In this document: positions 1-64,000 of the stretch, piece after piece
How the letters are laid out: each line of letters opens with the position of its first letter
How positions within the stretch are numbered: position 1 is the stretch's first letter
NCBI RefSeq assembly: GCF_024171725.1
Contig: NZ_JAMTCG010000002.1
Coordinates: 248,001-312,000, forward strand
Direction of reading: 5' to 3'
Length of the DNA stretch: 64,000 nucleotides
Source of the DNA: Williamsia serinedens
GTDB taxonomy: Bacteria; Actinomycetota; Actinomycetes; Mycobacteriales; Mycobacteriaceae
Notes under the pieces: model-generated
What the model was told of the DNA's origin: nothing
The model's database searches: none
Seen by the model: the letters and a program-made list of their open reading frames with translations, nothing else
Translations under genes and position numbers: made by a program

Positions 1-2
1 CC

Positions 3-56
3 CGGGCGTACCGCGAGAGGTTCGGCTGCACGCCGATGGAGACGCTGCGTCGCTGA
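3..56 (+). CDS. C-terminal end of an AraC-family regulator (partial)
   Basis: Frame 3 is open from the window edge to TGA at 54-56 and reads RAYRERFGCTPMETLRR. This is the usual last segment of an AraC/XylS DNA-binding domain (aromatic-R-x-x-F-G-x-T-P-x-x-x-R-R), so it is the 3' end of a gene that starts left of the window. It lies next to the RidA / FAH-like / cupin / thioesterase group and could regulate it; that link is inference. Only 17 residues are visible. Confidence 0.6.
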   Translation, partial: RAYRERFGCTPMETLRR

Positions 57-67
57 GACGAGGTGAC

Positions 68-463
68 TCAGGCGCCGACGGCGGCGACCCCGGCGATCTC
101 GATCATCGCCTCCTTCTGCCAGAGCTCGGTGATGCCGATCCCGGCCATCGCCGGGTAGTCGGTGCCGGCGAGCTCACGCCAGATCCGCCCGATCTCCCTG
201 CCGTTGGCCTGGTAGTCGGGGATGTCGGTGAGGTAGATCGTCACCGAGAGCAGGTCCGACGGTGTGCCGCCGGCCGCCTCGAGCGCGGTGAGCAGGTTGG
301 TGAACGCCTGGCGGAACTGCTCGACGATCCCGCCGGGCACGATCGCGCCGTCGGCGGTCATCGCCGTCTGTCCGGCGAGGTGCACGATCCCGTTCGCCTT
401 GGTCGCGTGGGCGAAGCCCGACGGCTTCGCGAGGGTCGCGGGATTGATGTGCTCGACGGTCAT
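68..463 (-). CDS. RidA/YjgF-family enamine/imine deaminase
   Basis: The 131-residue protein matches the usual RidA length. It has the family pattern of an N-terminal strand (NPATLAKPSGFAHATKANG), a V-H-L-A-G-Q-T segment, the F-x-N-L-x-x-x-L-E-A-A-G helix, and a late strand with the conserved EIAGVAAV ending. RidA proteins hydrolyse reactive 2-aminoacrylate-type imines in the cytosol, and many paralogues belong to catabolic clusters. The arginine that binds the carboxylate in canonical RidA is not obvious here, so a paralogue with another imine or enol substrate is possible. It is transcribed away from the FAH-like/cupin/thioesterase operon and shares a 120-base divergent promoter region with it. 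Confidence 0.85.
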   Translation of the reverse strand: MTVEHINPATLAKPSGFAHATKANGIVHLAGQTAMTADGAIVPGGIVEQFRQAFTNLLTALEAAGGTPSDLLSVTIYLTDIPDYQANGREIGRIWRELAGTDYPAMAGIGITELWQKEAMIEIAGVAAVGA

Positions 464-583
464 CGCGGTCTCCTGCCGGGGTGTGGGGCGGGCGTACTCA
501 GCACCCGTTGCCAGACGGACTATATCGTGTCATTCTGTCGGTCGTAACGTTCAAAGCATATTCGACGGCGAGAGGACGAGCCC
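464..583. promoter_or_regulatory. Divergent promoter region between the RidA gene and the catabolic operon
   Basis: This 120-base spacer is clearly more AT-rich than its surroundings around 521-562 (actatatcgtgtcattctg and cgttcaaagcata). It ends in a GAGAGGACGAG Shine-Dalgarno region just before the GTG at 584. It must hold both divergent promoters. No perfect operator palindrome was found. Confidence 0.45.
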
Positions 584-1288
584 GTGGTCGGCACGCCCCT
601 GACGGTGACCCCCGCGACGAAGGTCATCTGCTGCGGTCACAACTACCGCGCCCACATCGAGGAGATGGGGCACGGCCTCCCGCGCTTCCCGACGCTGTTC
701 GCCAAGTTCGCGGACACGCTGACCGGCCCCCGCGACGACGTCGTCGTCCCCGCGTTCGCCGCCGACACCGTCGACTGGGAGGCCGAGCTGGCCGTCGTCG
801 TCGGATCACCTCTCCGCCACGCCGACCGTGCCGCCGCACGAGACGCGATAGCCGGGTACACCGTCGCCAACGACATCTCGGTCCGCGCATGGCAGCGCCA
901 GACCGGACAGTGGCTGCCGGGCAAGGCCTTCGAGGCCACGACACCGATCGGGGACCGGGTCGTCGAGGTCGACCCGGCCGCGGGACTGCGGATCGAGTGT
1001 CGCGTGAACGGCGAGACGGTGCAGTCGGCGACGACCGACGACCTCCTCTTCGACGCCGCCGATCTGCTCGTCCACATCACGGCGTTCACGCCGCTGCGCC
1101 CCGGCGACATCGTGCTGACCGGCACTCCCTCGGGTGTCGGGGCCGCGCGTGACCCGCAGCGGTTCCTCGCCGACGGAGACGTCGTCGAGACCGAGATCGA
1201 GTCCATCGGACTGCTGCGCAACACGATTCGCATCGACACCACCGACCACCCGCAGCTCGCGGGCCAGCACCGAGAGGAAGCACGATGA
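584..1288 (+). CDS. Fumarylacetoacetate hydrolase (FAH) family protein
   Basis: This 234-residue protein has the FAH C-terminal fold seen in 2-hydroxyhepta-2,4-diene-1,7-dioate isomerases and acylpyruvases. It carries the CGHNYRAHIEE entry motif (about 17-27), metal-ligand acidic residues in DWEAELAVVVG (E66, E68) and D97 in GYTVANDISVRAWQ, and the late TGTPSGVGAA loop. Such enzymes cleave or isomerise beta-keto acids in aromatic or amino-acid degradation. The GTG start is chosen because GAGAGGACGAG lies 4-12 bases upstream. The stop overlaps the cupin ATG by four bases (ATGA), which indicates translational coupling. The exact substrate cannot be read from sequence. Confidence 0.85.
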   Translation: MVGTPLTVTPATKVICCGHNYRAHIEEMGHGLPRFPTLFAKFADTLTGPRDDVVVPAFAADTVDWEAELAVVVGSPLRHADRAAARDAIAGYTVANDISVRAWQRQTGQWLPGKAFEATTPIGDRVVEVDPAAGLRIECRVNGETVQSATTDDLLFDAADLLVHITAFTPLRPGDIVLTGTPSGVGAARDPQRFLADGDVVETEIESIGLLRNTIRIDTTDHPQLAGQHREEAR

Positions 1289-1722
1289 CCAGCACGCACA
1301 CCGACAAGGTCGTCCCCGTCGTGACCCGCGCCGGGCAGGAGCACACCGAGACCGGGCAGTCCGGCGGCGCCGTGCGCGTGTCCGGTGTGAGCCCGCAGCA
1401 CACCCCGGCCACGAGGATCTGGTTCGGGCGCGTCTCGAACGAGCCCGGCTATCGTTCCCTCCCCCACCACCACGGTGAGGCCGAGACGGGCGGGTACGTG
1501 CTGACCGGCAGCGCCCGGATCTACTTCGGCGAGGACTACACCGAGTACGTCGACATGGGCCCCGGCGACTTCGTCTTCGTCCCGCCGTACATGCCGCACG
1601 TCGAGGCGAACATGAGCACCACCGAGGAGCTCGTGTGGCTCACCTGTCGCACCCCGGACAACATCGTGGTCAACCTCGACGACGTCGAGGACTCCTCCCT
1701 GGCGGGATACCGTCGCGCATGA
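1285..1722 (+). CDS. Cupin-domain protein
   Basis: This single-domain cupin has 145 residues. The first cupin motif is seen as LPHHHGEAETGGYVLTGSARIYFGE (about 55-80), with three consecutive histidines and a glutamate as likely metal ligands. The second is GPGDFVFVPPYMPHVEAN (about 93-111). The family covers small metal-dependent dioxygenases, isomerases and sugar-binding proteins. Its place between an FAH-like protein and an acyl-CoA thioesterase, with four-base overlaps at both ends, suggests a step in the same degradative pathway. The specific reaction is not identifiable. Confidence 0.85.
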   Translation: MTSTHTDKVVPVVTRAGQEHTETGQSGGAVRVSGVSPQHTPATRIWFGRVSNEPGYRSLPHHHGEAETGGYVLTGSARIYFGEDYTEYVDMGPGDFVFVPPYMPHVEANMSTTEELVWLTCRTPDNIVVNLDDVEDSSLAGYRRA

Positions 1723-2621
1723 GCACCACCGAGTCCTCCACCACCGCAGCGGCTCCCGGAATCCCGTACAGCAGCGCGGGCATGCTCCGGGCACTGGATC
1801 TCACCGACCTCGGTGACGACCGGTTCGGCGCCGTGCACCAGGTGATCCCGTCGGGACGCGCCTACGGCGGCGAGACCCTCGCCCAGGCCGTCGCAGCCGC
1901 CACGCGCACCGTCGACGACGACCGGCGCATCCACTCGTTCCACGGGTACTTCCTCCGCGGCGCCGACGTGCAGGTCGAGAGCACGTACGCCGTCGACCGC
2001 CTCCGCGACGGACGAGGGTTCTCCGCCCGCGCGGTCCGCGGCGAGCAGGGTGGCAAGACGACGTTCACCGCGCTCGCGTCGTTCCAGACGCAGCCGGCGC
2101 ACGGCGTGACCCATCACGCGCCGATGCCCACCGATCTGCCCGACCCCGAAAGTCTCCCGACCTCGGAGCAGGCCGTCGACGGTGCACGGGTCCGCGACGG
2201 CGACTACTGGTCGCGCGAGCGGAACTTCGACGTCCGCCACGTCGAGGATCCCGTCTACGTCGCGCACGCACGGCAGACCGACCCACGGCAGGTCGTGTGG
2301 GTGAAGGCCTACGACCGCCTTCCCGACGACCCCGTCCTGCATCAGATCGCGCTGGCCTACATCTGCGACTACACGCTGCTCGAGCCCGTCCTGCGCGCAC
2401 ACGGCGCGGCCTGGGCCGACGAGGGTGTGGTCACCGCCAGCCTCGACCACGCCATGTGGTGGCACGCGCCCGGTCGCGCCGACGAATGGGTTGCGCTGGT
2501 GCAGGATTCGCCCGAGGCCGGCAACGGTCTCGCGTCGACGCGGATGTCGCTGTACAACCAGGCCGGCGAGCTCCTCGTCACCGTCGCCCAGCAGGGACTG
2601 GTGTCACTGCCGGGCGCCTGA
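1719..2621 (+). CDS. tesB: Acyl-CoA thioesterase II (TesB family)
   Basis: The 300-residue product has the double-hotdog TesB layout. The N-terminal hotdog contains FGAVHQVIPSGRAYGGETLAQA and the HSFHGYFLRGAD segment. The C-terminal hotdog contains ASLDHAMWWHAPGRADEWV, whose aspartate-histidine region matches the family active site. TesB hydrolyses acyl-CoA to free acid and CoA. The ATG at 1719 overlaps the cupin stop (ATGA); a longer reading starting at 1635 would run through the cupin gene and is rejected. Coupling to the FAH-like and cupin genes suggests release of CoA from a pathway intermediate. The stop codon touches a 21-bp tandem repeat. Confidence 0.88.
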   Translation: MSTTESSTTAAAPGIPYSSAGMLRALDLTDLGDDRFGAVHQVIPSGRAYGGETLAQAVAAATRTVDDDRRIHSFHGYFLRGADVQVESTYAVDRLRDGRGFSARAVRGEQGGKTTFTALASFQTQPAHGVTHHAPMPTDLPDPESLPTSEQAVDGARVRDGDYWSRERNFDVRHVEDPVYVAHARQTDPRQVVWVKAYDRLPDDPVLHQIALAYICDYTLLEPVLRAHGAAWADEGVVTASLDHAMWWHAPGRADEWVALVQDSPEAGNGLASTRMSLYNQAGELLVTVAQQGLVSLPGA

Positions 2622-2704
2622 ACCGCCCACTCGACCTCCGTAAAAGCCCAGTCGACGTCCGCAACCGCCCACTCGACGAAGGGGACCGCCCACTCGAGGA
2701 GTGG
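2621..2704. repeat. Four-unit 21-bp tandem repeat after tesB
   Basis: Units begin at 2621, 2642, 2663 and 2684, with core (A/G)ACCGCCCACTCGA followed by a variable seven bases; the second unit reads AAAAGCCCAGTCGAC. The period is exactly 21 bases (seven codons). The last unit forms the left arm of the hairpin at 2682-2712. It is noncoding under the chosen annotation, although one plus-strand frame reads it as an imperfect RPLD-type heptapeptide repeat. Confidence 0.85.
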
Positions 2705-2712
2705 GCGGTCCC
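2682..2712. terminator. Bidirectional hairpin terminator between tesB and accD4
   Basis: A perfect 14-bp inverted repeat (GGGACCGCCCACTC at 2682-2695 and its complement at 2699-2712) has a 3-base loop. It sits between the convergent ends of tesB and accD4. There is no long U-tract, which is normal for high-GC actinobacterial terminators. Its left arm is the last unit of the 21-bp tandem repeat. Confidence 0.75.
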
Positions 2713-2738
2713 GTGTGGTGTGTGCCGGTGTCCCGGGG

Positions 2739-4286
2739 TCAGACGGGCATGAGCAGCGACTTGCGCGGCGTGCGGAAGGTGTCCTTGTCCCGCAACTGCG
2801 CCAACGCCTTCCGCAGCTGCAGCCGCGTCTGCGACGGCTCGATCACCGCGTCGACATAGCCGCGCTCGGCCGCGAGGTACGGCGTCGCCATCATCGTGTT
2901 GTAGAAGTTGATGAAGTCGGTACGAATCTTGTCGGCCTCGTGCGGCGTGGCGTTCTCCGTCTGCCGACGCGTCAGGATCGCGGCGGCCGACTCCGCACCC
3001 ATCACCGCGATCTTCGCCGTCGGCCAGGCGAAGTTGATGTCGGCCCCGAGCTGCTTGCAACCCATCACCGCGTAGGCGCCGCCGTAGGCCTTGCGGACCA
3101 CCACGGTCACCTTGGGCACGTCGGCCTCGACGTAGGCGAAGAGGAACTTGCCCGACCGGCGGATCGTGCCCTTCGCCTCCTCGGCGACACCCGGCAGGAT
3201 CCCCGGGGTGTCGACGACGAACACCAGCGGGATGTTGAAGGCGTTGCAGATCCGCACGAACCGCGTCGCCTTCTCCGAGCTGTCGGTGTCGAGGACACCG
3301 GCCATCACGCTCGGCTGGTTCGCGACGACCCCGACGGCGCGGCCGTCGACACGCGCGTAGCCGGTGATGATGTTGGGCGCGAAGATCTCCGAGACCTCGT
3401 GGAAGGCGCCGTCGTCGAAGATGCGGATGAGGATGTCGCGCATGTCGTACCCGGCGTTGTCGTTGTCGGGCAGGAAGTCGTCGAGCAGGCGGTCGCTGTC
3501 GGTGACCTCCGGCTCGAGACCGGGGTTGATGACCGGCGGCTGCTCGTGTGCCGTGGACGGCATGTACTGCAGGTACTCCCGCACCCACTCGAACGCGTCC
3601 TGCTCGGTGTCGGCGACGTGGTGGATGTTGCCCCAGCGCGCCTGGTTGTGCACACCGCCGAGATCGTCGGCGTCGATCTCCTCGCCCGTCGTCTGCTTGA
3701 TGACGTCCGGGCCGGTCACGAACATGTAGCTCTTGTCCTTGACGCCGACGAGGATGTCGGTGTTCGCCGGGGTGTACACGGCGCCACCCGCGCACTTGCC
3801 CAGGATGATCGAGACCTGCGGCGCCAGGCCGGACAGCAGGTCGTTGCGGCGGCCCATCTCGGCGTACCAGGCCAACGAGGTGACGGCGTCCTGGATGCGT
3901 GCGCCGGCCGAGTCGTTGATGCCGACCATCGGGCAGCCGATCTTGCCGGCCCACTCCATGATCGCGGACACCTTGCGGCCGAACACCTCTCCGACGGTGC
4001 CGCCGTACACGGTCTGGTCGTGGCTGAACGCGGCGACCGGTCGACCGTTGACGAGACCGTGTCCGGTCACCACGCCGTCGCCGTACCCGGTGGAGTCGCT
4101 GCCCGACATCTTGGCGAGCTGACCCATCTCGACGAACGTCCCCGGGTCGAAGAGCATCCGCAGGCGCTCGCGCGGCGACGGGATCCCCTTCGCGGCACGC
4201 TTGGCGTCGGCCTTCTCGCCCCCGGGGTTCTCCGCGACCCGCAGCTTCTCGCGCAGGTCGGCCAGCTTCGCCGCGGTGGTGTCCAT
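2739..4286 (-). CDS. accD4: Acyl-CoA carboxylase carboxyltransferase (beta) subunit AccD4
   Basis: This 515-residue carboxyltransferase is the third gene of fadD32-pks13-accD4. It has the two crotonase-like halves of the family. Oxyanion-hole glycine pairs are visible in [13 protein letters not shown] and [13 protein letters not shown] in the N-half, and in [13 protein letters not shown] and [12 protein letters not shown] in the C-half. In mycobacteria AccD4 works with AccA3 and AccD5 to make the carboxylated long-chain acyl extender used by Pks13. The start at 4286 ([11 protein letters not shown]) follows AGGAGA in the 5' leader; an upstream in-frame GTG/ATG at 4334 has no better signal. It lies 55 bases after the pks13 stop and is probably co-transcribed. 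Confidence 0.95.
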
Positions 4287-4341
4287 CAGTCGCTGTCTCC
4301 TGTCGGTGATCGGTGGGACCCCTGCGGATCCCACCGGCTCA

Positions 4342-7300
4342 TCATGCGCTCGCGTCGGCGGTCAGCCGGGCCAGACGGGCCGAGAGGTCCGCCCCGATCC
4401 GCGACACGTACGGCTCGTCGATCATCGCGATGTGGTCGCCGCCGATGTGCACGATCTCCAGATCGTCGACGACCTCGCCCCAGCGTCCGTCCTCGGGGAT
4501 GTCGGCCCAGCGCGGCTCCAGCTCGATCGCGCCGTCCTGCATCTTGTCCGCGCGGTACAGCACGACCTTGCCGTCGAACACGCCCGGCTCGATGGTCGAG
4601 AGCGCGCGGTTGTCGAGGAACGACGTCCGCTGGTGCTCGATGATCCCGCCGGGGATCTTCGCGTTGCTCATCTGGAGCAGTTCCATGACGATGCGGAACT
4701 GGCCCTCGTCGTCGGCGTCGACCAGACGGTCCATCGGCACCGGCACGTCGTCGACGCCATAGGTGCGCTTGGCGAACGCCATGTACCGCTCGAGGCGGTC
4801 CCGCTTCTCCTCGGTCGTCTCCTCCGACGAGCCGTTGGGCCGGACCGCGTCGATCAGGGCGACGAACGCGACGTCCTTGCCCAGCTCCCGCAGCTTCTGC
4901 GCACATCCGTAGGCGAGGGCTCCGCCCAGCGACCAGCCCGCGAGGATGTACGGACCGTTCGGCACGACCTCGAGCAGCTTCGGCAGATACTGCTCGACGC
5001 GCTCCTCGATGGTCCCCTCAACGCGGTCGAAACCGATCACCGGCTGATCCTCCGGCAGCCGCTTCAGCAGCGGCTCGTAGGCCATCGACGACCCGCCGGC
5101 CGGGTGGAACAGCAGGAGCGGAGGCTGTGTCGAGCCGTCGACCGTGCGCAGGTACCGCACGAAACCGTCGACCGCGCCACCCTCGAGATGCTCCCGCACG
5201 TAGGACGCGAGGTCCTCGATGGTCTCCGAGTCGAGGACGTCCTCGATGTCGATCTCACCACCGGCACGCTCCGACAGACGCGCGGTGAGCTGCTCGGCGG
5301 TCTCCTCGTCGAGGACGGGCAGCTTCGTGAAGATGCCGCCCGGCGACGACCCGGTGACCTTCGTCCACACACCGAACGTCAGACGCTCGGCCGCGTCCCG
5401 CGGGGGCACGTCGGCACCGGCGGCAGCCGCGACGGCAGCCTGGTCGACCAGGGCCGCCGGCGACGGCGCCGACGGGGCCGGCTCGGCGGCCGGCGCGGGC
5501 TCCGCCACCGGCTCCGGTGGTGCGGAAGGTGTCTCGGCAGTCGCCGGGGTCTCCGTCGCAGCCGGCTCGGACGTCGGCGCCGCGTCGATCAACTCGGCGA
5601 TCGCCGCGGTGTCGAGCACGGCACCGTCGCCGCTCTCGGCGATGGCCGCGACCTCGTCGCGGTGCTCCACCGCGTAGGTCACGAACTTCACGACGTCACG
5701 CAGGTCGGCCTGTCGCATGGCCTGCAGCTGCAGCTGCGGGATGTCGAACTCGTACTCGACGCGGTTCTTGATCCGCACGGCCATCAGCGAGTCGAGACCC
5801 AGCTCGATCAACGGGATCTCGCGCGGCAGGTCCTCGGGCTCGTAGCCCATGGACTCCGCGACGATCAGCGCGACGCGGTCGTCGACGGACTGCCCGCTGT
5901 CCGGGCTCCACCGCTGACCGATGTCCTCGACGATCTCCGACTCGGTGACGACGCGCTCGTCGACGAAGCCCGACGCGCGGGCGGCCTCACCGGGCGACTG
6001 CTCGGTCGCGCCGGGGACGGCGGCCGGCTCGGCGGCGACCGGTGTCGCGCCGAGCGCGGTGCCCGTGACCACCGCGTGCATCAGGAGCGTGAACGACGAG
6101 CCGTCCTTGGCGTGCACCTGCAGCGACCCGCCACCGGGATGCGCGGTGAAGGTGGTGGTCAGCGTCCCCGCCGCGGGGATCTCGGCGTACTGCTCGGCCG
6201 CGCCGACCGACACGTCGGTGAGGACCTGCCCGGCCGCCGCGCCGACGAGGGCGCGCGGATCGGCGACCGCCGCCGCCGACACCTCCCAGGCGTGGCGTCC
6301 GTCCGGCAGCGCGACGTGCGCGCCCGGCACGCGGTCCGCGCCGCTGCCGCCACCGATACGGGTGCGCAGCCAGTACTCCTTGCGGTCGAAGCGCGTGCGC
6401 GGGATGTCGGCGTACTCACCCGCCCCGAAGAGGCTGGCGACGTCGACGGCGTGGCCGTGCACGTACAGCTTCATCAGCGCGGTGACGACGCCGAGGCTCT
6501 CGTCCTCCTTGCGGCGCAACGTCTCGATGAGCTCCGCGTCGTGCAGACCGGCGTCGAAGGTCACCGCGGCGACCGAGATCAGGACGGCGGGGTTCGGCGA
6601 CAACTCCAGGAACGTGCGGTGCCCGTTCTCCACCGACTTCGCGATGGCCTGCGAGAACCACACGCTGTGCCGCAGGCCCTTGGTGAAGTACTCGATGGTG
6701 TGGACCGGCTCGGATCCCGGGCGGTAGAACGTCTCCCGGTCGATCGAGCTGTAGAAGCCGACGGTCGGACGCAGCGGCTCGATGCCGGTCAGCTCGTAGG
6801 CGAGCTCACCGAGCAGCGGGTCCATCTGCGACGTGTGGCTCGCACCCTTCGTCTGCAGCTTGCGGCCGAGCTTGCCCTCCGACTCGGCGCGGGCGACGAT
6901 CGCGTCGACCTGGGCCTCCGGACCGCCGATGACGGTGTGGGTCGGCGCGGCGTAGACGCAGATCTCCAGGTTCGGGTAGTCCTCGAGGACCCCGGTGATG
7001 TCATCGGCGCTGTACTCCACCAGCGCCATGAGGCGGATGTCGTCGCCCTCGAGCATCGACTCGCCCTCGCCCATCAGCCGCGAGCGCTGGCAGATGACGC
7101 GGGTGGCGTCCTCCAGCGACAACCCGCCGCTGATGTAGGCGGCCGAGGCCTCGCCCATCGAATGCGGCACCAGCACACCGGGTTGCGCGCCGTGGTGACG
7201 CAGCAGCTCGAAGAGACCGACCTGGATGGTGAAGATGCCGACCTGCGCGGTCTCGATGCCGTAGGTCTGGGAGTCGTCGAGGAACATCTCGACGATCGAG

Positions 7301-9705
7301 TAGCCCAGCTCGTTCTGGACGAACTCGTCGACGCGGTCGAGGGTCGCCGCGAACACCGGGTTCTCGCCGTACAGCTGCTTGGCCATCTTGCGGTGCTGGC
7401 TGCCGAAGCCCGACAGCAGCCACACCGCGGACGCGGGATCCGGTGAGTCGCAGGAGAACACGAGCGGCGACGCCTTGCCCTCGGCGACGGCGCGGACGCC
7501 CTTCACGGCCTCGTCGTGATCGTGGGCCATGACGACGGCACGGCTCCGGCCGTGGTTGCGATGGGCCAGTGCGCGACCGATGTCGACCAGCGACGCCGCG
7601 CGCCCCTCCTCGGACTCGAGCCAGTCGGCGAGGTCGGCGGCGGCCTTGCGGCGCCGCGACGGCAGGAACGCCGAGATCACCAGCGGGACGACCATGCCCT
7701 CACGTGTGACCGGGGCGTAGTCGGCCAGCGGATCGGCCTGGGCGACCGGGGTCTCCTCGACGGCGGGCGTCGAGGCCGCGAACATCCCCATCGCCGCCTT
7801 CTCGGCGTCGGTGAGGAACTCGTCGTCATCGAGGTCGTCACTGAGCTTCGCTGATGACGGATCGAGGTCGTCGTCGACGTCGGCGGGACTGGTGGCCTGC
7901 GGGGCGACCGCCGCGATCTCCTGCGCCGGGGTCTGCTCGGTCGGCTCGCGCAGGTCCTCCGGCAGCACCTCCCGCACCACCACGTGGGCGTTGGTTCCGC
8001 CGAAGCCGTTGCCGGACACGCCCGCGACGGCGTGCCCGCTGTAGCGCGGCCAGTCGGCGGCCTCCGGGATGACCCGCAACCGGGTGGCCTCGAACTGGAT
8101 GTACGGGTTCGGCGCGGTGTAGTTCAGCGACGGCGGGAGCTTGTCGTTCTGCAGCGCCAGCACGAGCTTGATGAGCCCGGCCGACCCGGCCGCCGCCTCG
8201 AGGTGACCGAAGTTCGTCTTCGCCGAACCGAGCAGCGCCGGCTTGTCGGCGTCACGACCGCGCCCGACGACGCGTCCCAGCGCGTCGGCCTCGATCGGGT
8301 CGCCGAGGATGGTGCCGGTGCCGTGGGCCTCGATGTAGTCGACGGTCCGGGGGTCGATGCCGGCGTCGCGGTAGGCGGCGCGCAACACGTCGACCTGCGC
8401 CTCCGGATTCGGGGCGGGCAGGCCGTTCGACCGGCCGTCGGAGTTGACCGCGGATCCGGCGACGATCGCGAGCATGGTGTCACCGTCGCGGCGGGCGTCG
8501 GCGACGCGCTTGAGGATCACGACACCGCCGCCCTCGGCGCGGATCATGCCGTCGGCGTCGGCCGAGAACGCCTTGATGCGACCGTCTTTCGCCTGCACGC
8601 CGATGCTGTCGAACCCGAGCGTGGCCGCGGGCGACAGGAGCATGTTCACGCCACCGGCGACGCAGACGTCGGTCTCACCCGACCGCAGGCTGCGCACCGC
8701 CTGGTGCACGGCGACCAGCGACGACGAGCACGCGGTGTCCATCGCGATGGACGGTCCGCGGAAGTCGTAGAAGTAAGAGACGCGGTTGGCGACGATCGAC
8801 GTCGACGTACCGGTGAGCGCGTACGCGGCGGTGTCACCGTTCGACTCGGGGTCGGCTACGGCCATCATCTGGTAGTCGTTCGTCGAGCTGCCCAGGAACA
8901 CGCCGACCTGTCCGCCGCGCAGGTCGCTCGGCGGGATGTGGGCGTGCTCGAGCGCCTCCCACGTCAACTCCAGTGCCAGACGCTGCTGCGGGTCGACCAT
9001 CTCGACCTCGCGCGGCGACATCTGGAAGAAGTCGGCGTCGAAACCCTTGACGTCGTCCAGGTAGCCGCCGTGGACGTTCGACTCGGCGAGCACCTGCGCC
9101 AGACGCGGCTCGGCCCGGAACTCGGTCCACCGGTCCTCGGGCAGGTCGGAGACACCCTCCCGCCCGTTGATCAGCAGGTCCCAGGTCGACTCCGGGGTGT
9201 GGCCCGCCTTCGGGAACCGCGTCGCGACACCGACGATCGCGATGTCGTCGTCGGCGGCACGCTCGCGCAGGTAGAACTGCGCGTCGGCGTCGGTGTCGGC
9301 ATCCGCGTCGGGGTCGCCCTCGATGATGCGCTTGGCCAGCGAGGCGATCGTCGGGTGCTGGTAGGCGACGGTCGCCGTCAGCAGGACACCGGTCTTGTCC
9401 TCGATGTCGGCGGCCATCGCGACCGCGTCGCGGGACGCGAGACCGAACTCCTCCATCGGGCGGTCGTCGGAGATCTGTTCGACGGGCAGCCCGGTCGCGG
9501 TCGACACCCACTGCCGCAGCCAGTCCCGCAACTCGGCGACGGTCAGGTCACCGGCCGTCTCGCCGGCGGTGCCGTGGGGGCTGTCGGCGACGGTCGTCGC
9601 CTCGTCCCCGGTCACCGGTTCGGGACCCTGCCCCGCGGGGCGCACGGCGTCGTCCGGGTCCCCCGTCCCCTCCGAATGTGCTGCGCCGGTGTTCAGTTCA
9701 GACAT
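4342..9705 (-). CDS. pks13: Mycolic acid condensase, polyketide synthase Pks13
   Basis: This 1787-residue type I PKS performs the Claisen condensation of a meroacyl chain with a carboxylated alpha-chain to give the beta-keto mycolate precursor. Domains in order: N-terminal ACP with phosphopantetheine Ser91 (FGLASRD); ketosynthase about 150-580 with Cys326 (DTACSSS), His461 (EAHGTGT) and His501 (NFGHLEA); acyltransferase about 755-1050 with Ser849 (VPHSMGEA); second ACP with Ser1306 (LGLDSLMA); and a thioesterase about 1525-1787 with Ser1592 (GWSLGG) and a histidine near 1758 (GGDHIAM). The AT motif reads PHSMG rather than GHSxG, as in this family. Linkers at 585-665 and 1375-1430 are Pro/Ala/acidic rich. 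It starts 26 bases after fadD32. Confidence 0.98.
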
Positions 9706-9731
9706 CTCGTCCTGTCGATCGGTCTCGCGTG

Positions 9732-11627
9732 TCAGTCGTCGGTCGGCGCGTCGGGGAACGCGGTCTGCGTGTACCCCCCGCGCAGCGTGCCGTCGATGTA
9801 GGCGTTCTTGCAGGCGGTGTGGGCGATCTTGCCGCTGGACGTCCGCGGGATCGACCCCGCCGGGACCATCAGCACGTCGCGGGCCATCACACCGTGACGC
9901 TGGGCGATCGCGGCGCGCACGGCGTCGGCCACCTCCTGCGGGTCCTGGCGCTTGCCGGTGTTGCGCTCGCCGACGATCACCAACTGCTCGGAGGCGTCGT
10001 CGGGGTCGTGCTTCATGCCCGACGAGGCGTTCGCGAACACCTCGGGCGACAGCTGGTTGGCCGGCACCGCGAACGCCGCGACGAACCCGGGGCGCAGCGC
10101 CGAGGTGGCCTCCTGCGCGCTGTACTCGAGGTCCTGCGGGTAGTGGTTGCGGCCGTCGACGATGACGAGGTCCTTCACCCGGCCGGTGATGAACAGGTCG
10201 CCGTCGTACCAGACGCCGTAGTCACCGGTCCGCAGCCAGCGGTCCGGGAACTGTGCGCCCGCGGCGTGGCTGCCGCTCTCCAGCGGGTGCTCGAGGACGT
10301 TGCGGAACGTCTTCTGCGACTCGTCGGGACGACCCCAGTAGCCGTGGCCCAGGTTGATGCCGTTGAGCCAGATCTCGCCGACCACGCCGTCGGGCTGCTC
10401 GCTCGCGGTCTCGGGGTCGACGATGGCGGCCCACTGACTCGCCGCGACCTGGCCGCAGGCCACCTGGGCGACGGCGTTCGGTGCCGACTTCTCGACGACG
10501 GTGAACTTGCCGGCGTTGAGGTCGTCGCGGTCGACGTAGATGACCTTGGGTTCGCGGTGCCGCGGCGGCGCGGAGACGAACAGGGTGGCCTCGGCCATGC
10601 CGTACGACGGCTTCATCGCGTACTTCGGCAGGCCGTAGGGCTCGAACGCATCCCGGAACTTGGTCATGGAGCTGACGGTGACCGGCTCGCTGCCGTTGAT
10701 CAGTCCGATGACGTTGCTGAGGTCGAGTTCCTCGCCGTCACGCGGCAGGCCGCGGGCGGCGGCGTGCTCGTAGGCGAAGTTGGGGGCGGCGGCGAAGGTC
10801 TCGGCACCGTCGGCCGCGGCGGCCAGTTCCTTGATCCACCGGCCCGGGCGTCGCACGAACGCGGCCGGGCTCATGATGGTGATGTACTTGCCGCCCAGCG
10901 CGGGGACGATCACCGTCAGCAGGCCCATGTCGTGGAACATCGGCAGCCAGGTGACACCGCGCGAGTTCTCGTTCAGGTCCAGGGCGTTGATCATCTGCAG
11001 CGCGTTGGAGCCCACCGACTCGTAGGTGATCTCGACACCGGCGGGGGTCCGGGTGGACCCCGACGTGTACTGCAGGTAGGCCACGTCGTGCTGCTTGGGC
11101 GTGGGGCGCTTCCACGTCTCGCCGACGGAGTCGGGCACGGCGTCGACGGCGATGACGCGCGGGCGCTCCTTGGCGGGCAGCGGCTTGAAGAAGTCGCGGA
11201 CGGCCTCGGCCGACTTCGTCGCCGTCAGGATGACCTTCGGCGAGCAGTCGCCGAGCACCGCGTGCAGCCGGTCGGTGTGGCCGGGCTCGTCCGGCGAGAA
11301 CAGTGGGACCGCGATGCTGCCGGCGTACAGGGAGGCGAAGAAGCCGATGACGTACTCCAGCGACTGCGGCGCGAGGATCGCGACACGGTCACCCGGGGAG
11401 CTGACCTGCTGCAGGCGCGCGGCGACGGCCCGCAGCCGCTTGCCGAACTGCGCCCAGGTCAGGTCGATGGCCTCGCCGTCGCGCTCTCGGCTGTAGTCCA
11501 TGTAGCGGTAGGCCAGGGTGTCGGCCTTCTCCACCACGTTGCGTTCGACGTAGTCGACGAGCGTGTCCTCCTCGGCGATGTGGAGGTACCCGTTCTCGTC
11601 GAGGAAGTCCGAGAACTCACGCTTCAT
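9732..11627 (-). CDS. fadD32: Long-chain fatty-acyl-AMP ligase FadD32
   Basis: FadD32 activates the meromycolic acid as acyl-AMP and loads it on the N-terminal ACP of Pks13, the next gene. The 631-residue protein has the adenylate-forming P-loop [12 protein letters not shown] (about 186-197), [13 protein letters not shown] as the A5 region, TGDYG as A7, and a C-terminal [11 protein letters not shown] segment with the conserved late lysine. The start at 11627 (MKREFSDF) is preceded by AGGAG with good spacing; an in-frame ATG 18 bases upstream lacks this. It is the first gene of the three-gene mycolate operon. Confidence 0.96.
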
Positions 11628-11849
11628 CAGTACTCCTGTTGACATGTTCCGCCCCGTCCCGTCGCGTCGCGTGTTCGGGGCCGACCGCATGTCGCACCGG
11701 CCCTCGATCTCGGGAACCGCGGAGCAGGCACAACGCCCTGACCGTGGACCCGCCCCCCAGCGTTCCCGTGTACGTCCGTGCATGAGTGCGCACATCGGGT
11801 ACGTGGGGCCCCGACCCCGCGTCGTCCGACTGTGCGACAAACCTTCCGC

Positions 11850-11855
11850 ATAGTA
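11850..11855 (-). promoter_or_regulatory. Possible -10 box for the fadD32-pks13-accD4 operon
   Basis: In the 270-base spacer upstream of fadD32 the minus strand reads GGTACTATGCGG, giving a TACTAT -10-like hexamer about 220 bases before the ATG. It is the only clear AT-rich element in a GC-rich spacer (11628-11897), which otherwise shows no gene. It fits the TANNNT actinobacterial -10 form, but there is no independent support. Confidence 0.35.
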
Positions 11856-11897
11856 CCGGCATGATCGAGGCCTGCGCGGACTGACCCGACAGAGCGG

Positions 11898-12899
11898 TCA
11901 CGGCTCGCCCTGGCGCAGGATCGGGATCACCGGGGCGAAGGCGTCCATCTGGGTGGGGAAGACGCCGACGTAGGACATCGTCGTCTGCTCGCGGACCAGC
12001 CGGATCTGCTCGGCGATCTCCTCGAACGAGCCGACCATGATGTACGGCGAGGACAGGATGTCGTCGACGGTGAGGTCGGCGTCCTTGGCCATGTTCGGCG
12101 GGAAGCCGGAGTCGATCGCCGAGAGCACCATCTCCGCCGTCGACACCCGGTCGTCGGTGACGAGGATCGTGGCGATCGTCCAGTTCAGCTCGATGTCCTC
12201 GAACCGCTCCCCCGCCGCCTGCCGGATGCGGTCGACGCGCTCGACCGTCTTCGCCATCGTCATGTCCGACAGCTTCAGACGACCGTCCGGTGTCGAGCCC
12301 GTCGCCACGGAGATGATGTCGGCGTGCTTGGCGGCCATCTCGAGCATGCGGGGTCCACCGGCGCCGACCATGATCGGCGGGCGCGGACCCTGCCGCGGCC
12401 GGGGCGCACCGACGACCTTCTCCACGTCGTAGTACTTGCCGTGGAAGGTGCACTCCTGGCCGCGCATCAACACGTCGAGGATCGTCAGCGCCTCGTCGAC
12501 CTGCGCCAGCCGCTCCCCGGGGGTGCCGAACCAGATGCCGGCGGCGTCGAAGTCCTCACGCAGCCACGACGCGCCGATGCCCAACTCGAGGCGGCCCTTG
12601 CTCAGGACGTCGATGGTGGTGGCCTCCTTGGCCAGCACGACCGGGTGACGCAGACCCGCGGCGAGCGTGGTGGTGGCCAGACGGATCGTCGAGGTCGCCT
12701 GGCTCAGCGCGCCGAGCGCGGCGAGCGGACCGACCTGGTTCTCGAGGTGGTCGGGGATGGCGAACGTGTCGAAGCCGTACTCCTCCGCCCGCTGCGCCAG
12801 CGCGACGAACTTGCGGGCACCGCCCTCGTCGCGGTTGCCCTCACCACCGGCCGCGAAGCGGAAGGGTCGCGGCGAGGAGGTGCTGTCGCTCGTCGTCAT
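11898..12899 (-). CDS. LLM-class F420-dependent oxidoreductase
   Basis: This 333-residue TIM-barrel protein belongs to the luciferase-like monooxygenase superfamily. It shows the opening strand FRFAAGGEG, the PDHLENQ segment (about 50), the IRLATTTL strand, GRLELGIGASWLREDF, and PPIMVGAGGPRMLEMA. In Mycobacteriales most such proteins use coenzyme F420 rather than FMN. GGGAGAACG precedes the ATG. It sits between fadD32 and the cutinase gene, a place empty in M. tuberculosis (Rv3801c/Rv3802c), so it is a lineage-specific insertion into the mycolate locus or a secondary neighbour. The substrate is unknown. Confidence 0.85.
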   Translation of the reverse strand: MTTSDSTSSPRPFRFAAGGEGNRDEGGARKFVALAQRAEEYGFDTFAIPDHLENQVGPLAALGALSQATSTIRLATTTLAAGLRHPVVLAKEATTIDVLSKGRLELGIGASWLREDFDAAGIWFGTPGERLAQVDEALTILDVLMRGQECTFHGKYYDVEKVVGAPRPRQGPRPPIMVGAGGPRMLEMAAKHADIISVATGSTPDGRLKLSDMTMAKTVERVDRIRQAAGERFEDIELNWTIATILVTDDRVSTAEMVLSAIDSGFPPNMAKDADLTVDDILSSPYIMVGSFEEIAEQIRLVREQTTMSYVGVFPTQMDAFAPVIPILRQGEP

Positions 12900-13029
12900 C
12901 GTTCTCCCGTTCTCGTCGTGGGCGCGCGGAGGCCGTGCAGGCGCAGAACGTGGTCACGATAGTGGCGCGACCGGGGCCGACCCAAACCCGGCGAATCCCT
13001 CCGGCGTGCGGTGTCCCCGACCGGGGGCG

Positions 13030-14013
13030 TCAGTTGTGCTTCGGTCGCGGCGCGTCGGTGATCAGCGACCGCGCCCACCCGAACATCCACCGGGTCGCCG
13101 ACGCCCCGTCGTCGTCCCAGTAGCGCGTCGTCGCGTACATCGCGTGGACGGGGTTGTTCAGCGCCCCGGCGATCTTCGACAACCCCTCGATCGGGTTGAC
13201 GATGGTCGGCGAGTCGCAGATCAGGTCACCCGGCGCGCACAACGACCACGTCTTGTCCTTCAGGTCGCCGAAACCCCCCGAGCGGGCGCCGGTCATCGCG
13301 ATGCCCGGGACGATGCCACCGAACCCGCCGAGCGCGACCTCCGCGCCGACACCGTTCGGGTTCGGACCGACCGACTGCGCCTCGCCGGGCTGCCGGCGGC
13401 CGTCGGCGATGAGTCCGACGCCGAGCACCTGGTCGGCCGAGATGGGCCCGCGGCCGTTGCCGATGTCGGAGGCGATGTCACCGGTGATCACGGCGCCCTG
13501 CGAGAAGCCCATGAGCACGAAGCCCGTGAGCGGGCACCTGCCGGCCACCCGCTGGATCTCGGCGCGTGCCCGCTGGGAGCCCTGAGCACGCGAGGTGTTG
13601 TAGTCCGTCGTACGGTCGGCGGGGTTCGTCGGGTTCCGGAACTGCGCGACGTACGGGACCGTGTAGACGTCGGCGCGCGAGTCCGGGAACGCGTCCTGCA
13701 GGGGCTTCGAGATCTTCAGCATCAGGGAGTTCGGGTTCGCCGACGGCGAGTACGGGTCGTCGGTCGCCGACGACTCCCACGTCCCCGGGATGACCACCAC
13801 CTGCACGTCCGGGCAGTCGGCGGGCTGCGCGGTGGCGCGCGGCGCACTCGACGACGGCGACTGACCGGGCAGACCCGGACCGCCCGGCGACGGGCGCAGC
13901 AGTCCGATGATCAGCACGATCACCAGGATGATCGCGATGATCGCGAGAACGGCCACGCCCAGCAGCACCCAGACCCAGGTGCGCCGACGGGACCGCGTAC
14001 GACGGCCGGCCAC
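13030..14013 (-). CDS. Cutinase-family esterase, Culp6 (Rv3802c)-like
   Basis: This 327-residue membrane-anchored cutinase has one TM segment at about 13-38 (VWVLLGVAVLAIIAIILVIV), then a Pro/Ser-rich stretch and the hydrolase domain. Catalytic Ser171 lies in GFSQG, an Asp at about 263 in CAPGDLIC, and a His near 290 (NPVHAMY), with spacing close to the triad reported for Rv3802c. Family members have phospholipase/thioesterase activity, and the M. tuberculosis homologue in the same place is essential for envelope lipid balance. The GTG start lies three bases after the lipoprotein stop, so the two genes are probably co-transcribed. Confidence 0.9.
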   Translation of the reverse strand: MAGRRTRSRRRTWVWVLLGVAVLAIIAIILVIVLIIGLLRPSPGGPGLPGQSPSSSAPRATAQPADCPDVQVVVIPGTWESSATDDPYSPSANPNSLMLKISKPLQDAFPDSRADVYTVPYVAQFRNPTNPADRTTDYNTSRAQGSQRARAEIQRVAGRCPLTGFVLMGFSQGAVITGDIASDIGNGRGPISADQVLGVGLIADGRRQPGEAQSVGPNPNGVGAEVALGGFGGIVPGIAMTGARSGGFGDLKDKTWSLCAPGDLICDSPTIVNPIEGLSKIAGALNNPVHAMYATTRYWDDDGASATRWMFGWARSLITDAPRPKHN

Positions 14014-14016
14014 CGA

Positions 14017-14550
14017 CTACCCGCAGTACTTGCTGTTCGCGGCGGCGATCACCTTGTCGGCGTTCGCCGACGCCGCGGCGGCGTCGGTGGTGCCGGACCC
14101 GACGATCGCGGTGACGAACGTCTTGACCTGCGCCGCCGGGGTGTTCCGCGCCTTCTCGGCGCACACGAACTCCGCCGCACCGAGCGCGATCGAGTTGTCG
14201 GGGTCGTTGGGGACGGTGACGCCCTCACGCTTCAGCTCGGCGAGGAACGCCTCGCCCTTGCTGCCCTGCGGGGCCGCCGCACCACCGGGGAAGCCGGCCG
14301 GGGCCGAGCTCGTCCCCGACGGCGCCGTCGCCGGCAGCGACGAGCCACCGACCGGTGCGGACGGGTCGACCGACGGGTCCTCCGACGTGGAGGACGACGC
14401 CGGCGCGGACGAGGTGACGGCGGTCGTCGCGTCGTCGGAGCTGCTCGCCGGCGCCGAGACCGTCGAGTCCCCGCTGCCGCAGGCCCCGAGCAGGGCCACC
14501 GCCGCGATCCCTGCGACAGCTGCTCCGAGACGTACGCGCGTCGTGCCCAT
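14017..14550 (-). CDS. DUF732-type lipoprotein
   Basis: The 177-residue product has a lipoprotein signal peptide with lipobox LLGAC (Cys24) and then a long Ser/Thr/Ala/Pro linker (about 27-95). The C-terminal domain resembles DUF732: FLAELKREGV, the AAEFVCAEK cysteine helix, and a terminal YCG, so two cysteines could form a disulfide. DUF732 proteins are small secreted proteins of unknown function common in mycobacteria. GAGGAGCAG precedes the ATG. It lies between the LGFP mycolyltransferase and the cutinase gene, on the same strand, suggesting a cell-envelope role. Confidence 0.8.
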   Translation of the reverse strand: MGTTRVRLGAAVAGIAAVALLGACGSGDSTVSAPASSSDDATTAVTSSAPASSSTSEDPSVDPSAPVGGSSLPATAPSGTSSAPAGFPGGAAAPQGSKGEAFLAELKREGVTVPNDPDNSIALGAAEFVCAEKARNTPAAQVKTFVTAIVGSGTTDAAAASANADKVIAAANSKYCG

Positions 14551-14633
14551 CTGCTCCTCTTCTCGTCGGTACCGGCCCGCCAGGCTACCGGCGGGCGGGA
14601 TCACGCCGGGTGAGCCGGGGGCGGGGGTTCGTC

Positions 14634-16526
14634 TCAGTGGACGACGGCTGTGCCGTTGATCTCCTCGATGTACCCGCGCTCGAAGTTCACCCGGTTGCCG
14701 CCGGTGATCGCGAACTGGTCGCTGATCGGGTAGCCCAGACGCCCACCCTCGTAGCCGGCCTGGCCCCACGCGTCGAAGATCTTCCCGGTCGGGATCGCGA
14801 AGGCCCCCAGGGTCGGCGTCCAGTAGATGTTGCCGCCCTCGAAGCGGGTGAAGCGTCCGCCCCGTGCGACGCCGAGCTCGTTCGACGTCGGGAAGCCGAG
14901 ATAGCCGTCCTCGTAGCCGGTCTTGCCGTACTTCTCGAAGATCTTCCCCTGCACCGAGTGCGCGCCGGTCGTCGGATTCCAGTAGTAGGCACCGAGCTGG
15001 AACCCCTGGACGCGACCCTTGCTGTTCGGGGTGTCGACCTCGTCGCCCGTGGGGTAGCCCATCGGGCCGCGCTCGTAGCCGGCCTTGGCCCAGTCGGCCA
15101 GGATCGCGCCCGACACGGGGTGCGCGCCGGTGGCCTGGGTCCAGTAGACGTAGCCGTTCTGGAACTTGTTCAGCCGGCCCTTGCGGTCGGGGGTGCCGAG
15201 CTCGTCGCTGATCGGGAACCCGAGGAACCCGTCGGTGCCACCCGAGGCGACGTAGGCACCGCCGATGGCCCCGCCGACGACGTGCGCGCCGGTGGCCGAC
15301 GACCACAGGATGCGGCCGCCGCGGAAGTCCTGTGCCCGCCCACCGGGCACGCCGTACTCCGGCGTGAGGCACTCGCCGAGTTCCTTGTGCTTGTCGGCGA
15401 CGGGCTTGATCGCACCGCCCACCCCGCACTTCGGCGTGTCCGCCGCGACGCCGAGGGCGCGCGCGGCCTGCGGCCACGCCTGGTGCATCTCGAACTGCCA
15501 GTAGGGCCACGTGTGCGTTCCCGACGGCCGGTAGACGGCCTGCGCGGCGATGCCGAGCTGGTTGAGCTTGGTCGCGAACTGCGTCGACGTCACCCGCGAC
15601 AGGACCTCGAGCCCGACGCCGGCGTAGTTCGTGGCGAGGTACGGCAGCGTCGACGGGGTGTCGTACTGGCCGATGAGCCCGTTGCCCGACGAGACGTACA
15701 GGCTGACGCCCTTGAGCGCGTCGGCGTGCAGGTAGGGGTCGTGCTCTTTCCACGCCGGGTCCGACGGCGGGCCGAACATCTTCGCCGAGTCGTACCCGCC
15801 CGCGTCCCGGACGGCGAACTGCACGGCCTGCGGCATGCCGAACGAGGAGAGCTGCAGGATGCCCGAGAACGACGCGGCGAACCGGAAGAAGCCCGGGTTG
15901 CGCTCGGTGAGCATCATCGCGGCCGTCCCGCCCATCGACAGGCCCTCGACGCCGCGCACGTCGTTCGCGCGCCACTGGCCCGCGAGGATCGGGGGGAGTT
16001 CCTTGGTCAGGAACGTCTCCCACTTGTAGGTCTTGCCCTTGTCGGGCTGCTTCCAGTCGGTGTAGAAGCTCGACTCACCGCCGACGGGCAGCACGACCGT
16101 GACGTTCTTGTCCTTGTAGAAGTCCTCGACGTCGGTGTTGATCGTCCAGCCGCTCTGGTCCTCCTGCGCGCGCAGACCGTCGAGCATGTACATCTGCGCG
16201 AAGCGCTCGGCGGGCGAGGCGTTCCAGTCGCGGGCCAGCAGCAGCTGCACCTGGATGTTGCGCCCCATCGCCGGCGAGTACACCCAGATGGCCACGCGAC
16301 GATCGCTGTACCAGAACGTGTTGGTCACCCGGACGCCCGGCACGGCGGCCGGTGCGGGGTTGGGGGCGGGGGCCGGGTCGGCGGAACTCGCCGGTGCGGC
16401 CGAACTCGGCGGGGCATCGGTCCCCGTGTCGGGGGCGGCGAGTGCCGTGCCCGTCCCGGTCATCGCCAGCACCGCCGTCATCGCGGTCGCCGCGAGGACG
16501 CCGCGCCGCCACACACCCATCACCAT
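14634..16526 (-). CDS. Secreted mycolyltransferase (antigen 85 type) with C-terminal LGFP repeats
   Basis: This protein of about 630 residues has a signal peptide ending near TALAAP, a Pro/Ala linker, an antigen-85 esterase domain (about 65-375) and an LGFP-repeat tail (about 385-625). The nucleophile serine is in GVEGLSMGG; the catalytic histidine is probably in SGTHTWPYW. At least four LGFP units are visible (DGFLGFPIS, GPMGYPTG, DGYLGFPTS, GRLGYPIS), each near 50 residues. Antigen 85 enzymes transfer mycolic acid from trehalose monomycolate to trehalose or arabinogalactan; LGFP repeats are thought to bind the cell wall, as in corynebacterial Cop1. Three starts (GTG 16532, ATG 16526, ATG 16520) are possible; GAAGGG spacing favours 16526. 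Its position corresponds to fbpD. Confidence 0.92.
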   Translation of the reverse strand: MVMGVWRRGVLAATAMTAVLAMTGTGTALAAPDTGTDAPPSSAAPASSADPAPAPNPAPAAVPGVRVTNTFWYSDRRVAIWVYSPAMGRNIQVQLLLARDWNASPAERFAQMYMLDGLRAQEDQSGWTINTDVEDFYKDKNVTVVLPVGGESSFYTDWKQPDKGKTYKWETFLTKELPPILAGQWRANDVRGVEGLSMGGTAAMMLTERNPGFFRFAASFSGILQLSSFGMPQAVQFAVRDAGGYDSAKMFGPPSDPAWKEHDPYLHADALKGVSLYVSSGNGLIGQYDTPSTLPYLATNYAGVGLEVLSRVTSTQFATKLNQLGIAAQAVYRPSGTHTWPYWQFEMHQAWPQAARALGVAADTPKCGVGGAIKPVADKHKELGECLTPEYGVPGGRAQDFRGGRILWSSATGAHVVGGAIGGAYVASGGTDGFLGFPISDELGTPDRKGRLNKFQNGYVYWTQATGAHPVSGAILADWAKAGYERGPMGYPTGDEVDTPNSKGRVQGFQLGAYYWNPTTGAHSVQGKIFEKYGKTGYEDGYLGFPTSNELGVARGGRFTRFEGGNIYWTPTLGAFAIPTGKIFDAWGQAGYEGGRLGYPISDQFAITGGNRVNFERGYIEEINGTAVVH

Positions 16527-16559
16527 CCACACCCTTCGACGAGAAGGTCCCGCAACGCA

Positions 16560-16620
16560 CGAGACGCCCTTCGCGTAGAAGAACTACACGGAGGGCGTCT
16601 CGAAGTGTGGAAGCCACACT
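16560..16620. repeat. Two consecutive inverted repeats in the mycolyltransferase leader
   Basis: The first is an 11-bp perfect stem (CGAGACGCCCT at 16560-16570 with its complement at 16592-16602), whose loop contains a GTAG/CTAC inner stem. The second is a 7-bp stem with a 3-base loop (AGTGTGG at 16604-16610, CCACACT at 16614-16620). They lie between the two mycolyltransferase genes. They could terminate the upstream gene or act as an RNA element in the leader of the LGFP gene. Confidence 0.6.
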
Positions 16621-16662
16621 GTTACTGCTGTGAATTTGTGTGAATCGTGAGACTTCTGTGAC
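16620..16662 (-). promoter_or_regulatory. Candidate MtrA-type direct-repeat operator upstream of the LGFP mycolyltransferase
   Basis: On the minus strand five hexamers of GTCACA type follow each other at 9, 9, 10 and 9 bases: GTCACA, GTCTCA, TTCACA, TTCACA and GTAACA (plus-strand starts near 16657, 16648, 16639, 16629 and 16620). Repeated 9-bp GTCACAgcg-like motifs are the reported binding form of the response regulator MtrA in M. tuberculosis, including at the fbpB (antigen 85B) promoter. It lies about 95-135 bases upstream of the start codon. The assignment is inference. Confidence 0.5.
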
Positions 16663-16679
16663 TCACGTTCCGGGGTGCG

Positions 16680-17657
16680 TCAGTCGCGGAACCAGCCCTG
16701 GTTCAGCGCGCGGAACACCATGTCCGACCAGTAGCCCCAGGCGTGCAGGCCGGTGCTCGGGAAATCCGAGGTGATCTGGACCCCGTTGATCAGGGCCTGC
16801 ACCTGAAAGGCGCGGCTCTGCGCGAGCGACAGGGCCTCGAGCGGCGCGCCCTGGACGAACCCGAGCGGGTCGGTGGGGTAGGCGCCGGGGATACCGCTGC
16901 CCGACGCGACACGGACCTTCTTGCCGCGCATCTTGCCGATCTGCACGAACGGGTCGTTCTCGAGCCACCGCGGGCTGAAGGGCGGGCCCCACATGGAGTC
17001 GGAGTTGAACGGGCCGACACCGGCCTCGATGCCCGCGTCGAGCAGGGCGATGCGGATGGCCTCACGCATCCCGGGTGCCGACAGGTTCAGGTACCCCGAC
17101 ATCGAGAAGATGTGGTCGATGCGCGGGTTGTTCGCGCCGATGATCATCGACGAGTTGCCGCCCATGGAGATGCCCATGATCGCGTACTTGCCGGTCTTGC
17201 CGACCGCGAGACCCATGCGGTCGAGGGTCGGGATCAGGCTCTGGTTGATCGCACAGCTCCACCGGTACCGGTAGGGCTGGTTGTTGAAGTTGCTGGGCGC
17301 GTCCCAGTCGCTGTAGAAGCTGGCGAGACCGCCGACCGGCTCCACGACGTTCACGCCGCTGTCGGCGAGGTTGGCGATCCGGGTGTTGTGCTCCCAGCCG
17401 CTGATGTCGTTGGTGGCGCGCAGGCCGTCGAGCGCGATGACCGTCTTGTAGTTGCCCGGGCGCGTCCACATGCGCACCTTCACCGCCGGCATCCCGCAGC
17501 CGTCGATGAAGATCTGTCGGACTCCCGGGGCGGCCGACGCCGTCCCGGACCCGACCGCGACGCCGAGTCCGGCGAGGGTCGCGGCGGCTACGAGCACCGC
17601 GGCGAGGCGGCGTCCCAGGCCGCGCAGGGCGGGCTTCTTCGGTGTGGTCACACCCAT
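16680..17657 (-). CDS. Secreted mycolyltransferase, antigen 85 family (FbpA-like)
   Basis: This compact antigen-85 protein has 325 residues. The signal peptide is about 1-43 (RR pair at 16-17, cleavage after TASAA), then the esterase domain. The nucleophile Ser164 lies in IMGISMGG; a glutamate/aspartate and a terminal-region histidine (GLHAWGYW) complete the family triad. It transfers mycolyl groups between trehalose monomycolate and arabinogalactan or trehalose in the periplasm. Its position next to aftB corresponds to fbpA of M. tuberculosis. Unlike the next gene it has no LGFP tail, so the locus encodes one soluble-type and one wall-binding-type enzyme. Confidence 0.95.
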   Translation of the reverse strand: MGVTTPKKPALRGLGRRLAAVLVAAATLAGLGVAVGSGTASAAPGVRQIFIDGCGMPAVKVRMWTRPGNYKTVIALDGLRATNDISGWEHNTRIANLADSGVNVVEPVGGLASFYSDWDAPSNFNNQPYRYRWSCAINQSLIPTLDRMGLAVGKTGKYAIMGISMGGNSSMIIGANNPRIDHIFSMSGYLNLSAPGMREAIRIALLDAGIEAGVGPFNSDSMWGPPFSPRWLENDPFVQIGKMRGKKVRVASGSGIPGAYPTDPLGFVQGAPLEALSLAQSRAFQVQALINGVQITSDFPSTGLHAWGYWSDMVFRALNQGWFRD

Positions 17658-17706
17658 CGACTGTTGCTCACTCTCTTGTCCTGAGCGCTGTTCACGCAGC
17701 TCACGG

Positions 17707-17732
17707 AGGTGTCCGACCTCGGCCGGACACCT
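17707..17732. repeat. 9-bp inverted repeat upstream of the FbpA-like gene
   Basis: AGGTGTCCG (17707-17715) and its complement (17724-17732) are separated by eight bases, 50-75 bases upstream of the mycolyltransferase ATG. A second small hairpin (CAGCGG-caaa-CCGCTG) lies near 17759-17774. They are operator or leader-RNA candidates in the 254-base spacer (17658-17911), which contains no gene. Confidence 0.5.
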
Positions 17733-17788
17733 TCGCGGAGCCTATGTGATGGCTTTGCCAGCGGCAAACCGCTGTCGGCGATCCGTGG

Positions 17789-17825
17789 ACGAACCGTCAT
17801 GGCCGCGTGACCTGCGACGGTTCGT
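17789..17825 (-). terminator. Possible terminator of the aftB operon
   Basis: ACGAACCGTC (17789-17798) pairs perfectly with GACGGTTCGT (17816-17825) across a 17-base loop, about 85-120 bases past the aftB stop on the minus strand. The position fits a terminator for the arabinogalactan operon. The loop is long and there is no U-tract, so an operator for the downstream mycolyltransferase is also possible. Confidence 0.4.
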
Positions 17826-17911
17826 GTCATCCGAGAAGGTATCGCATCGGGACGCGCCGCCGTTACTCGATCGAGACCAAATGTCGTCTTCCACCGATTC
17901 CGGACGCGGCG

Positions 17912-19879
17912 TCAGCGGCCGATCTCCGGCGGTATCGGCAGCTTGCAGCGCTCCAACTCGTACATCGGCACCCGTTCGATCCGGTAGTCGGTGAACGCGA
18001 AGGACTGCAGGACGTTGCGACGGAACCGTGTCAGCGACATCGGCGCCTTGTACGACGCGATGAGGTCCTGCGTCGGGCGGCACGTCAGGGCCACGCGGGC
18101 CTGACGCACCCAGTCCTGGTCCAGATAGAAGGGCAGGTACGGGTGTGTCTCGATCGCGCCCGACTCGGCGATCACCCACTCGGTGTCGAGGTCCTTGTCG
18201 TGGCCGATGCGGGCGTACTCGAGCCGCTCGGTGTGCGAGGCGATCGGGTACGCCAGGCCCATCTGGTCGACGACACGGACGTCGAGCGAGGTGTTCATGC
18301 TCGTCATGCCGAGGTTGAGGAAGAAGACCGTCAGCTGCTTGGGCACACCGGGGGCCGGCGGAACGGGCAGCGGGTCGTAATACCAGGTGTCGTAGTCCGC
18401 GGCGGGCAACAGCACACCGCCGATCTGCGAGTGCTCCTCGACCGCCTCGACCATGGCGCGCATCCGCGGGTAGTCGAGGTAGTCCTCGGCCGTGATCGGG
18501 TGCTTGATCGACATGTTCTGGATGTAGAACCGCCGCTCGTCGACGATCCCGCTGCGACCGATGTCGGTGCCGTTGTGCATGCCCGGTGAGTGCGACGTGA
18601 CGACCGCCCACACCGCGACGGTGACGAACAGCGCCGCCGACGCCACCGAACCGGCCACCCCGGCGACAGCGACCCGCCGCCCGGACCCCCGCAGCTGCGG
18701 GATCGCGACCGGGATGACGACGACCGGCAGCAGCAGGAGGAACAGCGGGACGAGCAGCACGCGCGCGTGCATGAAGTCACCGCCCTGCCGCAGCCAGTAC
18801 ACGGCCTCGAGCAGGCCGCCGACGACGAAGACGACGACGACCGCACCCGGCGAGCGCAGGCGGGCCGACAGCCGCGCCACCCGCCCACCGGCGACCGGCT
18901 CGTCGTCGACGCGGGGTCGGGTCTGCTGCGTGCGCGTCCACCACACGACGCCCGCCGCCACGACGGCGACGATCACCGGCAGCAGCAGCACGTACGGGCT
19001 GAAGAGGTTGCCGAGGTAGCGGAAGCCCTGCTCCCACTTCGAGCCGCTGGCGTCCTTGGCCACCGCGGTGTTCGGGACCAGCAGGCCGTAGTAGCCCATC
19101 CGGAAGATCTGGTACCCCACCGGCAGCACCGCGGCGACGACGACGAACGCAGCCCGCAGTCGCCAGGTCATCGGCGACGCGACCACCACCAGGAGCGCGA
19201 GGGCGCCGACCAGCGCGAGCTCGGGCCGCACGAGCGGGGAGATCCCCGCGGTGAACGCGATGAGCAGGATCCGCCCGCGGTCCGTGCCCGGGGCGCGGCG
19301 GGACCACAGGACCATCTGCGTCCACAGGGCCGCCGCCCAGAAGATGCAGAGGCTGACCTCGAGGCCGCTCGTCGCGAAGTCGCGGGCGGGTGGCAGCGCG
19401 ATGTAGATCAGCGCACCGAACGGCAGCACGAGCGCCGTCCCCGCGCGCGCCTTGAGGTCGAGGAGGCGGTAGGTGCCCCAGATGGCGAGGGGCAGCGCGG
19501 CGACCGACAGCGTCAGCGCGATCCACAGCACGACGTACTCGGTCTGGGCGTCGGTGACCCAGCTCCAGAACCAGATCAGGTAGGTCCACACCGTCGAGGT
19601 GTTGGCCTCCACCCGCTCACCCTTGTTGAACACCGGGCCGTTGCCGGCCAGCAGGTTGCGGACGGTGCGCAGGACGATGAGGCCGTCGTCGGCGATCCAC
19701 CGCCGGTCCCAGGCCCCGATCGCGAACAAGACGGCGACCACCAGCGTGCTGATCGACGCGGTGATCGCCGGGAGCCGACGGATCAGCCCGGCGCGATCCG
19801 AGGGGCGTCGGGAGTCGGACGAGGTGTCGTCGGGGTGGCGCGGAGCCCGGGGCTCAGCTGACGAGATAGACCGCGACAC
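17912..19879 (-). CDS. aftB: Terminal arabinofuranosyltransferase AftB
   Basis: AftB is a GT-C membrane glycosyltransferase that adds the terminal beta-(1,2) arabinofuranose residues of arabinan from decaprenylphosphoryl-arabinose. The 655-residue protein has about ten TM segments in the first 440 residues and a C-terminal periplasmic domain. The GT-C acidic motif WIADDGLIVLRTV lies in the first extracellular loop (about 61-73). The GTG start overlaps the 3' end of ubiA by 26 bases, showing translational coupling in the glf-glfT2-PAP2-ubiA-aftB operon. The order matches Rv3805c-Rv3809c. Confidence 0.95.
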   Translation of the reverse strand: MSRSISSAEPRAPRHPDDTSSDSRRPSDRAGLIRRLPAITASISTLVVAVLFAIGAWDRRWIADDGLIVLRTVRNLLAGNGPVFNKGERVEANTSTVWTYLIWFWSWVTDAQTEYVVLWIALTLSVAALPLAIWGTYRLLDLKARAGTALVLPFGALIYIALPPARDFATSGLEVSLCIFWAAALWTQMVLWSRRAPGTDRGRILLIAFTAGISPLVRPELALVGALALLVVVASPMTWRLRAAFVVVAAVLPVGYQIFRMGYYGLLVPNTAVAKDASGSKWEQGFRYLGNLFSPYVLLLPVIVAVVAAGVVWWTRTQQTRPRVDDEPVAGGRVARLSARLRSPGAVVVVFVVGGLLEAVYWLRQGGDFMHARVLLVPLFLLLLPVVVIPVAIPQLRGSGRRVAVAGVAGSVASAALFVTVAVWAVVTSHSPGMHNGTDIGRSGIVDERRFYIQNMSIKHPITAEDYLDYPRMRAMVEAVEEHSQIGGVLLPAADYDTWYYDPLPVPPAPGVPKQLTVFFLNLGMTSMNTSLDVRVVDQMGLAYPIASHTERLEYARIGHDKDLDTEWVIAESGAIETHPYLPFYLDQDWVRQARVALTCRPTQDLIASYKAPMSLTRFRRNVLQSFAFTDYRIERVPMYELERCKLPIPPEIGR

Positions 19880-20774
19880 CGACGCATACTAACCAGGCCA
19901 CGGCCAGACACTGCAGGACGCGGTCGCCGAGCGCGATCTCCTCGGGTTCGCCCGCCTGTCCACCGTCCACGTCCACCGCGTACCGCAGGATCGCGACGGT
20001 GAACGGCACCATCGAGACGGCGTAGAAGACGTTCTCGTCGTGGTCGCGGGAGAACGCCCACAGGCCGTAGCAGAGGACGACCGCGGTGGCCGAGAGCGTC
20101 CACACGAAACGCAGGTACGTCGTCGTGTAGTACTCGAGCGACTTCCGGATCTTCGCGCCGGTGCGCTCGGCGAGCTGCAGCTCGGCGTACCGCTTGCCCG
20201 CCGCCATGAACAGCGACCCGAACGCCATGACCAGCAGGAACCACTGCGACAGGCCCTTGGGCAGCTCGGCCGCGACGCCGCCGGCGATCGCGCGCAGCAG
20301 GAAACCCGACGAGACGATGCAGACGTCGATGACGGCCTGGTGCTTGAGGCCGAAGCAGTAGCCGAGCTGGATCCCGATGTAGACGGCGATGACGACGGCG
20401 AGGTTCCAGTTGGCCAGGAACGACAGCGCGAGCGCGCCGACACCGAGCACCGCGGCCAGCACGAAGGCCAGCGACTGCGGCACGACGCCCGCCGCGATCG
20501 GCCGGTAGCGCTTGGTGGGGTGCGCGCGGTCGGCCTCGACGTCGAGTGCGTCGTTGACGAGGTAGATGCACGACGCCGCCATGCTGAACACGACGAACGC
20601 GACGGCGGTGCGGGCGATGACGTCGGCGTCGCCGACCGCGCCGGCGGCGACGGGTGCCGCCAGCACCAGGATGTTCTTGACCCACTGTCGTGGACGGACG
20701 GCCTTGACCAGGCCCGCCGCGAGATTCTTCGGAGGTCCCTTGACCTCGACGGTCTCGACCGGCTCCTCGCTCAT
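19854..20774 (-). CDS. ubiA: Decaprenyl-phosphate phosphoribosyltransferase (DPPR synthase, UbiA family)
   Basis: This enzyme transfers 5-phosphoribose from PRPP to decaprenyl phosphate, the first committed step to the arabinan donor DPA. The 306-residue membrane protein has the UbiA first aspartate motif NDxxDxxxD at 74-82 (NDALDVEAD), a second cytoplasmic acidic region near 170-200, and about nine TM helices. The start at 20774 (MSEEPVETV) is chosen because AGGGGAGAACG lies just upstream and its ATG overlaps the PAP2 stop (ATGA). The homologue is Rv3806c. Confidence 0.95.
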   Translation of the reverse strand: MSEEPVETVEVKGPPKNLAAGLVKAVRPRQWVKNILVLAAPVAAGAVGDADVIARTAVAFVVFSMAASCIYLVNDALDVEADRAHPTKRYRPIAAGVVPQSLAFVLAAVLGVGALALSFLANWNLAVVIAVYIGIQLGYCFGLKHQAVIDVCIVSSGFLLRAIAGGVAAELPKGLSQWFLLVMAFGSLFMAAGKRYAELQLAERTGAKIRKSLEYYTTTYLRFVWTLSATAVVLCYGLWAFSRDHDENVFYAVSMVPFTVAILRYAVDVDGGQAGEPEEIALGDRVLQCLAVAWLVCVGVAVYLVS

Positions 20775-21371
20775 CGTTCTCCCCTGCTCGGCACGCGCCC
20801 GCGCACGGCACGGCCGGCGGCGTCGGACCACGCGATCGCGCGCGCGGTCAGTCTGTCATCCCGGGTCACCGCCGCCGCGCACACCGCTCCCAGCAGAGCT
20901 CCGGTGGCGACGTCGGACGGGTAGTGCACGCCGAGCACGAGCCGGGAGGTCAGCATCGGCGGGACGAGGACGGCCGGGAGCACCCCGGCCGGGAGGCCCG
21001 CGGCGCGACCGAGCAGCAGCGCCGCTGCCGTCGTCGACGTGGCGTGGCTGGACGGGAAGCTCAGACGGCTGGGGGTGCCCACTCCGATCCGGATACGGGG
21101 GTCGTGCGGGCGTCGACGACGCACCACGCGCTTCACCGCGATCGACGCCGCGTGGGCGCCGACCGCACCGATCCCGGCCTGTGCCCACCGGATGCGCGCG
21201 GCGTCGTCACCGCGGACGGTGGCTGCCACGTACCCGACGCCGGCGGCCGCGATCCACCCGAGCGCATGCTCACCGAGATGTGACAGGCCGCGCGCCGCGG
21301 GGAGCACACCGGGGCGATCGGCGAGGGCGCGCTGGATCGCGACGAGTGCGTCGACCTCGGGGGACGTCGCC

Positions 21372-21391
<20 letters not shown>
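20771..21391 (-). CDS. PAP2-family phosphatase (Rv3807c-like)
   Basis: This 206-residue membrane phosphatase shows the three PAP2 signature motifs: KRVVRRRRP (about 86-94), FPSSHAT (about 111-117) and SRLVLGVHYPSD (about 148-159). Placed between glfT2 and ubiA, it is the candidate that dephosphorylates decaprenyl-phosphoryl-5-phosphoribose to decaprenyl-phosphoryl-ribose, as proposed for Rv3807c. The GTG start overlaps the glfT2 end by 20 bases and the stop overlaps the ubiA start by four. Confidence 0.9.
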
Positions 21392-24550
<3,159 letters not shown>

Positions 24551-24580
24551 TCAGGGTAACGGACGCCTGGGCGCGTCCCG

Positions 24581-26806
24581 TCAGGCCGCGGGCGGCGACG
24601 CGGGCACGGCGGCAGGCGTGGTCGGCACGGGCAGCTGGGTCGTCGGCACCGTCACCGGGGCCGACGCCATACCCGGCAGGAGCTGCGACTTCATACTCCG
24701 GATGAACTCCTCGACGAATTTCTGGGCGACCTGGATCACGACCCCGGACGACTTGGTGAAGATCAGCGACCCGAACTGGAACGCCTGGGTGATGATCCCG
24801 TCCACCGGCGACGACTCGCCGGAGGTGGGCAGTCCGAGCGAGGACTTCTCGTACCCGGCGCCGCCCCAGGCGCTGCCGATGAGCCCCTGCACGACCTGGG
24901 CGCCGGTCTGCGGCGACCAGTAGATCTTGCCCTTGTCGAAGTCGACGTATTTGGCGGCGCCGTCGGGCGTGGTCTTCTCGGTGTCGAGGGCGTTGCCGAG
25001 CGCGCCGGCGGGTCCGCCCTCCGACATCCACTTCTTCGCGATGGCGCCGGTGTCGGTCGTCGAGAGGACCTGCTCGGCGCCGGGCGCGGTGGTCGTCTGC
25101 GAGGAGGGCGGGGTGCCGGTCGTGCCCACCGCGGCTCCCGCGTCGGGCGTGGCCGTCGGGGTCGACGACCCCGCGGCGGCCAGGTCGCCCGCGGCGACCG
25201 CGCGGATCGCCGGGAGCGCGGCGTAGCCGAGGGTGCCGGGGCACTCGGTGCTGTCGTAGTCGCGGTGTCCGGAGATCGCGGGCAGGTTCGAGGACTCCCC
25301 CGCCGCGTACCTCGCCGAGCTGAAGCCCTGGGAGACGAGCTGCGCGGTGCCGTTCGGGTCGACACCGGCCAGCTTCAGTCGCCATCCGAGATAGCTGCCG
25401 ACCGAACGGATCAGGTCGGGCGTGGGGGCGACGTCGTTGTAGTTGCCCAGCATCGCGACGCCCACCGTCTCGCGGTTGAAGCCGCCGGTGTGGGTGCCCT
25501 GCACGTTGCGGTCGAGGCCGCCGAACGCGCCCTCGAAGATCTGTCCGTACTTGTCGACCAGCGCGTTGTAGCCGATGTCGCACCAGCCGAGCGTCTGTGC
25601 GTGGTAGGCGTAGATCCCGCGGACGATCTCGGCCGACTGGTCGGGGGTGTAGTCGTTGCTGCCCGCCGAGTGGTGGACCACCGCGCCCTTGACCGCGGGG
25701 TCGTAGGTCGGCTGGTCGCAGCGCTTCGACTCGTCGGCGCCCCATTGGGCCCGGGTGATGATCGGCGGCTGCTGGCCCGGCGGCACGCCGGCGGCACCAC
25801 CGGCACCACCGCCGAGTCCCTTGAGCGTCCCCGTGCCCGGGTCGATGAGTGCGGCCTTGAGCGTCGACACCACGTTCTCCAGCGGACTCGCCGACGACGG
25901 GGTGGTCGCGGGTGCGGGACCCGAGGCCGTCGTCGTGGGACCGGCCGGAGCCGGGGTCCCGGACGGGGCGAGGGGGTCGCCGGCCACCGGGGCTCGCGGG
26001 ACGGTGAACGCGCGGGGAGCGATCTCACCGGGGCCGATGGTCATCTGCGGGTTGGACCCGGGCACCGGGGTCGACGACCCGACCTGGGGCGGTACGACCG
26101 TGCCCTCCCGGGCAGGGGTGGCGACACCGGCGCGGGTAACCGCGACCTGCACGGCACGCGTGGCGCCGACCCAGATCGGCTCGGTGCCCATCGCGGTGGT
26201 GGTGCGCGCCGGGCCGCCGTCGATGGCGTCGGCCGAGAGCCACGGCCCCCACGACTTGTCGGCCTTCTGCGCCCGGACGTAGGCGGTGGTCTGGGCGAGC
26301 GCGTCGGCGGCAGCGCCGGCGGCGTCGCGCCCCACGAGGTCGTCCCACGTGAGCGCGATCATCGAGAACGGGTCGGGGCGGGTGATCTCCTTGACCACGG
26401 CGCCGGTCGGGATGTCGGCCGAGACGGGTGTGTGCGGATCGGTGGTCTGGGTCGGAGGCGGCGTCGTCGCGGTCGAGGTGGGCGGGAGGAGCGCGTCGAG
26501 CAGTTCCTTCGGCAGGCCGCCGGCACCGATCGCGGGCAGCGACGACAGGTCGATCGGCGGCAGGGTGACACCCGCGCGGGCCAGTCCCGACCGGACGAGG
26601 TCGACGACGATGCTGGGGACGGAGTCGAGGGCGACCTGTCGGACCGTGGTCTGCGTCGTCGCCGGCGTCCCGGACTCGACCGCGGCGTCTGGTGCGCTGC
26701 CCGCGAGCAGTACCACCGCGGGGCTGGAGACCACGACCGCGGCGACGGTGGCGAGCACGACGGAATGTCGACGGGTGCGGTGACGCACGGCCGATGTCAG
26801 GCGCAC
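24581..26806 (-). CDS. Secreted N-acetylmuramoyl-L-alanine amidase (PGRP type) with LGFP tail
   Basis: This 741-residue protein has a signal peptide (about 1-45), a Thr/Pro-rich N-terminal half, an Amidase_2/PGRP domain (about 345-540) and LGFP-like repeats (about 585-690). Zinc ligands are visible as His378 or His379 (VVHHSAG), His514 (SGHRDYDS) and Cys522 (ECPG). It would cut the bond between muramic acid and L-alanine in peptidoglycan. The GTG start follows GAGGGAG. It is the first gene of the glf operon by position and corresponds to Rv3811, which in M. tuberculosis is divergent. It shares a promoter region with the SpoIID-domain gene. Confidence 0.9.
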   Translation of the reverse strand: MRLTSAVRHRTRRHSVVLATVAAVVVSSPAVVLLAGSAPDAAVESGTPATTQTTVRQVALDSVPSIVVDLVRSGLARAGVTLPPIDLSSLPAIGAGGLPKELLDALLPPTSTATTPPPTQTTDPHTPVSADIPTGAVVKEITRPDPFSMIALTWDDLVGRDAAGAAADALAQTTAYVRAQKADKSWGPWLSADAIDGGPARTTTAMGTEPIWVGATRAVQVAVTRAGVATPAREGTVVPPQVGSSTPVPGSNPQMTIGPGEIAPRAFTVPRAPVAGDPLAPSGTPAPAGPTTTASGPAPATTPSSASPLENVVSTLKAALIDPGTGTLKGLGGGAGGAAGVPPGQQPPIITRAQWGADESKRCDQPTYDPAVKGAVVHHSAGSNDYTPDQSAEIVRGIYAYHAQTLGWCDIGYNALVDKYGQIFEGAFGGLDRNVQGTHTGGFNRETVGVAMLGNYNDVAPTPDLIRSVGSYLGWRLKLAGVDPNGTAQLVSQGFSSARYAAGESSNLPAISGHRDYDSTECPGTLGYAALPAIRAVAAGDLAAAGSSTPTATPDAGAAVGTTGTPPSSQTTTAPGAEQVLSTTDTGAIAKKWMSEGGPAGALGNALDTEKTTPDGAAKYVDFDKGKIYWSPQTGAQVVQGLIGSAWGGAGYEKSSLGLPTSGESSPVDGIITQAFQFGSLIFTKSSGVVIQVAQKFVEEFIRSMKSQLLPGMASAPVTVPTTQLPVPTTPAAVPASPPAA

Positions 26807-26907
26807 GGTGATGACTCCCTCGGTGCGGATGGAAATCGGACAGACCGGCCCATCCTGGGCGGGGACGGTCGGCGCGTCGGGGATCCGACGCGGCGCGTCG
26901 CGTAACT

Positions 26908-26943
26908 CGTGATGCTGTTGTGATCCTGTGGGGCTGTTGTGAC
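26908..26943. promoter_or_regulatory. Candidate MtrA-type repeats in the amidase/SpoIID divergent promoter
   Basis: An exact 10-base direct repeat GCTGTTGTGA occurs at 26914-26923 and 26933-26942. Around it, TGTGA-like hexamers (CGTGAT 26908, TGTGAT 26919, TGTGGG 26927, TGTGAC 26938) recur every 8-11 bases. Read on the minus strand these are GTCACA/ATCACA half-sites of the same kind as at 16620-16662. The 195-base spacer holds the start signals of both divergent envelope genes. Response-regulator control is inference. Confidence 0.45.
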
Positions 26944-27001
26944 TCGAAACCGGACACTAACGTCCCAGGGGTTCCGTTCCCGACCGTGAGGACCCCCGCC
27001 G

Positions 27002-28738
27002 ATGGCACGACGCGCCACCGACAGCTCACGGCTGCGTGGACCCCGGATCTTCTCGCCGCGACGCGGGCCCGGCAGCCGCGCACGGTGGGGGTGGGTGGGA
27101 CTCGGTCTCGCCCCCGCCCTCGTCGTCTCGGCGGTCGCGACCGGGACTCACCTCACCGACCGGACCGACGACGTCGCCCTGTCGGTCGGCAACACGGTCA
27201 CGCTGATCGGCCACGGCTTCGGTCACGGCCGTGGCATGGGCCAGTACGGCGCGTTCGGCTACGCCAAACGCGGGTGGAGATACGACCAGATCCTCGCCCA
27301 CTACTACGGCGGTACCTCCGCGGGGAAGGTGGACAACCCGCTGGTGTCGGTGACGCTCACGCAGCAGCCGACGGCGAGTGTCCGCGCGGACGCCGGGGCG
27401 AGGGTCGGTGGCCAGGTGGTGGCTCCCGGGCAGGCGGTTCGCCTGTCCGGGTCCACCGCCACGATCACGGCCGGGTGTGGCGGCGGCGTCGTGCGCACGG
27501 TGACGCTGCCGAAGGCCGTCGTCGATCCCGTCGCCGCGGGCACCAACCGGCCGGCGAACGAGCTGCTCCGCTTCTGCGGGAACAACACCGCCTACCGCGG
27601 GTCCATCGGCCTCGACGGCGGGCGCGTCGTGAACATCGTCGGCATCGACGACTACGTGAAGGGTGTGACCCCGAAGGAGAGCCCGGCCCGCTGGGCCGAC
27701 CAGGGTGGCGCCGAGGCGCTCAAGGCCCAGGCCGTCGCCGCCCGCACCTACGCGCTGGCCGCCGTGGCCAAGGGCAAGAAGATCGACGACACGATGATGT
27801 CGCAGGTCTACGGCGGTGCGTCCGGGGAGGATCCGCGCACCAACGCCGCCGCCGACGCGACCGCCGGGCAGATCCGCGTCGTCAACGGTCAGCCCGCGTT
27901 CACCGAGTTCTCGTCGTCGACCGGCGGCTACACCGCCGGCGTCAACTTCCCCGCCGTCGTCGACGACGGCGACACCGAGTCGCCGAACCACAACTGGACC
28001 GCGACCGTGGGCTCGGGCAGCATCGCGTCCGCGTTCGGCGTGGGTACCCTGCGCGACATCGCCGTCACCGAGGCCAACGGACTCGGCGCCGAGAACGGTC
28101 GCGCCACCAAGGTGCGCATCGTGGGGAGCAGCCGCACGGTGGAGACCACCGGGGACGACGTGCGCAGCAAGCTGCAGCTGAAGTCGGCGTGGTTCACCGT
28201 GCAGGGCCAACCGAAGCCCCGGATCGTCGCCCCGCCCGCCGGGGTCGGTGGCGCCGGCACCGGCGGCGGGTCGCCGCTCGGCGGCGCCGTGACCGACGTG
28301 TCCGGCGGACTGTTGCCCTCGGTGCTCGACGCGATCACGAAGGCCATAGGGGGCGGGACGACCTCGCCCTCGACGACGACACCGCCGTCCACCACCCCGT
28401 CGACGTCGGCCCCGTCGACCGGTGCGACGTCGGGTGTCGTGGACACGATCACGCAGGGCATCGGCGGGATCGCGTCGAACGCGGCGACACAGTTCCTCAC
28501 CGCCGCCATCGCGGCCAAGATCGCCGAGCTCGGTGGCCCGACGGGACTGCTCGGTCAGGTCCTGTCGCCGGTGATCCAGCTCGTCGGTGGCGCGATGCAG
28601 AAGTTCGCGAACGGGACCGTCTACTTCAGCCCGGAGACCGGCGCGCACGCGCTCGCCGGATCCGCGCTCACCGACTTCGTGTCGAAGGGCGCCGAGGGGG
28701 TCGTCGGCTTCCCCGCGAACGACGCGCTGGGCGGCTGA
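27002..28738 (+). CDS. SpoIID/LytB-domain protein with C-terminal LGFP segment
   Basis: The 578-residue protein has a basic N-terminus with a signal/TM segment (about 29-48), a SpoIID-type domain (about 65-400) and a Thr/Ser/Pro linker followed by an LGFP-like end (about 525-575). The SpoIID motifs GHGFGHGRGMGQYGA (70-84) and GVTPKESPARW with candidate catalytic Glu226, followed by EALKAQAVAARTYAL, are complete. SpoIID proteins are lytic transglycosylases acting on peptidoglycan; here the organism need not sporulate. It is divergent from the amidase, so two wall hydrolases share regulation. Confidence 0.9.
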   Translation: MARRATDSSRLRGPRIFSPRRGPGSRARWGWVGLGLAPALVVSAVATGTHLTDRTDDVALSVGNTVTLIGHGFGHGRGMGQYGAFGYAKRGWRYDQILAHYYGGTSAGKVDNPLVSVTLTQQPTASVRADAGARVGGQVVAPGQAVRLSGSTATITAGCGGGVVRTVTLPKAVVDPVAAGTNRPANELLRFCGNNTAYRGSIGLDGGRVVNIVGIDDYVKGVTPKESPARWADQGGAEALKAQAVAARTYALAAVAKGKKIDDTMMSQVYGGASGEDPRTNAAADATAGQIRVVNGQPAFTEFSSSTGGYTAGVNFPAVVDDGDTESPNHNWTATVGSGSIASAFGVGTLRDIAVTEANGLGAENGRATKVRIVGSSRTVETTGDDVRSKLQLKSAWFTVQGQPKPRIVAPPAGVGGAGTGGGSPLGGAVTDVSGGLLPSVLDAITKAIGGGTTSPSTTTPPSTTPSTSAPSTGATSGVVDTITQGIGGIASNAATQFLTAAIAAKIAELGGPTGLLGQVLSPVIQLVGGAMQKFANGTVYFSPETGAHALAGSALTDFVSKGAEGVVGFPANDALGG

Positions 28739-28775
28739 CGGCGAGAGACGCGTTCGTCGTCTGACGCGCGAGAAA

Positions 28776-28799
28776 GCGCACAGTGAACAAAATGTGCGC
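28776..28799. terminator. Inverted repeat after the SpoIID gene
   Basis: GCGCACA (28776-28782) and TGTGCGC (28793-28799) flank a 10-base AT-rich loop 38 bases after the SpoIID stop. It may terminate that gene or act as an operator for the CitE-like gene starting at 28863. Confidence 0.45.
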
Positions 28800-28862
28800 A
28801 ACCTTCCCCCGGGCGGGAACGGTCACGATGATCGAGGTCACGTCGACCAGAAGGTGTGATCT

Positions 28863-29744
28863 GTGACCGCCGCCCCCGCTCTGCCCCGGACCGCTGCCGA
28901 CGCCAGGCCCATGGCCGGCGACCATCGCCCGCCCCCCGACGTCGCCCGCAGTTGGCTGCTCGTCCCGGGACGCCCCGACTCCCCCGACGCCCTAGACGCC
29001 GCCGCGGCCTCCCGGGCCGACGCGATCATCCTCGACCTCGAGGACGGACTGCCCGCACCACTGCGCCCCGAGGGACGCCGCACGGTGCGCTCCTGGCTCT
29101 CGACCCACCGCGCGTGGGTGCGGATCAGCACGGCGGGCACACCCGACTGGTCCGACGACCTCACCGCGATCGCCGACGCGCCCGGGCTCGCCGGGATCGT
29201 CCTGGCCAAGACCGAGTCCCCCGTGCAGATCGCGGCGACGCTCGGACGGCTCGGCGCCCGCGTCCCGGTGGTGGCGCTGGTGGAGTCGGCGCTCGGCGTC
29301 GAGAACGCGTCGGAGATCGCCCGGCGGCCCGGCTGTGCGCGGCTGGCGTTCGGGCTCGGCGACTTCCGTCGCGACACCGGCGTCTCCGCCGACCCGATGG
29401 CGCTGGCGTACGCGCGCGGTCGCCTCGTCGTCTCGTCCCGCGCGGCAGGCCTGCCCGCCCCGATCGACGGCCCGACCCTGAAGAACGCCGGTGAGCGCCT
29501 CGACGAGGAGACACAGGTGACCGCGAGCATGGGCATGACCGCGCGGCTGTGCCTCGACGCGGACCACGCGGCCCGCGTGAACGAGTTGCTCGGCCCCTCC
29601 CCCGACGACATCGCGAGCGCACAGGAGACCGTCGCGCAGCTCGGTGACGGCGGCGACCTCTACGACGGCAGCGCGTTGCCGATGCTCGGTCGCGCCGAGT
29701 CGGTGTTGGAGCGGGCCACCCGCCTGGGCCTGCTCGACGACTGA
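28863..29744 (+). CDS. HpcH/HpaI aldolase / citrate lyase beta-like protein (CitE-like)
   Basis: This 293-residue TIM barrel resembles CitE-like lyases and malyl/citramalyl-CoA lyases. It shows RSWLLVPGRPDS, the metal-site DAIILDLEDGLP (about 54-65), VWVRIS, the catalytic ALVESALGVEN (about 138-149) and the FGLGDFRRDTG metal-binding loop. Members cleave (3S)-citramalyl-CoA or malyl-CoA or related hydroxyacyl-CoA esters. The GTG start has AGAAGG eight bases upstream. It stands alone between two hairpins, so the pathway is not indicated by neighbours. Confidence 0.85.
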   Translation: MTAAPALPRTAADARPMAGDHRPPPDVARSWLLVPGRPDSPDALDAAAASRADAIILDLEDGLPAPLRPEGRRTVRSWLSTHRAWVRISTAGTPDWSDDLTAIADAPGLAGIVLAKTESPVQIAATLGRLGARVPVVALVESALGVENASEIARRPGCARLAFGLGDFRRDTGVSADPMALAYARGRLVVSSRAAGLPAPIDGPTLKNAGERLDEETQVTASMGMTARLCLDADHAARVNELLGPSPDDIASAQETVAQLGDGGDLYDGSALPMLGRAESVLERATRLGLLDD

Positions 29745-29770
29745 TCGCCCACGGACCCCGAGACGACGAA

Positions 29771-29798
29771 GGACGCCCCGCCGGTCGGCGGGGCGTCC
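29771..29798. terminator. Strong bidirectional terminator
   Basis: A perfect 12-bp GC-rich stem, GGACGCCCCGCC (29771-29782) with its complement at 29787-29798 and loop GGTC, lies between the convergent CitE-like gene and the small secreted-protein gene. Both transcripts could end here. Confidence 0.85.
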
Positions 29799-29843
29799 TC
29801 CTGTGGTCGGTGCGTCACCCCTCGGTGACGCCTGGGCGACGAC

Positions 29844-30209
29844 TCAGCCGGCGACGGGCGCGGCGGAGTTCCCGGTGCCCACGTCGGTCAGGCAGAGCGC
29901 CGTGACGGTGGCCGTCCAGCCGACCGGACGGTCGAGCTTGACGACGGGGTTCGGCTGCTCTACGCACGCCTGGTTCCCGTTGAGCCGCTGCGAGTTGAAG
30001 AAGTACAGGGAGACCTCGGCGCCGATCACCGCGCTCTGCGGGGTCGGGTAGTACCGCGACGTGAAGGTCTTGCTGTAGAACTGCTCGCCCTGCGGGGCGG
30101 CGGATGCGGTACCCGCGCCGACGCTGACGAGACCTGCGACTGCTGCGGTCGCGGCGACCCCCCCGGCAACGGCACGAACGATGCTTCGACGGTTCTGTGC
30201 GATGTCCAT
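29844..30209 (-). CDS. Small secreted protein of unknown function
   Basis: The 121-residue product has a clear Sec signal peptide (basic start MDIAQNRRSIVRA, hydrophobic core, cleavage near TASAAPQ at about 37), leaving a mature protein of about 84 residues. The mature part is rich in aromatic residues (YYPTP, SLYFFNS) and has two cysteines (QACVEQ, TALCLTD) that could form one disulfide. No family is recognised. It is monocistronic: a strong terminator lies at 29771-29798 and the HAD gene stop lies 82 bases upstream. The ribosome site is weak, so the start rests mainly on the signal peptide. Confidence 0.7.
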   Translation of the reverse strand: MDIAQNRRSIVRAVAGGVAATAAVAGLVSVGAGTASAAPQGEQFYSKTFTSRYYPTPQSAVIGAEVSLYFFNSQRLNGNQACVEQPNPVVKLDRPVGWTATVTALCLTDVGTGNSAAPVAG

Positions 30210-30291
30210 CACACAAGTGTGTCCTACACCCGGGCGACTGTCCACGGCAGGGTCGGTGTCGGTTTCGTCCCATTCGGGACGCCGACCCGGA

Positions 30292-31122
30292 TCAGACGAA
30301 CCAGCGCGCCAGGACCCGTCCGACGCCCTCGTCGTCGTTGCTCGTGGTGACCTCGTCGGCCGCGGCGCGTGCGGCCGGATGGGCGTTGGCCATCGCGACA
30401 CCGTGCGCGGCCCACGTGAGCATCTCGACGTCGTTCGGCATGTCCCCGAACGCGACGACCGCGTCGGTCGGCAGCGACGCGATGTCGGCGAGCATCCGCA
30501 GACCGCTGGACTTGTCGATGCCGGGCTGCGCGATCTCGATGAGCCCGTTGTCGGTGGAGAAGGTGATCGCGGCCCGTCCGTCGACCGCCGCCCGCATCCG
30601 GGCGGCCATCTCCCCACTGGTCATCGACGACGCACGGATGAGCAGCTTCACGGCCGGCGCCGCGATCACCTCGTCGTCCCCGACCTCGATGTGGTCGGGG
30701 TTGAGCCAGGCGTGCTCGTAACCCGGGTCGGCCACGAAGGTGGGACTCGCCGCGTCCTCACCCGGGTCGCCGACACGCTCGGCGGCAAGACCGCAGCCCG
30801 GGAGCTCCCGCCGCGCCGCCTCGGCGAGCTCGGCGAGCGCATCGGTGCTCAGCGTGGACGCGTGCAGGATCGAGTCGTGGACGATGTCGTAGACGATCGC
30901 GCCGTTCGCGCACACCGCGTACGTGGCGTGCGGCAGCTGCCGCGCGATCTCGTCGATCCAGCGCGGCGGGCGGCCGGTGGCGAGCACGAACGGCACCCCG
31001 CGGTCGGCGGCGGTGGCGAGCGTCCGACGGGTGAGTGACCGCACGGTGTCGTCGGAGTCCACGAGGGTTCCGTCGACGTCGCTCACGATCAGCGACGGCG
31101 GGCCGAACCGGTGACGTCTCAC
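30292..31122 (-). CDS. HAD-superfamily (Cof/IIB type) phosphatase
   Basis: This 276-residue protein has the HAD nucleophile motif SDVDGTLVDSDD (about 14-25), a motif-II threonine in VLATGRPP, and late motif GDMPNDVEML (DxxxD). The inserted cap between about 85 and 195 matches the Cof-type IIB cap used on sugar phosphates and related metabolites. The GTG start overlaps the acyltransferase stop (GTGA). The order HAD-acyltransferase matches Rv3813c-Rv3814c. The substrate is unknown; a phospholipid-head-group or sugar phosphate is plausible. Confidence 0.85.
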   Translation of the reverse strand: MRRHRFGPPSLIVSDVDGTLVDSDDTVRSLTRRTLATAADRGVPFVLATGRPPRWIDEIARQLPHATYAVCANGAIVYDIVHDSILHASTLSTDALAELAEAARRELPGCGLAAERVGDPGEDAASPTFVADPGYEHAWLNPDHIEVGDDEVIAAPAVKLLIRASSMTSGEMAARMRAAVDGRAAITFSTDNGLIEIAQPGIDKSSGLRMLADIASLPTDAVVAFGDMPNDVEMLTWAAHGVAMANAHPAARAAADEVTTSNDDEGVGRVLARWFV

Positions 31123-31886
31123 GCCCTCTCCGCACGCTTCGCGGCGCGGGCGGCGGCCTTCTCGCGCTCCTCGACGACCTCGATCTCGTGCGCCTCGGCG
31201 AGCGTGGGCGCCGACCCGCCCATCGACGCCGGCACCCAGTCCGCACCGCGCGGGTGTTCCGGGTAGTCGGCACGGACCGCGTCGAGCAGAGACGACATCA
31301 CGGACTTCAGTCGCTCCGTCTCGGTCGCGGGGTCGGCGGAGGCGTCGACGTGCAGCGGTGTCCCGAATCGCACCGCCACCGGGATGCGTCGACGGCCCAT
31401 CCGTCGCTGCGTGCCCTTCGACCACTGGCGCTGCGATCCCCAGACGATGCACGGGATGATCGGCACCTCGGCCTCGGCGGCCATCCGGACCGCACCGGTC
31501 TTGAACTCCTTGAGCTCGAAGCTGCGGCTGATGGTCGCCTCCGGGTAGACGCCGAGCAGGAACCCCTCCCGCAGTCGCTCGACGGCGACCGCGTAGGCCT
31601 CGCCGCCGGCCGACCGGTCGACGGGGACCGTGTGCGTGTGCTCGATGAGGAAGCGCACGACGCGAACGTCCATCATCTCGGACTTGATCATGTACCGGAC
31701 GCGCCGACCGGCCCGGTACACACCGAGCGCGGCGGGGAGGAAGTCGACGTACCCGGTGTGGTTGACCGCGATCACCGCGCCGCCCTCGGACGGGACGTTG
31801 TGCTCGTCCACAATCGACAGACGCATGCCCTGGACGGCGGCGAGGGTGTGCGCCGCGATCTCCAGCGACCGGTAGACCGGTTCCAT
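31119..31886 (-). CDS. 1-acylglycerol-3-phosphate acyltransferase-like protein (PlsC family)
   Basis: This 255-residue protein has the PlsC motifs NHTGYVD (catalytic His/Asp, about 42-48), a motif-III region with YPEATISRS and a motif-IV proline region VPIIPCIVWG. It probably transfers an acyl chain to lysophosphatidic acid or a related glycolipid at the membrane. The basic C-terminal tail is rich in E/A/K/R. It resembles the acyltransferase at 33162-33920 over its whole length, so the two are paralogues like Rv3814c-Rv3816c. TACCCT stands six bases before the ATG and no Shine-Dalgarno is present, so the message is probably leaderless. Confidence 0.88.
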   Translation of the reverse strand: MEPVYRSLEIAAHTLAAVQGMRLSIVDEHNVPSEGGAVIAVNHTGYVDFLPAALGVYRAGRRVRYMIKSEMMDVRVVRFLIEHTHTVPVDRSAGGEAYAVAVERLREGFLLGVYPEATISRSFELKEFKTGAVRMAAEAEVPIIPCIVWGSQRQWSKGTQRRMGRRRIPVAVRFGTPLHVDASADPATETERLKSVMSSLLDAVRADYPEHPRGADWVPASMGGSAPTLAEAHEIEVVEEREKAAARAAKRAERA

Positions 31887-31892
31887 GGAACA

Positions 31893-31898
31893 AGGGTA
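31893..31898 (-). promoter_or_regulatory. -10 box for leaderless acyltransferase/HAD transcript
   Basis: Minus-strand TACCCT ends six bases before the acyltransferase ATG at 31886. The spacing places the transcription start at or near the A of the start codon, and the gene has no ribosome-binding site. Confidence 0.55.
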
Positions 31899-31979
31899 AC
31901 GAGGCCCCCTGGCGCGGCGATGATGGTCGGCGATGGACGGGGAGAGGGCACGGCGCGGCGCCGTCGTGGAGGTGATCGG

Positions 31980-33146
31980 ATGACCGGCTTGCGGTCGCAG
32001 GCGACGGGCCCGCGGATCGCCGACGGCTGGCCGAGAGCGTTCTGGCTGTGGCTGACCAACCCGTACGACTATCTGTGGATCGTCCACCATCACTCGATGC
32101 GGCCGCTGAACCGTCAGCTCCGGTTCGCACTCGCCGCCGCGACGACGATGATGGCGCTCGGGTCCGTCCTGGCGTTGCTCAGCTCCCGGGGACCACGCGG
32201 GGTGTGGGGGACCGCCATCACCCTGGTCATCCTCGTGCTGCAGGCGATCGTCGTCGTCGCGATCATGCGCCTGCCGATGCCGCGGACGGCGCGGCGCGCC
32301 CGCGCCTACTTCGTCGGACTGTTGATCTTCGGGGACCTCGGCGTGGCCGCGGTCATGCTGACGCTGCCGCCGCTCGACGGTGCCTTCGGCTGCGTGCTGC
32401 TCGCACTCACGAGCACGATCTGCGTGTACTTCGTCAGCGCGCGGTGGGTCGTCGCGCACCTGACGTTCGCGTTCTGGTTCATCGTCCTGAGCGCATGGCG
32501 GGTGGCCCGGACCGACGTCGTCGACCTGTTCGGCGTGGGGTCGGGGGCGGTGGCGATGCTGACCGCCGTGTGCGGGGCCCCGATCGCCTCGCACGTCGCG
32601 TGGACGCTGCTGTCGGCCGATGCGCGACAGTCCGTGCGGGACCCGCTCACCGGGCTGCGCAACCGGCGCGGTGTCGAGGCCGGGCTGGAGGTCACCTGGA
32701 GCCGGGCGCGGTCGTCGGCGGCGATGGTGGCCGTCGTCGTGGTCGACGTCGACGACTTCAAGTCCGTCAACGACACCCACGGCCACGACGAGGGCGACGA
32801 GGTGCTGCAGCGGCTCGCCGGCGCGATGCTCGCCGCCTCCGGTCAGGGGGCCGTCGTCGGGCGCACCGGTGGCGAGGAGTTCATGGCGATCCTCGTGGGC
32901 ACCCGTGAGGAACTGGTCGAGCGCATCGATGCGATGGCGCCCGCCCTGCGTGTCCCGGCGGGACCGGTAGGGACCGGCGCACCGGTGCTGTCGGTCAGCG
33001 TGAGCGTCGGGGCGGCCGTGATCGTACAACCGTCCTCACCGCGACGCTCGGGCGACGACTTCCGCGAGGCGCAGCGTCGCGCCGACGGGTTGATGTACGA
33101 GGCGAAACGCGCCGGCGGCGACCGCGCCGCGATCGCCGACCTCTGA
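31980..33146 (+). CDS. Membrane-bound diguanylate cyclase (GGDEF domain)
   Basis: This 388-residue protein has six predicted TM helices (about 48-67, 77-96, 109-127, 136-153, 157-173, 187-211) and a C-terminal GGDEF domain. The entry motif DPLTGLRNRRG (221-231), the metal-site VDVDDFKSVND and the active GGEEF (297-301) are intact, so synthesis of cyclic di-GMP is expected. No RxxD inhibitory site precedes GGEEF. GTGGAGG lies nine bases before the ATG, which decides this start. It is inserted between two paralogous acyltransferase genes on the other strand and may sense envelope state through its membrane domain. Confidence 0.88.
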   Translation: MTGLRSQATGPRIADGWPRAFWLWLTNPYDYLWIVHHHSMRPLNRQLRFALAAATTMMALGSVLALLSSRGPRGVWGTAITLVILVLQAIVVVAIMRLPMPRTARRARAYFVGLLIFGDLGVAAVMLTLPPLDGAFGCVLLALTSTICVYFVSARWVVAHLTFAFWFIVLSAWRVARTDVVDLFGVGSGAVAMLTAVCGAPIASHVAWTLLSADARQSVRDPLTGLRNRRGVEAGLEVTWSRARSSAAMVAVVVVDVDDFKSVNDTHGHDEGDEVLQRLAGAMLAASGQGAVVGRTGGEEFMAILVGTREELVERIDAMAPALRVPAGPVGTGAPVLSVSVSVGAAVIVQPSSPRRSGDDFREAQRRADGLMYEAKRAGGDRAAIADL

Positions 33147-33161
33147 CGCGGGGATCCGGGG

Positions 33162-33920
33162 TCAGTCCGACGACCGCTGCGCGCGTCGCGCGGCCCGCTC
33201 GGCCGCCTCCTGCTCGTCCATCGCGTCGGCCTCCTCGAGCGTCGGCGCCGAGCCGCCCAGGCGAGCCGGGACCCAGAACTCCCCGGCGGGGTGCGGACCG
33301 TAGTTCTCCTGGGTCCGGTGGAGCGTCTCGACCATCACGTCGTGCAGACGCTCGGTGAGGCTCTCGGGGGTGCCCTCCGGCGCGATCGGTTCGGCGACGG
33401 TGATGTGGATCGGCACGTTCGAGCGGCCCATGTTCTTCGGGTGGCCCTTCGTCCAGACCCGCTGGGCGCCCCAGATGACGTGCGGGACGATCGGGACGCC
33501 GGACTCGAGCGCCATCCGCGCGGCACCGGACTTGAACGCCTTGATCTCGAAGCTGCGGCTGATGGTCGCCTCGGGATAGACGCCCACGAGCTCGCCGCGG
33601 CGCAGGTATTCGACCGCGGCCTGATAGCTGTCGGCGCCGGCCTCGCGGTCGACGGGGATGTGCCGGAGCGCCCGCATGATCGGTCCCGACACCTTCGAGT
33701 CGAAGACCTCCTTCTTCGCCATGAAGCGGACCTTGCGGCGCCCGTGCAGGAAGGAGGGGAGACCGGCGTAGGTGAAGTCCATGTAGCCGGTGTGGTTGAT
33801 CGCGACGACGGCCCCGCCCTCGGTCGGGATGTTCTCCTGTCCGACGACGGTGAACTTCAGGCCCTGCAGCGCCCACAGCGAGCGCGCGACGGTGATGACG
33901 GTGTCGTAGGCGGGTTCCAC
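33162..33920 (-). CDS. 1-acylglycerol-3-phosphate acyltransferase-like protein (PlsC family), second copy
   Basis: The 252-residue protein is a paralogue of the one at 31119-31886, with NHTGYMD (about 42-48), YPEATISRS and VPIVPHVIWG. Both end in GSAPTLxEA followed by an acidic/basic tail. They probably acylate different glycerolipid acceptors or positions. A GTG start at 33920 (VEPAYDT) parallels MEPVYRS of the sister protein, and TAGGGT lies seven bases upstream, indicating leaderless initiation. Longer in-frame starts upstream would include the promoter. Confidence 0.87.
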   Translation of the reverse strand: MEPAYDTVITVARSLWALQGLKFTVVGQENIPTEGGAVVAINHTGYMDFTYAGLPSFLHGRRKVRFMAKKEVFDSKVSGPIMRALRHIPVDREAGADSYQAAVEYLRRGELVGVYPEATISRSFEIKAFKSGAARMALESGVPIVPHVIWGAQRVWTKGHPKNMGRSNVPIHITVAEPIAPEGTPESLTERLHDVMVETLHRTQENYGPHPAGEFWVPARLGGSAPTLEEADAMDEQEAAERAARRAQRSSD

Positions 33921-33927
33921 GACGACC

Positions 33928-33933
33928 ACCCTA
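33928..33933 (-). promoter_or_regulatory. -10 box for leaderless second acyltransferase
   Basis: Minus-strand TAGGGT ends seven bases before the GTG at 33920; no Shine-Dalgarno is present. It supports the start chosen by alignment with the paralogue. Confidence 0.5.
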
Positions 33934-34023
33934 GTGGGCCGTCTCACCTGCACGTCTCGGGTCGCGGGCGGGGCCGCGACTATCCTCGTGCCGAGCACTC
34001 CCCACGCGAGAGGACGGGTACAC

Positions 34024-35604
34024 GTGCAGGTCACCAGCGTCGGGCACGCGGGGTTCCACATCCGGACGGCAGCCGGGACGATCCTGTGCGACCCGTGGGT
34101 CAACCCCGCCTACTTCGCGTCGTGGTTCCCGTTCCCGGACAACTCCGAGCTGGACTGGGCGACCCTCGGCGACTGCGATTTCCTCTACGTCTCGCACCTG
34201 CACCGCGACCACTTCGACGCGCGGAACCTCGCGGAGAACGTGAACAAGGACGCGCAGGTCTTGCTGCCCGACTACCCGGTGCCGGACCTGCGGCGGGAAC
34301 TCGAGGCGCTGGGCTTCCACCGCTTCGTCGAGACCGAGGACTCGGTGAAGACCACCGTCTCGACCGATCGCGGCAGCCTCGACGTCATGATCGTCGCGCT
34401 GCGTGCCCCGGCCGACGGTCCGATCGGCGACTCGGGCCTCATCGTCTCCGACGGCGAGACCACCTGTTTCAACATGAACGACGCGCGCCCGGTGGACCTG
34501 TCGGTCGTGCACGACGCGTTCGGTCACGTCGACATCCACCTGCTGCAGTACTCCGGCGCCATCTGGTACCCGATGGTCTACGACATCCCCAAGCGCACCA
34601 AGGCGAACTTCGCGGCGCAGAAGCGCCAGCGCGGGATGGACCGGGCGCGGTCCTACATCGAGCAGGTCGGGGCGACGTGGGTCGTGCCGTCCGCCGGCCC
34701 GCCGATGTTCCTCGACGACGAGCTGCGGTACCTCAACGACACCGGCGACGTCGACGACAAGGGTCGTCCGACGAGCATCTTCCCCGACCAGGCGACGTTC
34801 CTGGAGCAGATGCGTGAGCACGGCACCGACGACGGCAGCAAGCACCGTGGCCTGATGATGGTGTCCGGGTCGACCGCGGATCTCCGGGGCTCCGAGCTCG
34901 TCTCGATCGAGCACCCCTACGCGCCGGACGAGGTGTTCGGTGAGAACAAGGCCGGCTACCTCGAGCGGATGGCGGAGAAGTTCGCGCCGGTCATCGCCGC
35001 CGAGAAGGCGACGTGGGCGTCGGACGACACCGGACCGTTGCTCCCCGCGCTGCGCGAGCTGTTCGAGCCGATCATGGGCGCCAGCGACCTCATCTCCGAC
35101 GGCATCGGGTACCCGGTGGGTCTCGTCATCGGCGAGGAGACCGTCGTCCTGGACTTCCCGAACCGAATCGTCCGCGAGCCCAAGGAGGGAGAGGGCAAGT
35201 ACCGCTACGGGTTCCGGATCGCACCGGAACTCGTGCGCACGGTCCTCCGCGACGACGAGCCCGACTGGGTGAACACCATCTTCCTGTCCACTCGGTTCAC
35301 CACCTGGCGTGTCGGCGGGTACAACGAGTTCCTCTACACGTTCTTCAAATGCCTGACGGCAGAACGCATCGCGTACGCCGACGGGTGGTTCGCCGAGGCG
35401 CACGACGACACCGCGTCGGTCGAGAAGGACGGTTGGGAGATCCAGCGCCGCTGCCCGCACCTCAAGGCCGACCTGTCGGCGTTCGGTGTCATCGAGGGCG
35501 AGAAGCTCACCTGCAACCTGCACGGCTGGTCCTGGGACCTGCCGACCGGTCGCTGCCTCACCTCGAAGGGCCACGAGCTGCGCGCTCGGCGCCTCGACTC
35601 GTGA
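34024..35604 (+). CDS. Metallo-beta-lactamase fold / Rieske [2Fe-2S] fusion protein (Rv3818-like)
   Basis: The 526-residue protein joins two domains. The N-terminal metallo-hydrolase domain (UlaG-like) has the HxHxDH metal motif at 58-63 (SHLHRDHFD) and a later NMNDARP segment. The last 60 residues form a Rieske centre with Cys477-x-His479 and Cys497-x2-His500, all four ligands present. M. tuberculosis Rv3818, in equivalent position, has the same build and no known function. GAGAGGACG precedes the GTG, and TATCCT at 33981-33986 is a possible -10. The stop overlaps the TetR GTG (GTGA). A redox-regulated hydrolase or a lipid/sugar oxygenase-like role are both possible. Confidence 0.85.
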   Translation: MQVTSVGHAGFHIRTAAGTILCDPWVNPAYFASWFPFPDNSELDWATLGDCDFLYVSHLHRDHFDARNLAENVNKDAQVLLPDYPVPDLRRELEALGFHRFVETEDSVKTTVSTDRGSLDVMIVALRAPADGPIGDSGLIVSDGETTCFNMNDARPVDLSVVHDAFGHVDIHLLQYSGAIWYPMVYDIPKRTKANFAAQKRQRGMDRARSYIEQVGATWVVPSAGPPMFLDDELRYLNDTGDVDDKGRPTSIFPDQATFLEQMREHGTDDGSKHRGLMMVSGSTADLRGSELVSIEHPYAPDEVFGENKAGYLERMAEKFAPVIAAEKATWASDDTGPLLPALRELFEPIMGASDLISDGIGYPVGLVIGEETVVLDFPNRIVREPKEGEGKYRYGFRIAPELVRTVLRDDEPDWVNTIFLSTRFTTWRVGGYNEFLYTFFKCLTAERIAYADGWFAEAHDDTASVEKDGWEIQRRCPHLKADLSAFGVIEGEKLTCNLHGWSWDLPTGRCLTSKGHELRARRLDS

Positions 35605-36236
35605 CCGCCGACACCGGCTCGACCCGCACCTACGGCGGTCGGCCGGTGGCCGATCGTCGCGCGGATCGTCGTCGCCGGTTCGTCGACGCCGCCATCGAGG
35701 TGTTCGGCACGTCGGGATACGCGGGCAGTTCGGTGACGGCACTGTGCCGCGAGGCCGGACTGTCGCGTCGCCAGTTCTACGAGGAGTTCCCGGACCGGGA
35801 ATCGTTGCTCCTCGCCGCCTACGACGAGGCGCAGGCGCAGGCGCGCACCGCGGTCGGTGCCGCGCTGGCGGGCGCCGGAACCGACGACGTCCCGACCCTC
35901 GCCCGGGTCGCGATGACCGCGTTCATGCAGTCGCTTGGGACGGATCGTCGTCGGGCGGCGATCGTCTTCGTGGAGATCGTCGGAGTGAGTCCGCGCGTCG
36001 AGGAACACCGGCTGGCCGGTCGTGAGACATGGACGGATTTCTTCGGATCGGCACTGCGCGACTACGCCGGCCGTCCCGCCGGTGACGCCGTCGAGGACTC
36101 CTACCGTGCGATCGGTTTCGTCGGTGCGCTCACCGCCGTCGTCCACCGCTGGAGCACCGATGGGCCGGCGCGGCCGGACGTGGACGAGATCGTCGACCTC
36201 CTCGCGCAGATCCTCCTCGCGTTCATCCGCATCTGA
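35601..36236 (+). CDS. TetR-family transcriptional regulator
   Basis: The 211-residue protein has a TetR helix-turn-helix (about 20-65; AAIEVFGTSGYAGSSVTALCREAGLSRRQFYEEF in part) and a ligand-binding C-terminal domain. The GTG start overlaps the MBL-Rieske stop (GTGA), so it is co-transcribed with that gene. It is followed by a 22-bp palindrome at 36294-36315 just upstream of the lipase gene, which is the best candidate operator. Confidence 0.88.
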   Translation: MTADTGSTRTYGGRPVADRRADRRRRFVDAAIEVFGTSGYAGSSVTALCREAGLSRRQFYEEFPDRESLLLAAYDEAQAQARTAVGAALAGAGTDDVPTLARVAMTAFMQSLGTDRRRAAIVFVEIVGVSPRVEEHRLAGRETWTDFFGSALRDYAGRPAGDAVEDSYRAIGFVGALTAVVHRWSTDGPARPDVDEIVDLLAQILLAFIRI

Positions 36237-36293
36237 GCCGTCGGCGTCTCACCTCTTGTGGCCTGGCTCACCCTGCGGTAGCTTTCGCGTCTT

Positions 36294-36315
36294 AGTGAGA
36301 CGTCGGGGTCTCACT
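36294..36315. promoter_or_regulatory. 22-bp palindromic operator before the lipase gene
   Basis: AGTGAGAC (36294-36301) and GTCTCACT (36308-36315) flank six bases. A further GTCTCAC half-site lies at 36246-36252, right after the TetR stop. Eight-base arms with a short spacer fit a TetR operator. It ends 17 bases before the lipase GTG, so binding would block transcription or initiation of that gene. Confidence 0.55.
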
Positions 36316-36332
36316 TTGACGAGAGGGTCGAC

Positions 36333-37778
36333 GTGCGGACGAAGCGACACGATCAGGGACGACGCAGGTGGCGCATGACGGTGATCGCCGCCCTCTCTGC
36401 GACGTCGATCGCGATCGGCGCGGCACCCGCCGCCGTCGGCGCACCCGTCCCGCCCGCCGCCGATCCCCAGGTCGCCCCTGCGCCGCCGTTCGGCACCCTG
36501 CCCCTGCCCCCTGAGCTCGACCGGTCGTTCTATGCGCCGCCGCCCGCCGCGGTCGCCGCCGCGCGCCCCGGTCAGATCCTGAACGCACGCCGGATCAGCC
36601 TCGCCGCGCTGTCCGTCGTACCGGTCGCGGTCGACGCCTGGCAGGTGTCGTATCGCTCGACGAACACGCGGGGCCAGGCCATCCCGGCGGTGGCCACCCT
36701 TCTCACGCCCCGGGGGTCCGACCCCGGCAGGACCCGGCGTCTGGTCGCCTGGCAGTCGGCGGAGGACTCCACGGCGCAGTACTGCGCGCCGTCCTACGTG
36801 CTGCAACAGGGGTCTGTCCCCGGGAACCTCAGCGGTTCGGTCGACTCCTCGCTGGAGGTGCTGCAGATAGCGTCGCTGCTCGCGACAGGGTCGTCGGTCG
36901 TGGTCGCCGACCACGAGGGTCCGCAGTCGGCGTTCGCGGCCGGACCCCTCGCCGGGCGCATCGTGCTCGACGGGATCCGTGCCGCCCGGGCGTTCGCCCC
37001 GCTCCGGCTCGCGCCGGACGCCCGCATCGGGATGATGGGGTACTCCGGCGGCGCCATCGCGACCGGGTGGGCCGCGGAACTGCAGCGGAGCTACGCGCCG
37101 GAGCTGGCTATCACCGCGGCGGCTGAGGGCGGCGTGCCCGCCGACATCCGCGCGCTCGTCGACCTGGCGAACCGCAACCTGGGGTCGGGTCTGATCATGG
37201 CCGGCATCATCGGGGTCAGCCGTGAGTACCCGGAGCTCGCGCGGTTCGTCGCCACCCGCGTGAACCCGCTCGGACGCGCCCTGATCGCCGCGAAGAACCC
37301 GCTCTGTCTCACCTATCAGGCCGCGCTGGCCCCGTTCGTCGATCTCAAGGGCCTCTTCACCGGTCCCGGCGACCCGCTCGACCAGCCCGTGCCGAGACGG
37401 GTTCTGGCGCAACTGAAGATGGGCTCGACCGTGCCGACGATCCCGCTGTTCGTCTACCAGTCGCACCCCGACTGGATAGCGCCGGTCGGCCCGGTCGACA
37501 CTCTCGTCCGGACCTATTGCGCGGCGCCGGGCGCCCGTGTCGAGTATCTGCGCGACCACTTCTCCGAACACATCTCACTCGCCGTCGCCGGCTTCCTGCC
37601 CGCAATGCTCTGGTTGAACGACCGACTCGACGGGAGGCCCGCTCGCGCTGGGTGTTCGACGACGGACGTCGGCACCATCGCCGGCGATCCCGCCGTGCGA
37701 CAGGCGTTCGTCGCGCAGGTCGGGGACGTGATCGGCGGGCTCTTCCAGCGCCGGTTGGGGGACCCGCCACGGCGGTGA
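36333..37778 (+). CDS. Secreted lipase (LIP/secretory lipase family)
   Basis: The 481-residue alpha/beta hydrolase has a signal peptide (about 1-36, RRRWRMTVIAALS then AAVGAP). The nucleophile Ser238 is in MMGYSGGAI, the aspartate is probably in YQSHPDWIAP and the histidine in FSEHISLAVAG. The sequence resembles the secretory triacylglycerol lipases of fungi and actinobacteria (PF03583), which hydrolyse extracellular lipid esters. GAGAGG precedes the GTG start. The palindrome at 36294-36315 suggests control by the upstream TetR protein. An internal ATG (M15) is a weaker alternative start. Confidence 0.85.
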   Translation: MRTKRHDQGRRRWRMTVIAALSATSIAIGAAPAAVGAPVPPAADPQVAPAPPFGTLPLPPELDRSFYAPPPAAVAAARPGQILNARRISLAALSVVPVAVDAWQVSYRSTNTRGQAIPAVATLLTPRGSDPGRTRRLVAWQSAEDSTAQYCAPSYVLQQGSVPGNLSGSVDSSLEVLQIASLLATGSSVVVADHEGPQSAFAAGPLAGRIVLDGIRAARAFAPLRLAPDARIGMMGYSGGAIATGWAAELQRSYAPELAITAAAEGGVPADIRALVDLANRNLGSGLIMAGIIGVSREYPELARFVATRVNPLGRALIAAKNPLCLTYQAALAPFVDLKGLFTGPGDPLDQPVPRRVLAQLKMGSTVPTIPLFVYQSHPDWIAPVGPVDTLVRTYCAAPGARVEYLRDHFSEHISLAVAGFLPAMLWLNDRLDGRPARAGCSTTDVGTIAGDPAVRQAFVAQVGDVIGGLFQRRLGDPPRR

Positions 37779-37782
37779 CAGG

Positions 37783-38265
37783 TCACGGCTGCGGTGGCCA
37801 AGCGGGCAGTCGGCGCTGCAGCGCGTCCAGCTGATCGACGTCGACCCACGACGGGTTGCTCGCGGCGGGGACGCGCAGCACCTCCATGCGTGACAGCCCC
37901 GGGATCTCCCGGAGGTCCGTGGCCCGAACGACGTCGTCGGGATCGAGCACCGTGATGTCGGTGGGGACGACGAGCTGTCCGTTCGCGTCGGTGGACGTCG
38001 GCCCGCTGATCCACCCGAGCCCCCAGACGCCGCGCGGTGTCGGGCCGTCGGCGGGACCGCTCAGCCACAGGAGCGCGCGCTGTCCGCGGCGCATCATCGC
38101 GCTGCGGTAGTTGTCGGCAACGCAGCGACTCTCGATCCGCGTCCGCCCGTCGGCGATGTCGGAGAGCATGTCCCGGCGTCGGCCGCTCGCGGTGAACACC
38201 CACGCGCCGAGCGTCGTCTCCGTGATCGTCCGCGGCGTCCCCATCGGGTCACCGGTTCCCCGCAT
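37783..38265 (-). CDS. Hypothetical protein, possible EVE/PUA-like fold
   Basis: This protein of 160 residues (153 if the ATG at 38244 is used) has no certain family. The pattern LGAWVFTASGRRRDM, then MMRRGQRALLWLSGP and GVWGLGWISGP, resembles the strand order of EVE/PUA-like domains, where a tryptophan-bearing barrel binds modified nucleotides. No signal peptide or TM segment is seen. It lies head-away from the hydrolase gene past a strong terminator and converges with the lipase gene with only four bases between stops. Confidence 0.6.
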   Translation of the reverse strand: MRGTGDPMGTPRTITETTLGAWVFTASGRRRDMLSDIADGRTRIESRCVADNYRSAMMRRGQRALLWLSGPADGPTPRGVWGLGWISGPTSTDANGQLVVPTDITVLDPDDVVRATDLREIPGLSRMEVLRVPAASNPSWVDVDQLDALQRRLPAWPPQP

Positions 38266-38284
38266 GCTGCCCCCGCAAACACGA

Positions 38285-38318
38285 ACCGGCCGCACCCGGG
38301 GGGCCGGGTGCGGCCGGT
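38285..38318. terminator. Strong terminator after the alpha/beta hydrolase gene
   Basis: A perfect 15-bp stem, ACCGGCCGCACCCGG (38285-38299) with its complement (38304-38318) and loop GGGG, stands between two minus-strand genes. It should end the hydrolase transcript before the hypothetical gene at 38265. Confidence 0.8.
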
Positions 38319-38378
38319 GAGCGGACGAGCCGCTGCAACGCGTCGGCCGCCTTCTTCGCCGCGCGACCTCGTGGTGCC

Positions 38379-39927
<1,549 letters not shown>

Positions 39928-39930
39928 CCC

Positions 39931-40323
39931 TCAGAGGTCGCCGGTGAGGAACTGCGCGACACCGCGCCCGAAGGACCAGTCGGCGCGGGTGTTCTCGACG
40001 AGCGACACGATCAGGTCGTCGCCGCCGACCCCGCACTCGTCCTGCAGTCGCTGCGCCAGGGCGGCGTAGAGCGCCTTCTTCTGTTCCTCGTCACGGCCCT
40101 GCTGGGTGACCTGGACGACGACGAGATCGTCGGTGCGCGTGTACCCGAGGCCGGTGTCCTCGGCGATGATGTGGCCCGGCCTGTGCTCGGTGATCAGCTG
40201 GTAGCGGTCCCGCGGGGGCGCGGCGAACACGTCGAGCATCACCGACTGCACGACGTCGGCGAGGTGCCGCAGCGCCTCGGGGTCCCTGCGGTTCTCGATG
40301 ACGTGGATGTGGACCAGGGGCAT
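39931..40323 (-). CDS. Tautomerase-superfamily protein
   Basis: The 130-residue protein begins MPLVHIHVIE. After removal of Met the N-terminal proline is the catalytic base of tautomerase/4-oxalocrotonate-type enzymes, which decides the start at 40323 over the in-frame ATG at 40338. AGGTCGAG lies upstream. The length fits the double-repeat subgroup (Tautomerase_2) rather than the 62-residue form. Conserved features include RDRYQLITEH and the late KKALYAALAQRL helix. The substrate is unknown; aromatic or haloacid degradation is usual. Confidence 0.85.
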   Translation of the reverse strand: MPLVHIHVIENRRDPEALRHLADVVQSVMLDVFAAPPRDRYQLITEHRPGHIIAEDTGLGYTRTDDLVVVQVTQQGRDEEQKKALYAALAQRLQDECGVGGDDLIVSLVENTRADWSFGRGVAQFLTGDL

Positions 40324-40439
40324 GGACTCGACCTGCATTCTCGATGAAGGAGCCGCACGCGTTCTACGCTCGGCGACGATGCCCGGGGCAACCGGGTGTG
40401 ACCGGCGGGTATTCCGTCGCCGACTCCCCGGGAGGCGCC

Positions 40440-41105
40440 ATGACGTTCGACGCGGTGACCGAGTGGACCGCGGCGCAGCAGCGCGTGATCGGACTCGTCG
40501 GGGCGGCGACCACGGCCGCCGTCGGATCCCGGGTGCCCGCGTGTCCGGACTGGACCGTGCGAGACCTGCTGTCGCACATGGTCGGCATCGGTGCCGACGT
40601 TGTGGCGGGCCACGAGCCCGACGACCACAACGCCGACTGGACGGCCGCGCAGGTGGAGGCGCGCCGCGACGCCGACGTCACCGATCTCATCGCCGAGTGG
40701 CGGGGTCTGACCGAGGCGATGGTCGAGCACCTGCGGACCGCGGGCGACCGTCCGATCAACGACATCGTCATTCACGAGCAGGATCTGCGCGGCGCGCTGC
40801 GCATCCACGGCGCGACGGACACCCCCGCCGCGCACCACGTGCGCGACCGTTTCGCCGGCCGTCTGGGCGACCGCCTCGGTGACCTGCCCTGCCTCGAACT
40901 GCGCGGGAACGACTGGGACTGGCGCTCCGCCGACGGCGAGGCCGCGGTCGTCGTGGCCGCCTCCGATGCCGACCTGGCCCGGGCGCTCGTCTCCCGCAGG
41001 TCGGCCGCGCAGCTGCGCGCGTGGACGATCAGCGGCGAGATCGGCCCCTACCTCGACGCCTTCGCGATCCTGGGCCCGCTGCCGGAGACGGATCTGTCGG
41101 AGTAG
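40440..41105 (+). CDS. Mycothiol-dependent maleylpyruvate isomerase-like (DinB-fold) protein
   Basis: The 221-residue protein has the N-terminal DinB-like four-helix domain of the MDMPI/TIGR03083 family: ACPDWTVRDLLSHMVG with the metal-ligand histidine (about 40-55), and a later IHEQDLRGALRI with a second histidine and acidic residues. These enzymes use mycothiol as cofactor or detoxification thiol, which fits an actinobacterium. CGGGAGG precedes the ATG at 40440, so upstream residues in the open frame are excluded. The two genes on its sides suggest a small catabolic or detoxification group. Confidence 0.8.
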   Translation: MTFDAVTEWTAAQQRVIGLVGAATTAAVGSRVPACPDWTVRDLLSHMVGIGADVVAGHEPDDHNADWTAAQVEARRDADVTDLIAEWRGLTEAMVEHLRTAGDRPINDIVIHEQDLRGALRIHGATDTPAAHHVRDRFAGRLGDRLGDLPCLELRGNDWDWRSADGEAAVVVAASDADLARALVSRRSAAQLRAWTISGEIGPYLDAFAILGPLPETDLSE

Positions 41106-41107
41106 GC

Positions 41108-41605
41108 CTACCCCTGCTGCGCGGCCCAGTCGGCGACGCGGCGATCGCTCTCCTCGGGCGAGAGGTCCTCGACCCGCGTCATCACCGACCACCGGACCCC
41201 GAACGGGTCCAGGATCGAGGCGAAGCGGTCGCCGGAGACGAACGTCGTCGGCTGTTCGCGGACGCGTGCACCGCGGGACACCGCGCGGTCGACGGTCGCG
41301 TCGACGTCGGTCACGTACACCGCCAGCGAGTAGACGACGGGACCCTCCGCCGACGGGGCAGCGAGGTCGTAGGCGTCGCTGGGCTCGCCGAGTTGCAGTC
41401 GGCCGTCGGCGAACTGGAGTTCCGCGTGGGCGACGGTCCCGCCCATCTCCGTCACGCCGGCGACCTCCGCACCGAACACGTCCCGGTAGAAGTCGATGGC
41501 CTCGCGGGCGGGCGTGACGACGATGAACGGTGTGAGCGACGAGTAGACGTGCGGTCGACCGTCGGTGGTGTGGGTTCCGGTGGCGGGAGCTGTTGTCGTG
41601 GTCAT
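41108..41605 (-). CDS. VOC-family (glyoxalase/PhnB-like) protein
   Basis: This 165-residue single-chain VOC protein has the duplicated beta-alpha-beta3 pattern: VYSSLTPFIVVTPAREAIDFYRDVFG in part at about 34-59, and then VYSLAVYVTDVDATVDRAVSRGA, followed by FGVRWSVMTRVEDLS. PhnB-like members are metal-binding proteins of varied function. It is divergent from an AraC-type regulator, a common pairing in which the regulator controls the VOC gene. It converges with the DinB-like gene, only two bases apart. Confidence 0.82.
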   Translation of the reverse strand: MTTTTAPATGTHTTDGRPHVYSSLTPFIVVTPAREAIDFYRDVFGAEVAGVTEMGGTVAHAELQFADGRLQLGEPSDAYDLAAPSAEGPVVYSLAVYVTDVDATVDRAVSRGARVREQPTTFVSGDRFASILDPFGVRWSVMTRVEDLSPEESDRRVADWAAQQG

Positions 41606-41668
41606 GCACCGATGGTCGTCGCCGACACCCTGGAAGGTCTTGAACATCTGCGACAGACTGATCCGACG

Positions 41669-42490
41669 ATGGGCCCGTCCGAGATCCGCCGCGCCGTCGC
41701 TTCACGCGGCCACCTGAACCCCGGATCACCCCATGTGGCGTTCGACCGGTTCGAGCTGGGTCTCCCCGACCTCGTGCGGAACGTCTGGGTGGTCCGGTGG
41801 GACGTGCCGCGCCCGCTCGTGCAACGAGTGCTGAACCATCCGGCGGTGAACGTCGTGACCGAGGGCGGGCCCCAGGTCGACGGTCCGCATCACACCGGCC
41901 TCTACGGGCCGACGCCGCGCGTGAGCACCCGCACCCTGCACGGCGTCGGATGGGCTGTGGGAGTGCTGTTCCGGCCTGCGGCCACACCACATCTCACCGA
42001 CCTCACCGAGGGCGCACTGTTGGGCGCCGACGTCCCCCACGCCGGGAGCCCTGCCGCGGCGATCGCCGAGGAGATGCACGCCGCCGGCGCGCGGGACGCA
42101 GTCGCCGCACTGCTCCTCGGCTGGCTGAGGCCTCTCGCCGACCGTGTGGACGACGCCGGCCGTCTCGCCAACCGCGCATCCGACCTCGCCGAGACCCGGC
42201 CCGACATCCTGGAGGCGTCGGCACTGGCCGACGCGGTGCATGCGTCGACACGGACGGTCGAGCGGATCGTGCGGCGGCACACGGGGTTCACGCCCAAGCA
42301 GCTCATCGAGTGCCGGCGGATGCAGACCGCCGCGACGCGGCTGTACCTCGAGCCCGACACCGACCTCGCCGGTCTCGCCGCGGAACTCGGTTTCGCCGAC
42401 CACGCCCATCTCACGCGTCGATACCGCGCGGCGATCGGGGAGACACCGAGTGCGACCCGTGCGGCGGGGCGCGCACGGCCCGGCGTGTGA
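41669..42490 (+). CDS. AraC-family transcriptional regulator
   Basis: The 273-residue protein has a C-terminal AraC DNA-binding domain (about 180-265) with both helix-turn-helices: LADAVHASTRTVERIVRRH and LAAELGFADHAHLTRRYRA. The N-terminal part resembles the cupin-like sensor of DUF6597-type regulators (NVVTEGGPQVDG). ATG at 41669 leaves a 63-base divergent spacer to the VOC gene; an in-frame ATG at 41612 would leave only six bases and is less likely. Neither has a clear ribosome site. The VOC gene is the probable target. Confidence 0.82.
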   Translation: MGPSEIRRAVASRGHLNPGSPHVAFDRFELGLPDLVRNVWVVRWDVPRPLVQRVLNHPAVNVVTEGGPQVDGPHHTGLYGPTPRVSTRTLHGVGWAVGVLFRPAATPHLTDLTEGALLGADVPHAGSPAAAIAEEMHAAGARDAVAALLLGWLRPLADRVDDAGRLANRASDLAETRPDILEASALADAVHASTRTVERIVRRHTGFTPKQLIECRRMQTAATRLYLEPDTDLAGLAAELGFADHAHLTRRYRAAIGETPSATRAAGRARPGV

Positions 42491-42508
42491 CTCAGACCGA
42501 CGCGTGAC

Positions 42509-43420
42509 TCAGGCCGGCGCGGGTTCCGACTGCTCCGCCTGCGCCGACGCCTCCACCGCGCCCGACCAGGCGACGGTGACCGCACCGACGACCGCGGCGA
42601 TGAACCCGACGACCGCGAGCCAGGCGAGGCCGCGCACGGTCTCGTCGCCGAGGAAGAGCACGCCGATCACGCCGGGCACCACCGTCTCGCCGACGACCAG
42701 CGCAGCGGTGGCACCGTTCACCGACCCGAGTTGCAGCGCGACGGTGTGCAGGTAGAACCCCCCACCGCCCGCGATCGCCAACGCGTACAGCGCCGGGTCG
42801 CTGAACAGCGCCGACAGCGAGAACGGGTCGAGCCCGTCGAGGATGCGTACCGCGATCGCGACCGCACCGAAGAGGGCGCCCGCCGCGAGACCCGCCGCGA
42901 TGGCCGCCCGCGACCCGAGCGCCCGCACGATCGCCACCGACACCACGACGAGGGCCAGGGTCGCGGCGAGCACCACCCAGTGGAACAGCAGCGACTCGGT
43001 CTCGCGGGGGTTCTCCTTCGCGGAGACGCCCAGGGCGCACAACGCGGCGATGACGGTCGCGATCGCGATCCAATCCCGCATGTGTAGGCGGATGTTCAGC
43101 ACGATGATCCCGAGGATCGCGGTGATGACCAGGTTCGCGCTGATGATCGTCTGCGACAAGAACAGTGGCGTGAGCCGCGCCGACACCGCTCCCCCGACGA
43201 AACCCAGCACGTCGAGCATCGTGCCGACGATGAACAGCACCGAGAGCATCGCCGCGATCGTCGAGCGCAGCGTGGGCCCGCCCGTGGCGGTGGCCAACCC
43301 GGTGTCGCCGCGGGCCAGGGCCTCGTCGTGCGACCGCCGGGCGGCGAGGGCCTGCAGCACCGACGACACCCCGTACGCGACGCTGGCGAACAGGGCCGCG
43401 AGGATGCCGGCGATCATCAT
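42509..43420 (-). CDS. EamA/DMT-like multi-pass membrane protein
   Basis: The 303-residue protein has nine to ten hydrophobic helices arranged as two EamA-like halves, starting with MMIAGILAALFASVAYGVSS and ending in WLAVVGFIAAVVGAVTVAW. It resembles drug/metabolite transporters and the NIPA-type magnesium transporter group found in actinobacteria. The substrate is not predictable. ATG at 43420 or 43417 can start it; a GATGAT hexamer six bases before the first may be a -10 box. It lies between the AraC gene (convergent) and serS (upstream, same strand). Confidence 0.8.
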   Translation of the reverse strand: MMIAGILAALFASVAYGVSSVLQALAARRSHDEALARGDTGLATATGGPTLRSTIAAMLSVLFIVGTMLDVLGFVGGAVSARLTPLFLSQTIISANLVITAILGIIVLNIRLHMRDWIAIATVIAALCALGVSAKENPRETESLLFHWVVLAATLALVVVSVAIVRALGSRAAIAAGLAAGALFGAVAIAVRILDGLDPFSLSALFSDPALYALAIAGGGGFYLHTVALQLGSVNGATAALVVGETVVPGVIGVLFLGDETVRGLAWLAVVGFIAAVVGAVTVAWSGAVEASAQAEQSEPAPA

Positions 43421-43466
43421 CGGGCGATCATCGCAAACGCCGCGTCCACGCCGGTGGAGAACGCGC

Positions 43467-44723
43467 TCAGCGTGGGGTGAGCACCTCGGTCCCGACCAGC
43501 TCGGCGAGAGCCTGCGGGAGGCGCACGCTGCCGTCGGGCTGCTGGTGGTTCTCCAGGATCGCGACGATCCACCGCGTCGTGGCCAGCGTCCCGTTCAGCG
43601 TCGCGGCGACCTGCGGCTTGCCGCTGTCGTCGCGGTACCGCACCGAGAGTCGTCGGGCCTGAAACGTGGTGCAGTTCGACGTCGACGTCAGCTCACGGTA
43701 GGTGCCCTGGGTGGGGACCCATGCCTCGCAGTCGAACTTGCGCGCGGCCGACGACCCGAGATCCCCGGCCGCGGTGTCGATCACGCGGTAGGGCACGTCG
43801 ATGGCGGCGAGCATCTCCTTCTGCCAGCCGAGCAGACGCTGGTGTTCGGCCTCGGCGTCCTCGGGTCGGCAGTAGACGAAGCCCTCGACCTTGTCGAACT
43901 GGTGGACACGGATGATGCCGCGGGTGTCCTTGCCGTAGCTACCTGCCTCGCGTCGGAAACAGCTCGACCAGCCCGCGTAGCGCTTAGGCCCGTCGGCGAG
44001 GTCGATGATCTCGTTCATGTGGTAGCCGGCCATGGGCACCTCGGAGGTGCCGACGAGGTACAGGTCGTCGTCGTCGAGGTGGTAGATCTCGTCGGCGTGC
44101 GCACCGAGGAAGCCGGTGCCCTCCATGACGTCCGGGCGCACCAGGACCGGCGGGATCATCATCGTGAACCCGTTGGCGACGGCCAGTCGGGTGGCGAGCT
44201 GCAGCAGCGCCAACTGCAGCAGGGCCCCGTCGCCGGTGAGGAAGTAGAACCTCGACCCCGAGACCTTCGCGCCGCGTTCCATGTCGAGCAGGCCGAGCCG
44301 CTCGCCGATCTCGAGGTGGTCGCGCGGGTTCTCGATCTCCGTCGGCGTGCCCACGTGCTCGAGGACCACGTAGTCGTCCTCGCCGCCCGCGGGCGCCTCG
44401 GGTGCGACGACGTTGCCGATCGCCCGGTGGGCGGCGGCGACGGCTGCCTCGGCTTCGGACTGTGCGGCGACCGCCGCTTTCACCCGCTCGGCGAGCTGCT
44501 TGCCCTCGTCGAGCAGGACCTGCTTCTCGTCGGGCGCGGCCTTGCCGACGCGCTTCCCGAGAGCCTTCTGCTCCGAGCGCAGGGAGTCGGCTTCGACGAT
44601 CGCGGTGCGGCGGGTCTCGTCGGCAGACAGGAGAGTGTCGACCAGTGACGGGTCCTCACCGCGCTTGCGCTGCGAGGTCCGGACAAGATCGGGGTCGTCC
44701 CGGAGGAGTTTCAGGTCGATCAC
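43467..44723 (-). CDS. serS: Seryl-tRNA synthetase
   Basis: SerRS charges tRNA-Ser with serine. The 418-residue class II enzyme begins with the coiled-coil tRNA-binding arm (about 1-105). Motif 2 is in [22 protein letters not shown] (in part), with the [15 protein letters not shown] serine-binding segment, and motif 3 in [19 protein letters not shown]. The GTG at 44723 ([12 protein letters not shown]) matches the family start; TAAGGT lies seven bases upstream, suggesting a leaderless message. The position next to a septum-formation-like gene matches Rv3834c. Confidence 0.97.
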
Positions 44724-44730
44724 GCCGCAC

Positions 44731-44736
44731 ACCTTA
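44731..44736 (-). promoter_or_regulatory. -10 box for leaderless serS
   Basis: Minus-strand TAAGGT ends seven bases before the GTG at 44723. The same element could be read as a weak AAGG ribosome site, so leaderless initiation is only one reading. Confidence 0.4.
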
Positions 44737-44774
44737 CTGACCGGTGTGCCTGTGACCTGCGTCGTGGCAGCGGC

Positions 44775-45575
44775 TCAGGCGGCGTTGGCGTCGAGCCACC
44801 GGGAGGCCGAGTCTGCGGCCTCGCGGAGTGCGGACCGCTCGCCGACGTAGTCGGCGGCAGCTCCGACGACCGGCACCTTGGACAGCGTCCGCCAGATCCG
44901 TTTCGGGGCAGGGCGGTGTCTGATCTCCCCGACGACGGCGCGCAGCAGTTTCGCGGTGGCCCACACCCGCTTCACGACGTCGCGGGCCGACCACGGCCGA
45001 CCGGCCGCCACGTCGCGCTCGGCGTCGGGGATGTCGTCGGGGACTGCGTTCTCGAGGGTCGTCTCGTCGGCGTGGGCGGCGGACGGATCGATGGTCCGGC
45101 CGCACAGGACCTCGGCGATCATGCGGGCCTGTTCACGCCGGTCGTCCACGCCGTGGACGCGAGCGATCGCGCAGAGCACGAACGACTGCTGGGTGAAGCC
45201 GAGGACGTCCTGGATGGGCAGCCGGTCGGCGACCGCACCGAGAACACCCGGATAGGCGACGAGGATGTTGGTGATGGCCCCGACGCGGGTGACCCACCAG
45301 TCGTCGCGCTCGGCGACGGACATGGCCGTCCACTTCGGGGTCCCCGGCGCGGCGGCGGCATTGGTGGCCCACGCCAGGGAGTTCGCGGCGGCGTTCACGG
45401 CCTTCTCGGGGAAGGATGCCTCCGCAGACGACGACGCCCCCCGACCCGAGTCCCCGTTTTTATCGCCCGATCCGTCGAACGGATCACTGTCGGCGAGGAC
45501 ATCCAGCACGGGCGCGATGAGACCGGTGGCCCGGTGCAGAATTCCGAGGAGTTCGGTGTCGGAGAGCGTCGTCAT
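44775..45575 (-). CDS. EcsC-like hypothetical protein
   Basis: The 266-residue protein has a low-complexity Asp/Gly/Ser segment (about 29-55) and a helical domain resembling EcsC. The supporting pattern is LVAYPGVLGAVADRLPIQDVL, then an AIARVHGVDDRREQARMIAEVL helix and a C-terminal LSKVPVVGAAADYVGERSALREAADSA stretch (the usual end of EcsC: small-residue helix, then a tyrosine and the last helix). EcsC function is poorly known; it is linked to ABC transporters and secretion in Bacillus. It follows the LapA-like gene by 13 bases and may be in one transcript with it. Confidence 0.6.
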   Translation of the reverse strand: MTTLSDTELLGILHRATGLIAPVLDVLADSDPFDGSGDKNGDSGRGASSSAEASFPEKAVNAAANSLAWATNAAAAPGTPKWTAMSVAERDDWWVTRVGAITNILVAYPGVLGAVADRLPIQDVLGFTQQSFVLCAIARVHGVDDRREQARMIAEVLCGRTIDPSAAHADETTLENAVPDDIPDAERDVAAGRPWSARDVVKRVWATAKLLRAVVGEIRHRPAPKRIWRTLSKVPVVGAAADYVGERSALREAADSASRWLDANAA

Positions 45576-45588
45576 GAGGGTCAGCGCG

Positions 45589-45873
45589 TCACTTCACCGC
45601 AGAGCGGATCTTCAGCGCGGCCGTCACCAGGAGGGTGAACACGATGCCCACCGCGACGCCTCCGAGGAGCGCGTAGCCGGTGTTGATGCTGAAGTCCCAT
45701 GCGATGAACGACAGGCGCAGCCGCTCGGTGTTCTGCAGGACGAACGTCACGACCGCGGCGATGACGACCACGAGGACGAGCGCGGCGGCCTTGGCGGTGA
45801 CGCTACCCTTCCGGCGACGGGTGGCCGGCGTGGTGTCGGTGGCTGCGTGGCGGGGGGTGATGGTGTCGGTCAT
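45589..45873 (-). CDS. LapA-domain (DUF1049) small membrane protein
   Basis: The 94-residue protein has a basic N-terminus and two TM segments (about 27-45 AALVLVVVIAAVVTFVLQN and 63-84 GYALLGGVAVGIVFTLLVTA). The NTERLRLSFIAWDFSI segment between them is the hallmark of LapA/YciS-type proteins, which take part in lipid or envelope organisation. GAAAGGACATCAG precedes the ATG. It is followed by the EcsC-like gene. Confidence 0.82.
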   Translation of the reverse strand: MTDTITPRHAATDTTPATRRRKGSVTAKAAALVLVVVIAAVVTFVLQNTERLRLSFIAWDFSINTGYALLGGVAVGIVFTLLVTAALKIRSAVK

Positions 45874-45906
45874 GACTGATGTCCTTTCGGGTGGTGTGGG
45901 TGGTGG

Positions 45907-45949
45907 CACGGCCGGGCAGCGGTGCCGGTGAGGGTCGCGCCCGGCCGTG
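45907..45949 (-). terminator. Terminator after csbD-like gene
   Basis: CACGGCCGGGC (45907-45917) pairs perfectly with GCCCGGCCGTG (45939-45949) around a 21-base loop, 11 bases past the CsbD stop. It separates this gene from the LapA-like gene. Confidence 0.65.
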
Positions 45950-45960
45950 TCACCTGAGCG

Positions 45961-46164
45961 TCAGCTCAGGGCGTCCTTGATGTTCTGACCGGCCTTCTTG
46001 ATGCCGGCCTCGCCCTGGTCCTTCTTGCCCTCGGCCTTGAGGTCCTTGTTGTCGGTCGCGTCACCGACGACCTCCTTGGCCTTGCCGACGGCGTCGGTGG
46101 CGGCGTTCTGGGCCTTGTCCAGTGCGTCCGAGGCGGCTTCCTTGGCCTTGTCGACGAAGCTCAT
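45961..46164 (-). CDS. CsbD-family stress protein
   Basis: The 67-residue hydrophilic protein is almost all charged and alanine residues (KAKEAASDALDKAQNAA, GKAKEVVGDATDN, AEGKKDQGEAGIKKAGQ). This is the composition and length of CsbD-like general-stress proteins. GAAGGAGCGAG precedes the ATG at 46164. The function of the family is unknown; many members are induced by general stress. It is a single gene with its own terminator. Confidence 0.82.
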   Translation of the reverse strand: MSFVDKAKEAASDALDKAQNAATDAVGKAKEVVGDATDNKDLKAEGKKDQGEAGIKKAGQNIKDALS

Positions 46165-46305
46165 TGCTCGCTCCTTCATTCGGTGTCGTCCGGCCCCCTT
46201 GTGGACCGGATCGGTTGCGCAGGTGTAGTCGGGCACGCATGCGGAGATTGCACGTGCGACATGCGTGATCTGCGTCACCCGGCGCAGAAGGCATGATGGT
46301 GCGCG

Positions 46306-47712
46306 ATGTCCACCGAGAACGACGACGACGAGACCCGCCCGATCCCCCACGACGGGGAGGCCGGCGACCAGACCCCCGACGAGCCGACCGTCGACGACGC
46401 CGACGAGACGGACGCCAACGACGACCACACGCAGGGGCAGGTCCCGGACGACGTCGCCCCCGCGACTCCCGCCGCCACCCCGCGCGGGCTGGGCTGGCTC
46501 CGCTCGCATCCGCTGCGCACGGTGCTGGGCGCGGTGGTGCTCGGCGCCCTGGCCGCGGCGGCGATCGTGGCGGCGGTCGGCGGCTTCTCCGACGGCGGGA
46601 CGATCGCGACGTCGCAGATCGGGGACCAGGAACGAGGGCCGGAGTCGAACGCCTTCAACCGGTCGACGCCGGGCACGTGCCTGACCTGGCCGCGGGACGA
46701 CCCCGGCCGTCCCACGGCCATCGGCTGCGGCGGCGAGCACTACTTCGAGGTCGCCGGGGTCGTCGACGCGTCCACCATCACCGTCGCCCAGTTCGCCGCG
46801 GCGCAGTCGACCGCTGCCCAGTCCTCCGCCACACAGTCCTCGGCGGCGCCGTCGGCGACGGCTCCGTCGTCCGTTGCGTCATCGGCCGTGCGTCCCACCT
46901 CGACGACGCCCTCGTCGGCAGGGCCGTCGTCGTCGGTCGCACCGACGTCACCGGCGTTCGGTGACGACGCACCCTGGCCGACGTCCGCGCAGTTCGGCGC
47001 GCTGCGCGCCGAGTTCTGTCCCGGCCAGGTGAACGCCTACCTGCAGGGCAGGTTCGATCCCGACGGCCGCTTCTCGGTCGGCATGCTCTTCCCGTCGAAA
47101 CGGCAGTGGGACGCCGGTGAGCGGACGCTGCGCTGCGGTCTGCAGCTCACCGACTCGACCGGCGCGCTGGTCGGGTTCCTCGGTCGCGTCGCCGACCAGG
47201 ACCAGTCGTTGCAGTGGCCGGCGGGCACGTGCATCGGCATCGACCTGCGCACCCGGCAGCCCACCGATCCCGTGTCCTGCGCCGAGCAGCACGCGTTCGA
47301 GGTCACCGCGGTGGTCGGCCTCGGGCAACGGTTCGGCGCCGCGGGCAGCGGCCGTCCCTGGCCGGACACCGCCACGCAGAACCAGTTCCTCGAGGGGACG
47401 TGCCCGCAGCTCACCGACACCTATCTCGGTGGTCGGCAGAAGTTCACCGACACCACCCTCAACGTGCAGTGGTCGACGCTGACCGAGGCGAGTTGGAACG
47501 CGGGCAGCCGAACGGTGGTCTGTTACGTCGGCCTGCCCGACCAGGGCGGGTTCGCGACCCTGGTCGGCAGCGCGAAAGGCAACCTGCTGATCAATGGTCG
47601 AGTCCCGACACCCCCGCCGTCGGAGCCGCCGGGCCGGTTGAACCCGACGCCCGTGCCGCTGCCGCAGGGCATCTCGCCGAACCCGACCGAGGTCCCGGCA
47701 CCCATCGGGTGA
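46306..47712 (+). CDS. Septum-formation-like membrane protein (Rv3835-like)
   Basis: The 468-residue protein has an acidic cytoplasmic N-terminus (about 1-60), one TM helix (about 72-92) and a large outer part. This contains a Ser/Ala/Thr-rich stretch (about 165-220) and two cysteine-bearing repeats of the septum-formation type (GTCLTWPRDD and GCGGEHYFEVAGVV; then GTCIGIDLRTRQP and SCAEQHAFEVTAVVG). The C-terminal tail is proline-rich. The two CxxxxHxFEV repeats suggest two paired disulfides. The M. tuberculosis homologue Rv3835 lies next to serS in the same way. The role in division is inferred from the domain name. Confidence 0.82.
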   Translation: MSTENDDDETRPIPHDGEAGDQTPDEPTVDDADETDANDDHTQGQVPDDVAPATPAATPRGLGWLRSHPLRTVLGAVVLGALAAAAIVAAVGGFSDGGTIATSQIGDQERGPESNAFNRSTPGTCLTWPRDDPGRPTAIGCGGEHYFEVAGVVDASTITVAQFAAAQSTAAQSSATQSSAAPSATAPSSVASSAVRPTSTTPSSAGPSSSVAPTSPAFGDDAPWPTSAQFGALRAEFCPGQVNAYLQGRFDPDGRFSVGMLFPSKRQWDAGERTLRCGLQLTDSTGALVGFLGRVADQDQSLQWPAGTCIGIDLRTRQPTDPVSCAEQHAFEVTAVVGLGQRFGAAGSGRPWPDTATQNQFLEGTCPQLTDTYLGGRQKFTDTTLNVQWSTLTEASWNAGSRTVVCYVGLPDQGGFATLVGSAKGNLLINGRVPTPPPSEPPGRLNPTPVPLPQGISPNPTEVPAPIG

Positions 47713-47725
47713 CGGGGGTGTCGCG

Positions 47726-48076
47726 ATGCCGGTGACGATGGGCGAGGAGGAGTTCGAGGGTCTCGTCGGCGATGCCCTCGACTCCATCCCGCCGGAGCTG
47801 ACGGACGCGATGAGCAACGTCGTGATCCTCGTCGAGCCACACCACCCCGACGAACCGGGTCTGCTCGGTCTGTACGAGGGCATCGCGCTCACCGAGCGTG
47901 ACAGTTCCTACGGTTTCGCCGTACCGGACACCATCACGATCTACCGCGAGCCGCTGCTCGCCATGTGCGCGAGCCGCGACGAGGTCGTCGACGAGGTGGC
48001 GATCACGGTCGTCCACGAGGTGGCCCACCACTTCGGGATCAGCGACGACTGGCTGCACGCCCACGGGTGGGGCTGA
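47726..48076 (+). CDS. Metallopeptidase of the zincin_1 family (Rv3836-like)
   Basis: The 116-residue protein is a minimal zinc protease fold with HEVAHHFG at 97-104; His97, Glu98 and His101 form the HExxH motif, and the downstream DDWLH supplies a third ligand candidate. Members of PF06262 are short cytoplasmic proteins of unknown substrate, conserved next to serS and the septum-like gene in mycobacteria. It starts 13 bases after the previous stop, so it is co-transcribed. Confidence 0.88.
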   Translation: MPVTMGEEEFEGLVGDALDSIPPELTDAMSNVVILVEPHHPDEPGLLGLYEGIALTERDSSYGFAVPDTITIYREPLLAMCASRDEVVDEVAITVVHEVAHHFGISDDWLHAHGWG

Positions 48077-48094
48077 GACAGGGATCCGCGGCGC

Positions 48095-48751
48095 TCAGCC
48101 CATCGGGTCGACGGATGCGGCCGCCGTGGGGCGGACCGGGTCGACACCGCCCCAGTGCACGCAGCGCCAGCCGCCGTTGACCCGTGCGAGCTCCACCGAG
48201 GCGGTGTTCGGCAGTCCGTTGTCGTGCGCGAAACCGCGGTCGACGTCGCCGAGATGCGCCGCCACGAGTCGGATCGCGGCGCCGTGGCTGACGACGTAGA
48301 CGTCGCCGCTGTCGTCGGAGTCGTCGAGGTGACGGACCGCGAGGTCCTCGATCACGGGCAGGTAGCGGGCGAAGACGTCGTCGAGGGACTCGCTGTCGCC
48401 GACACGGCGGTCGGTGTAGCCGTCGAACCAGTCGGCGATGAGGTCGCGGAACGCGCGCACCGAGCGGTCGTCGTTGCGATCCTCCATCGACCCGACCTGG
48501 ACCTCGTGGATGCCCTCGACCGTCTGCGCTTCGACGCCCCAGACGCTCCCGATGAGCTGCGCGGTCTCCCGGGCACGTCGGGCGACCGAGCTGTAGAGCG
48601 CCGCCGGCCGCACATCGGGGTTGAGCAGCCCGAACCGGACGGCCTGTCGCGCGCCGAAGTCGGTGAGTCCGGCGCCGGGTGGGCGCGTGTCGAGGCGCGC
48701 CATCACGTTCGAGGTCGTCTGGCCGTGGCGGATGAGGTGCAGGCTGCCCAT
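48095..48751 (-). CDS. Histidine phosphatase (phosphoglycerate mutase family, Rv3837c-like)
   Basis: The 218-residue protein has the phosphohistidine motif HLIRHGQTTSN (His9), arginine SSVARRARETA (about 60), the acidic loop GIHEVQVGSMEDR, and the late SHGAAIRLVAAHL with the second catalytic histidine. It is probably a phosphatase rather than a true mutase. The ATG overlaps the pheA stop by one base (TGATG), so it is translated after pheA. The order pheA-phosphatase matches Rv3838c-Rv3837c. Confidence 0.9.
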   Translation of the reverse strand: MGSLHLIRHGQTTSNVMARLDTRPPGAGLTDFGARQAVRFGLLNPDVRPAALYSSVARRARETAQLIGSVWGVEAQTVEGIHEVQVGSMEDRNDDRSVRAFRDLIADWFDGYTDRRVGDSESLDDVFARYLPVIEDLAVRHLDDSDDSGDVYVVSHGAAIRLVAAHLGDVDRGFAHDNGLPNTASVELARVNGGWRCVHWGGVDPVRPTAAASVDPMG

Positions 48752-49695
48752 CAGCGCTTCCCCTCGCGCAGACCCTCGACCCAGGCGAGCGACCCCCGGG
48801 TGTCCGGCGGCGGTTCGCCGTTGCCCCGATCGGCCGGCCACGACCCCAGGAACGACACCCCGGCGTGGGCGTGCAGACCGGCGAGTGCCTGGGCCATCGG
48901 CGCGTCGTCGATGTGTCCGACGGCGTCGAGGAAGAAGAAGTAGCCCCGGGCGGTCCTACGCGGTCGGGACTCGATGCGGGTCAGGTCGATCTCGCGGTCG
49001 GCGAACTCCCGCATCGCCCGCATGAGCGACCCGGGGACGTTCGGGAGGTCGATGATCACCGACGTCCGGTCGTCACCGGTCCGCGTCGGCACGGGCACCG
49101 GACGCGACAACAGGACGAACCGCGTCGTCGCGTCCGCGGCGTCGGCGACGTTCTCGGCCAGCGGGACCAGTCCGTGTGTCCGTGCGGCGATCGGGGTGGT
49201 GAGCGCGGCGTCGGCACCACCGGTGGCGACGTCGGATGCGGCCGCGGCGTTCGACGACGCGGGCACCACCGTGGCCGCCGGGAAGAGCCGCTCGATGCTC
49301 TCGCGCGTCTGGCCGGCCGCGACCGGGTAGGCCGCGATGGTCGTCACCGTGTCGGGCTCGAGCGTCGCGCGGGCGGCGACGGTGAAGGCGATGTCGATGA
49401 CGACCTCGGCGACGATCTGCACGGGCGCACCCGTCGCGAGCGCGTCCATGGTCGCCGGCACGGCGCCCTCCACGGAACTCTCCATCGGGACGCACCCGAA
49501 GTCGGCCGCGCCGGAGCGGACCGCCTCGATCACCGCGCGGGGACTCGTCTGCGGGAGGCGCTCGGCGTCGGCGGGAACGTCGAGCCCGTCGACCCCCGGC
49601 ACGACGTCGGCCAGGAGGCGATCAAGTGCCATCTCGGTGAACGTCCCGGCGGGACCGAAGTAGGCGACTGCGGGCACGGGTTCAGCGTAGTTCAC
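48751..49695 (-). CDS. pheA: Prephenate dehydratase
   Basis: PheA converts prephenate to phenylpyruvate in phenylalanine synthesis. The 314-residue protein has the catalytic domain (about 8-195) with AYFGPAGTFTEMAL, VPMESSVEGAV and the TRF motif in DATTRFVLL. The ACT regulatory domain (about 205-285) carries NVPGSLMRAM and the phenylalanine-binding ESRP sequence (RIESRPRR), so feedback inhibition by phenylalanine is expected. There is no chorismate mutase domain. The GTG at 49695 is preferred; a downstream GTG (VPAVAYFG) is an alternative. An iron-box promoter of a divergent gene lies directly upstream. Confidence 0.95.
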   Translation of the reverse strand: MNYAEPVPAVAYFGPAGTFTEMALDRLLADVVPGVDGLDVPADAERLPQTSPRAVIEAVRSGAADFGCVPMESSVEGAVPATMDALATGAPVQIVAEVVIDIAFTVAARATLEPDTVTTIAAYPVAAGQTRESIERLFPAATVVPASSNAAAASDVATGGADAALTTPIAARTHGLVPLAENVADAADATTRFVLLSRPVPVPTRTGDDRTSVIIDLPNVPGSLMRAMREFADREIDLTRIESRPRRTARGYFFFLDAVGHIDDAPMAQALAGLHAHAGVSFLGSWPADRGNGEPPPDTRGSLAWVEGLREGKR

Positions 49696-49720
49696 CGGTT
49701 GTCCGCCGATCCGGTATCGC

Positions 49721-49739
49721 TTAGGTTAGCCTTACCTGA
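49721..49739. promoter_or_regulatory. IdeR/DtxR iron box
   Basis: TTAGGTTAGCCTTACCTGA differs in only one position from the degenerate IdeR/DtxR consensus TWAGGTWAGSCTWACCTWA. It lies 49 bases upstream of the DUF2470 gene and 26 bases upstream of pheA. Iron-loaded IdeR would repress the DUF2470 gene; the M. tuberculosis homologue Rv3839 is a reported IdeR target. Confidence 0.85.
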
Positions 49740-49787
49740 AAGCCCACCGACGCCCGACCGCACCGGTCGACCGAGACGGAGACACCG

Positions 49788-50534
49788 ATGACCCAGGCCC
49801 TCACGGACAAGCCGACCGACGCCGAGTCCATCCGGACCGCCTGCATGCGGGTGCAGACCGCCGTCGTCGCGGTCGAGGGCGGCGAGCCGACCCCGGTGTC
49901 GATGGTCCACCTGTTCGACGAGCAGGCGTTCGTCCTGATCCCGTCGGCGAGCGCCGCGGCCGACGCACTGGCCGAGGATCCCGACGGGGTCACCGCGATG
50001 ATCGAGGTGACCGACTGCGCACCCATCGAGGTCCGCGAGCCGGTGCGGGCCCTGATCTGGCTCAACGGGGTGTTGCACCCGGTACCCGGTGACCTCGAGC
50101 GGGAGCTGGCGCTCGAGATCGCCGCCGAGCACCCCGCCGACGACCTGCTCGACCTCGGACACGGGTTCTCCCTGGCGCGCCTCGTCGTCGGCGGCGCGGT
50201 GATCGCGACGTCGGCCGGCGCGGCCGCGGTCGACGCGACCGAACTGGCGCGGGCGACCCCCGACCCGTTCTGGGAGCACGAGCCCGACTGGATCGCCCAC
50301 CTCGACTCCGAGCACTCCGACGTCGTCGTCGCCCTCACCCGACGACTGCCCGCCGACCTGCGGACGGGCCGTGTCCGTCCCCTGGGCATCGACCGCTACG
50401 GGATCCGGTTCCGCGTCGAACGCAGTGAGGGCGACGTCGACACGCGCCTGTCGTTCCCGCGGCCGGTCGGGGATGTGATGGAGCTGTCGCGCGCGCTGCG
50501 GGCTCTCGCGGGCTGCCCGTTCCCGCACGGCTGA
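49788..50534 (+). CDS. DUF2470-domain protein, iron-regulated (Rv3839-like)
   Basis: The 248-residue protein has a small-barrel-like N-terminal half (AFVLIPSASAAADALAED; VREPVRALIWLNGVL) and a C-terminal DUF2470 domain (about 160-248; FWEHEPDWIAHLDSEHSDVV, LGIDRYGIRFRVE). Such proteins are related to HugZ/HutZ haem-utilisation proteins. The iron box at 49721-49739 in its promoter supports a role in iron or haem use and induction under iron starvation. ATG has GGAGACACCG upstream. Direct haem binding is inference. Confidence 0.85.
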   Translation: MTQALTDKPTDAESIRTACMRVQTAVVAVEGGEPTPVSMVHLFDEQAFVLIPSASAAADALAEDPDGVTAMIEVTDCAPIEVREPVRALIWLNGVLHPVPGDLERELALEIAAEHPADDLLDLGHGFSLARLVVGGAVIATSAGAAAVDATELARATPDPFWEHEPDWIAHLDSEHSDVVVALTRRLPADLRTGRVRPLGIDRYGIRFRVERSEGDVDTRLSFPRPVGDVMELSRALRALAGCPFPHG

Positions 50535-50552
50535 GGCCCATAGAACCGCGTC

Positions 50553-50558
50553 TACCCT
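50553..50558 (+). promoter_or_regulatory. -10 box for leaderless CPBP gene
   Basis: TACCCT ends six bases before the GTG at 50565, in the 30-base gap after the DUF2470 stop. No ribosome-binding site is present. Confidence 0.5.
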
Positions 50559-50564
50559 GGCCGG

Positions 50565-51380
50565 GTGATGCGACCCGGCCTGCGTGCGGTTCTCGCGCCG
50601 GCCCGACCGGCGGACATCGCCGTCGTCACCGACCGCGCGCAGCGTCGTGCGATCGGCATCGAGATCACGATCGTCCTGGTGCTCACGTTCGGCCTGTCGG
50701 CGACGTCGTCGATCCTGTCGCTGATCGAGGCGGAGCTGCGGTCCGGCGGGATCAGCCGGACCACGGTGGCCCTCAACGCATCGCAGTCGTCGTCGACCTG
50801 GATCGACCTCGCGGCCCAGTTGCTCTCCGCGGCACGATTGTTCGCCATCGCCGGCCTGGCGATCTACCTCCTGTACCGCAGCGGGGTCCGCCTCTCGCGA
50901 GTCGGCGTCACCCGCACACCGAGCAGGCGTGACGCCGCGTGGGGCGTGGCGCTCGCCGCGGTGATCGGCATCCCCGGACTCGGCCTGTACGTGGTGGCGC
51001 GCGAACTCGGCCTCAACGCGCAGGTGCTGCCCAGCGACCTGACGGAGACCTGGTGGCGACTGCCGGTGCTCGTCGTCTCGGCGGTCGGGAACGCCGCGGC
51101 CGAGGAGTTCCTCGTCGTCGCCTACCTCGTCACCCGGCTCCGTCAGCTCGGGTGGGGTGAGGGGCGATCGCTGCTGGCGTCGGCGCTGCTGCGCGGGTCG
51201 TATCACCTCTACCAGGGCTTCGGCGGTGGCGTCGGGAACGTCGCGATGGGCCTGGTCTATGGCCGCTTCCACCAGCTGACGTCGCGGACGTGGCCGCTGG
51301 TGATCGGGCACGCCCTGATCGACACGGTCGCGTTCGTGGGGTACGCGCTGCTCCGCGACCACCTGGCCTGGCTGGGCTGA
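50565..51380 (+). CDS. CPBP-family intramembrane metalloprotease
   Basis: The 271-residue protein has six to seven TM helices and the CPBP (ABI) signature: Glu180-Glu181 in NAAAEEFLVVAYL, RGSYHLYQG with His214, and a third motif GHALIDTVAF. These membrane proteases are related to Rce1 and to bacteriocin self-immunity proteins. The GTG start carries a TACCCT box six bases upstream. The substrate is unknown. It stands between the iron-regulated gene and the LCP gene. Confidence 0.88.
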   Translation: MMRPGLRAVLAPARPADIAVVTDRAQRRAIGIEITIVLVLTFGLSATSSILSLIEAELRSGGISRTTVALNASQSSSTWIDLAAQLLSAARLFAIAGLAIYLLYRSGVRLSRVGVTRTPSRRDAAWGVALAAVIGIPGLGLYVVARELGLNAQVLPSDLTETWWRLPVLVVSAVGNAAAEEFLVVAYLVTRLRQLGWGEGRSLLASALLRGSYHLYQGFGGGVGNVAMGLVYGRFHQLTSRTWPLVIGHALIDTVAFVGYALLRDHLAWLG

Positions 51381-51419
51381 ACACGCGGAGTTCGTGGCCG
51401 GACCATCAGCAACTCTCCG

Positions 51420-51425
51420 TACAGT
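51420..51425 (+). promoter_or_regulatory. -10 box for leaderless LCP gene
   Basis: TACAGT ends seven bases before the GTG at 51433; no Shine-Dalgarno is seen. Confidence 0.55.
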
Positions 51426-51432
51426 CTGATCC

Positions 51433-52761
51433 GTGAGCGAGCAGGACGGGCCCTTCATCCGGCGCCCCCGAGACCCCCGGGGTCGCGGCCGGCCGGACGG
51501 CCCGGGAGTCCCGGACGGTCGGGGCCGGGGCGGGCAGGGTGGTCGCGCACCGTCCGACCGCCCCGGTGTCCCCGGCTACGCCCCGCCACAGACACCGCAG
51601 CCCTACCGCTCCGACCCGCGTCCATCACGTCCCGCCCCACCACCGCCCGGTCGGCCGGCATCGGCGGCACCCGGCGGGTTCCGTCGCGATCCCCGACTCG
51701 ACGACCTCCGGCGGTCCCGGTCGGGCGGCGCCCCACCGCCCCCGCCGCCCCGCCGCCCGGGGCGGGAGACACGCGACGCACCGCCCTCACCGGCACGACG
51801 CCGTCGCCGCCGCATCCCGATCGTCCGGAGCATCCTCGTCCTGCTGCTCGTGATCGTCGTCGCGGCGGTCGGGCTGACGTTCTACTACGACTCGAAGCTG
51901 AACCGCGTCGACGCGATGCCGTCCTACGCGGGCCGTCCCGCGGACACCCCCGGCACCAACTGGATCCTGGTCGGCTCGGACTCGCGAGCGGGGTTGTCGT
52001 CCGAACAGAAGGAGCAGCTCGCCACCGGCGACAGCGACGGCGCCCGCACCGACACCATCATGCTGGTCCACATCCCGAACAACGGGAAGGCGATGCTCAT
52101 CAGCATCCCGCGCGACCTGTACGTCCCGATCGCCGGGTACGGCGACCACAAGATCAACGCGGCCTTCAGCTTCGGGCAGGCGCCGCTGTTGATCCAGACC
52201 GTCGAGTCGGTCAGCCGCGTCCGCATCGACCATTACGCCGAGATCGGGTTCGGCGGTTTCGACTCCCTGGTCGACTCGGTCGGCGGTGTGAACATCTGCC
52301 TCGACATGCCGCTCCGCGACCCGAAGGCAGGACTGAACCTGCGCGCCGGGTGCCAGGATCTCGACGGTCAGCAAGCCCTCGGGCTCGTGCGGACGCGTGC
52401 ATTCCCCAACGCCGACCTGCAGCGCGTGGTGAACCAGCGGAAGTTCCTCAGCGCGTTGATGTCCAAGGCCGCGTCGCCGTCGACGATCCTGAACCCGTTC
52501 CGGCTCTTCCCCTTCGCGAACGGGGCGGTCAGCACGCTGACCGTCGACCAGGGCACCCACATCTGGGACATCGCCCGCCTCGGCTGGGCCTTGCGCGGCG
52601 GCCCCATCACGACGACCGTCCCCACCGGCGGTCCGGAGAACACCGACGACGGCGACGCACTCGCGGTGGGCGACAACACCACACAGTTCTTCGACCTGCT
52701 CGCCCGCGATCAGCCGATCCCCACCGACCTCCTCCAGGACACCGGCAGCGTCATCGGCTGA
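51433..52761 (+). CDS. LytR-CpsA-Psr (LCP) family glycopolymer ligase
   Basis: The 442-residue protein has a Pro/Arg/Gly-rich cytoplasmic segment (about 1-125), one TM helix (about 130-150) and a periplasmic LCP domain (about 170-380). Catalytic-site residues are visible: SDSR with Arg185, GARTDTIM with Arg205/Asp207, and SIPRDLYV with Arg227/Asp228. In Mycobacteriales LCP proteins attach arabinogalactan to peptidoglycan. No C-terminal LytR_C domain is obvious. It complements the arabinogalactan genes at 17-25 kb but lies in another transcription unit. Confidence 0.92.
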   Translation: MSEQDGPFIRRPRDPRGRGRPDGPGVPDGRGRGGQGGRAPSDRPGVPGYAPPQTPQPYRSDPRPSRPAPPPPGRPASAAPGGFRRDPRLDDLRRSRSGGAPPPPPPRRPGRETRDAPPSPARRRRRRIPIVRSILVLLLVIVVAAVGLTFYYDSKLNRVDAMPSYAGRPADTPGTNWILVGSDSRAGLSSEQKEQLATGDSDGARTDTIMLVHIPNNGKAMLISIPRDLYVPIAGYGDHKINAAFSFGQAPLLIQTVESVSRVRIDHYAEIGFGGFDSLVDSVGGVNICLDMPLRDPKAGLNLRAGCQDLDGQQALGLVRTRAFPNADLQRVVNQRKFLSALMSKAASPSTILNPFRLFPFANGAVSTLTVDQGTHIWDIARLGWALRGGPITTTVPTGGPENTDDGDALAVGDNTTQFFDLLARDQPIPTDLLQDTGSVIG

Positions 52762-52776
52762 CGCGCGTGACGGGGG

Positions 52777-53700
52777 TCAGCGCAGGGTGACCTGTCGACC
52801 ACGGATGCCGTCGCGCGAACGACGTTGTGCCGCGGTCAGTTCGCCCGTGTCGGCGAGCGCCTCGGACAGGTCCGCCTCGAACCGGGCGCAGGGCGCGATC
52901 CACTCGTCGGGATGCATCTCGTTGTCGAGGTCGAAGACCGGGACCAGCAGGCCGTGTGTGCGGAACGATCCCGCGAATCGGGATCCCTCACCGAGGGTGA
53001 GCTTCTCGGCCGCGTGCAGCCGGGCCAGGGCGGTCATCAGGTCGTCCTCGGACTCGGGACGCACCCACCGGACGTGCGCACGCTCGCCGGCGTCGACCCA
53101 CCACGGGGCTCCGACGAGGTCACCGCTGATCCGTGCCGTCGGCAGGATGGACTCGGACGCCTGCTCCACCATCGCGGCGATGTCCGGCGAGACGTCCTGC
53201 TGGTCGGAGAACCACCATCCGAAGTCCTCGTGCAGCGTCACGTCGAGTGTCGTGTCCGCGCCGAGGACGTCGACGAGGCTCGGTGCGTCCTCGTCGGCGA
53301 CCGGTTCGTAGGGCGCGCCGGCCTCGGCGGCCGAGGCCCACAGCAGCGCGCCCGCGAGTTCGGCGGTCACGTCGGCGGGGTCGAACTCGGTCTGCAGACC
53401 GACGAGTCCCTCGACGCCTCCGCCCTCGGCCTCCCGCGTCAGCGCCTGCACGGCGCCGGGGAGGATCGTCGCGAGGGACACCGCGTTGGTGCCCACGCCT
53501 GCGCCCTGCGGGCTCACCGCGATGGTCGCCGACGCGACGAACGCGCGCAGCGCCACCAGGTCACACTCGGCGGCCAGGCCGACGAACGGCCGCGCCGGAC
53601 CCGAGGCCGCGGCGGCCTGCCGTGCCTTGCGCGCCGCGACGCGCTCCGCCCGATTGCTGCCCGGCCGCGGGCCGCTGCCCCGCTTGCTCTTCTTCGCCAT
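52777..53700 (-). CDS. DUF5926-family protein
   Basis: The 307-residue protein starts with a basic tail (MAKKSKRGSGPRPGSNRAER) and has no signal peptide. The remaining part is acidic and contains PFVGLAAECDLVALRAFV, a DEDAPSLVDVLG stretch and tryptophan-rich LHEDFGWWFSDQQ. This resembles DUF5926 proteins, conserved but uncharacterised in actinobacteria. The basic start could bind nucleic acid or ribosomes; that is speculation. It converges with the LCP gene and precedes glpQ on the opposite side. Confidence 0.75.
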   Translation of the reverse strand: MAKKSKRGSGPRPGSNRAERVAARKARQAAAASGPARPFVGLAAECDLVALRAFVASATIAVSPQGAGVGTNAVSLATILPGAVQALTREAEGGGVEGLVGLQTEFDPADVTAELAGALLWASAAEAGAPYEPVADEDAPSLVDVLGADTTLDVTLHEDFGWWFSDQQDVSPDIAAMVEQASESILPTARISGDLVGAPWWVDAGERAHVRWVRPESEDDLMTALARLHAAEKLTLGEGSRFAGSFRTHGLLVPVFDLDNEMHPDEWIAPCARFEADLSEALADTGELTAAQRRSRDGIRGRQVTLR

Positions 53701-53756
53701 CCGACGAACGCTAGTGGACCCGGCCGGGCGACCGACGCCCGGCCGAAGGTCGGGCC

Positions 53757-54566
53757 CTACGTGCCGCGACCGCGTCGGGTCGGTTCGAGCCACTGCCGGA
53801 TCCGCCCCGGGTGGTTCGTGGCGAGGAAGTCGACACCGATGCGTGCGCAGTGGGTGACGTCGGCGTACTCGTCGACGGTCCAGCAGTAGGTCGCCCGGCC
53901 CGACGCGGCGGCGCGGTCGACCGCCTCGGGGTGGTCGCGCAGCGTCATGATCGACGGGCCGATGCCCGTGGCCCCGACCGCCGTCGCGGCGCTGCCGCCG
54001 AGGATGCGTGCGGTGTCTCCGAGCAGGATCGTCGGGAGCATCGGCGCGTTGCGACGGACACGCCACACGGCCCCCGCGGAGAACGAGATCACCGCCGCTC
54101 GACTGTGATCCGCCGACGGCGGTGACGCGATGCCGAAACGGTGCAGTTCTGCCAGCAGCAACTGCTCGACGAGACCGCCGTAGCGCACGGGGTGCTTCGT
54201 CTCGATGAACAGGCGTACCGGGGTGTCGTGGTCGAGTGCGAGGGTCAGCAGTTCGGAGAGCGTCAGCACCGACTGTGGCCGGCCCCAGGCGTGCCAGCTG
54301 CCGAAGTCGAGGTCGCGGAGCTCCGCCAGCGACATCTCGCTCACGACACCGGTTCCCGACGACGTGCGGTCGACGGTGCGGTCGTGCACACAGACGAGGT
54401 GGTGGTCACTGGTGAGCCGGACGTCGCACTCGAGGCCCTCGGCACCCTGGGCGATGGCCAGTTCGTAGGCCGCGATCGTGTGCTCGGGTCGTTCGGCCGA
54501 CGCGCCGCGGTGGGCGACGACGGACGGCCGTTGCGGCCGACGGATCGGCGGCGGGTCGGCGGTCAT
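53757..54566 (-). CDS. glpQ: Glycerophosphodiester phosphodiesterase
   Basis: The 269-residue GDPD-type TIM barrel has VVAHRGASAERPEHT with catalytic His19-Arg20, GLECDVRLTSDHHLVCVHD with the metal-ligand glutamate and aspartate and second catalytic histidine, and the later FIETKHP strand. It releases glycerol-3-phosphate from deacylated phospholipids. No signal peptide is seen. The ATG overlaps the DUF4328 stop (ATGA), so the two are co-translated; this pair matches Rv3842c-Rv3843c. Confidence 0.93.
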   Translation of the reverse strand: MTADPPPIRRPQRPSVVAHRGASAERPEHTIAAYELAIAQGAEGLECDVRLTSDHHLVCVHDRTVDRTSSGTGVVSEMSLAELRDLDFGSWHAWGRPQSVLTLSELLTLALDHDTPVRLFIETKHPVRYGGLVEQLLLAELHRFGIASPPSADHSRAAVISFSAGAVWRVRRNAPMLPTILLGDTARILGGSAATAVGATGIGPSIMTLRDHPEAVDRAAASGRATYCWTVDEYADVTHCARIGVDFLATNHPGRIRQWLEPTRRGRGT

Positions 54567-55531
54567 GCCGCGAGCCAGCGGGTCGTCGGCGCGCGATCGG
54601 TGCTCGGGTCGAACGTGCGGTACAGCAGCCACGCCGTGCCGATCGCGAACGCGGACCCGGCCAGATCGGTGAGGAGCGTCAGCAGGACGGCGTTCGCCGA
54701 CCACTGGATGGAGTCGGCACCCAGACGGATCGCAAGGGTGACGACGGCCAGGAGGTTGAGCCCGGCCCACGCCGCCCACCACCCGCGCAGGATCGGGGTG
54801 ACCCGGTCGGCCGGCAGGTGGTGCCCACACCGCACCAGCTCGTGCAGGAGGACCGGCGCACCGACCACGTTCACCAGTGGCACCAGGCAGCCGACGGCGA
54901 TCTGCCATCGCGGACGCGGGTCGACGCGATCGATGGACCGGTAGGCGCGGGCGCGGTGGGCGACCATCCACGTCCAGAAGGTGACGAGGCAGACGACGAA
55001 CCCGGCGACCGACACCCAGCCGACGGCCTGCGCGATCGCGTAGGCCCACGTGGCCGTCGCCCGCCCGATCGGCCGATCGCGGTTGACCACCAGCAACCCG
55101 TAGATCCACGCCTGCGAGATCGCGGCCACGAAAAGCGTGGTGCCCAGCGTCAGCACCGCGGGCTGCATGGAGTCGGCGGCCCGCTCCGCCCGGGTCCGGG
55201 CGGGCGTCTCGGGTGGGGTGACGACGTCGACGAGACCCCAGCCGGGGTTGTGGGTGTAGCGCGGCGTCGGACCCCGCGGTGGCCGCCGACGGACCGGCGG
55301 GCCGGGCAGCGCCTCCGGTGGGCGCCGCGCCACCCACCGGAACCGACGCTGCGCGGGACGTCGGGGCGCCGGCGGCGGCGAGGGGCGGCTCTGCGGGGCC
55401 GGGACACCTGTACGCGTCGGGATGTGCGCGGCGCTCGGCAGGACGGACAGCGGCCCGCCGCAGCGCGGGCACCCGGTCCGTCGCGCGTCGTGCGGGGCCT
55501 GGATCCGGCAGCGCGGGCAGAAGTCGATCAC
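54563..55531 (-). CDS. Zinc-ribbon DUF4328 membrane protein (Rv3843c-like)
   Basis: The 322-residue protein starts with a zinc ribbon, CPRC (5-8) and CPRCGG (about 21-26). A Pro/Arg-rich linker (about 40-95) and about five TM helices (125-310) follow. The membrane part resembles DUF4328 (PRWQIAVGCLVPLVNVVGAPVLL type). It is coupled to glpQ by a four-base overlap. A role in lipid or envelope metabolism is suggested only by context. Confidence 0.82.
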   Translation of the reverse strand: MIDFCPRCRIQAPHDARRTGCPRCGGPLSVLPSAAHIPTRTGVPAPQSRPSPPPAPRRPAQRRFRWVARRPPEALPGPPVRRRPPRGPTPRYTHNPGWGLVDVVTPPETPARTRAERAADSMQPAVLTLGTTLFVAAISQAWIYGLLVVNRDRPIGRATATWAYAIAQAVGWVSVAGFVVCLVTFWTWMVAHRARAYRSIDRVDPRPRWQIAVGCLVPLVNVVGAPVLLHELVRCGHHLPADRVTPILRGWWAAWAGLNLLAVVTLAIRLGADSIQWSANAVLLTLLTDLAGSAFAIGTAWLLYRTFDPSTDRAPTTRWLAA

Positions 55532-55693
55532 GCGCGTCCGCCGATCCGGCCGGCGTTCCCCGTCGTGCTGCCCACGTCGTCCATCGTGTCACGGCGACCG
55601 GGGATGGTGCGGGCTCCGACCACGGACGGTCCCGTTACCGATTCGTGATCTTGGCTGTGGCTTGGGTCACGAACGCACCGTCAAAGGGCCCTG

Positions 55694-55808
55694 TTGTCCA
55701 CAGTTTCCACAGCCTCATCCACAGGTCGAGGGTGGATCGGCGAGCCTCGTGCCAGCAATTCCGGCATCGCCTGTGGATCGTTCACTATGCCGCCCGGGGT
55801 TGTTCACA
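55694..55808. other. Cluster of DnaA-box-like 9-mers
   Basis: The 285-base gap 55532-55816 contains five sites close to the actinobacterial DnaA box TTGTCCACA: a perfect TTGTCCACA at 55694, GTTTCCACA at 55703, TCATCCACA at 55715, CGATCCACA on the minus strand at 55772-55780, and TTGTTCACA at 55800. No dnaA, dnaN or AT-rich unwinding element is present, so it is not oriC by content. It may be a DnaA-titration or regulatory locus. No gene is seen in the gap. Confidence 0.5.
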
Positions 55809-55816
55809 CCCGTGCA

Positions 55817-56683
55817 TCAGCTCCCGAAGGACATCCAGCGCGCTCGACGGGCGACCGCGTCGAGCGTCCCGGTGACCGCCGCGTCCACCGCACCCGACAT
55901 CTCGACACCCCCACCCGTGATTCGGGCGAGCAGAGGCTTGGGCGGCGTGATGACGTCGATGTCGGCGTCGGGGTAGCGCTCGGCGATCACCGACCGCATC
56001 ACGCCGACCGCGTCGGCGAGGCCGACGTCGACAGCCCGACGGCCCACCCAGACGTCCCCCGAGAAGAGCTCGGTGTCCTCGCCCTGGAGCTTGGCGCCGC
56101 GTCGTTGACGGACCCATCCGATGAACGCCTCGTGCAGATCGCCCTGCAGACCCTCGAGCCAGGCGACGTCGTCGGCGTCCTCGGGCCGGAACGTGTCGAG
56201 CCGGGCCTTGTTGCTCCCCGCGGTGTGGATGCGGCGTTCCAGGCCGACGCGCTCGAGCAACTCCACAGCACCGAAGCCGGAGGTGACGACGCCGATGGAT
56301 CCGACGACCGAGGTGCGCGCCGCGAAGATCTCGTCGGCCGCGCACGCGATCCAGTACCCGCCCGACGCGGCGACGTCCTCACAGAAGGCGAGGACCCGCA
56401 CGCCGTTCTCCGAGGCGAGCTGACGGATCCGCTCGGCGATGTACTCCGACTGCGCGGGCGAGCCGCCCGGCGAGTTGATCACCAGCACCACGGCCTTGAG
56501 CCGATCGCCGGTGAAGGCGCGCTCGAGGGTTTTCTCCACGCCGTCGGCGGTCAGGCCGCCGCGGCCGAGGCCGATCGTCCCGATGTGGCCCTCGAGGCGC
56601 ACCACCGCGACGCGATCGGGCCCGGTGCCGGTGAGTCGGGCGATGGCGCGGTGCAGCGGCCCACGCGGACGTGATGTGGTCAC
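55817..56683 (-). CDS. S49-family peptidase (SppA-like)
   Basis: The 288-residue protein matches the SppA catalytic half. The nucleophile Ser107 is in DVAASGGYWIA and the general base Lys159 in AGSNKARLD; VINSPGGSPAQSE supplies the oxyanion loop. It has no obvious TM helix or signal peptide, unlike classical signal peptide peptidase. The GTG at 56683 is chosen because TACAGT ends seven bases upstream (leaderless pattern); the in-frame GTG at 56692 overlaps that box. It is the last gene before the DnaA-box cluster. Confidence 0.88.
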   Translation of the reverse strand: MTTSRPRGPLHRAIARLTGTGPDRVAVVRLEGHIGTIGLGRGGLTADGVEKTLERAFTGDRLKAVVLVINSPGGSPAQSEYIAERIRQLASENGVRVLAFCEDVAASGGYWIACAADEIFAARTSVVGSIGVVTSGFGAVELLERVGLERRIHTAGSNKARLDTFRPEDADDVAWLEGLQGDLHEAFIGWVRQRRGAKLQGEDTELFSGDVWVGRRAVDVGLADAVGVMRSVIAERYPDADIDVITPPKPLLARITGGGVEMSGAVDAAVTGTLDAVARRARWMSFGS

Positions 56684-56690
56684 CGCGCCC

Positions 56691-56696
56691 ACTGTA
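56691..56696 (-). promoter_or_regulatory. -10 box for leaderless S49 peptidase gene
   Basis: Minus-strand TACAGT ends seven bases before GTG 56683. It lies in the 29-base divergent gap to the oxidoreductase gene at 56713, so the two promoters must overlap. Confidence 0.55.
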
Positions 56697-56712
56697 GGGG
56701 GATGCTGGGGCC

Positions 56713-57654
56713 ATGGAGACGTGCATTTTCACCGAGCCGCAGCAGGGCGCCACCTACGACGACCTGCTGCGCGTCGCCCGCGCCACCGAGGACGGGGGCT
56801 TCACCGGCTTCTTCCGCTCCGACCACTACCTGGCGATGAGCGGCGACGGTGGGCCCGGCCCGTCCGACGCGTGGATCACGCTGGCCGGACTCGCCCGCGA
56901 CACCTCGCGGGTGCGCCTGGGCACGCTGGTCACCTCGGCGACGTTCCGGCTGCCCGGTCCCACGGCGATCGCCGTCGCCGGTGTCGACGCGATGTCCGGT
57001 GGCCGTGTCGAGTTCGGCATCGGCGCGGGATGGTTCGAGGCCGAGCATGCCGCCTACGCCATCCCCTTCCCCTCGCTCGGTGAGCGTTTCGACAAGCTCG
57101 AGGAGTACCTCGCCGTCGTCACCGGGCTGTGGTCGACGCCGGCGGGTGACCGGTTCGCGTTCGACGGCGCGCACTTCCAGGTCTCCGACTCCCCCGCGCT
57201 GCCGAAGCCCGCGCAGCACCCCGGACCGCCGATCATCATCGGCGGCGGCGGGAAGAAGCGGACCCCTGCTCTGGCCGCGCGGTACGCCGCCGAGTTCAAC
57301 ACCCCGTTCCTCACCCCCGACGACGCCGCCCCGGTGCTCCGCACCGTGGTCGAGGCCGCCGGCGCCGCCGACCGCTCGTCGCCGCTGCGGTTGTCGGCCG
57401 CACACGTCCTGGTATGCGGCCGCGACGACGCGGAGGTCGCCCGTCGCGCCGAGGCGATCGGCCGCGACGTCGACGAGGTGCGCGCGACCGGGTTCGCCGG
57501 CACGCCCGCGCAGATCGTCGACACCATCGGACGTTTCGCCGATCTCGGGGTCTCGCGGGTGTACTTCCAGACCCTCGACCTGGCCGACCTCGACCACCTC
57601 GAGCTCGTCGCCGCCGAGGTGCTCCCGCAGCTCGACGGTCCCGTGCCAGACTGA
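56713..57654 (+). CDS. LLM-class F420-dependent oxidoreductase
   Basis: The 313-residue luciferase-like barrel shows GFTGFFRSDHYLAM (about 28-41), VRLGTLVTSATFRLPG, GGRVEFGIGAGWFEAEH and PPIIIGGGGKKRTPALA. It is of the same superfamily as the protein at 11898-12899 but not closely similar. F420 use is likely. It is the first gene of an operon with the DinB-like and VOC genes. Divergence from the S49 gene leaves only 29 bases. Confidence 0.87.
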   Translation: METCIFTEPQQGATYDDLLRVARATEDGGFTGFFRSDHYLAMSGDGGPGPSDAWITLAGLARDTSRVRLGTLVTSATFRLPGPTAIAVAGVDAMSGGRVEFGIGAGWFEAEHAAYAIPFPSLGERFDKLEEYLAVVTGLWSTPAGDRFAFDGAHFQVSDSPALPKPAQHPGPPIIIGGGGKKRTPALAARYAAEFNTPFLTPDDAAPVLRTVVEAAGAADRSSPLRLSAAHVLVCGRDDAEVARRAEAIGRDVDEVRATGFAGTPAQIVDTIGRFADLGVSRVYFQTLDLADLDHLELVAAEVLPQLDGPVPD

Positions 57655-57659
57655 TCGCC

Positions 57660-58475
57660 GTGTCCGACCTCACGTCTGCACCCTCGGCCCCACCGGCGGT
57701 CTCGCCCGACGAGTTCCGGACGGTGATCGAGGTCGCCACGCGTGCGATGTTCACCGCGGTGCTGGTCGCCGAGTCCGGGGCCGCGGTACCCACGTGTCCC
57801 GGCTGGTCCGTCCGGCACCTGACCGCCCACACCGGGATGGTCCACCGCTGGGCGCGGGCGCAGATCCTCGGTGTCGAGCCGCCCTTCGCCGACGACGCCG
57901 CGGTGCTCGCCCGGGTGCGCGTCCCCGATCTGCCGGTCTGGCTGCTCGACGGCGCCGACGCGCTCGTCTCGACGTTGCGGGACGCACCGGAGGACGTCGC
58001 GGCTTGGGTGTTCATGGAGACCGGTCGGACACCCCTGGAGTTCTGGCACCGGCGTCAGGCACACGAGACCGTGGTCCACGCCGTCGACGCCATGGCCGTC
58101 GCCCGGGGCTCGGTCCCGACCGCCGCCGAGGTGACCGCCGCACTCGGGGACGTCCTGACCCCGGGCCTCGCGCTCGACGGTCTCGACGAGCTGCTCGTCC
58201 GGTTCGCTCCCCGGGGACGCTCCAAACTGTGGGACGGGGCGCCCCTGACCATCGCGGTGGTCGCCGACGACACCGACGCGTCGTGGACGCTTTCCGTGGC
58301 CGAGGACGCACTGACGGTCACGCCCGGGCATGCCGACGTCGACGTCGACGCCCGCTGGACGGGCACCGCCGCGCAGCTCTACCTCGGGCTGTGGAACCGC
58401 GGCGAGGAGATCACGGTCGACGGTGATCCCGACCTGCTGCACCGCTGGCGTTCGCGGCACCGGGTGCGCATGTGA
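57660..58475 (+). CDS. Mycothiol-dependent maleylpyruvate isomerase-family (DinB-fold) protein
   Basis: The 271-residue protein belongs to the TIGR03083/MDMPI group. It has TCPGWSVRHLTAHTGMVHRW with the histidine pair (about 39-58), EFWHRRQAHETVVHAVDAM as second metal-binding segment, and a C-terminal SCP2/MDMPI_C-like barrel ending in EEITVDGDPDLLHRWRSRH. It starts five bases after the oxidoreductase stop and overlaps the VOC gene by four bases (GTGA). A mycothiol-dependent isomerase or detoxification step is likely. It resembles the protein at 40440-41105 in family only. Confidence 0.83.
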   Translation: MSDLTSAPSAPPAVSPDEFRTVIEVATRAMFTAVLVAESGAAVPTCPGWSVRHLTAHTGMVHRWARAQILGVEPPFADDAAVLARVRVPDLPVWLLDGADALVSTLRDAPEDVAAWVFMETGRTPLEFWHRRQAHETVVHAVDAMAVARGSVPTAAEVTAALGDVLTPGLALDGLDELLVRFAPRGRSKLWDGAPLTIAVVADDTDASWTLSVAEDALTVTPGHADVDVDARWTGTAAQLYLGLWNRGEEITVDGDPDLLHRWRSRHRVRM

Positions 58476-59236
58476 GTGCCGCGCCGATCGAGATCCGCTG
58501 GCTGAGTGCGGTCTTCGACTTCCCCGCCGACGACTTCGGCGACGAGGTCACGTTCTGGCGTGCCATCGCGGGGAGCACCGTGTCGCCGCCACGGGGCGAT
58601 CGCCGACAGTTCGCCTCGCTGGAGCCGTTCACCGGTGACCCCCACCTGCGGGTGCAACGGGTCGAGACCGGTGTCGGCGGTGTGCATCTCGACATCCACG
58701 TCGACGATGTCGACGACGCCGCCACGGTCGCGGAATCGTTGGGCGCCCGGCGGACCGGCCAGACGCCCGACGGCGTCGAGATGCAGTCGCCGGCCGGGTT
58801 CACTTTCAGCATGGTGCCGTGGAACGGCGAGCACGAGCGGTCGCGGCCCATCCGGTGGCCCGGCGACACCATCAGCATCATCGACCAGATCTGTGTCGAC
58901 GTCCCCAGCCGACGGTTCGACGAGGAGTGCACCTTCTTCACCCGCCTCACCGGGTGGGAACTCGAGAGCGCATCACGACCGGAGTTCCGCGCCCTGCACC
59001 ACCCCGAGTCGATGCCGATCCGTATTCTGTTGCAGCGCATGACCTCCGGTTCGGTGGGTGCGCACGTCGACCTGGCCAGCACGCATCCCGCCGACGAGGT
59101 GTCGCGGCACGAGGACTGGGGCGCCGAGGTGGTCTCCCAGCACGGCACCTGGACGGTGATGGCCGATCCGACCGGTCGCCCGTACTGCATCACCGCGCGC
59201 AACCCGCGGACCGGTCGCCTCCCCGACGCGGGCTGA
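58472..59236 (+). CDS. Two-domain VOC (glyoxalase-like) protein
   Basis: The 254-residue protein has two glyoxalase-like halves. The first is about 5-115 (GVHLDIHVDDVDDAATVAE, SPAGFTFSMVPW) and the second about 125-250 (DQICVDVPSRRFDEECTFF, VGAHVDLASTHPADEVSRH, DPTGRPYCITARNP). The GTG start overlaps the preceding stop (GTGA). Together with the F420 enzyme and the DinB-like protein it forms a three-gene operon that may modify or detoxify small electrophiles. Metal ligands are only partly evident. Confidence 0.82.
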   Translation: MSAAPIEIRWLSAVFDFPADDFGDEVTFWRAIAGSTVSPPRGDRRQFASLEPFTGDPHLRVQRVETGVGGVHLDIHVDDVDDAATVAESLGARRTGQTPDGVEMQSPAGFTFSMVPWNGEHERSRPIRWPGDTISIIDQICVDVPSRRFDEECTFFTRLTGWELESASRPEFRALHHPESMPIRILLQRMTSGSVGAHVDLASTHPADEVSRHEDWGAEVVSQHGTWTVMADPTGRPYCITARNPRTGRLPDAG

Positions 59237-59264
59237 CATTCACCTGTTTGGACTACAGCGATAG

Positions 59265-59280
59265 TCGAACACATGTTCTA
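59265..59280 (+). promoter_or_regulatory. LexA (SOS) box before the HNH nuclease gene
   Basis: TCGAACACATGTTCTA differs in one base from the mycobacterial SOS box TCGAAC-N4-GTTCGA. It lies 38 bases upstream of the GTG at 59318 and is followed by a TAGTAT -10-like hexamer at 59279-59284. DNA-damage induction is predicted; several M. tuberculosis 13E12-repeat genes are reported LexA targets. Confidence 0.75.
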
Positions 59281-59317
59281 GTATGTGTGTACAGTTGCGG
59301 CTCGGGGGAGGTGCATC

Positions 59318-60835
59318 GTGAGCGACAGTCTGATCGAGGACTACGCCGAGTTGCACGCGGTGCTGGATCGGATCGTAGAGCGCACCTCGGACGCGTGCTC
59401 GGAGCTTGAGGTCGCGGAGTTGGCGATCATCCATGAGCACGCGGTGCGAAAGATGGGTTCGATTGGGCTGCAGCGCATTCTGGACGTCTCCGATCGTGAG
59501 GCGTATCGGGCGGTGCAGTGCGTGAAGCTCGACGAGTTCGTCGGGCAACGCTTGCGGATCACCAATCCGCGCAAACGGCTGCGGCAGGTGACGCAGTTGA
59601 CCGAGATGCACGCGATGACCGGGGAGAAGCTGCCGCCGCACTGCCCGGAGACCGCGGATGCGATGGCCGACGGCGACCTCACGCACGAGCACGTCGACGC
59701 GGTGCTGGACGTGATGGCCATGGTGCCGTCGGCGACACCACCGGAGATGCGGGACCTGGCTGAGGAACAGCTCGCGGAAATCGCCGGGCACCACTCGCCG
59801 CGCGAGATCACCCGCGCCGGCGCCCGGATCGTGTCGCACCTCGACCCCGACGGGGACCTTCCCGACGAGCGGGACCGCGCCCGCAACCGCAGCCTGTCCT
59901 TGGGCGCGCAGGACACCCTCGGCATGTCGAAACTGATGAGCACCCTCGACCCCACCACCCGAGCGTTGTTCGAGGTGCTGCTCGCGGCCTGGGCGAAACC
60001 AGGGATGAACAATCCCGACGACGACCAGTCACCCGAAGGTGGCGCCGACGATGAGGGCATCGACGCCGAACAGGTGAAAGCGGCCGCAGACCGTGACTGC
60101 CGCACGCAGGCCCAACGCAATCACGACGCGTTCCACGCGCTGCTCTGCGCGGCAGCCGACGGCGGACTCTACGGCGCCTCACACCGCGGACTACCGCCGC
60201 ACATCATCGTCTCCATCACCGAAGCCCAACTCCGCGAGCGCGCCGGGATCGGCCACACCACCACCGGCACCGACCTGCCGATGTCGGAGATCGTAAAGCT
60301 CGCGGCGCGGGCGCAGATGTATCTGGCGGTGTTCGACGACCACACCGGCGAACCGCTCTACTTCGGGCGCGCCAAGCGGCTCGCGTCGCAGTCGCAGCGG
60401 TTCGTGAAATTCGCCGAGTACGGCGGCTGCTCCAAACCCGGCTGCCCGCGCCCGTTCTCCCACACCGAAGCCCACCACGCCGAACAAGACTGGGCCGACG
60501 GCGGCAAGACTGACATCACCGACCTCGCACCCGCCTGCGGACCCCACAACCGGGCCGTGCACGACGGACCCGGCGGCTGGCGAACCGAGAAGATCCCCGA
60601 CGGACCCGACCGCGGGAAGTACGGCTGGATCGCCAACGGCACCACCGACCCACCCAGAACCAACCACCTGCATCGCCCCGACCGGATCCTCGACGACACT
60701 GCCCCACCGCAGCCGGAATGGTCGGAGATCGAGCACGCACTGGAACTGATCCTCGCCGAACACACCTCGGCACCCGAACCACCCGACCCGGTGATCATCC
60801 GCGTCATCGACTACCGCGCACCGATCTCGGGGTGA
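59318..60835 (+). CDS. DUF222/HNH endonuclease, 13E12-repeat family
   Basis: The 505-residue protein has the helical DUF222 region (about 20-310) and a C-terminal HNH nuclease domain (about 365-440). The nuclease motif has zinc cysteines CSKPGCPRP, the catalytic pair in THTEAHHAEQDW-like form (TEAHHAEQDWADGG), the asparagine in LAPACGPHNRAVH, and a conserved GWRTEKIPDG tail. GGGGGAGG precedes the GTG at 59318. 13E12 proteins occur in many copies in Mycobacteriales, and some are carried by prophages. The LexA-like box upstream predicts SOS control. It converges with the glycosylase-like gene. Confidence 0.9.
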   Translation: MSDSLIEDYAELHAVLDRIVERTSDACSELEVAELAIIHEHAVRKMGSIGLQRILDVSDREAYRAVQCVKLDEFVGQRLRITNPRKRLRQVTQLTEMHAMTGEKLPPHCPETADAMADGDLTHEHVDAVLDVMAMVPSATPPEMRDLAEEQLAEIAGHHSPREITRAGARIVSHLDPDGDLPDERDRARNRSLSLGAQDTLGMSKLMSTLDPTTRALFEVLLAAWAKPGMNNPDDDQSPEGGADDEGIDAEQVKAAADRDCRTQAQRNHDAFHALLCAAADGGLYGASHRGLPPHIIVSITEAQLRERAGIGHTTTGTDLPMSEIVKLAARAQMYLAVFDDHTGEPLYFGRAKRLASQSQRFVKFAEYGGCSKPGCPRPFSHTEAHHAEQDWADGGKTDITDLAPACGPHNRAVHDGPGGWRTEKIPDGPDRGKYGWIANGTTDPPRTNHLHRPDRILDDTAPPQPEWSEIEHALELILAEHTSAPEPPDPVIIRVIDYRAPISG

Positions 60836-60854
60836 GCGAACACGTGTCGATCGA

Positions 60855-61922
60855 TCACTCCTCCGCGAGGAGCTCGCGCGTTCTCTCGATCTCCGTCGCC
60901 AATTCGCGCTGGCGAGAACGGGAGACGGGGCGCATAAGCTGGGTCGTCACCTGATCACCGTCGGTGACAGACCACGTCCCGACGACCCGCCCGTCGACGA
61001 GCACCGTGCCCGGGACTCGACCGTTCGGGGTCTGCAGGGCGGCGAACACGTCGTCGTCGATGACACGGCGCCGGTCGGCGTTCGCGGTCACGACGTGGTC
61101 GTAGGGCGCGAGGAGCCGCACGGGGAGGTCGCCGTCGCCGTCACGGCTCAGTCCGTCGAGGTCGAACAGCTCCGTCCCGTCCGGCCCGGGGACGCGTTCG
61201 ACCTCCCAGTCGCGGTCCATCGCGTCGAGCAGCGGCCGCAGTCGGGTCAGCCCCGACCACGTCTGGATCGCCGCCACGCTGGCAGGCCCGAATCCCCGGA
61301 GGTACAGCCGGATCAGGTCCTTGCGGGCCTCGTCCCCGGTGACCGCCGGCTCCCTCGCGCCCACCCAGTCGTCGAGGAGTGCATACGTCACCGCGCCCGA
61401 GGATCGCCAGAGACCGCGCGGCGGCACCTGCACCAGCGGCAGCGTCGCCCGGGCGACGGCAGTCACCGTCGACGCCGTCTCGTTCGGAAAGCGCTGCACC
61501 AGTTCGGCTCCCAGCTCCCTCACGCCGACACTGCGGCCGGCGAGCAGCTCGTGCGCGGCCGCCGTGACCGCCTCCGGCGCCGCGTTCACCAGACGCCGGG
61601 CATGGATGCGCAGCTCCGCCGCGATGGCCGGCTGGGCCAGCTCCCGAACCCACCGCGCATCGTCGGCGTCCATGAGGAACACGGTGCTGCGCAACGACGC
61701 CATCCGGACGACGGTGCGATCGAGCAGGAGCCCGTTCAACTCCGCGGGGTCGAAACCCTCCACCCGCGACGCCAGCCCGAAGAACGCCGCCTGCGGGTCC
61801 TGCGACTGCAACCCGACACACCGGTCGAGCACCTCGATGACGTCCTCGTCGACCCGGGACGCGAGGTGTTGGCGTTCGAGGAGCGTTGCCGTCCACGCGC
61901 GCTCGGACAGTGCGGCCGGCAC
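60855..61922 (-). CDS. Winged-helix DNA-binding protein, AlkZ/YcaQ-like DNA glycosylase candidate
   Basis: The 355-residue protein belongs to the HTH_42 (PF06224) family, which includes the interstrand-crosslink glycosylases AlkZ and YcaQ. The catalytic Q-x-Q motif lies at 39-41 in VGLQSQDPQAA, almost the same distance from the start as the QxQ of AlkZ (Gln37/Gln39). Winged-helix segments (LRSTVFLMDADDARW; VPPRGLWRSSGAVTYALL) and the C-terminal LLAPYDHVVTANADRR region follow. The GTG at 61922 stands four bases after the JetC-like stop, so both genes are one transcript. Glycosylase activity is inferred; many members are uncharacterised. Confidence 0.75.
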   Translation of the reverse strand: MPAALSERAWTATLLERQHLASRVDEDVIEVLDRCVGLQSQDPQAAFFGLASRVEGFDPAELNGLLLDRTVVRMASLRSTVFLMDADDARWVRELAQPAIAAELRIHARRLVNAAPEAVTAAAHELLAGRSVGVRELGAELVQRFPNETASTVTAVARATLPLVQVPPRGLWRSSGAVTYALLDDWVGAREPAVTGDEARKDLIRLYLRGFGPASVAAIQTWSGLTRLRPLLDAMDRDWEVERVPGPDGTELFDLDGLSRDGDGDLPVRLLAPYDHVVTANADRRRVIDDDVFAALQTPNGRVPGTVLVDGRVVGTWSVTDGDQVTTQLMRPVSRSRQRELATEIERTRELLAEE

Positions 61923-61926
61923 GGGC

Positions 61927-64000
61927 TCAGCCGCCCGCGGCCGTTCGGGCCTCGGCGATCTCGCCGAACGTCGCCGACCGGGCATCCGATCGGGCCGCAC
62001 CGTCGGGTCCCGTCCGCTTGTCGACGAGGATCACCTGCCCGATGAACGGTTCGACGATGCCGGCCATGCGGATCGGCGCGGCGATGACGAGTTGGAACCC
62101 GAACTGCTCGAACGCCCGCAGCGACTGCGAGCTGAACGTCTCGTCGGACTTGGAGAACGCCTCGTCGAGCATGAGCGGCGCGAAGCCCGGCCGATGGTCC
62201 TCCGGTGTGCCCAGCGAGAAGCTCAGCGCCGCGGCGAGACAGAAGGCGACGAGCTTCTCCTGCTCACCACCGGAGTTGGTGGCGGTGTTGCGGTAGGTGT
62301 GCACCGGCGGCGCGTCCGGCCCGTCGTCCCGCGCCATCTCCTTGCCGTAGAAGAAGAAGCTCGCGCGGACGTCGAGCACGTTGTCACACCACCGACGACC
62401 CTCGGCGTCGGTCGCCGTCAACCGCGTCACCAGATTCTTGATCCGGTAGAACTGCCGTGCGAGCACCGCCGAGTCGCCACCGCGCGCGGCCGGGGCGTCG
62501 GCGATCATCGCGTCGACGATCCGGCCGAACTCGGCCGCCTCGTCGGTCGGAGTGTGGTGCACCGCGATCTGCAGGTAGGTGCCGGTGTTGAAGTCGACCC
62601 GCTGTAGACCCGCGTTGACCTCCGCGATGCCGCGGCGGATGTGCTTGACGGTGTCGTTGATCTCCTTGTACAGGTTCGACACCGAGTGCGAGATGTCGGT
62701 GGTGATCAGCCGTCGGAAGCGTTCCCGGGTCGAGGCGAGCCCGTGTTCCACCAACCCGGCGTGCATCGCGACCAGATCCGGTGCGCCCGCGATGTCGGCG
62801 GTCAGATCGGTTCCGGCCGAGGGCCACTCGCGCAGGAAGGCCTCGGCGGCGCGCACGATGCGGTGTTCGGCGTTGTCCCGCTCGGCGTCGGCCTCGGCCT
62901 GCACCGACTCCAACGCGTTGCGGAGATCTGAGCGCACCTCCCCGTACGTGTCGAGCGACAGCGTCTTGCCGGTCTGCTCCAGTGTGCGGTCGAGGACGGA
63001 CGTCAGGTACTCGCGATCGTCGTCGGTGAGGGCGTCGTTGTCGTCGCTGCTCTCCAGTTCGGCCAGCCACCGGTCCCAGTCGGTGCCGATGTGGCGGAGC
63101 TGGTCGTTGATCGCGCCGACGCGTGCCACGGCCTCGCGCCAGTCGGCGCGGGCCACCTCCACCTGCTCCTCCAACTCGGCGAGGTCGACGCGGTTCTCGC
63201 GGACGGCGTCGATCCGACGGCTCAGCTCGTCGGCATCGCGCTGGGCCGACCACCAGTTGAGCTCGGCCCACGACGAATACCCGGCGAGTGTCTCCGCCGC
63301 CTTCGCCCGATCACGGTTCTCGTCCAACAGCTCTCGCACGTCGGACGACGCCTGGCGTGCCTCCTCCAGACGGGCCGCGAGACCGACCAGCGCCTGCTGC
63401 AGGGCGGCGCGCTTGCCGTCGGTGTTCGTGCCGAGGATCCAGTGTGTCCGGTCGTCGACGCGACGGCGGTCGTCCTTGCGGAACCGGTCTCGGCCCGCCT
63501 TCACCAGGCCGGCGGGGGTGACGGCGATGTCGTGGTCGTCGAGGTCCACCGGCGAGTCGACGCAGACGTGGTCGGCGGTGCGCGCGATGACGCCGGTCAG
63601 CCAGTCCGCCGCGGGATGCGAACGGTCGACGACGACCAAGGCCGCCAGCGTCCCGGGTGTGGGCACCGTCGGGTCGACGTCGGTCCGGTACGTCCGGTAC
63701 TCCAACACACCGCCGAGGTCGGTGCGGTCGACGAAGGCCGTCACCTGGGCGCGGTGCTCATGCGGCACGAGGAGCGTGAGGCCGAGTCCGCGGAGGACGC
63801 GTTCGGCGGCACCGGCCCATCGGTCACGGTGCTCGTCCGCGACCTCCATCAACTCCGCGGCGTAGGGAAGATCGTGCGGTGACAGCCCGGTCCCGGCCGC
63901 GATGGCGTCCCGCTGCGCGAGCGCACCGGCCGGCAGCAGCGACCGTCGGGCGGTGAGCGTGGTGAGTTCGTCGACGACGGCGTCGTGCTCACGGCGCGCG
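61927..64000 (-). CDS. JetC/MukB-like SMC ATPase of a Wadjet-type system (partial)
   Basis: The frame is open to the window edge, showing the last 690 residues. The C-terminal half-ATPase has the ABC signature NSGGEQEKL (62279-62253 region), Walker B PLMLDEAFS (near 62166) and the D-loop/H-loop stretch SDETFSSQSLRAFEQFGFQLVIAAP in part. Upstream is a long charged helical, coiled-coil region (about 62600-63500) with a Trp-rich patch. This layout is that of COG4913 proteins, i.e. JetC of Wadjet (EptC in M. smegmatis), which with JetA, JetB and the nuclease JetD recognises and cuts circular plasmids. The N-terminal Walker A half lies outside. JetD is not the next gene here. Confidence 0.75.
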   Translation of the reverse strand, partial: ARREHDAVVDELTTLTARRSLLPAGALAQRDAIAAGTGLSPHDLPYAAELMEVADEHRDRWAGAAERVLRGLGLTLLVPHEHRAQVTAFVDRTDLGGVLEYRTYRTDVDPTVPTPGTLAALVVVDRSHPAADWLTGVIARTADHVCVDSPVDLDDHDIAVTPAGLVKAGRDRFRKDDRRRVDDRTHWILGTNTDGKRAALQQALVGLAARLEEARQASSDVRELLDENRDRAKAAETLAGYSSWAELNWWSAQRDADELSRRIDAVRENRVDLAELEEQVEVARADWREAVARVGAINDQLRHIGTDWDRWLAELESSDDNDALTDDDREYLTSVLDRTLEQTGKTLSLDTYGEVRSDLRNALESVQAEADAERDNAEHRIVRAAEAFLREWPSAGTDLTADIAGAPDLVAMHAGLVEHGLASTRERFRRLITTDISHSVSNLYKEINDTVKHIRRGIAEVNAGLQRVDFNTGTYLQIAVHHTPTDEAAEFGRIVDAMIADAPAARGGDSAVLARQFYRIKNLVTRLTATDAEGRRWCDNVLDVRASFFFYGKEMARDDGPDAPPVHTYRNTATNSGGEQEKLVAFCLAAALSFSLGTPEDHRPGFAPLMLDEAFSKSDETFSSQSLRAFEQFGFQLVIAAPIRMAGIVEPFIGQVILVDKRTGPDGAARSDARSATFGEIAEARTAAGG

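Follow-up and report, generated by a model that had tools for sequence, protein, structure and literature searches.

Wadjet type I systems (JetABCD) cleave closed-circular plasmids, and a gene cluster at one end of the Williamsia serinedens stretch analysed here (64,000 nucleotides, referred to as the window) raises the question of why a DNA-repair gene should stand in the position of the nuclease JetD, directly behind the ATPase gene jetC. A first-pass annotation of the window proposed that jetD might lie elsewhere in the operon, or that a glycosylase had been joined to the SMC machine. The jetC-alk gene pair is real and conserved, and a glycosylase taking the place of the nuclease is unlikely; judged from sequence comparisons across relatives, the DNA-repair gene is probably a mere neighbour.

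Both genes lie on the minus strand. The predicted product of alk, an intact gene (window 60855..61922, −), is a 355-amino-acid AlkZ-like HTH_42 protein (PF06224, E = 6.7e-73) with a GTG start and a QSQ motif, and the 3′ part of jetC fills the remainder of the window (61927..64000, −). The jetC stop codon occupies 61929-61927 (−) and the next in-frame GTG 61922-61920 (−), leaving a spacer of 4 nt between jetC stop and alk start (61923..61926, −), exactly as the first-pass annotation had placed the end of jetC and the gene after it. Reading rightward past the window end completed jetC (G000:C2:309927-313337, −; 1136 aa, GTG start) and added jetB (DUF4194; C2:313334-314113; PADLOC JetB1, 235 bits), jetA (DUF3375; C2:314110 to about 315627; PADLOC JetA1, 793 bits), msrA (PF01625; C2:315725-316417) and, past msrA, SOD. 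The transcription order in this minus-strand operon is msrA-jetA-jetB-jetC-alk, with overlapping ends at jetA-jetB and at jetB-jetC and jetC and alk 4 bases apart. Gene spacing suggests that msrA, jetABC, and alk are probably co-transcribed, with alk as the final gene of the predicted operon. A 516-amino-acid open reading frame convergent with alk (window 59285-60835, +) looks DUF222/HNH-like by eye.

The SMC ATPase that had been recognized from its SGGEQEK and MLDEAF motifs is indeed a JetC. It scored 1067 bits against PADLOC JetC1, its residues 25-1108 (of 1136) align with JetC chains of known structure (E = 3.5e-52), and in a 15-sequence alignment that includes the W. serinedens protein the Walker A glycine-lysine core, the SGGEQEK signature, and LMLDEAF were all invariant. 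JetA (DUF3375), JetB (DUF4194), and JetC (SMC ATPase) are encoded by intact genes in the order, and with the overlapping ends, of Wadjet type I systems (JetABCD/MksBEFG/EptABCD), from which the Williamsia cluster and genome differ in having no JetD nuclease. W. serinedens thus carries what are predicted to be three of the four genes of the plasmid-destroying Wadjet machine, with the nuclease gene missing. Values of dN/dS from seven pairs (jetC, 0.018 to 0.091; jetA, 0.026 to 0.116; jetB, 0.023 to 0.144), which are rough since some dS values exceed 1, indicate that the nuclease-less JetABC is under strong purifying selection.

PF09983 and PF11795 represent the two halves of JetD, and neither had a match anywhere in the W. 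serinedens genome. Where the first-pass annotation had pointed to the sequence on the right for jetA, jetB, and jetD, the first two were found and jetD was absent, and of the profiles it had named for the pair, PF06224 matched and PF09983 did not. The PF09983 (JetD_C) probe was run on 56 chosen genomes and detected its target in 9 of them, so the probe works; it found nothing in any of the 20 genomes with a jetC-alk pair or in the 9 Tsukamurella genomes. A jetD elsewhere in the genome is therefore rejected, and with it the proposal that the gene lies elsewhere in the operon. JetD calls at the compared loci come from a custom profile built from 11 proteins and apply to the fetched stretch only. 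Pfam searches of 26 downstream proteins, a set distinct from the cousins with 43 to 46% JetC identity, gave 17 with JetD_C and 18 with DUF3322.

A full SMC-kleisin-KITE core with intact ATPase motifs and no JetD/MksG places the cluster among nuclease-less Wadjet-group complexes, which are an already published kind: MukBEF and several other members lack MksG/JetD according to a portion of PMC7617805, and a passage in PMC10586767 gives JetD loss as the likely origin of Pseudomonas aeruginosa MksBEF, which contributes to chromosome organisation. The Williamsia complex shares with MukBEF and MksBEF the kleisin-KITE-SMC core without MksG/JetD, but its closest JetD-bearing kin are actinobacterial Wadjet systems (43 to 46% JetC identity), and a chromosomal role for it is hypothetical.

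The gene in JetD's position encodes the HTH_42 protein with a Q-x-Q motif that the first reading had described. The PF06224 match spans nearly the entire Alk protein, and a profile of the alk family matched AlkZ (5UUJ; E = 9.9e-14) with the Alk QSQ aligned on the AlkZ QAQ. Both glutamines (Q39 and Q41) were invariant in 23 of 23 aligned sequences, while most rows carried Ser between them and a few carried Ala. Alk thus resembles the AlkZ-like (AZL) glycosylases in its PF06224 domain and in a Gln-x-Gln aligned to that of AlkZ. It differs from them in adjoining jetC in the Williamsia clade and in its mostly serine middle residue, AZL glycosylases being defined by a (Q/H)-aliphatic-Q motif in the relevant part of PMC9040887. 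A literature search of partial coverage returned no title on a Jet-AlkZ pairing. A paper on glycosylases in phage defence (PMC11078745) is said to mention Wadjet.

The pairing itself was traced by a homologue search of 151 genomes of the family, with wider stretches read for all 29 matches of at least 61% identity, 12 others, and a few more. JetC of at least 73% identity occurred in 20 of the 151 genomes, belonging to Williamsia (three groups), Jongsikchunia, and Gordonia jinhuaensis, and in all 20 jetC adjoins alk at a spacing of −4 to +16 nt by the plausible starts listed. All eight Williamsia-genus genomes examined have JetC. The conservation of the pair, which the first-pass annotation had proposed to check, is therefore confirmed within this clade. 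Among 76 named loci, 17 had alk beside jetC, 12 had JetD, and 47 had neither on the fetched stretch; all 17 alk-bearing loci are places already counted in the 20. No HTH_42 gene was detected on the fetched stretches of 107 alk-less jetC loci (about 100 distinct places, at least 7 of them fetched twice), in a scan whose queries were the alk profile, which fails to find two of the three other HTH_42 members in the W. serinedens genome, and two other HTH_42 proteins from that genome, the Lhr-like type not being a query. In the clade SOD lies upstream at all 20 loci, msrA was detected at 6, and at least one downstream marker was found at 16. A jetC-alk junction unbroken in 20 loci, despite the low count for msrA and the missing downstream markers at 4 loci, makes a functional tie possible and counts against a purely positional reading. 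Two database records with unexpected titles surfaced alongside: L199 (titled Kitasatospora arboriphila) carries jetABC-alk in a form close to the Williamsia muralis locus and is probably mislabelled, and L230 (titled Acidobacteriaceae bacterium) holds a partial JetC, 58% identical to that of W. serinedens, from a misbinned contig or a transfer.

What the locus looks like without jetABC can be seen in Gordonia. In the 151 genomes searched, alk orthologues with 56 to 62% identity occurred in eight Gordonia genomes with no jetC within a 1.5-kb flank; these eight were read widely, out of nine Gordonia genomes listed with alk, the ninth (G197, 47% identity) being left out. All eight stretches had SOD, msrA, alk, and at least one gene from downstream of the Williamsia locus, none had a jetABC match, and msrA stood directly beside alk, 5 to 66 nt apart by matched ends. 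Because the same locus in Gordonia has alk without jetABC, alk is a resident of the msrA host locus. Constraint on alk is similar with and without jetABC, with no clear shift (dN/dS of 0.086 to 0.300 in seven pairs versus 0.139 to 0.360 in four Gordonia pairs; rough values, some with dS above 1). Williamsia-type JetC was found in none of 59 Gordonia genomes, the best match having 34% identity, and distant JetC proteins (34% identity or less) were present in 52 of the 59. In Tsukamurella, 14 loci carry jetABC (61 to 65% JetC identity) without SOD, msrA, or alk matches alongside; at one of them a single downstream marker is matched weakly (39%). This genus thus holds the sister JetD-less jetABC at another locus, without alk. 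The simpler history would be that jetABC was inserted on the Williamsia stem, and a loss in Gordonia is possible; the outgroup of the alk tree is not clean, so that tree does not separate gain from loss.

The JetD-less JetC proteins do not share a single origin in the tree. In trees of 79 and 42 rows, the alk-linked JetC proteins formed one clade, sister to JetD-less Tsukamurella, and the next group consisted of JetD-bearing Amycolatopsis, Nocardia, Actinoplanes, and others (43 to 46% identity) together with JetD-less Phytoactinopolyspora, Actinocatenispora, and Virgisporangium. A single clade of all JetD-less JetC proteins (23 of 39 rows) was rejected by the AU test (p = 1.6e-7), as it was without the mycobacterial type (19 rows, p = 6.7e-4). 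The test used an LG+G4 quick tree after removal of L229 and L231 (partial) and L213 (duplicate), with the group set by JetD label, though the 42-row tree had been seen beforehand. Rejection of one JetD-less clade implies more than one loss, or regain, of JetD.

A motif near the N-terminus of JetB, F..[VI]F, which was picked by eye after seeing the sequences, was present in 11 of 11 JetD-bearing cousins (L213 and L215 being identical) and in 0 of 38 JetD-less relatives (8 from the cousins' own group, 10 from Tsukamurella, and 20 from the Williamsia clade). It is absent from JetD-bearing L249, L128-L131, and L035, nor does it set the mycobacterial type apart. According to a passage in a review (PMC10586767), the JetB N-terminus carries an IFDR motif that JetD contacts; rendered as [ILVMF][FYW][DE][RK], this pattern was found in none of 31 JetD-bearing and none of 113 other loci (JetB not being found in 7 of the 113) and so is uninformative here. 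F..[VI]F is a candidate JetB docking motif, putatively lost in JetD-less lineages.

The idea that every JetD-less jetABC shares one alternative partner was rejected, as downstream neighbours are of many kinds. The nearest genes scanned, some on the opposite strand, were transposase, PIF1-like helicase, HsdM, TetR, STAS, CdiI_2, DUF222, GCS2-like, luciferase-like, GNAT, isocitrate dehydrogenase, DUF5313, MaoC-like, PIG-L, and Exo_endo_phos genes, or genes without a Pfam match. In two JetD-less clusters jetABC is followed first by the Mutator-family transposase (L048:9973-11274) and by the HsdM methylase (L120:9679-11241), respectively, and such neighbours fit a mobile module. In Tsukamurella, the gene just downstream of jetC was kept in 12 loci (8 distinct places, L113, L115, L116, L118, L119, L203, L204, and L209) and belongs to the PIG-L deacetylase family in the two scanned. 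At another locus (L036:9817-10791, +), where JetD was not found, a gene of 325 aa without a Pfam match overlaps the end of jetC and is a candidate alternative partner.

One group of mycobacterial loci resembles the Williamsia arrangement. At eight (L233, L235, L239, L240, L247, L254, L258, and L262), a single gene family follows JetD-less jetABC just downstream of jetC, with spacings from −9 to +11 nt and a single −70 when the longest frame is taken; three of the eight were scanned with Pfam and matched Exo_endo_phos, which we take to be exonuclease III/XthA. An Rv0428c-like GNAT gene (Pfam on three) lies immediately before jetA in five of the eight and 2 to 4 kb upstream in the other three. 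In six Mycobacterium-group genomes that lack a strong JetC match, GNAT stands directly before xthA in five and has no match in the sixth; these six were picked because no JetC matched at E = 1e-130, and jetABC elsewhere in them is possible. Together, GNAT-[jetABC]-xthA and msrA-[jetABC]-alk point to two lineages in which JetD-less jetABC sits within a host gene pair.

Several explanations can be set against these observations. JetD could have been lost and the AlkZ-like glycosylase become the effector, making abasic sites in the extruded loop of circular DNA captured by JetABC; the slot of alk and its spacing resemble those of jetD, and the pair is kept in every clade genome while JetD is absent. 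This is unlikely, since alk occupies this locus in all eight Gordonia stretches with jetABC missing, constraint on alk shows no clear shift, the JetD-less jetABC of Tsukamurella and others have no adjoining HTH_42 gene on the fetched stretch, and other JetD-less clusters have neighbours of many kinds. The same facts leave the earlier idea of a glycosylase joined to the SMC machine unsupported. A broader version, in which JetABC has twice been placed before a base-excision gene (AlkZ-like here, exonuclease III-like at the mycobacterial loci) by joint work, capturing circular or damaged DNA that the repair enzyme then opens in place of JetD, is more improbable still; the two sites ahead of base-excision genes are the only hint of coupling and are provisionally treated as chance.

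The explanation we consider probable is that a nuclease-less, MukBEF-like jetABC module of Wadjet type sits inside the host msrA-alk pair as a loop extruder without cleavage, with alk independent of it. The module would have been inserted on the Williamsia stem between msrA and alk, and JetABC would still bind and extrude DNA with ATP but could not cut it. Alk would repair alkylated bases independently of JetABC, and the probable co-transcription of its gene would follow from having jetABC in front of it. Being unable to cut, JetABC would act as an accessory condensin or would silence circular DNA without cleavage, and two rivals correspond to these halves of the favoured reading on the role of JetABC. 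That JetABC serves Williamsia and Tsukamurella as a housekeeping condensin, comparable to P. aeruginosa MksBEF and with alk an unrelated neighbour, can be advanced tentatively: JetC is present throughout the Williamsia genomes examined, the clade keeps it at one locus with SOD upstream in every case, purifying selection is strong, and MksBEF itself is a likely JetD-loss derivative with a chromosome role in the text consulted (PMC10586767). Relatives, however, occupy varied chromosomal settings, with a transposase, HsdM, or CdiI_2 alongside in one case each, and so look like a mobile module. That appearance, and an ancestry shared with JetD-bearing systems (43 to 46% JetC identity), would suit a JetABC that still restricts plasmids through silencing or an unlinked host nuclease, a somewhat more doubtful proposal given that JetB lacks the N-terminal motif of the JetD-bearing cousins and no alternative nuclease is consistently linked.

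The empty-site comparison thus explains a striking SMC-ATPase/glycosylase gene pair by the position of jetABC. JetD-bearing cousins, several JetD-less lineages, and a candidate lost JetB motif form a natural series for probing a non-cutting Wadjet core.
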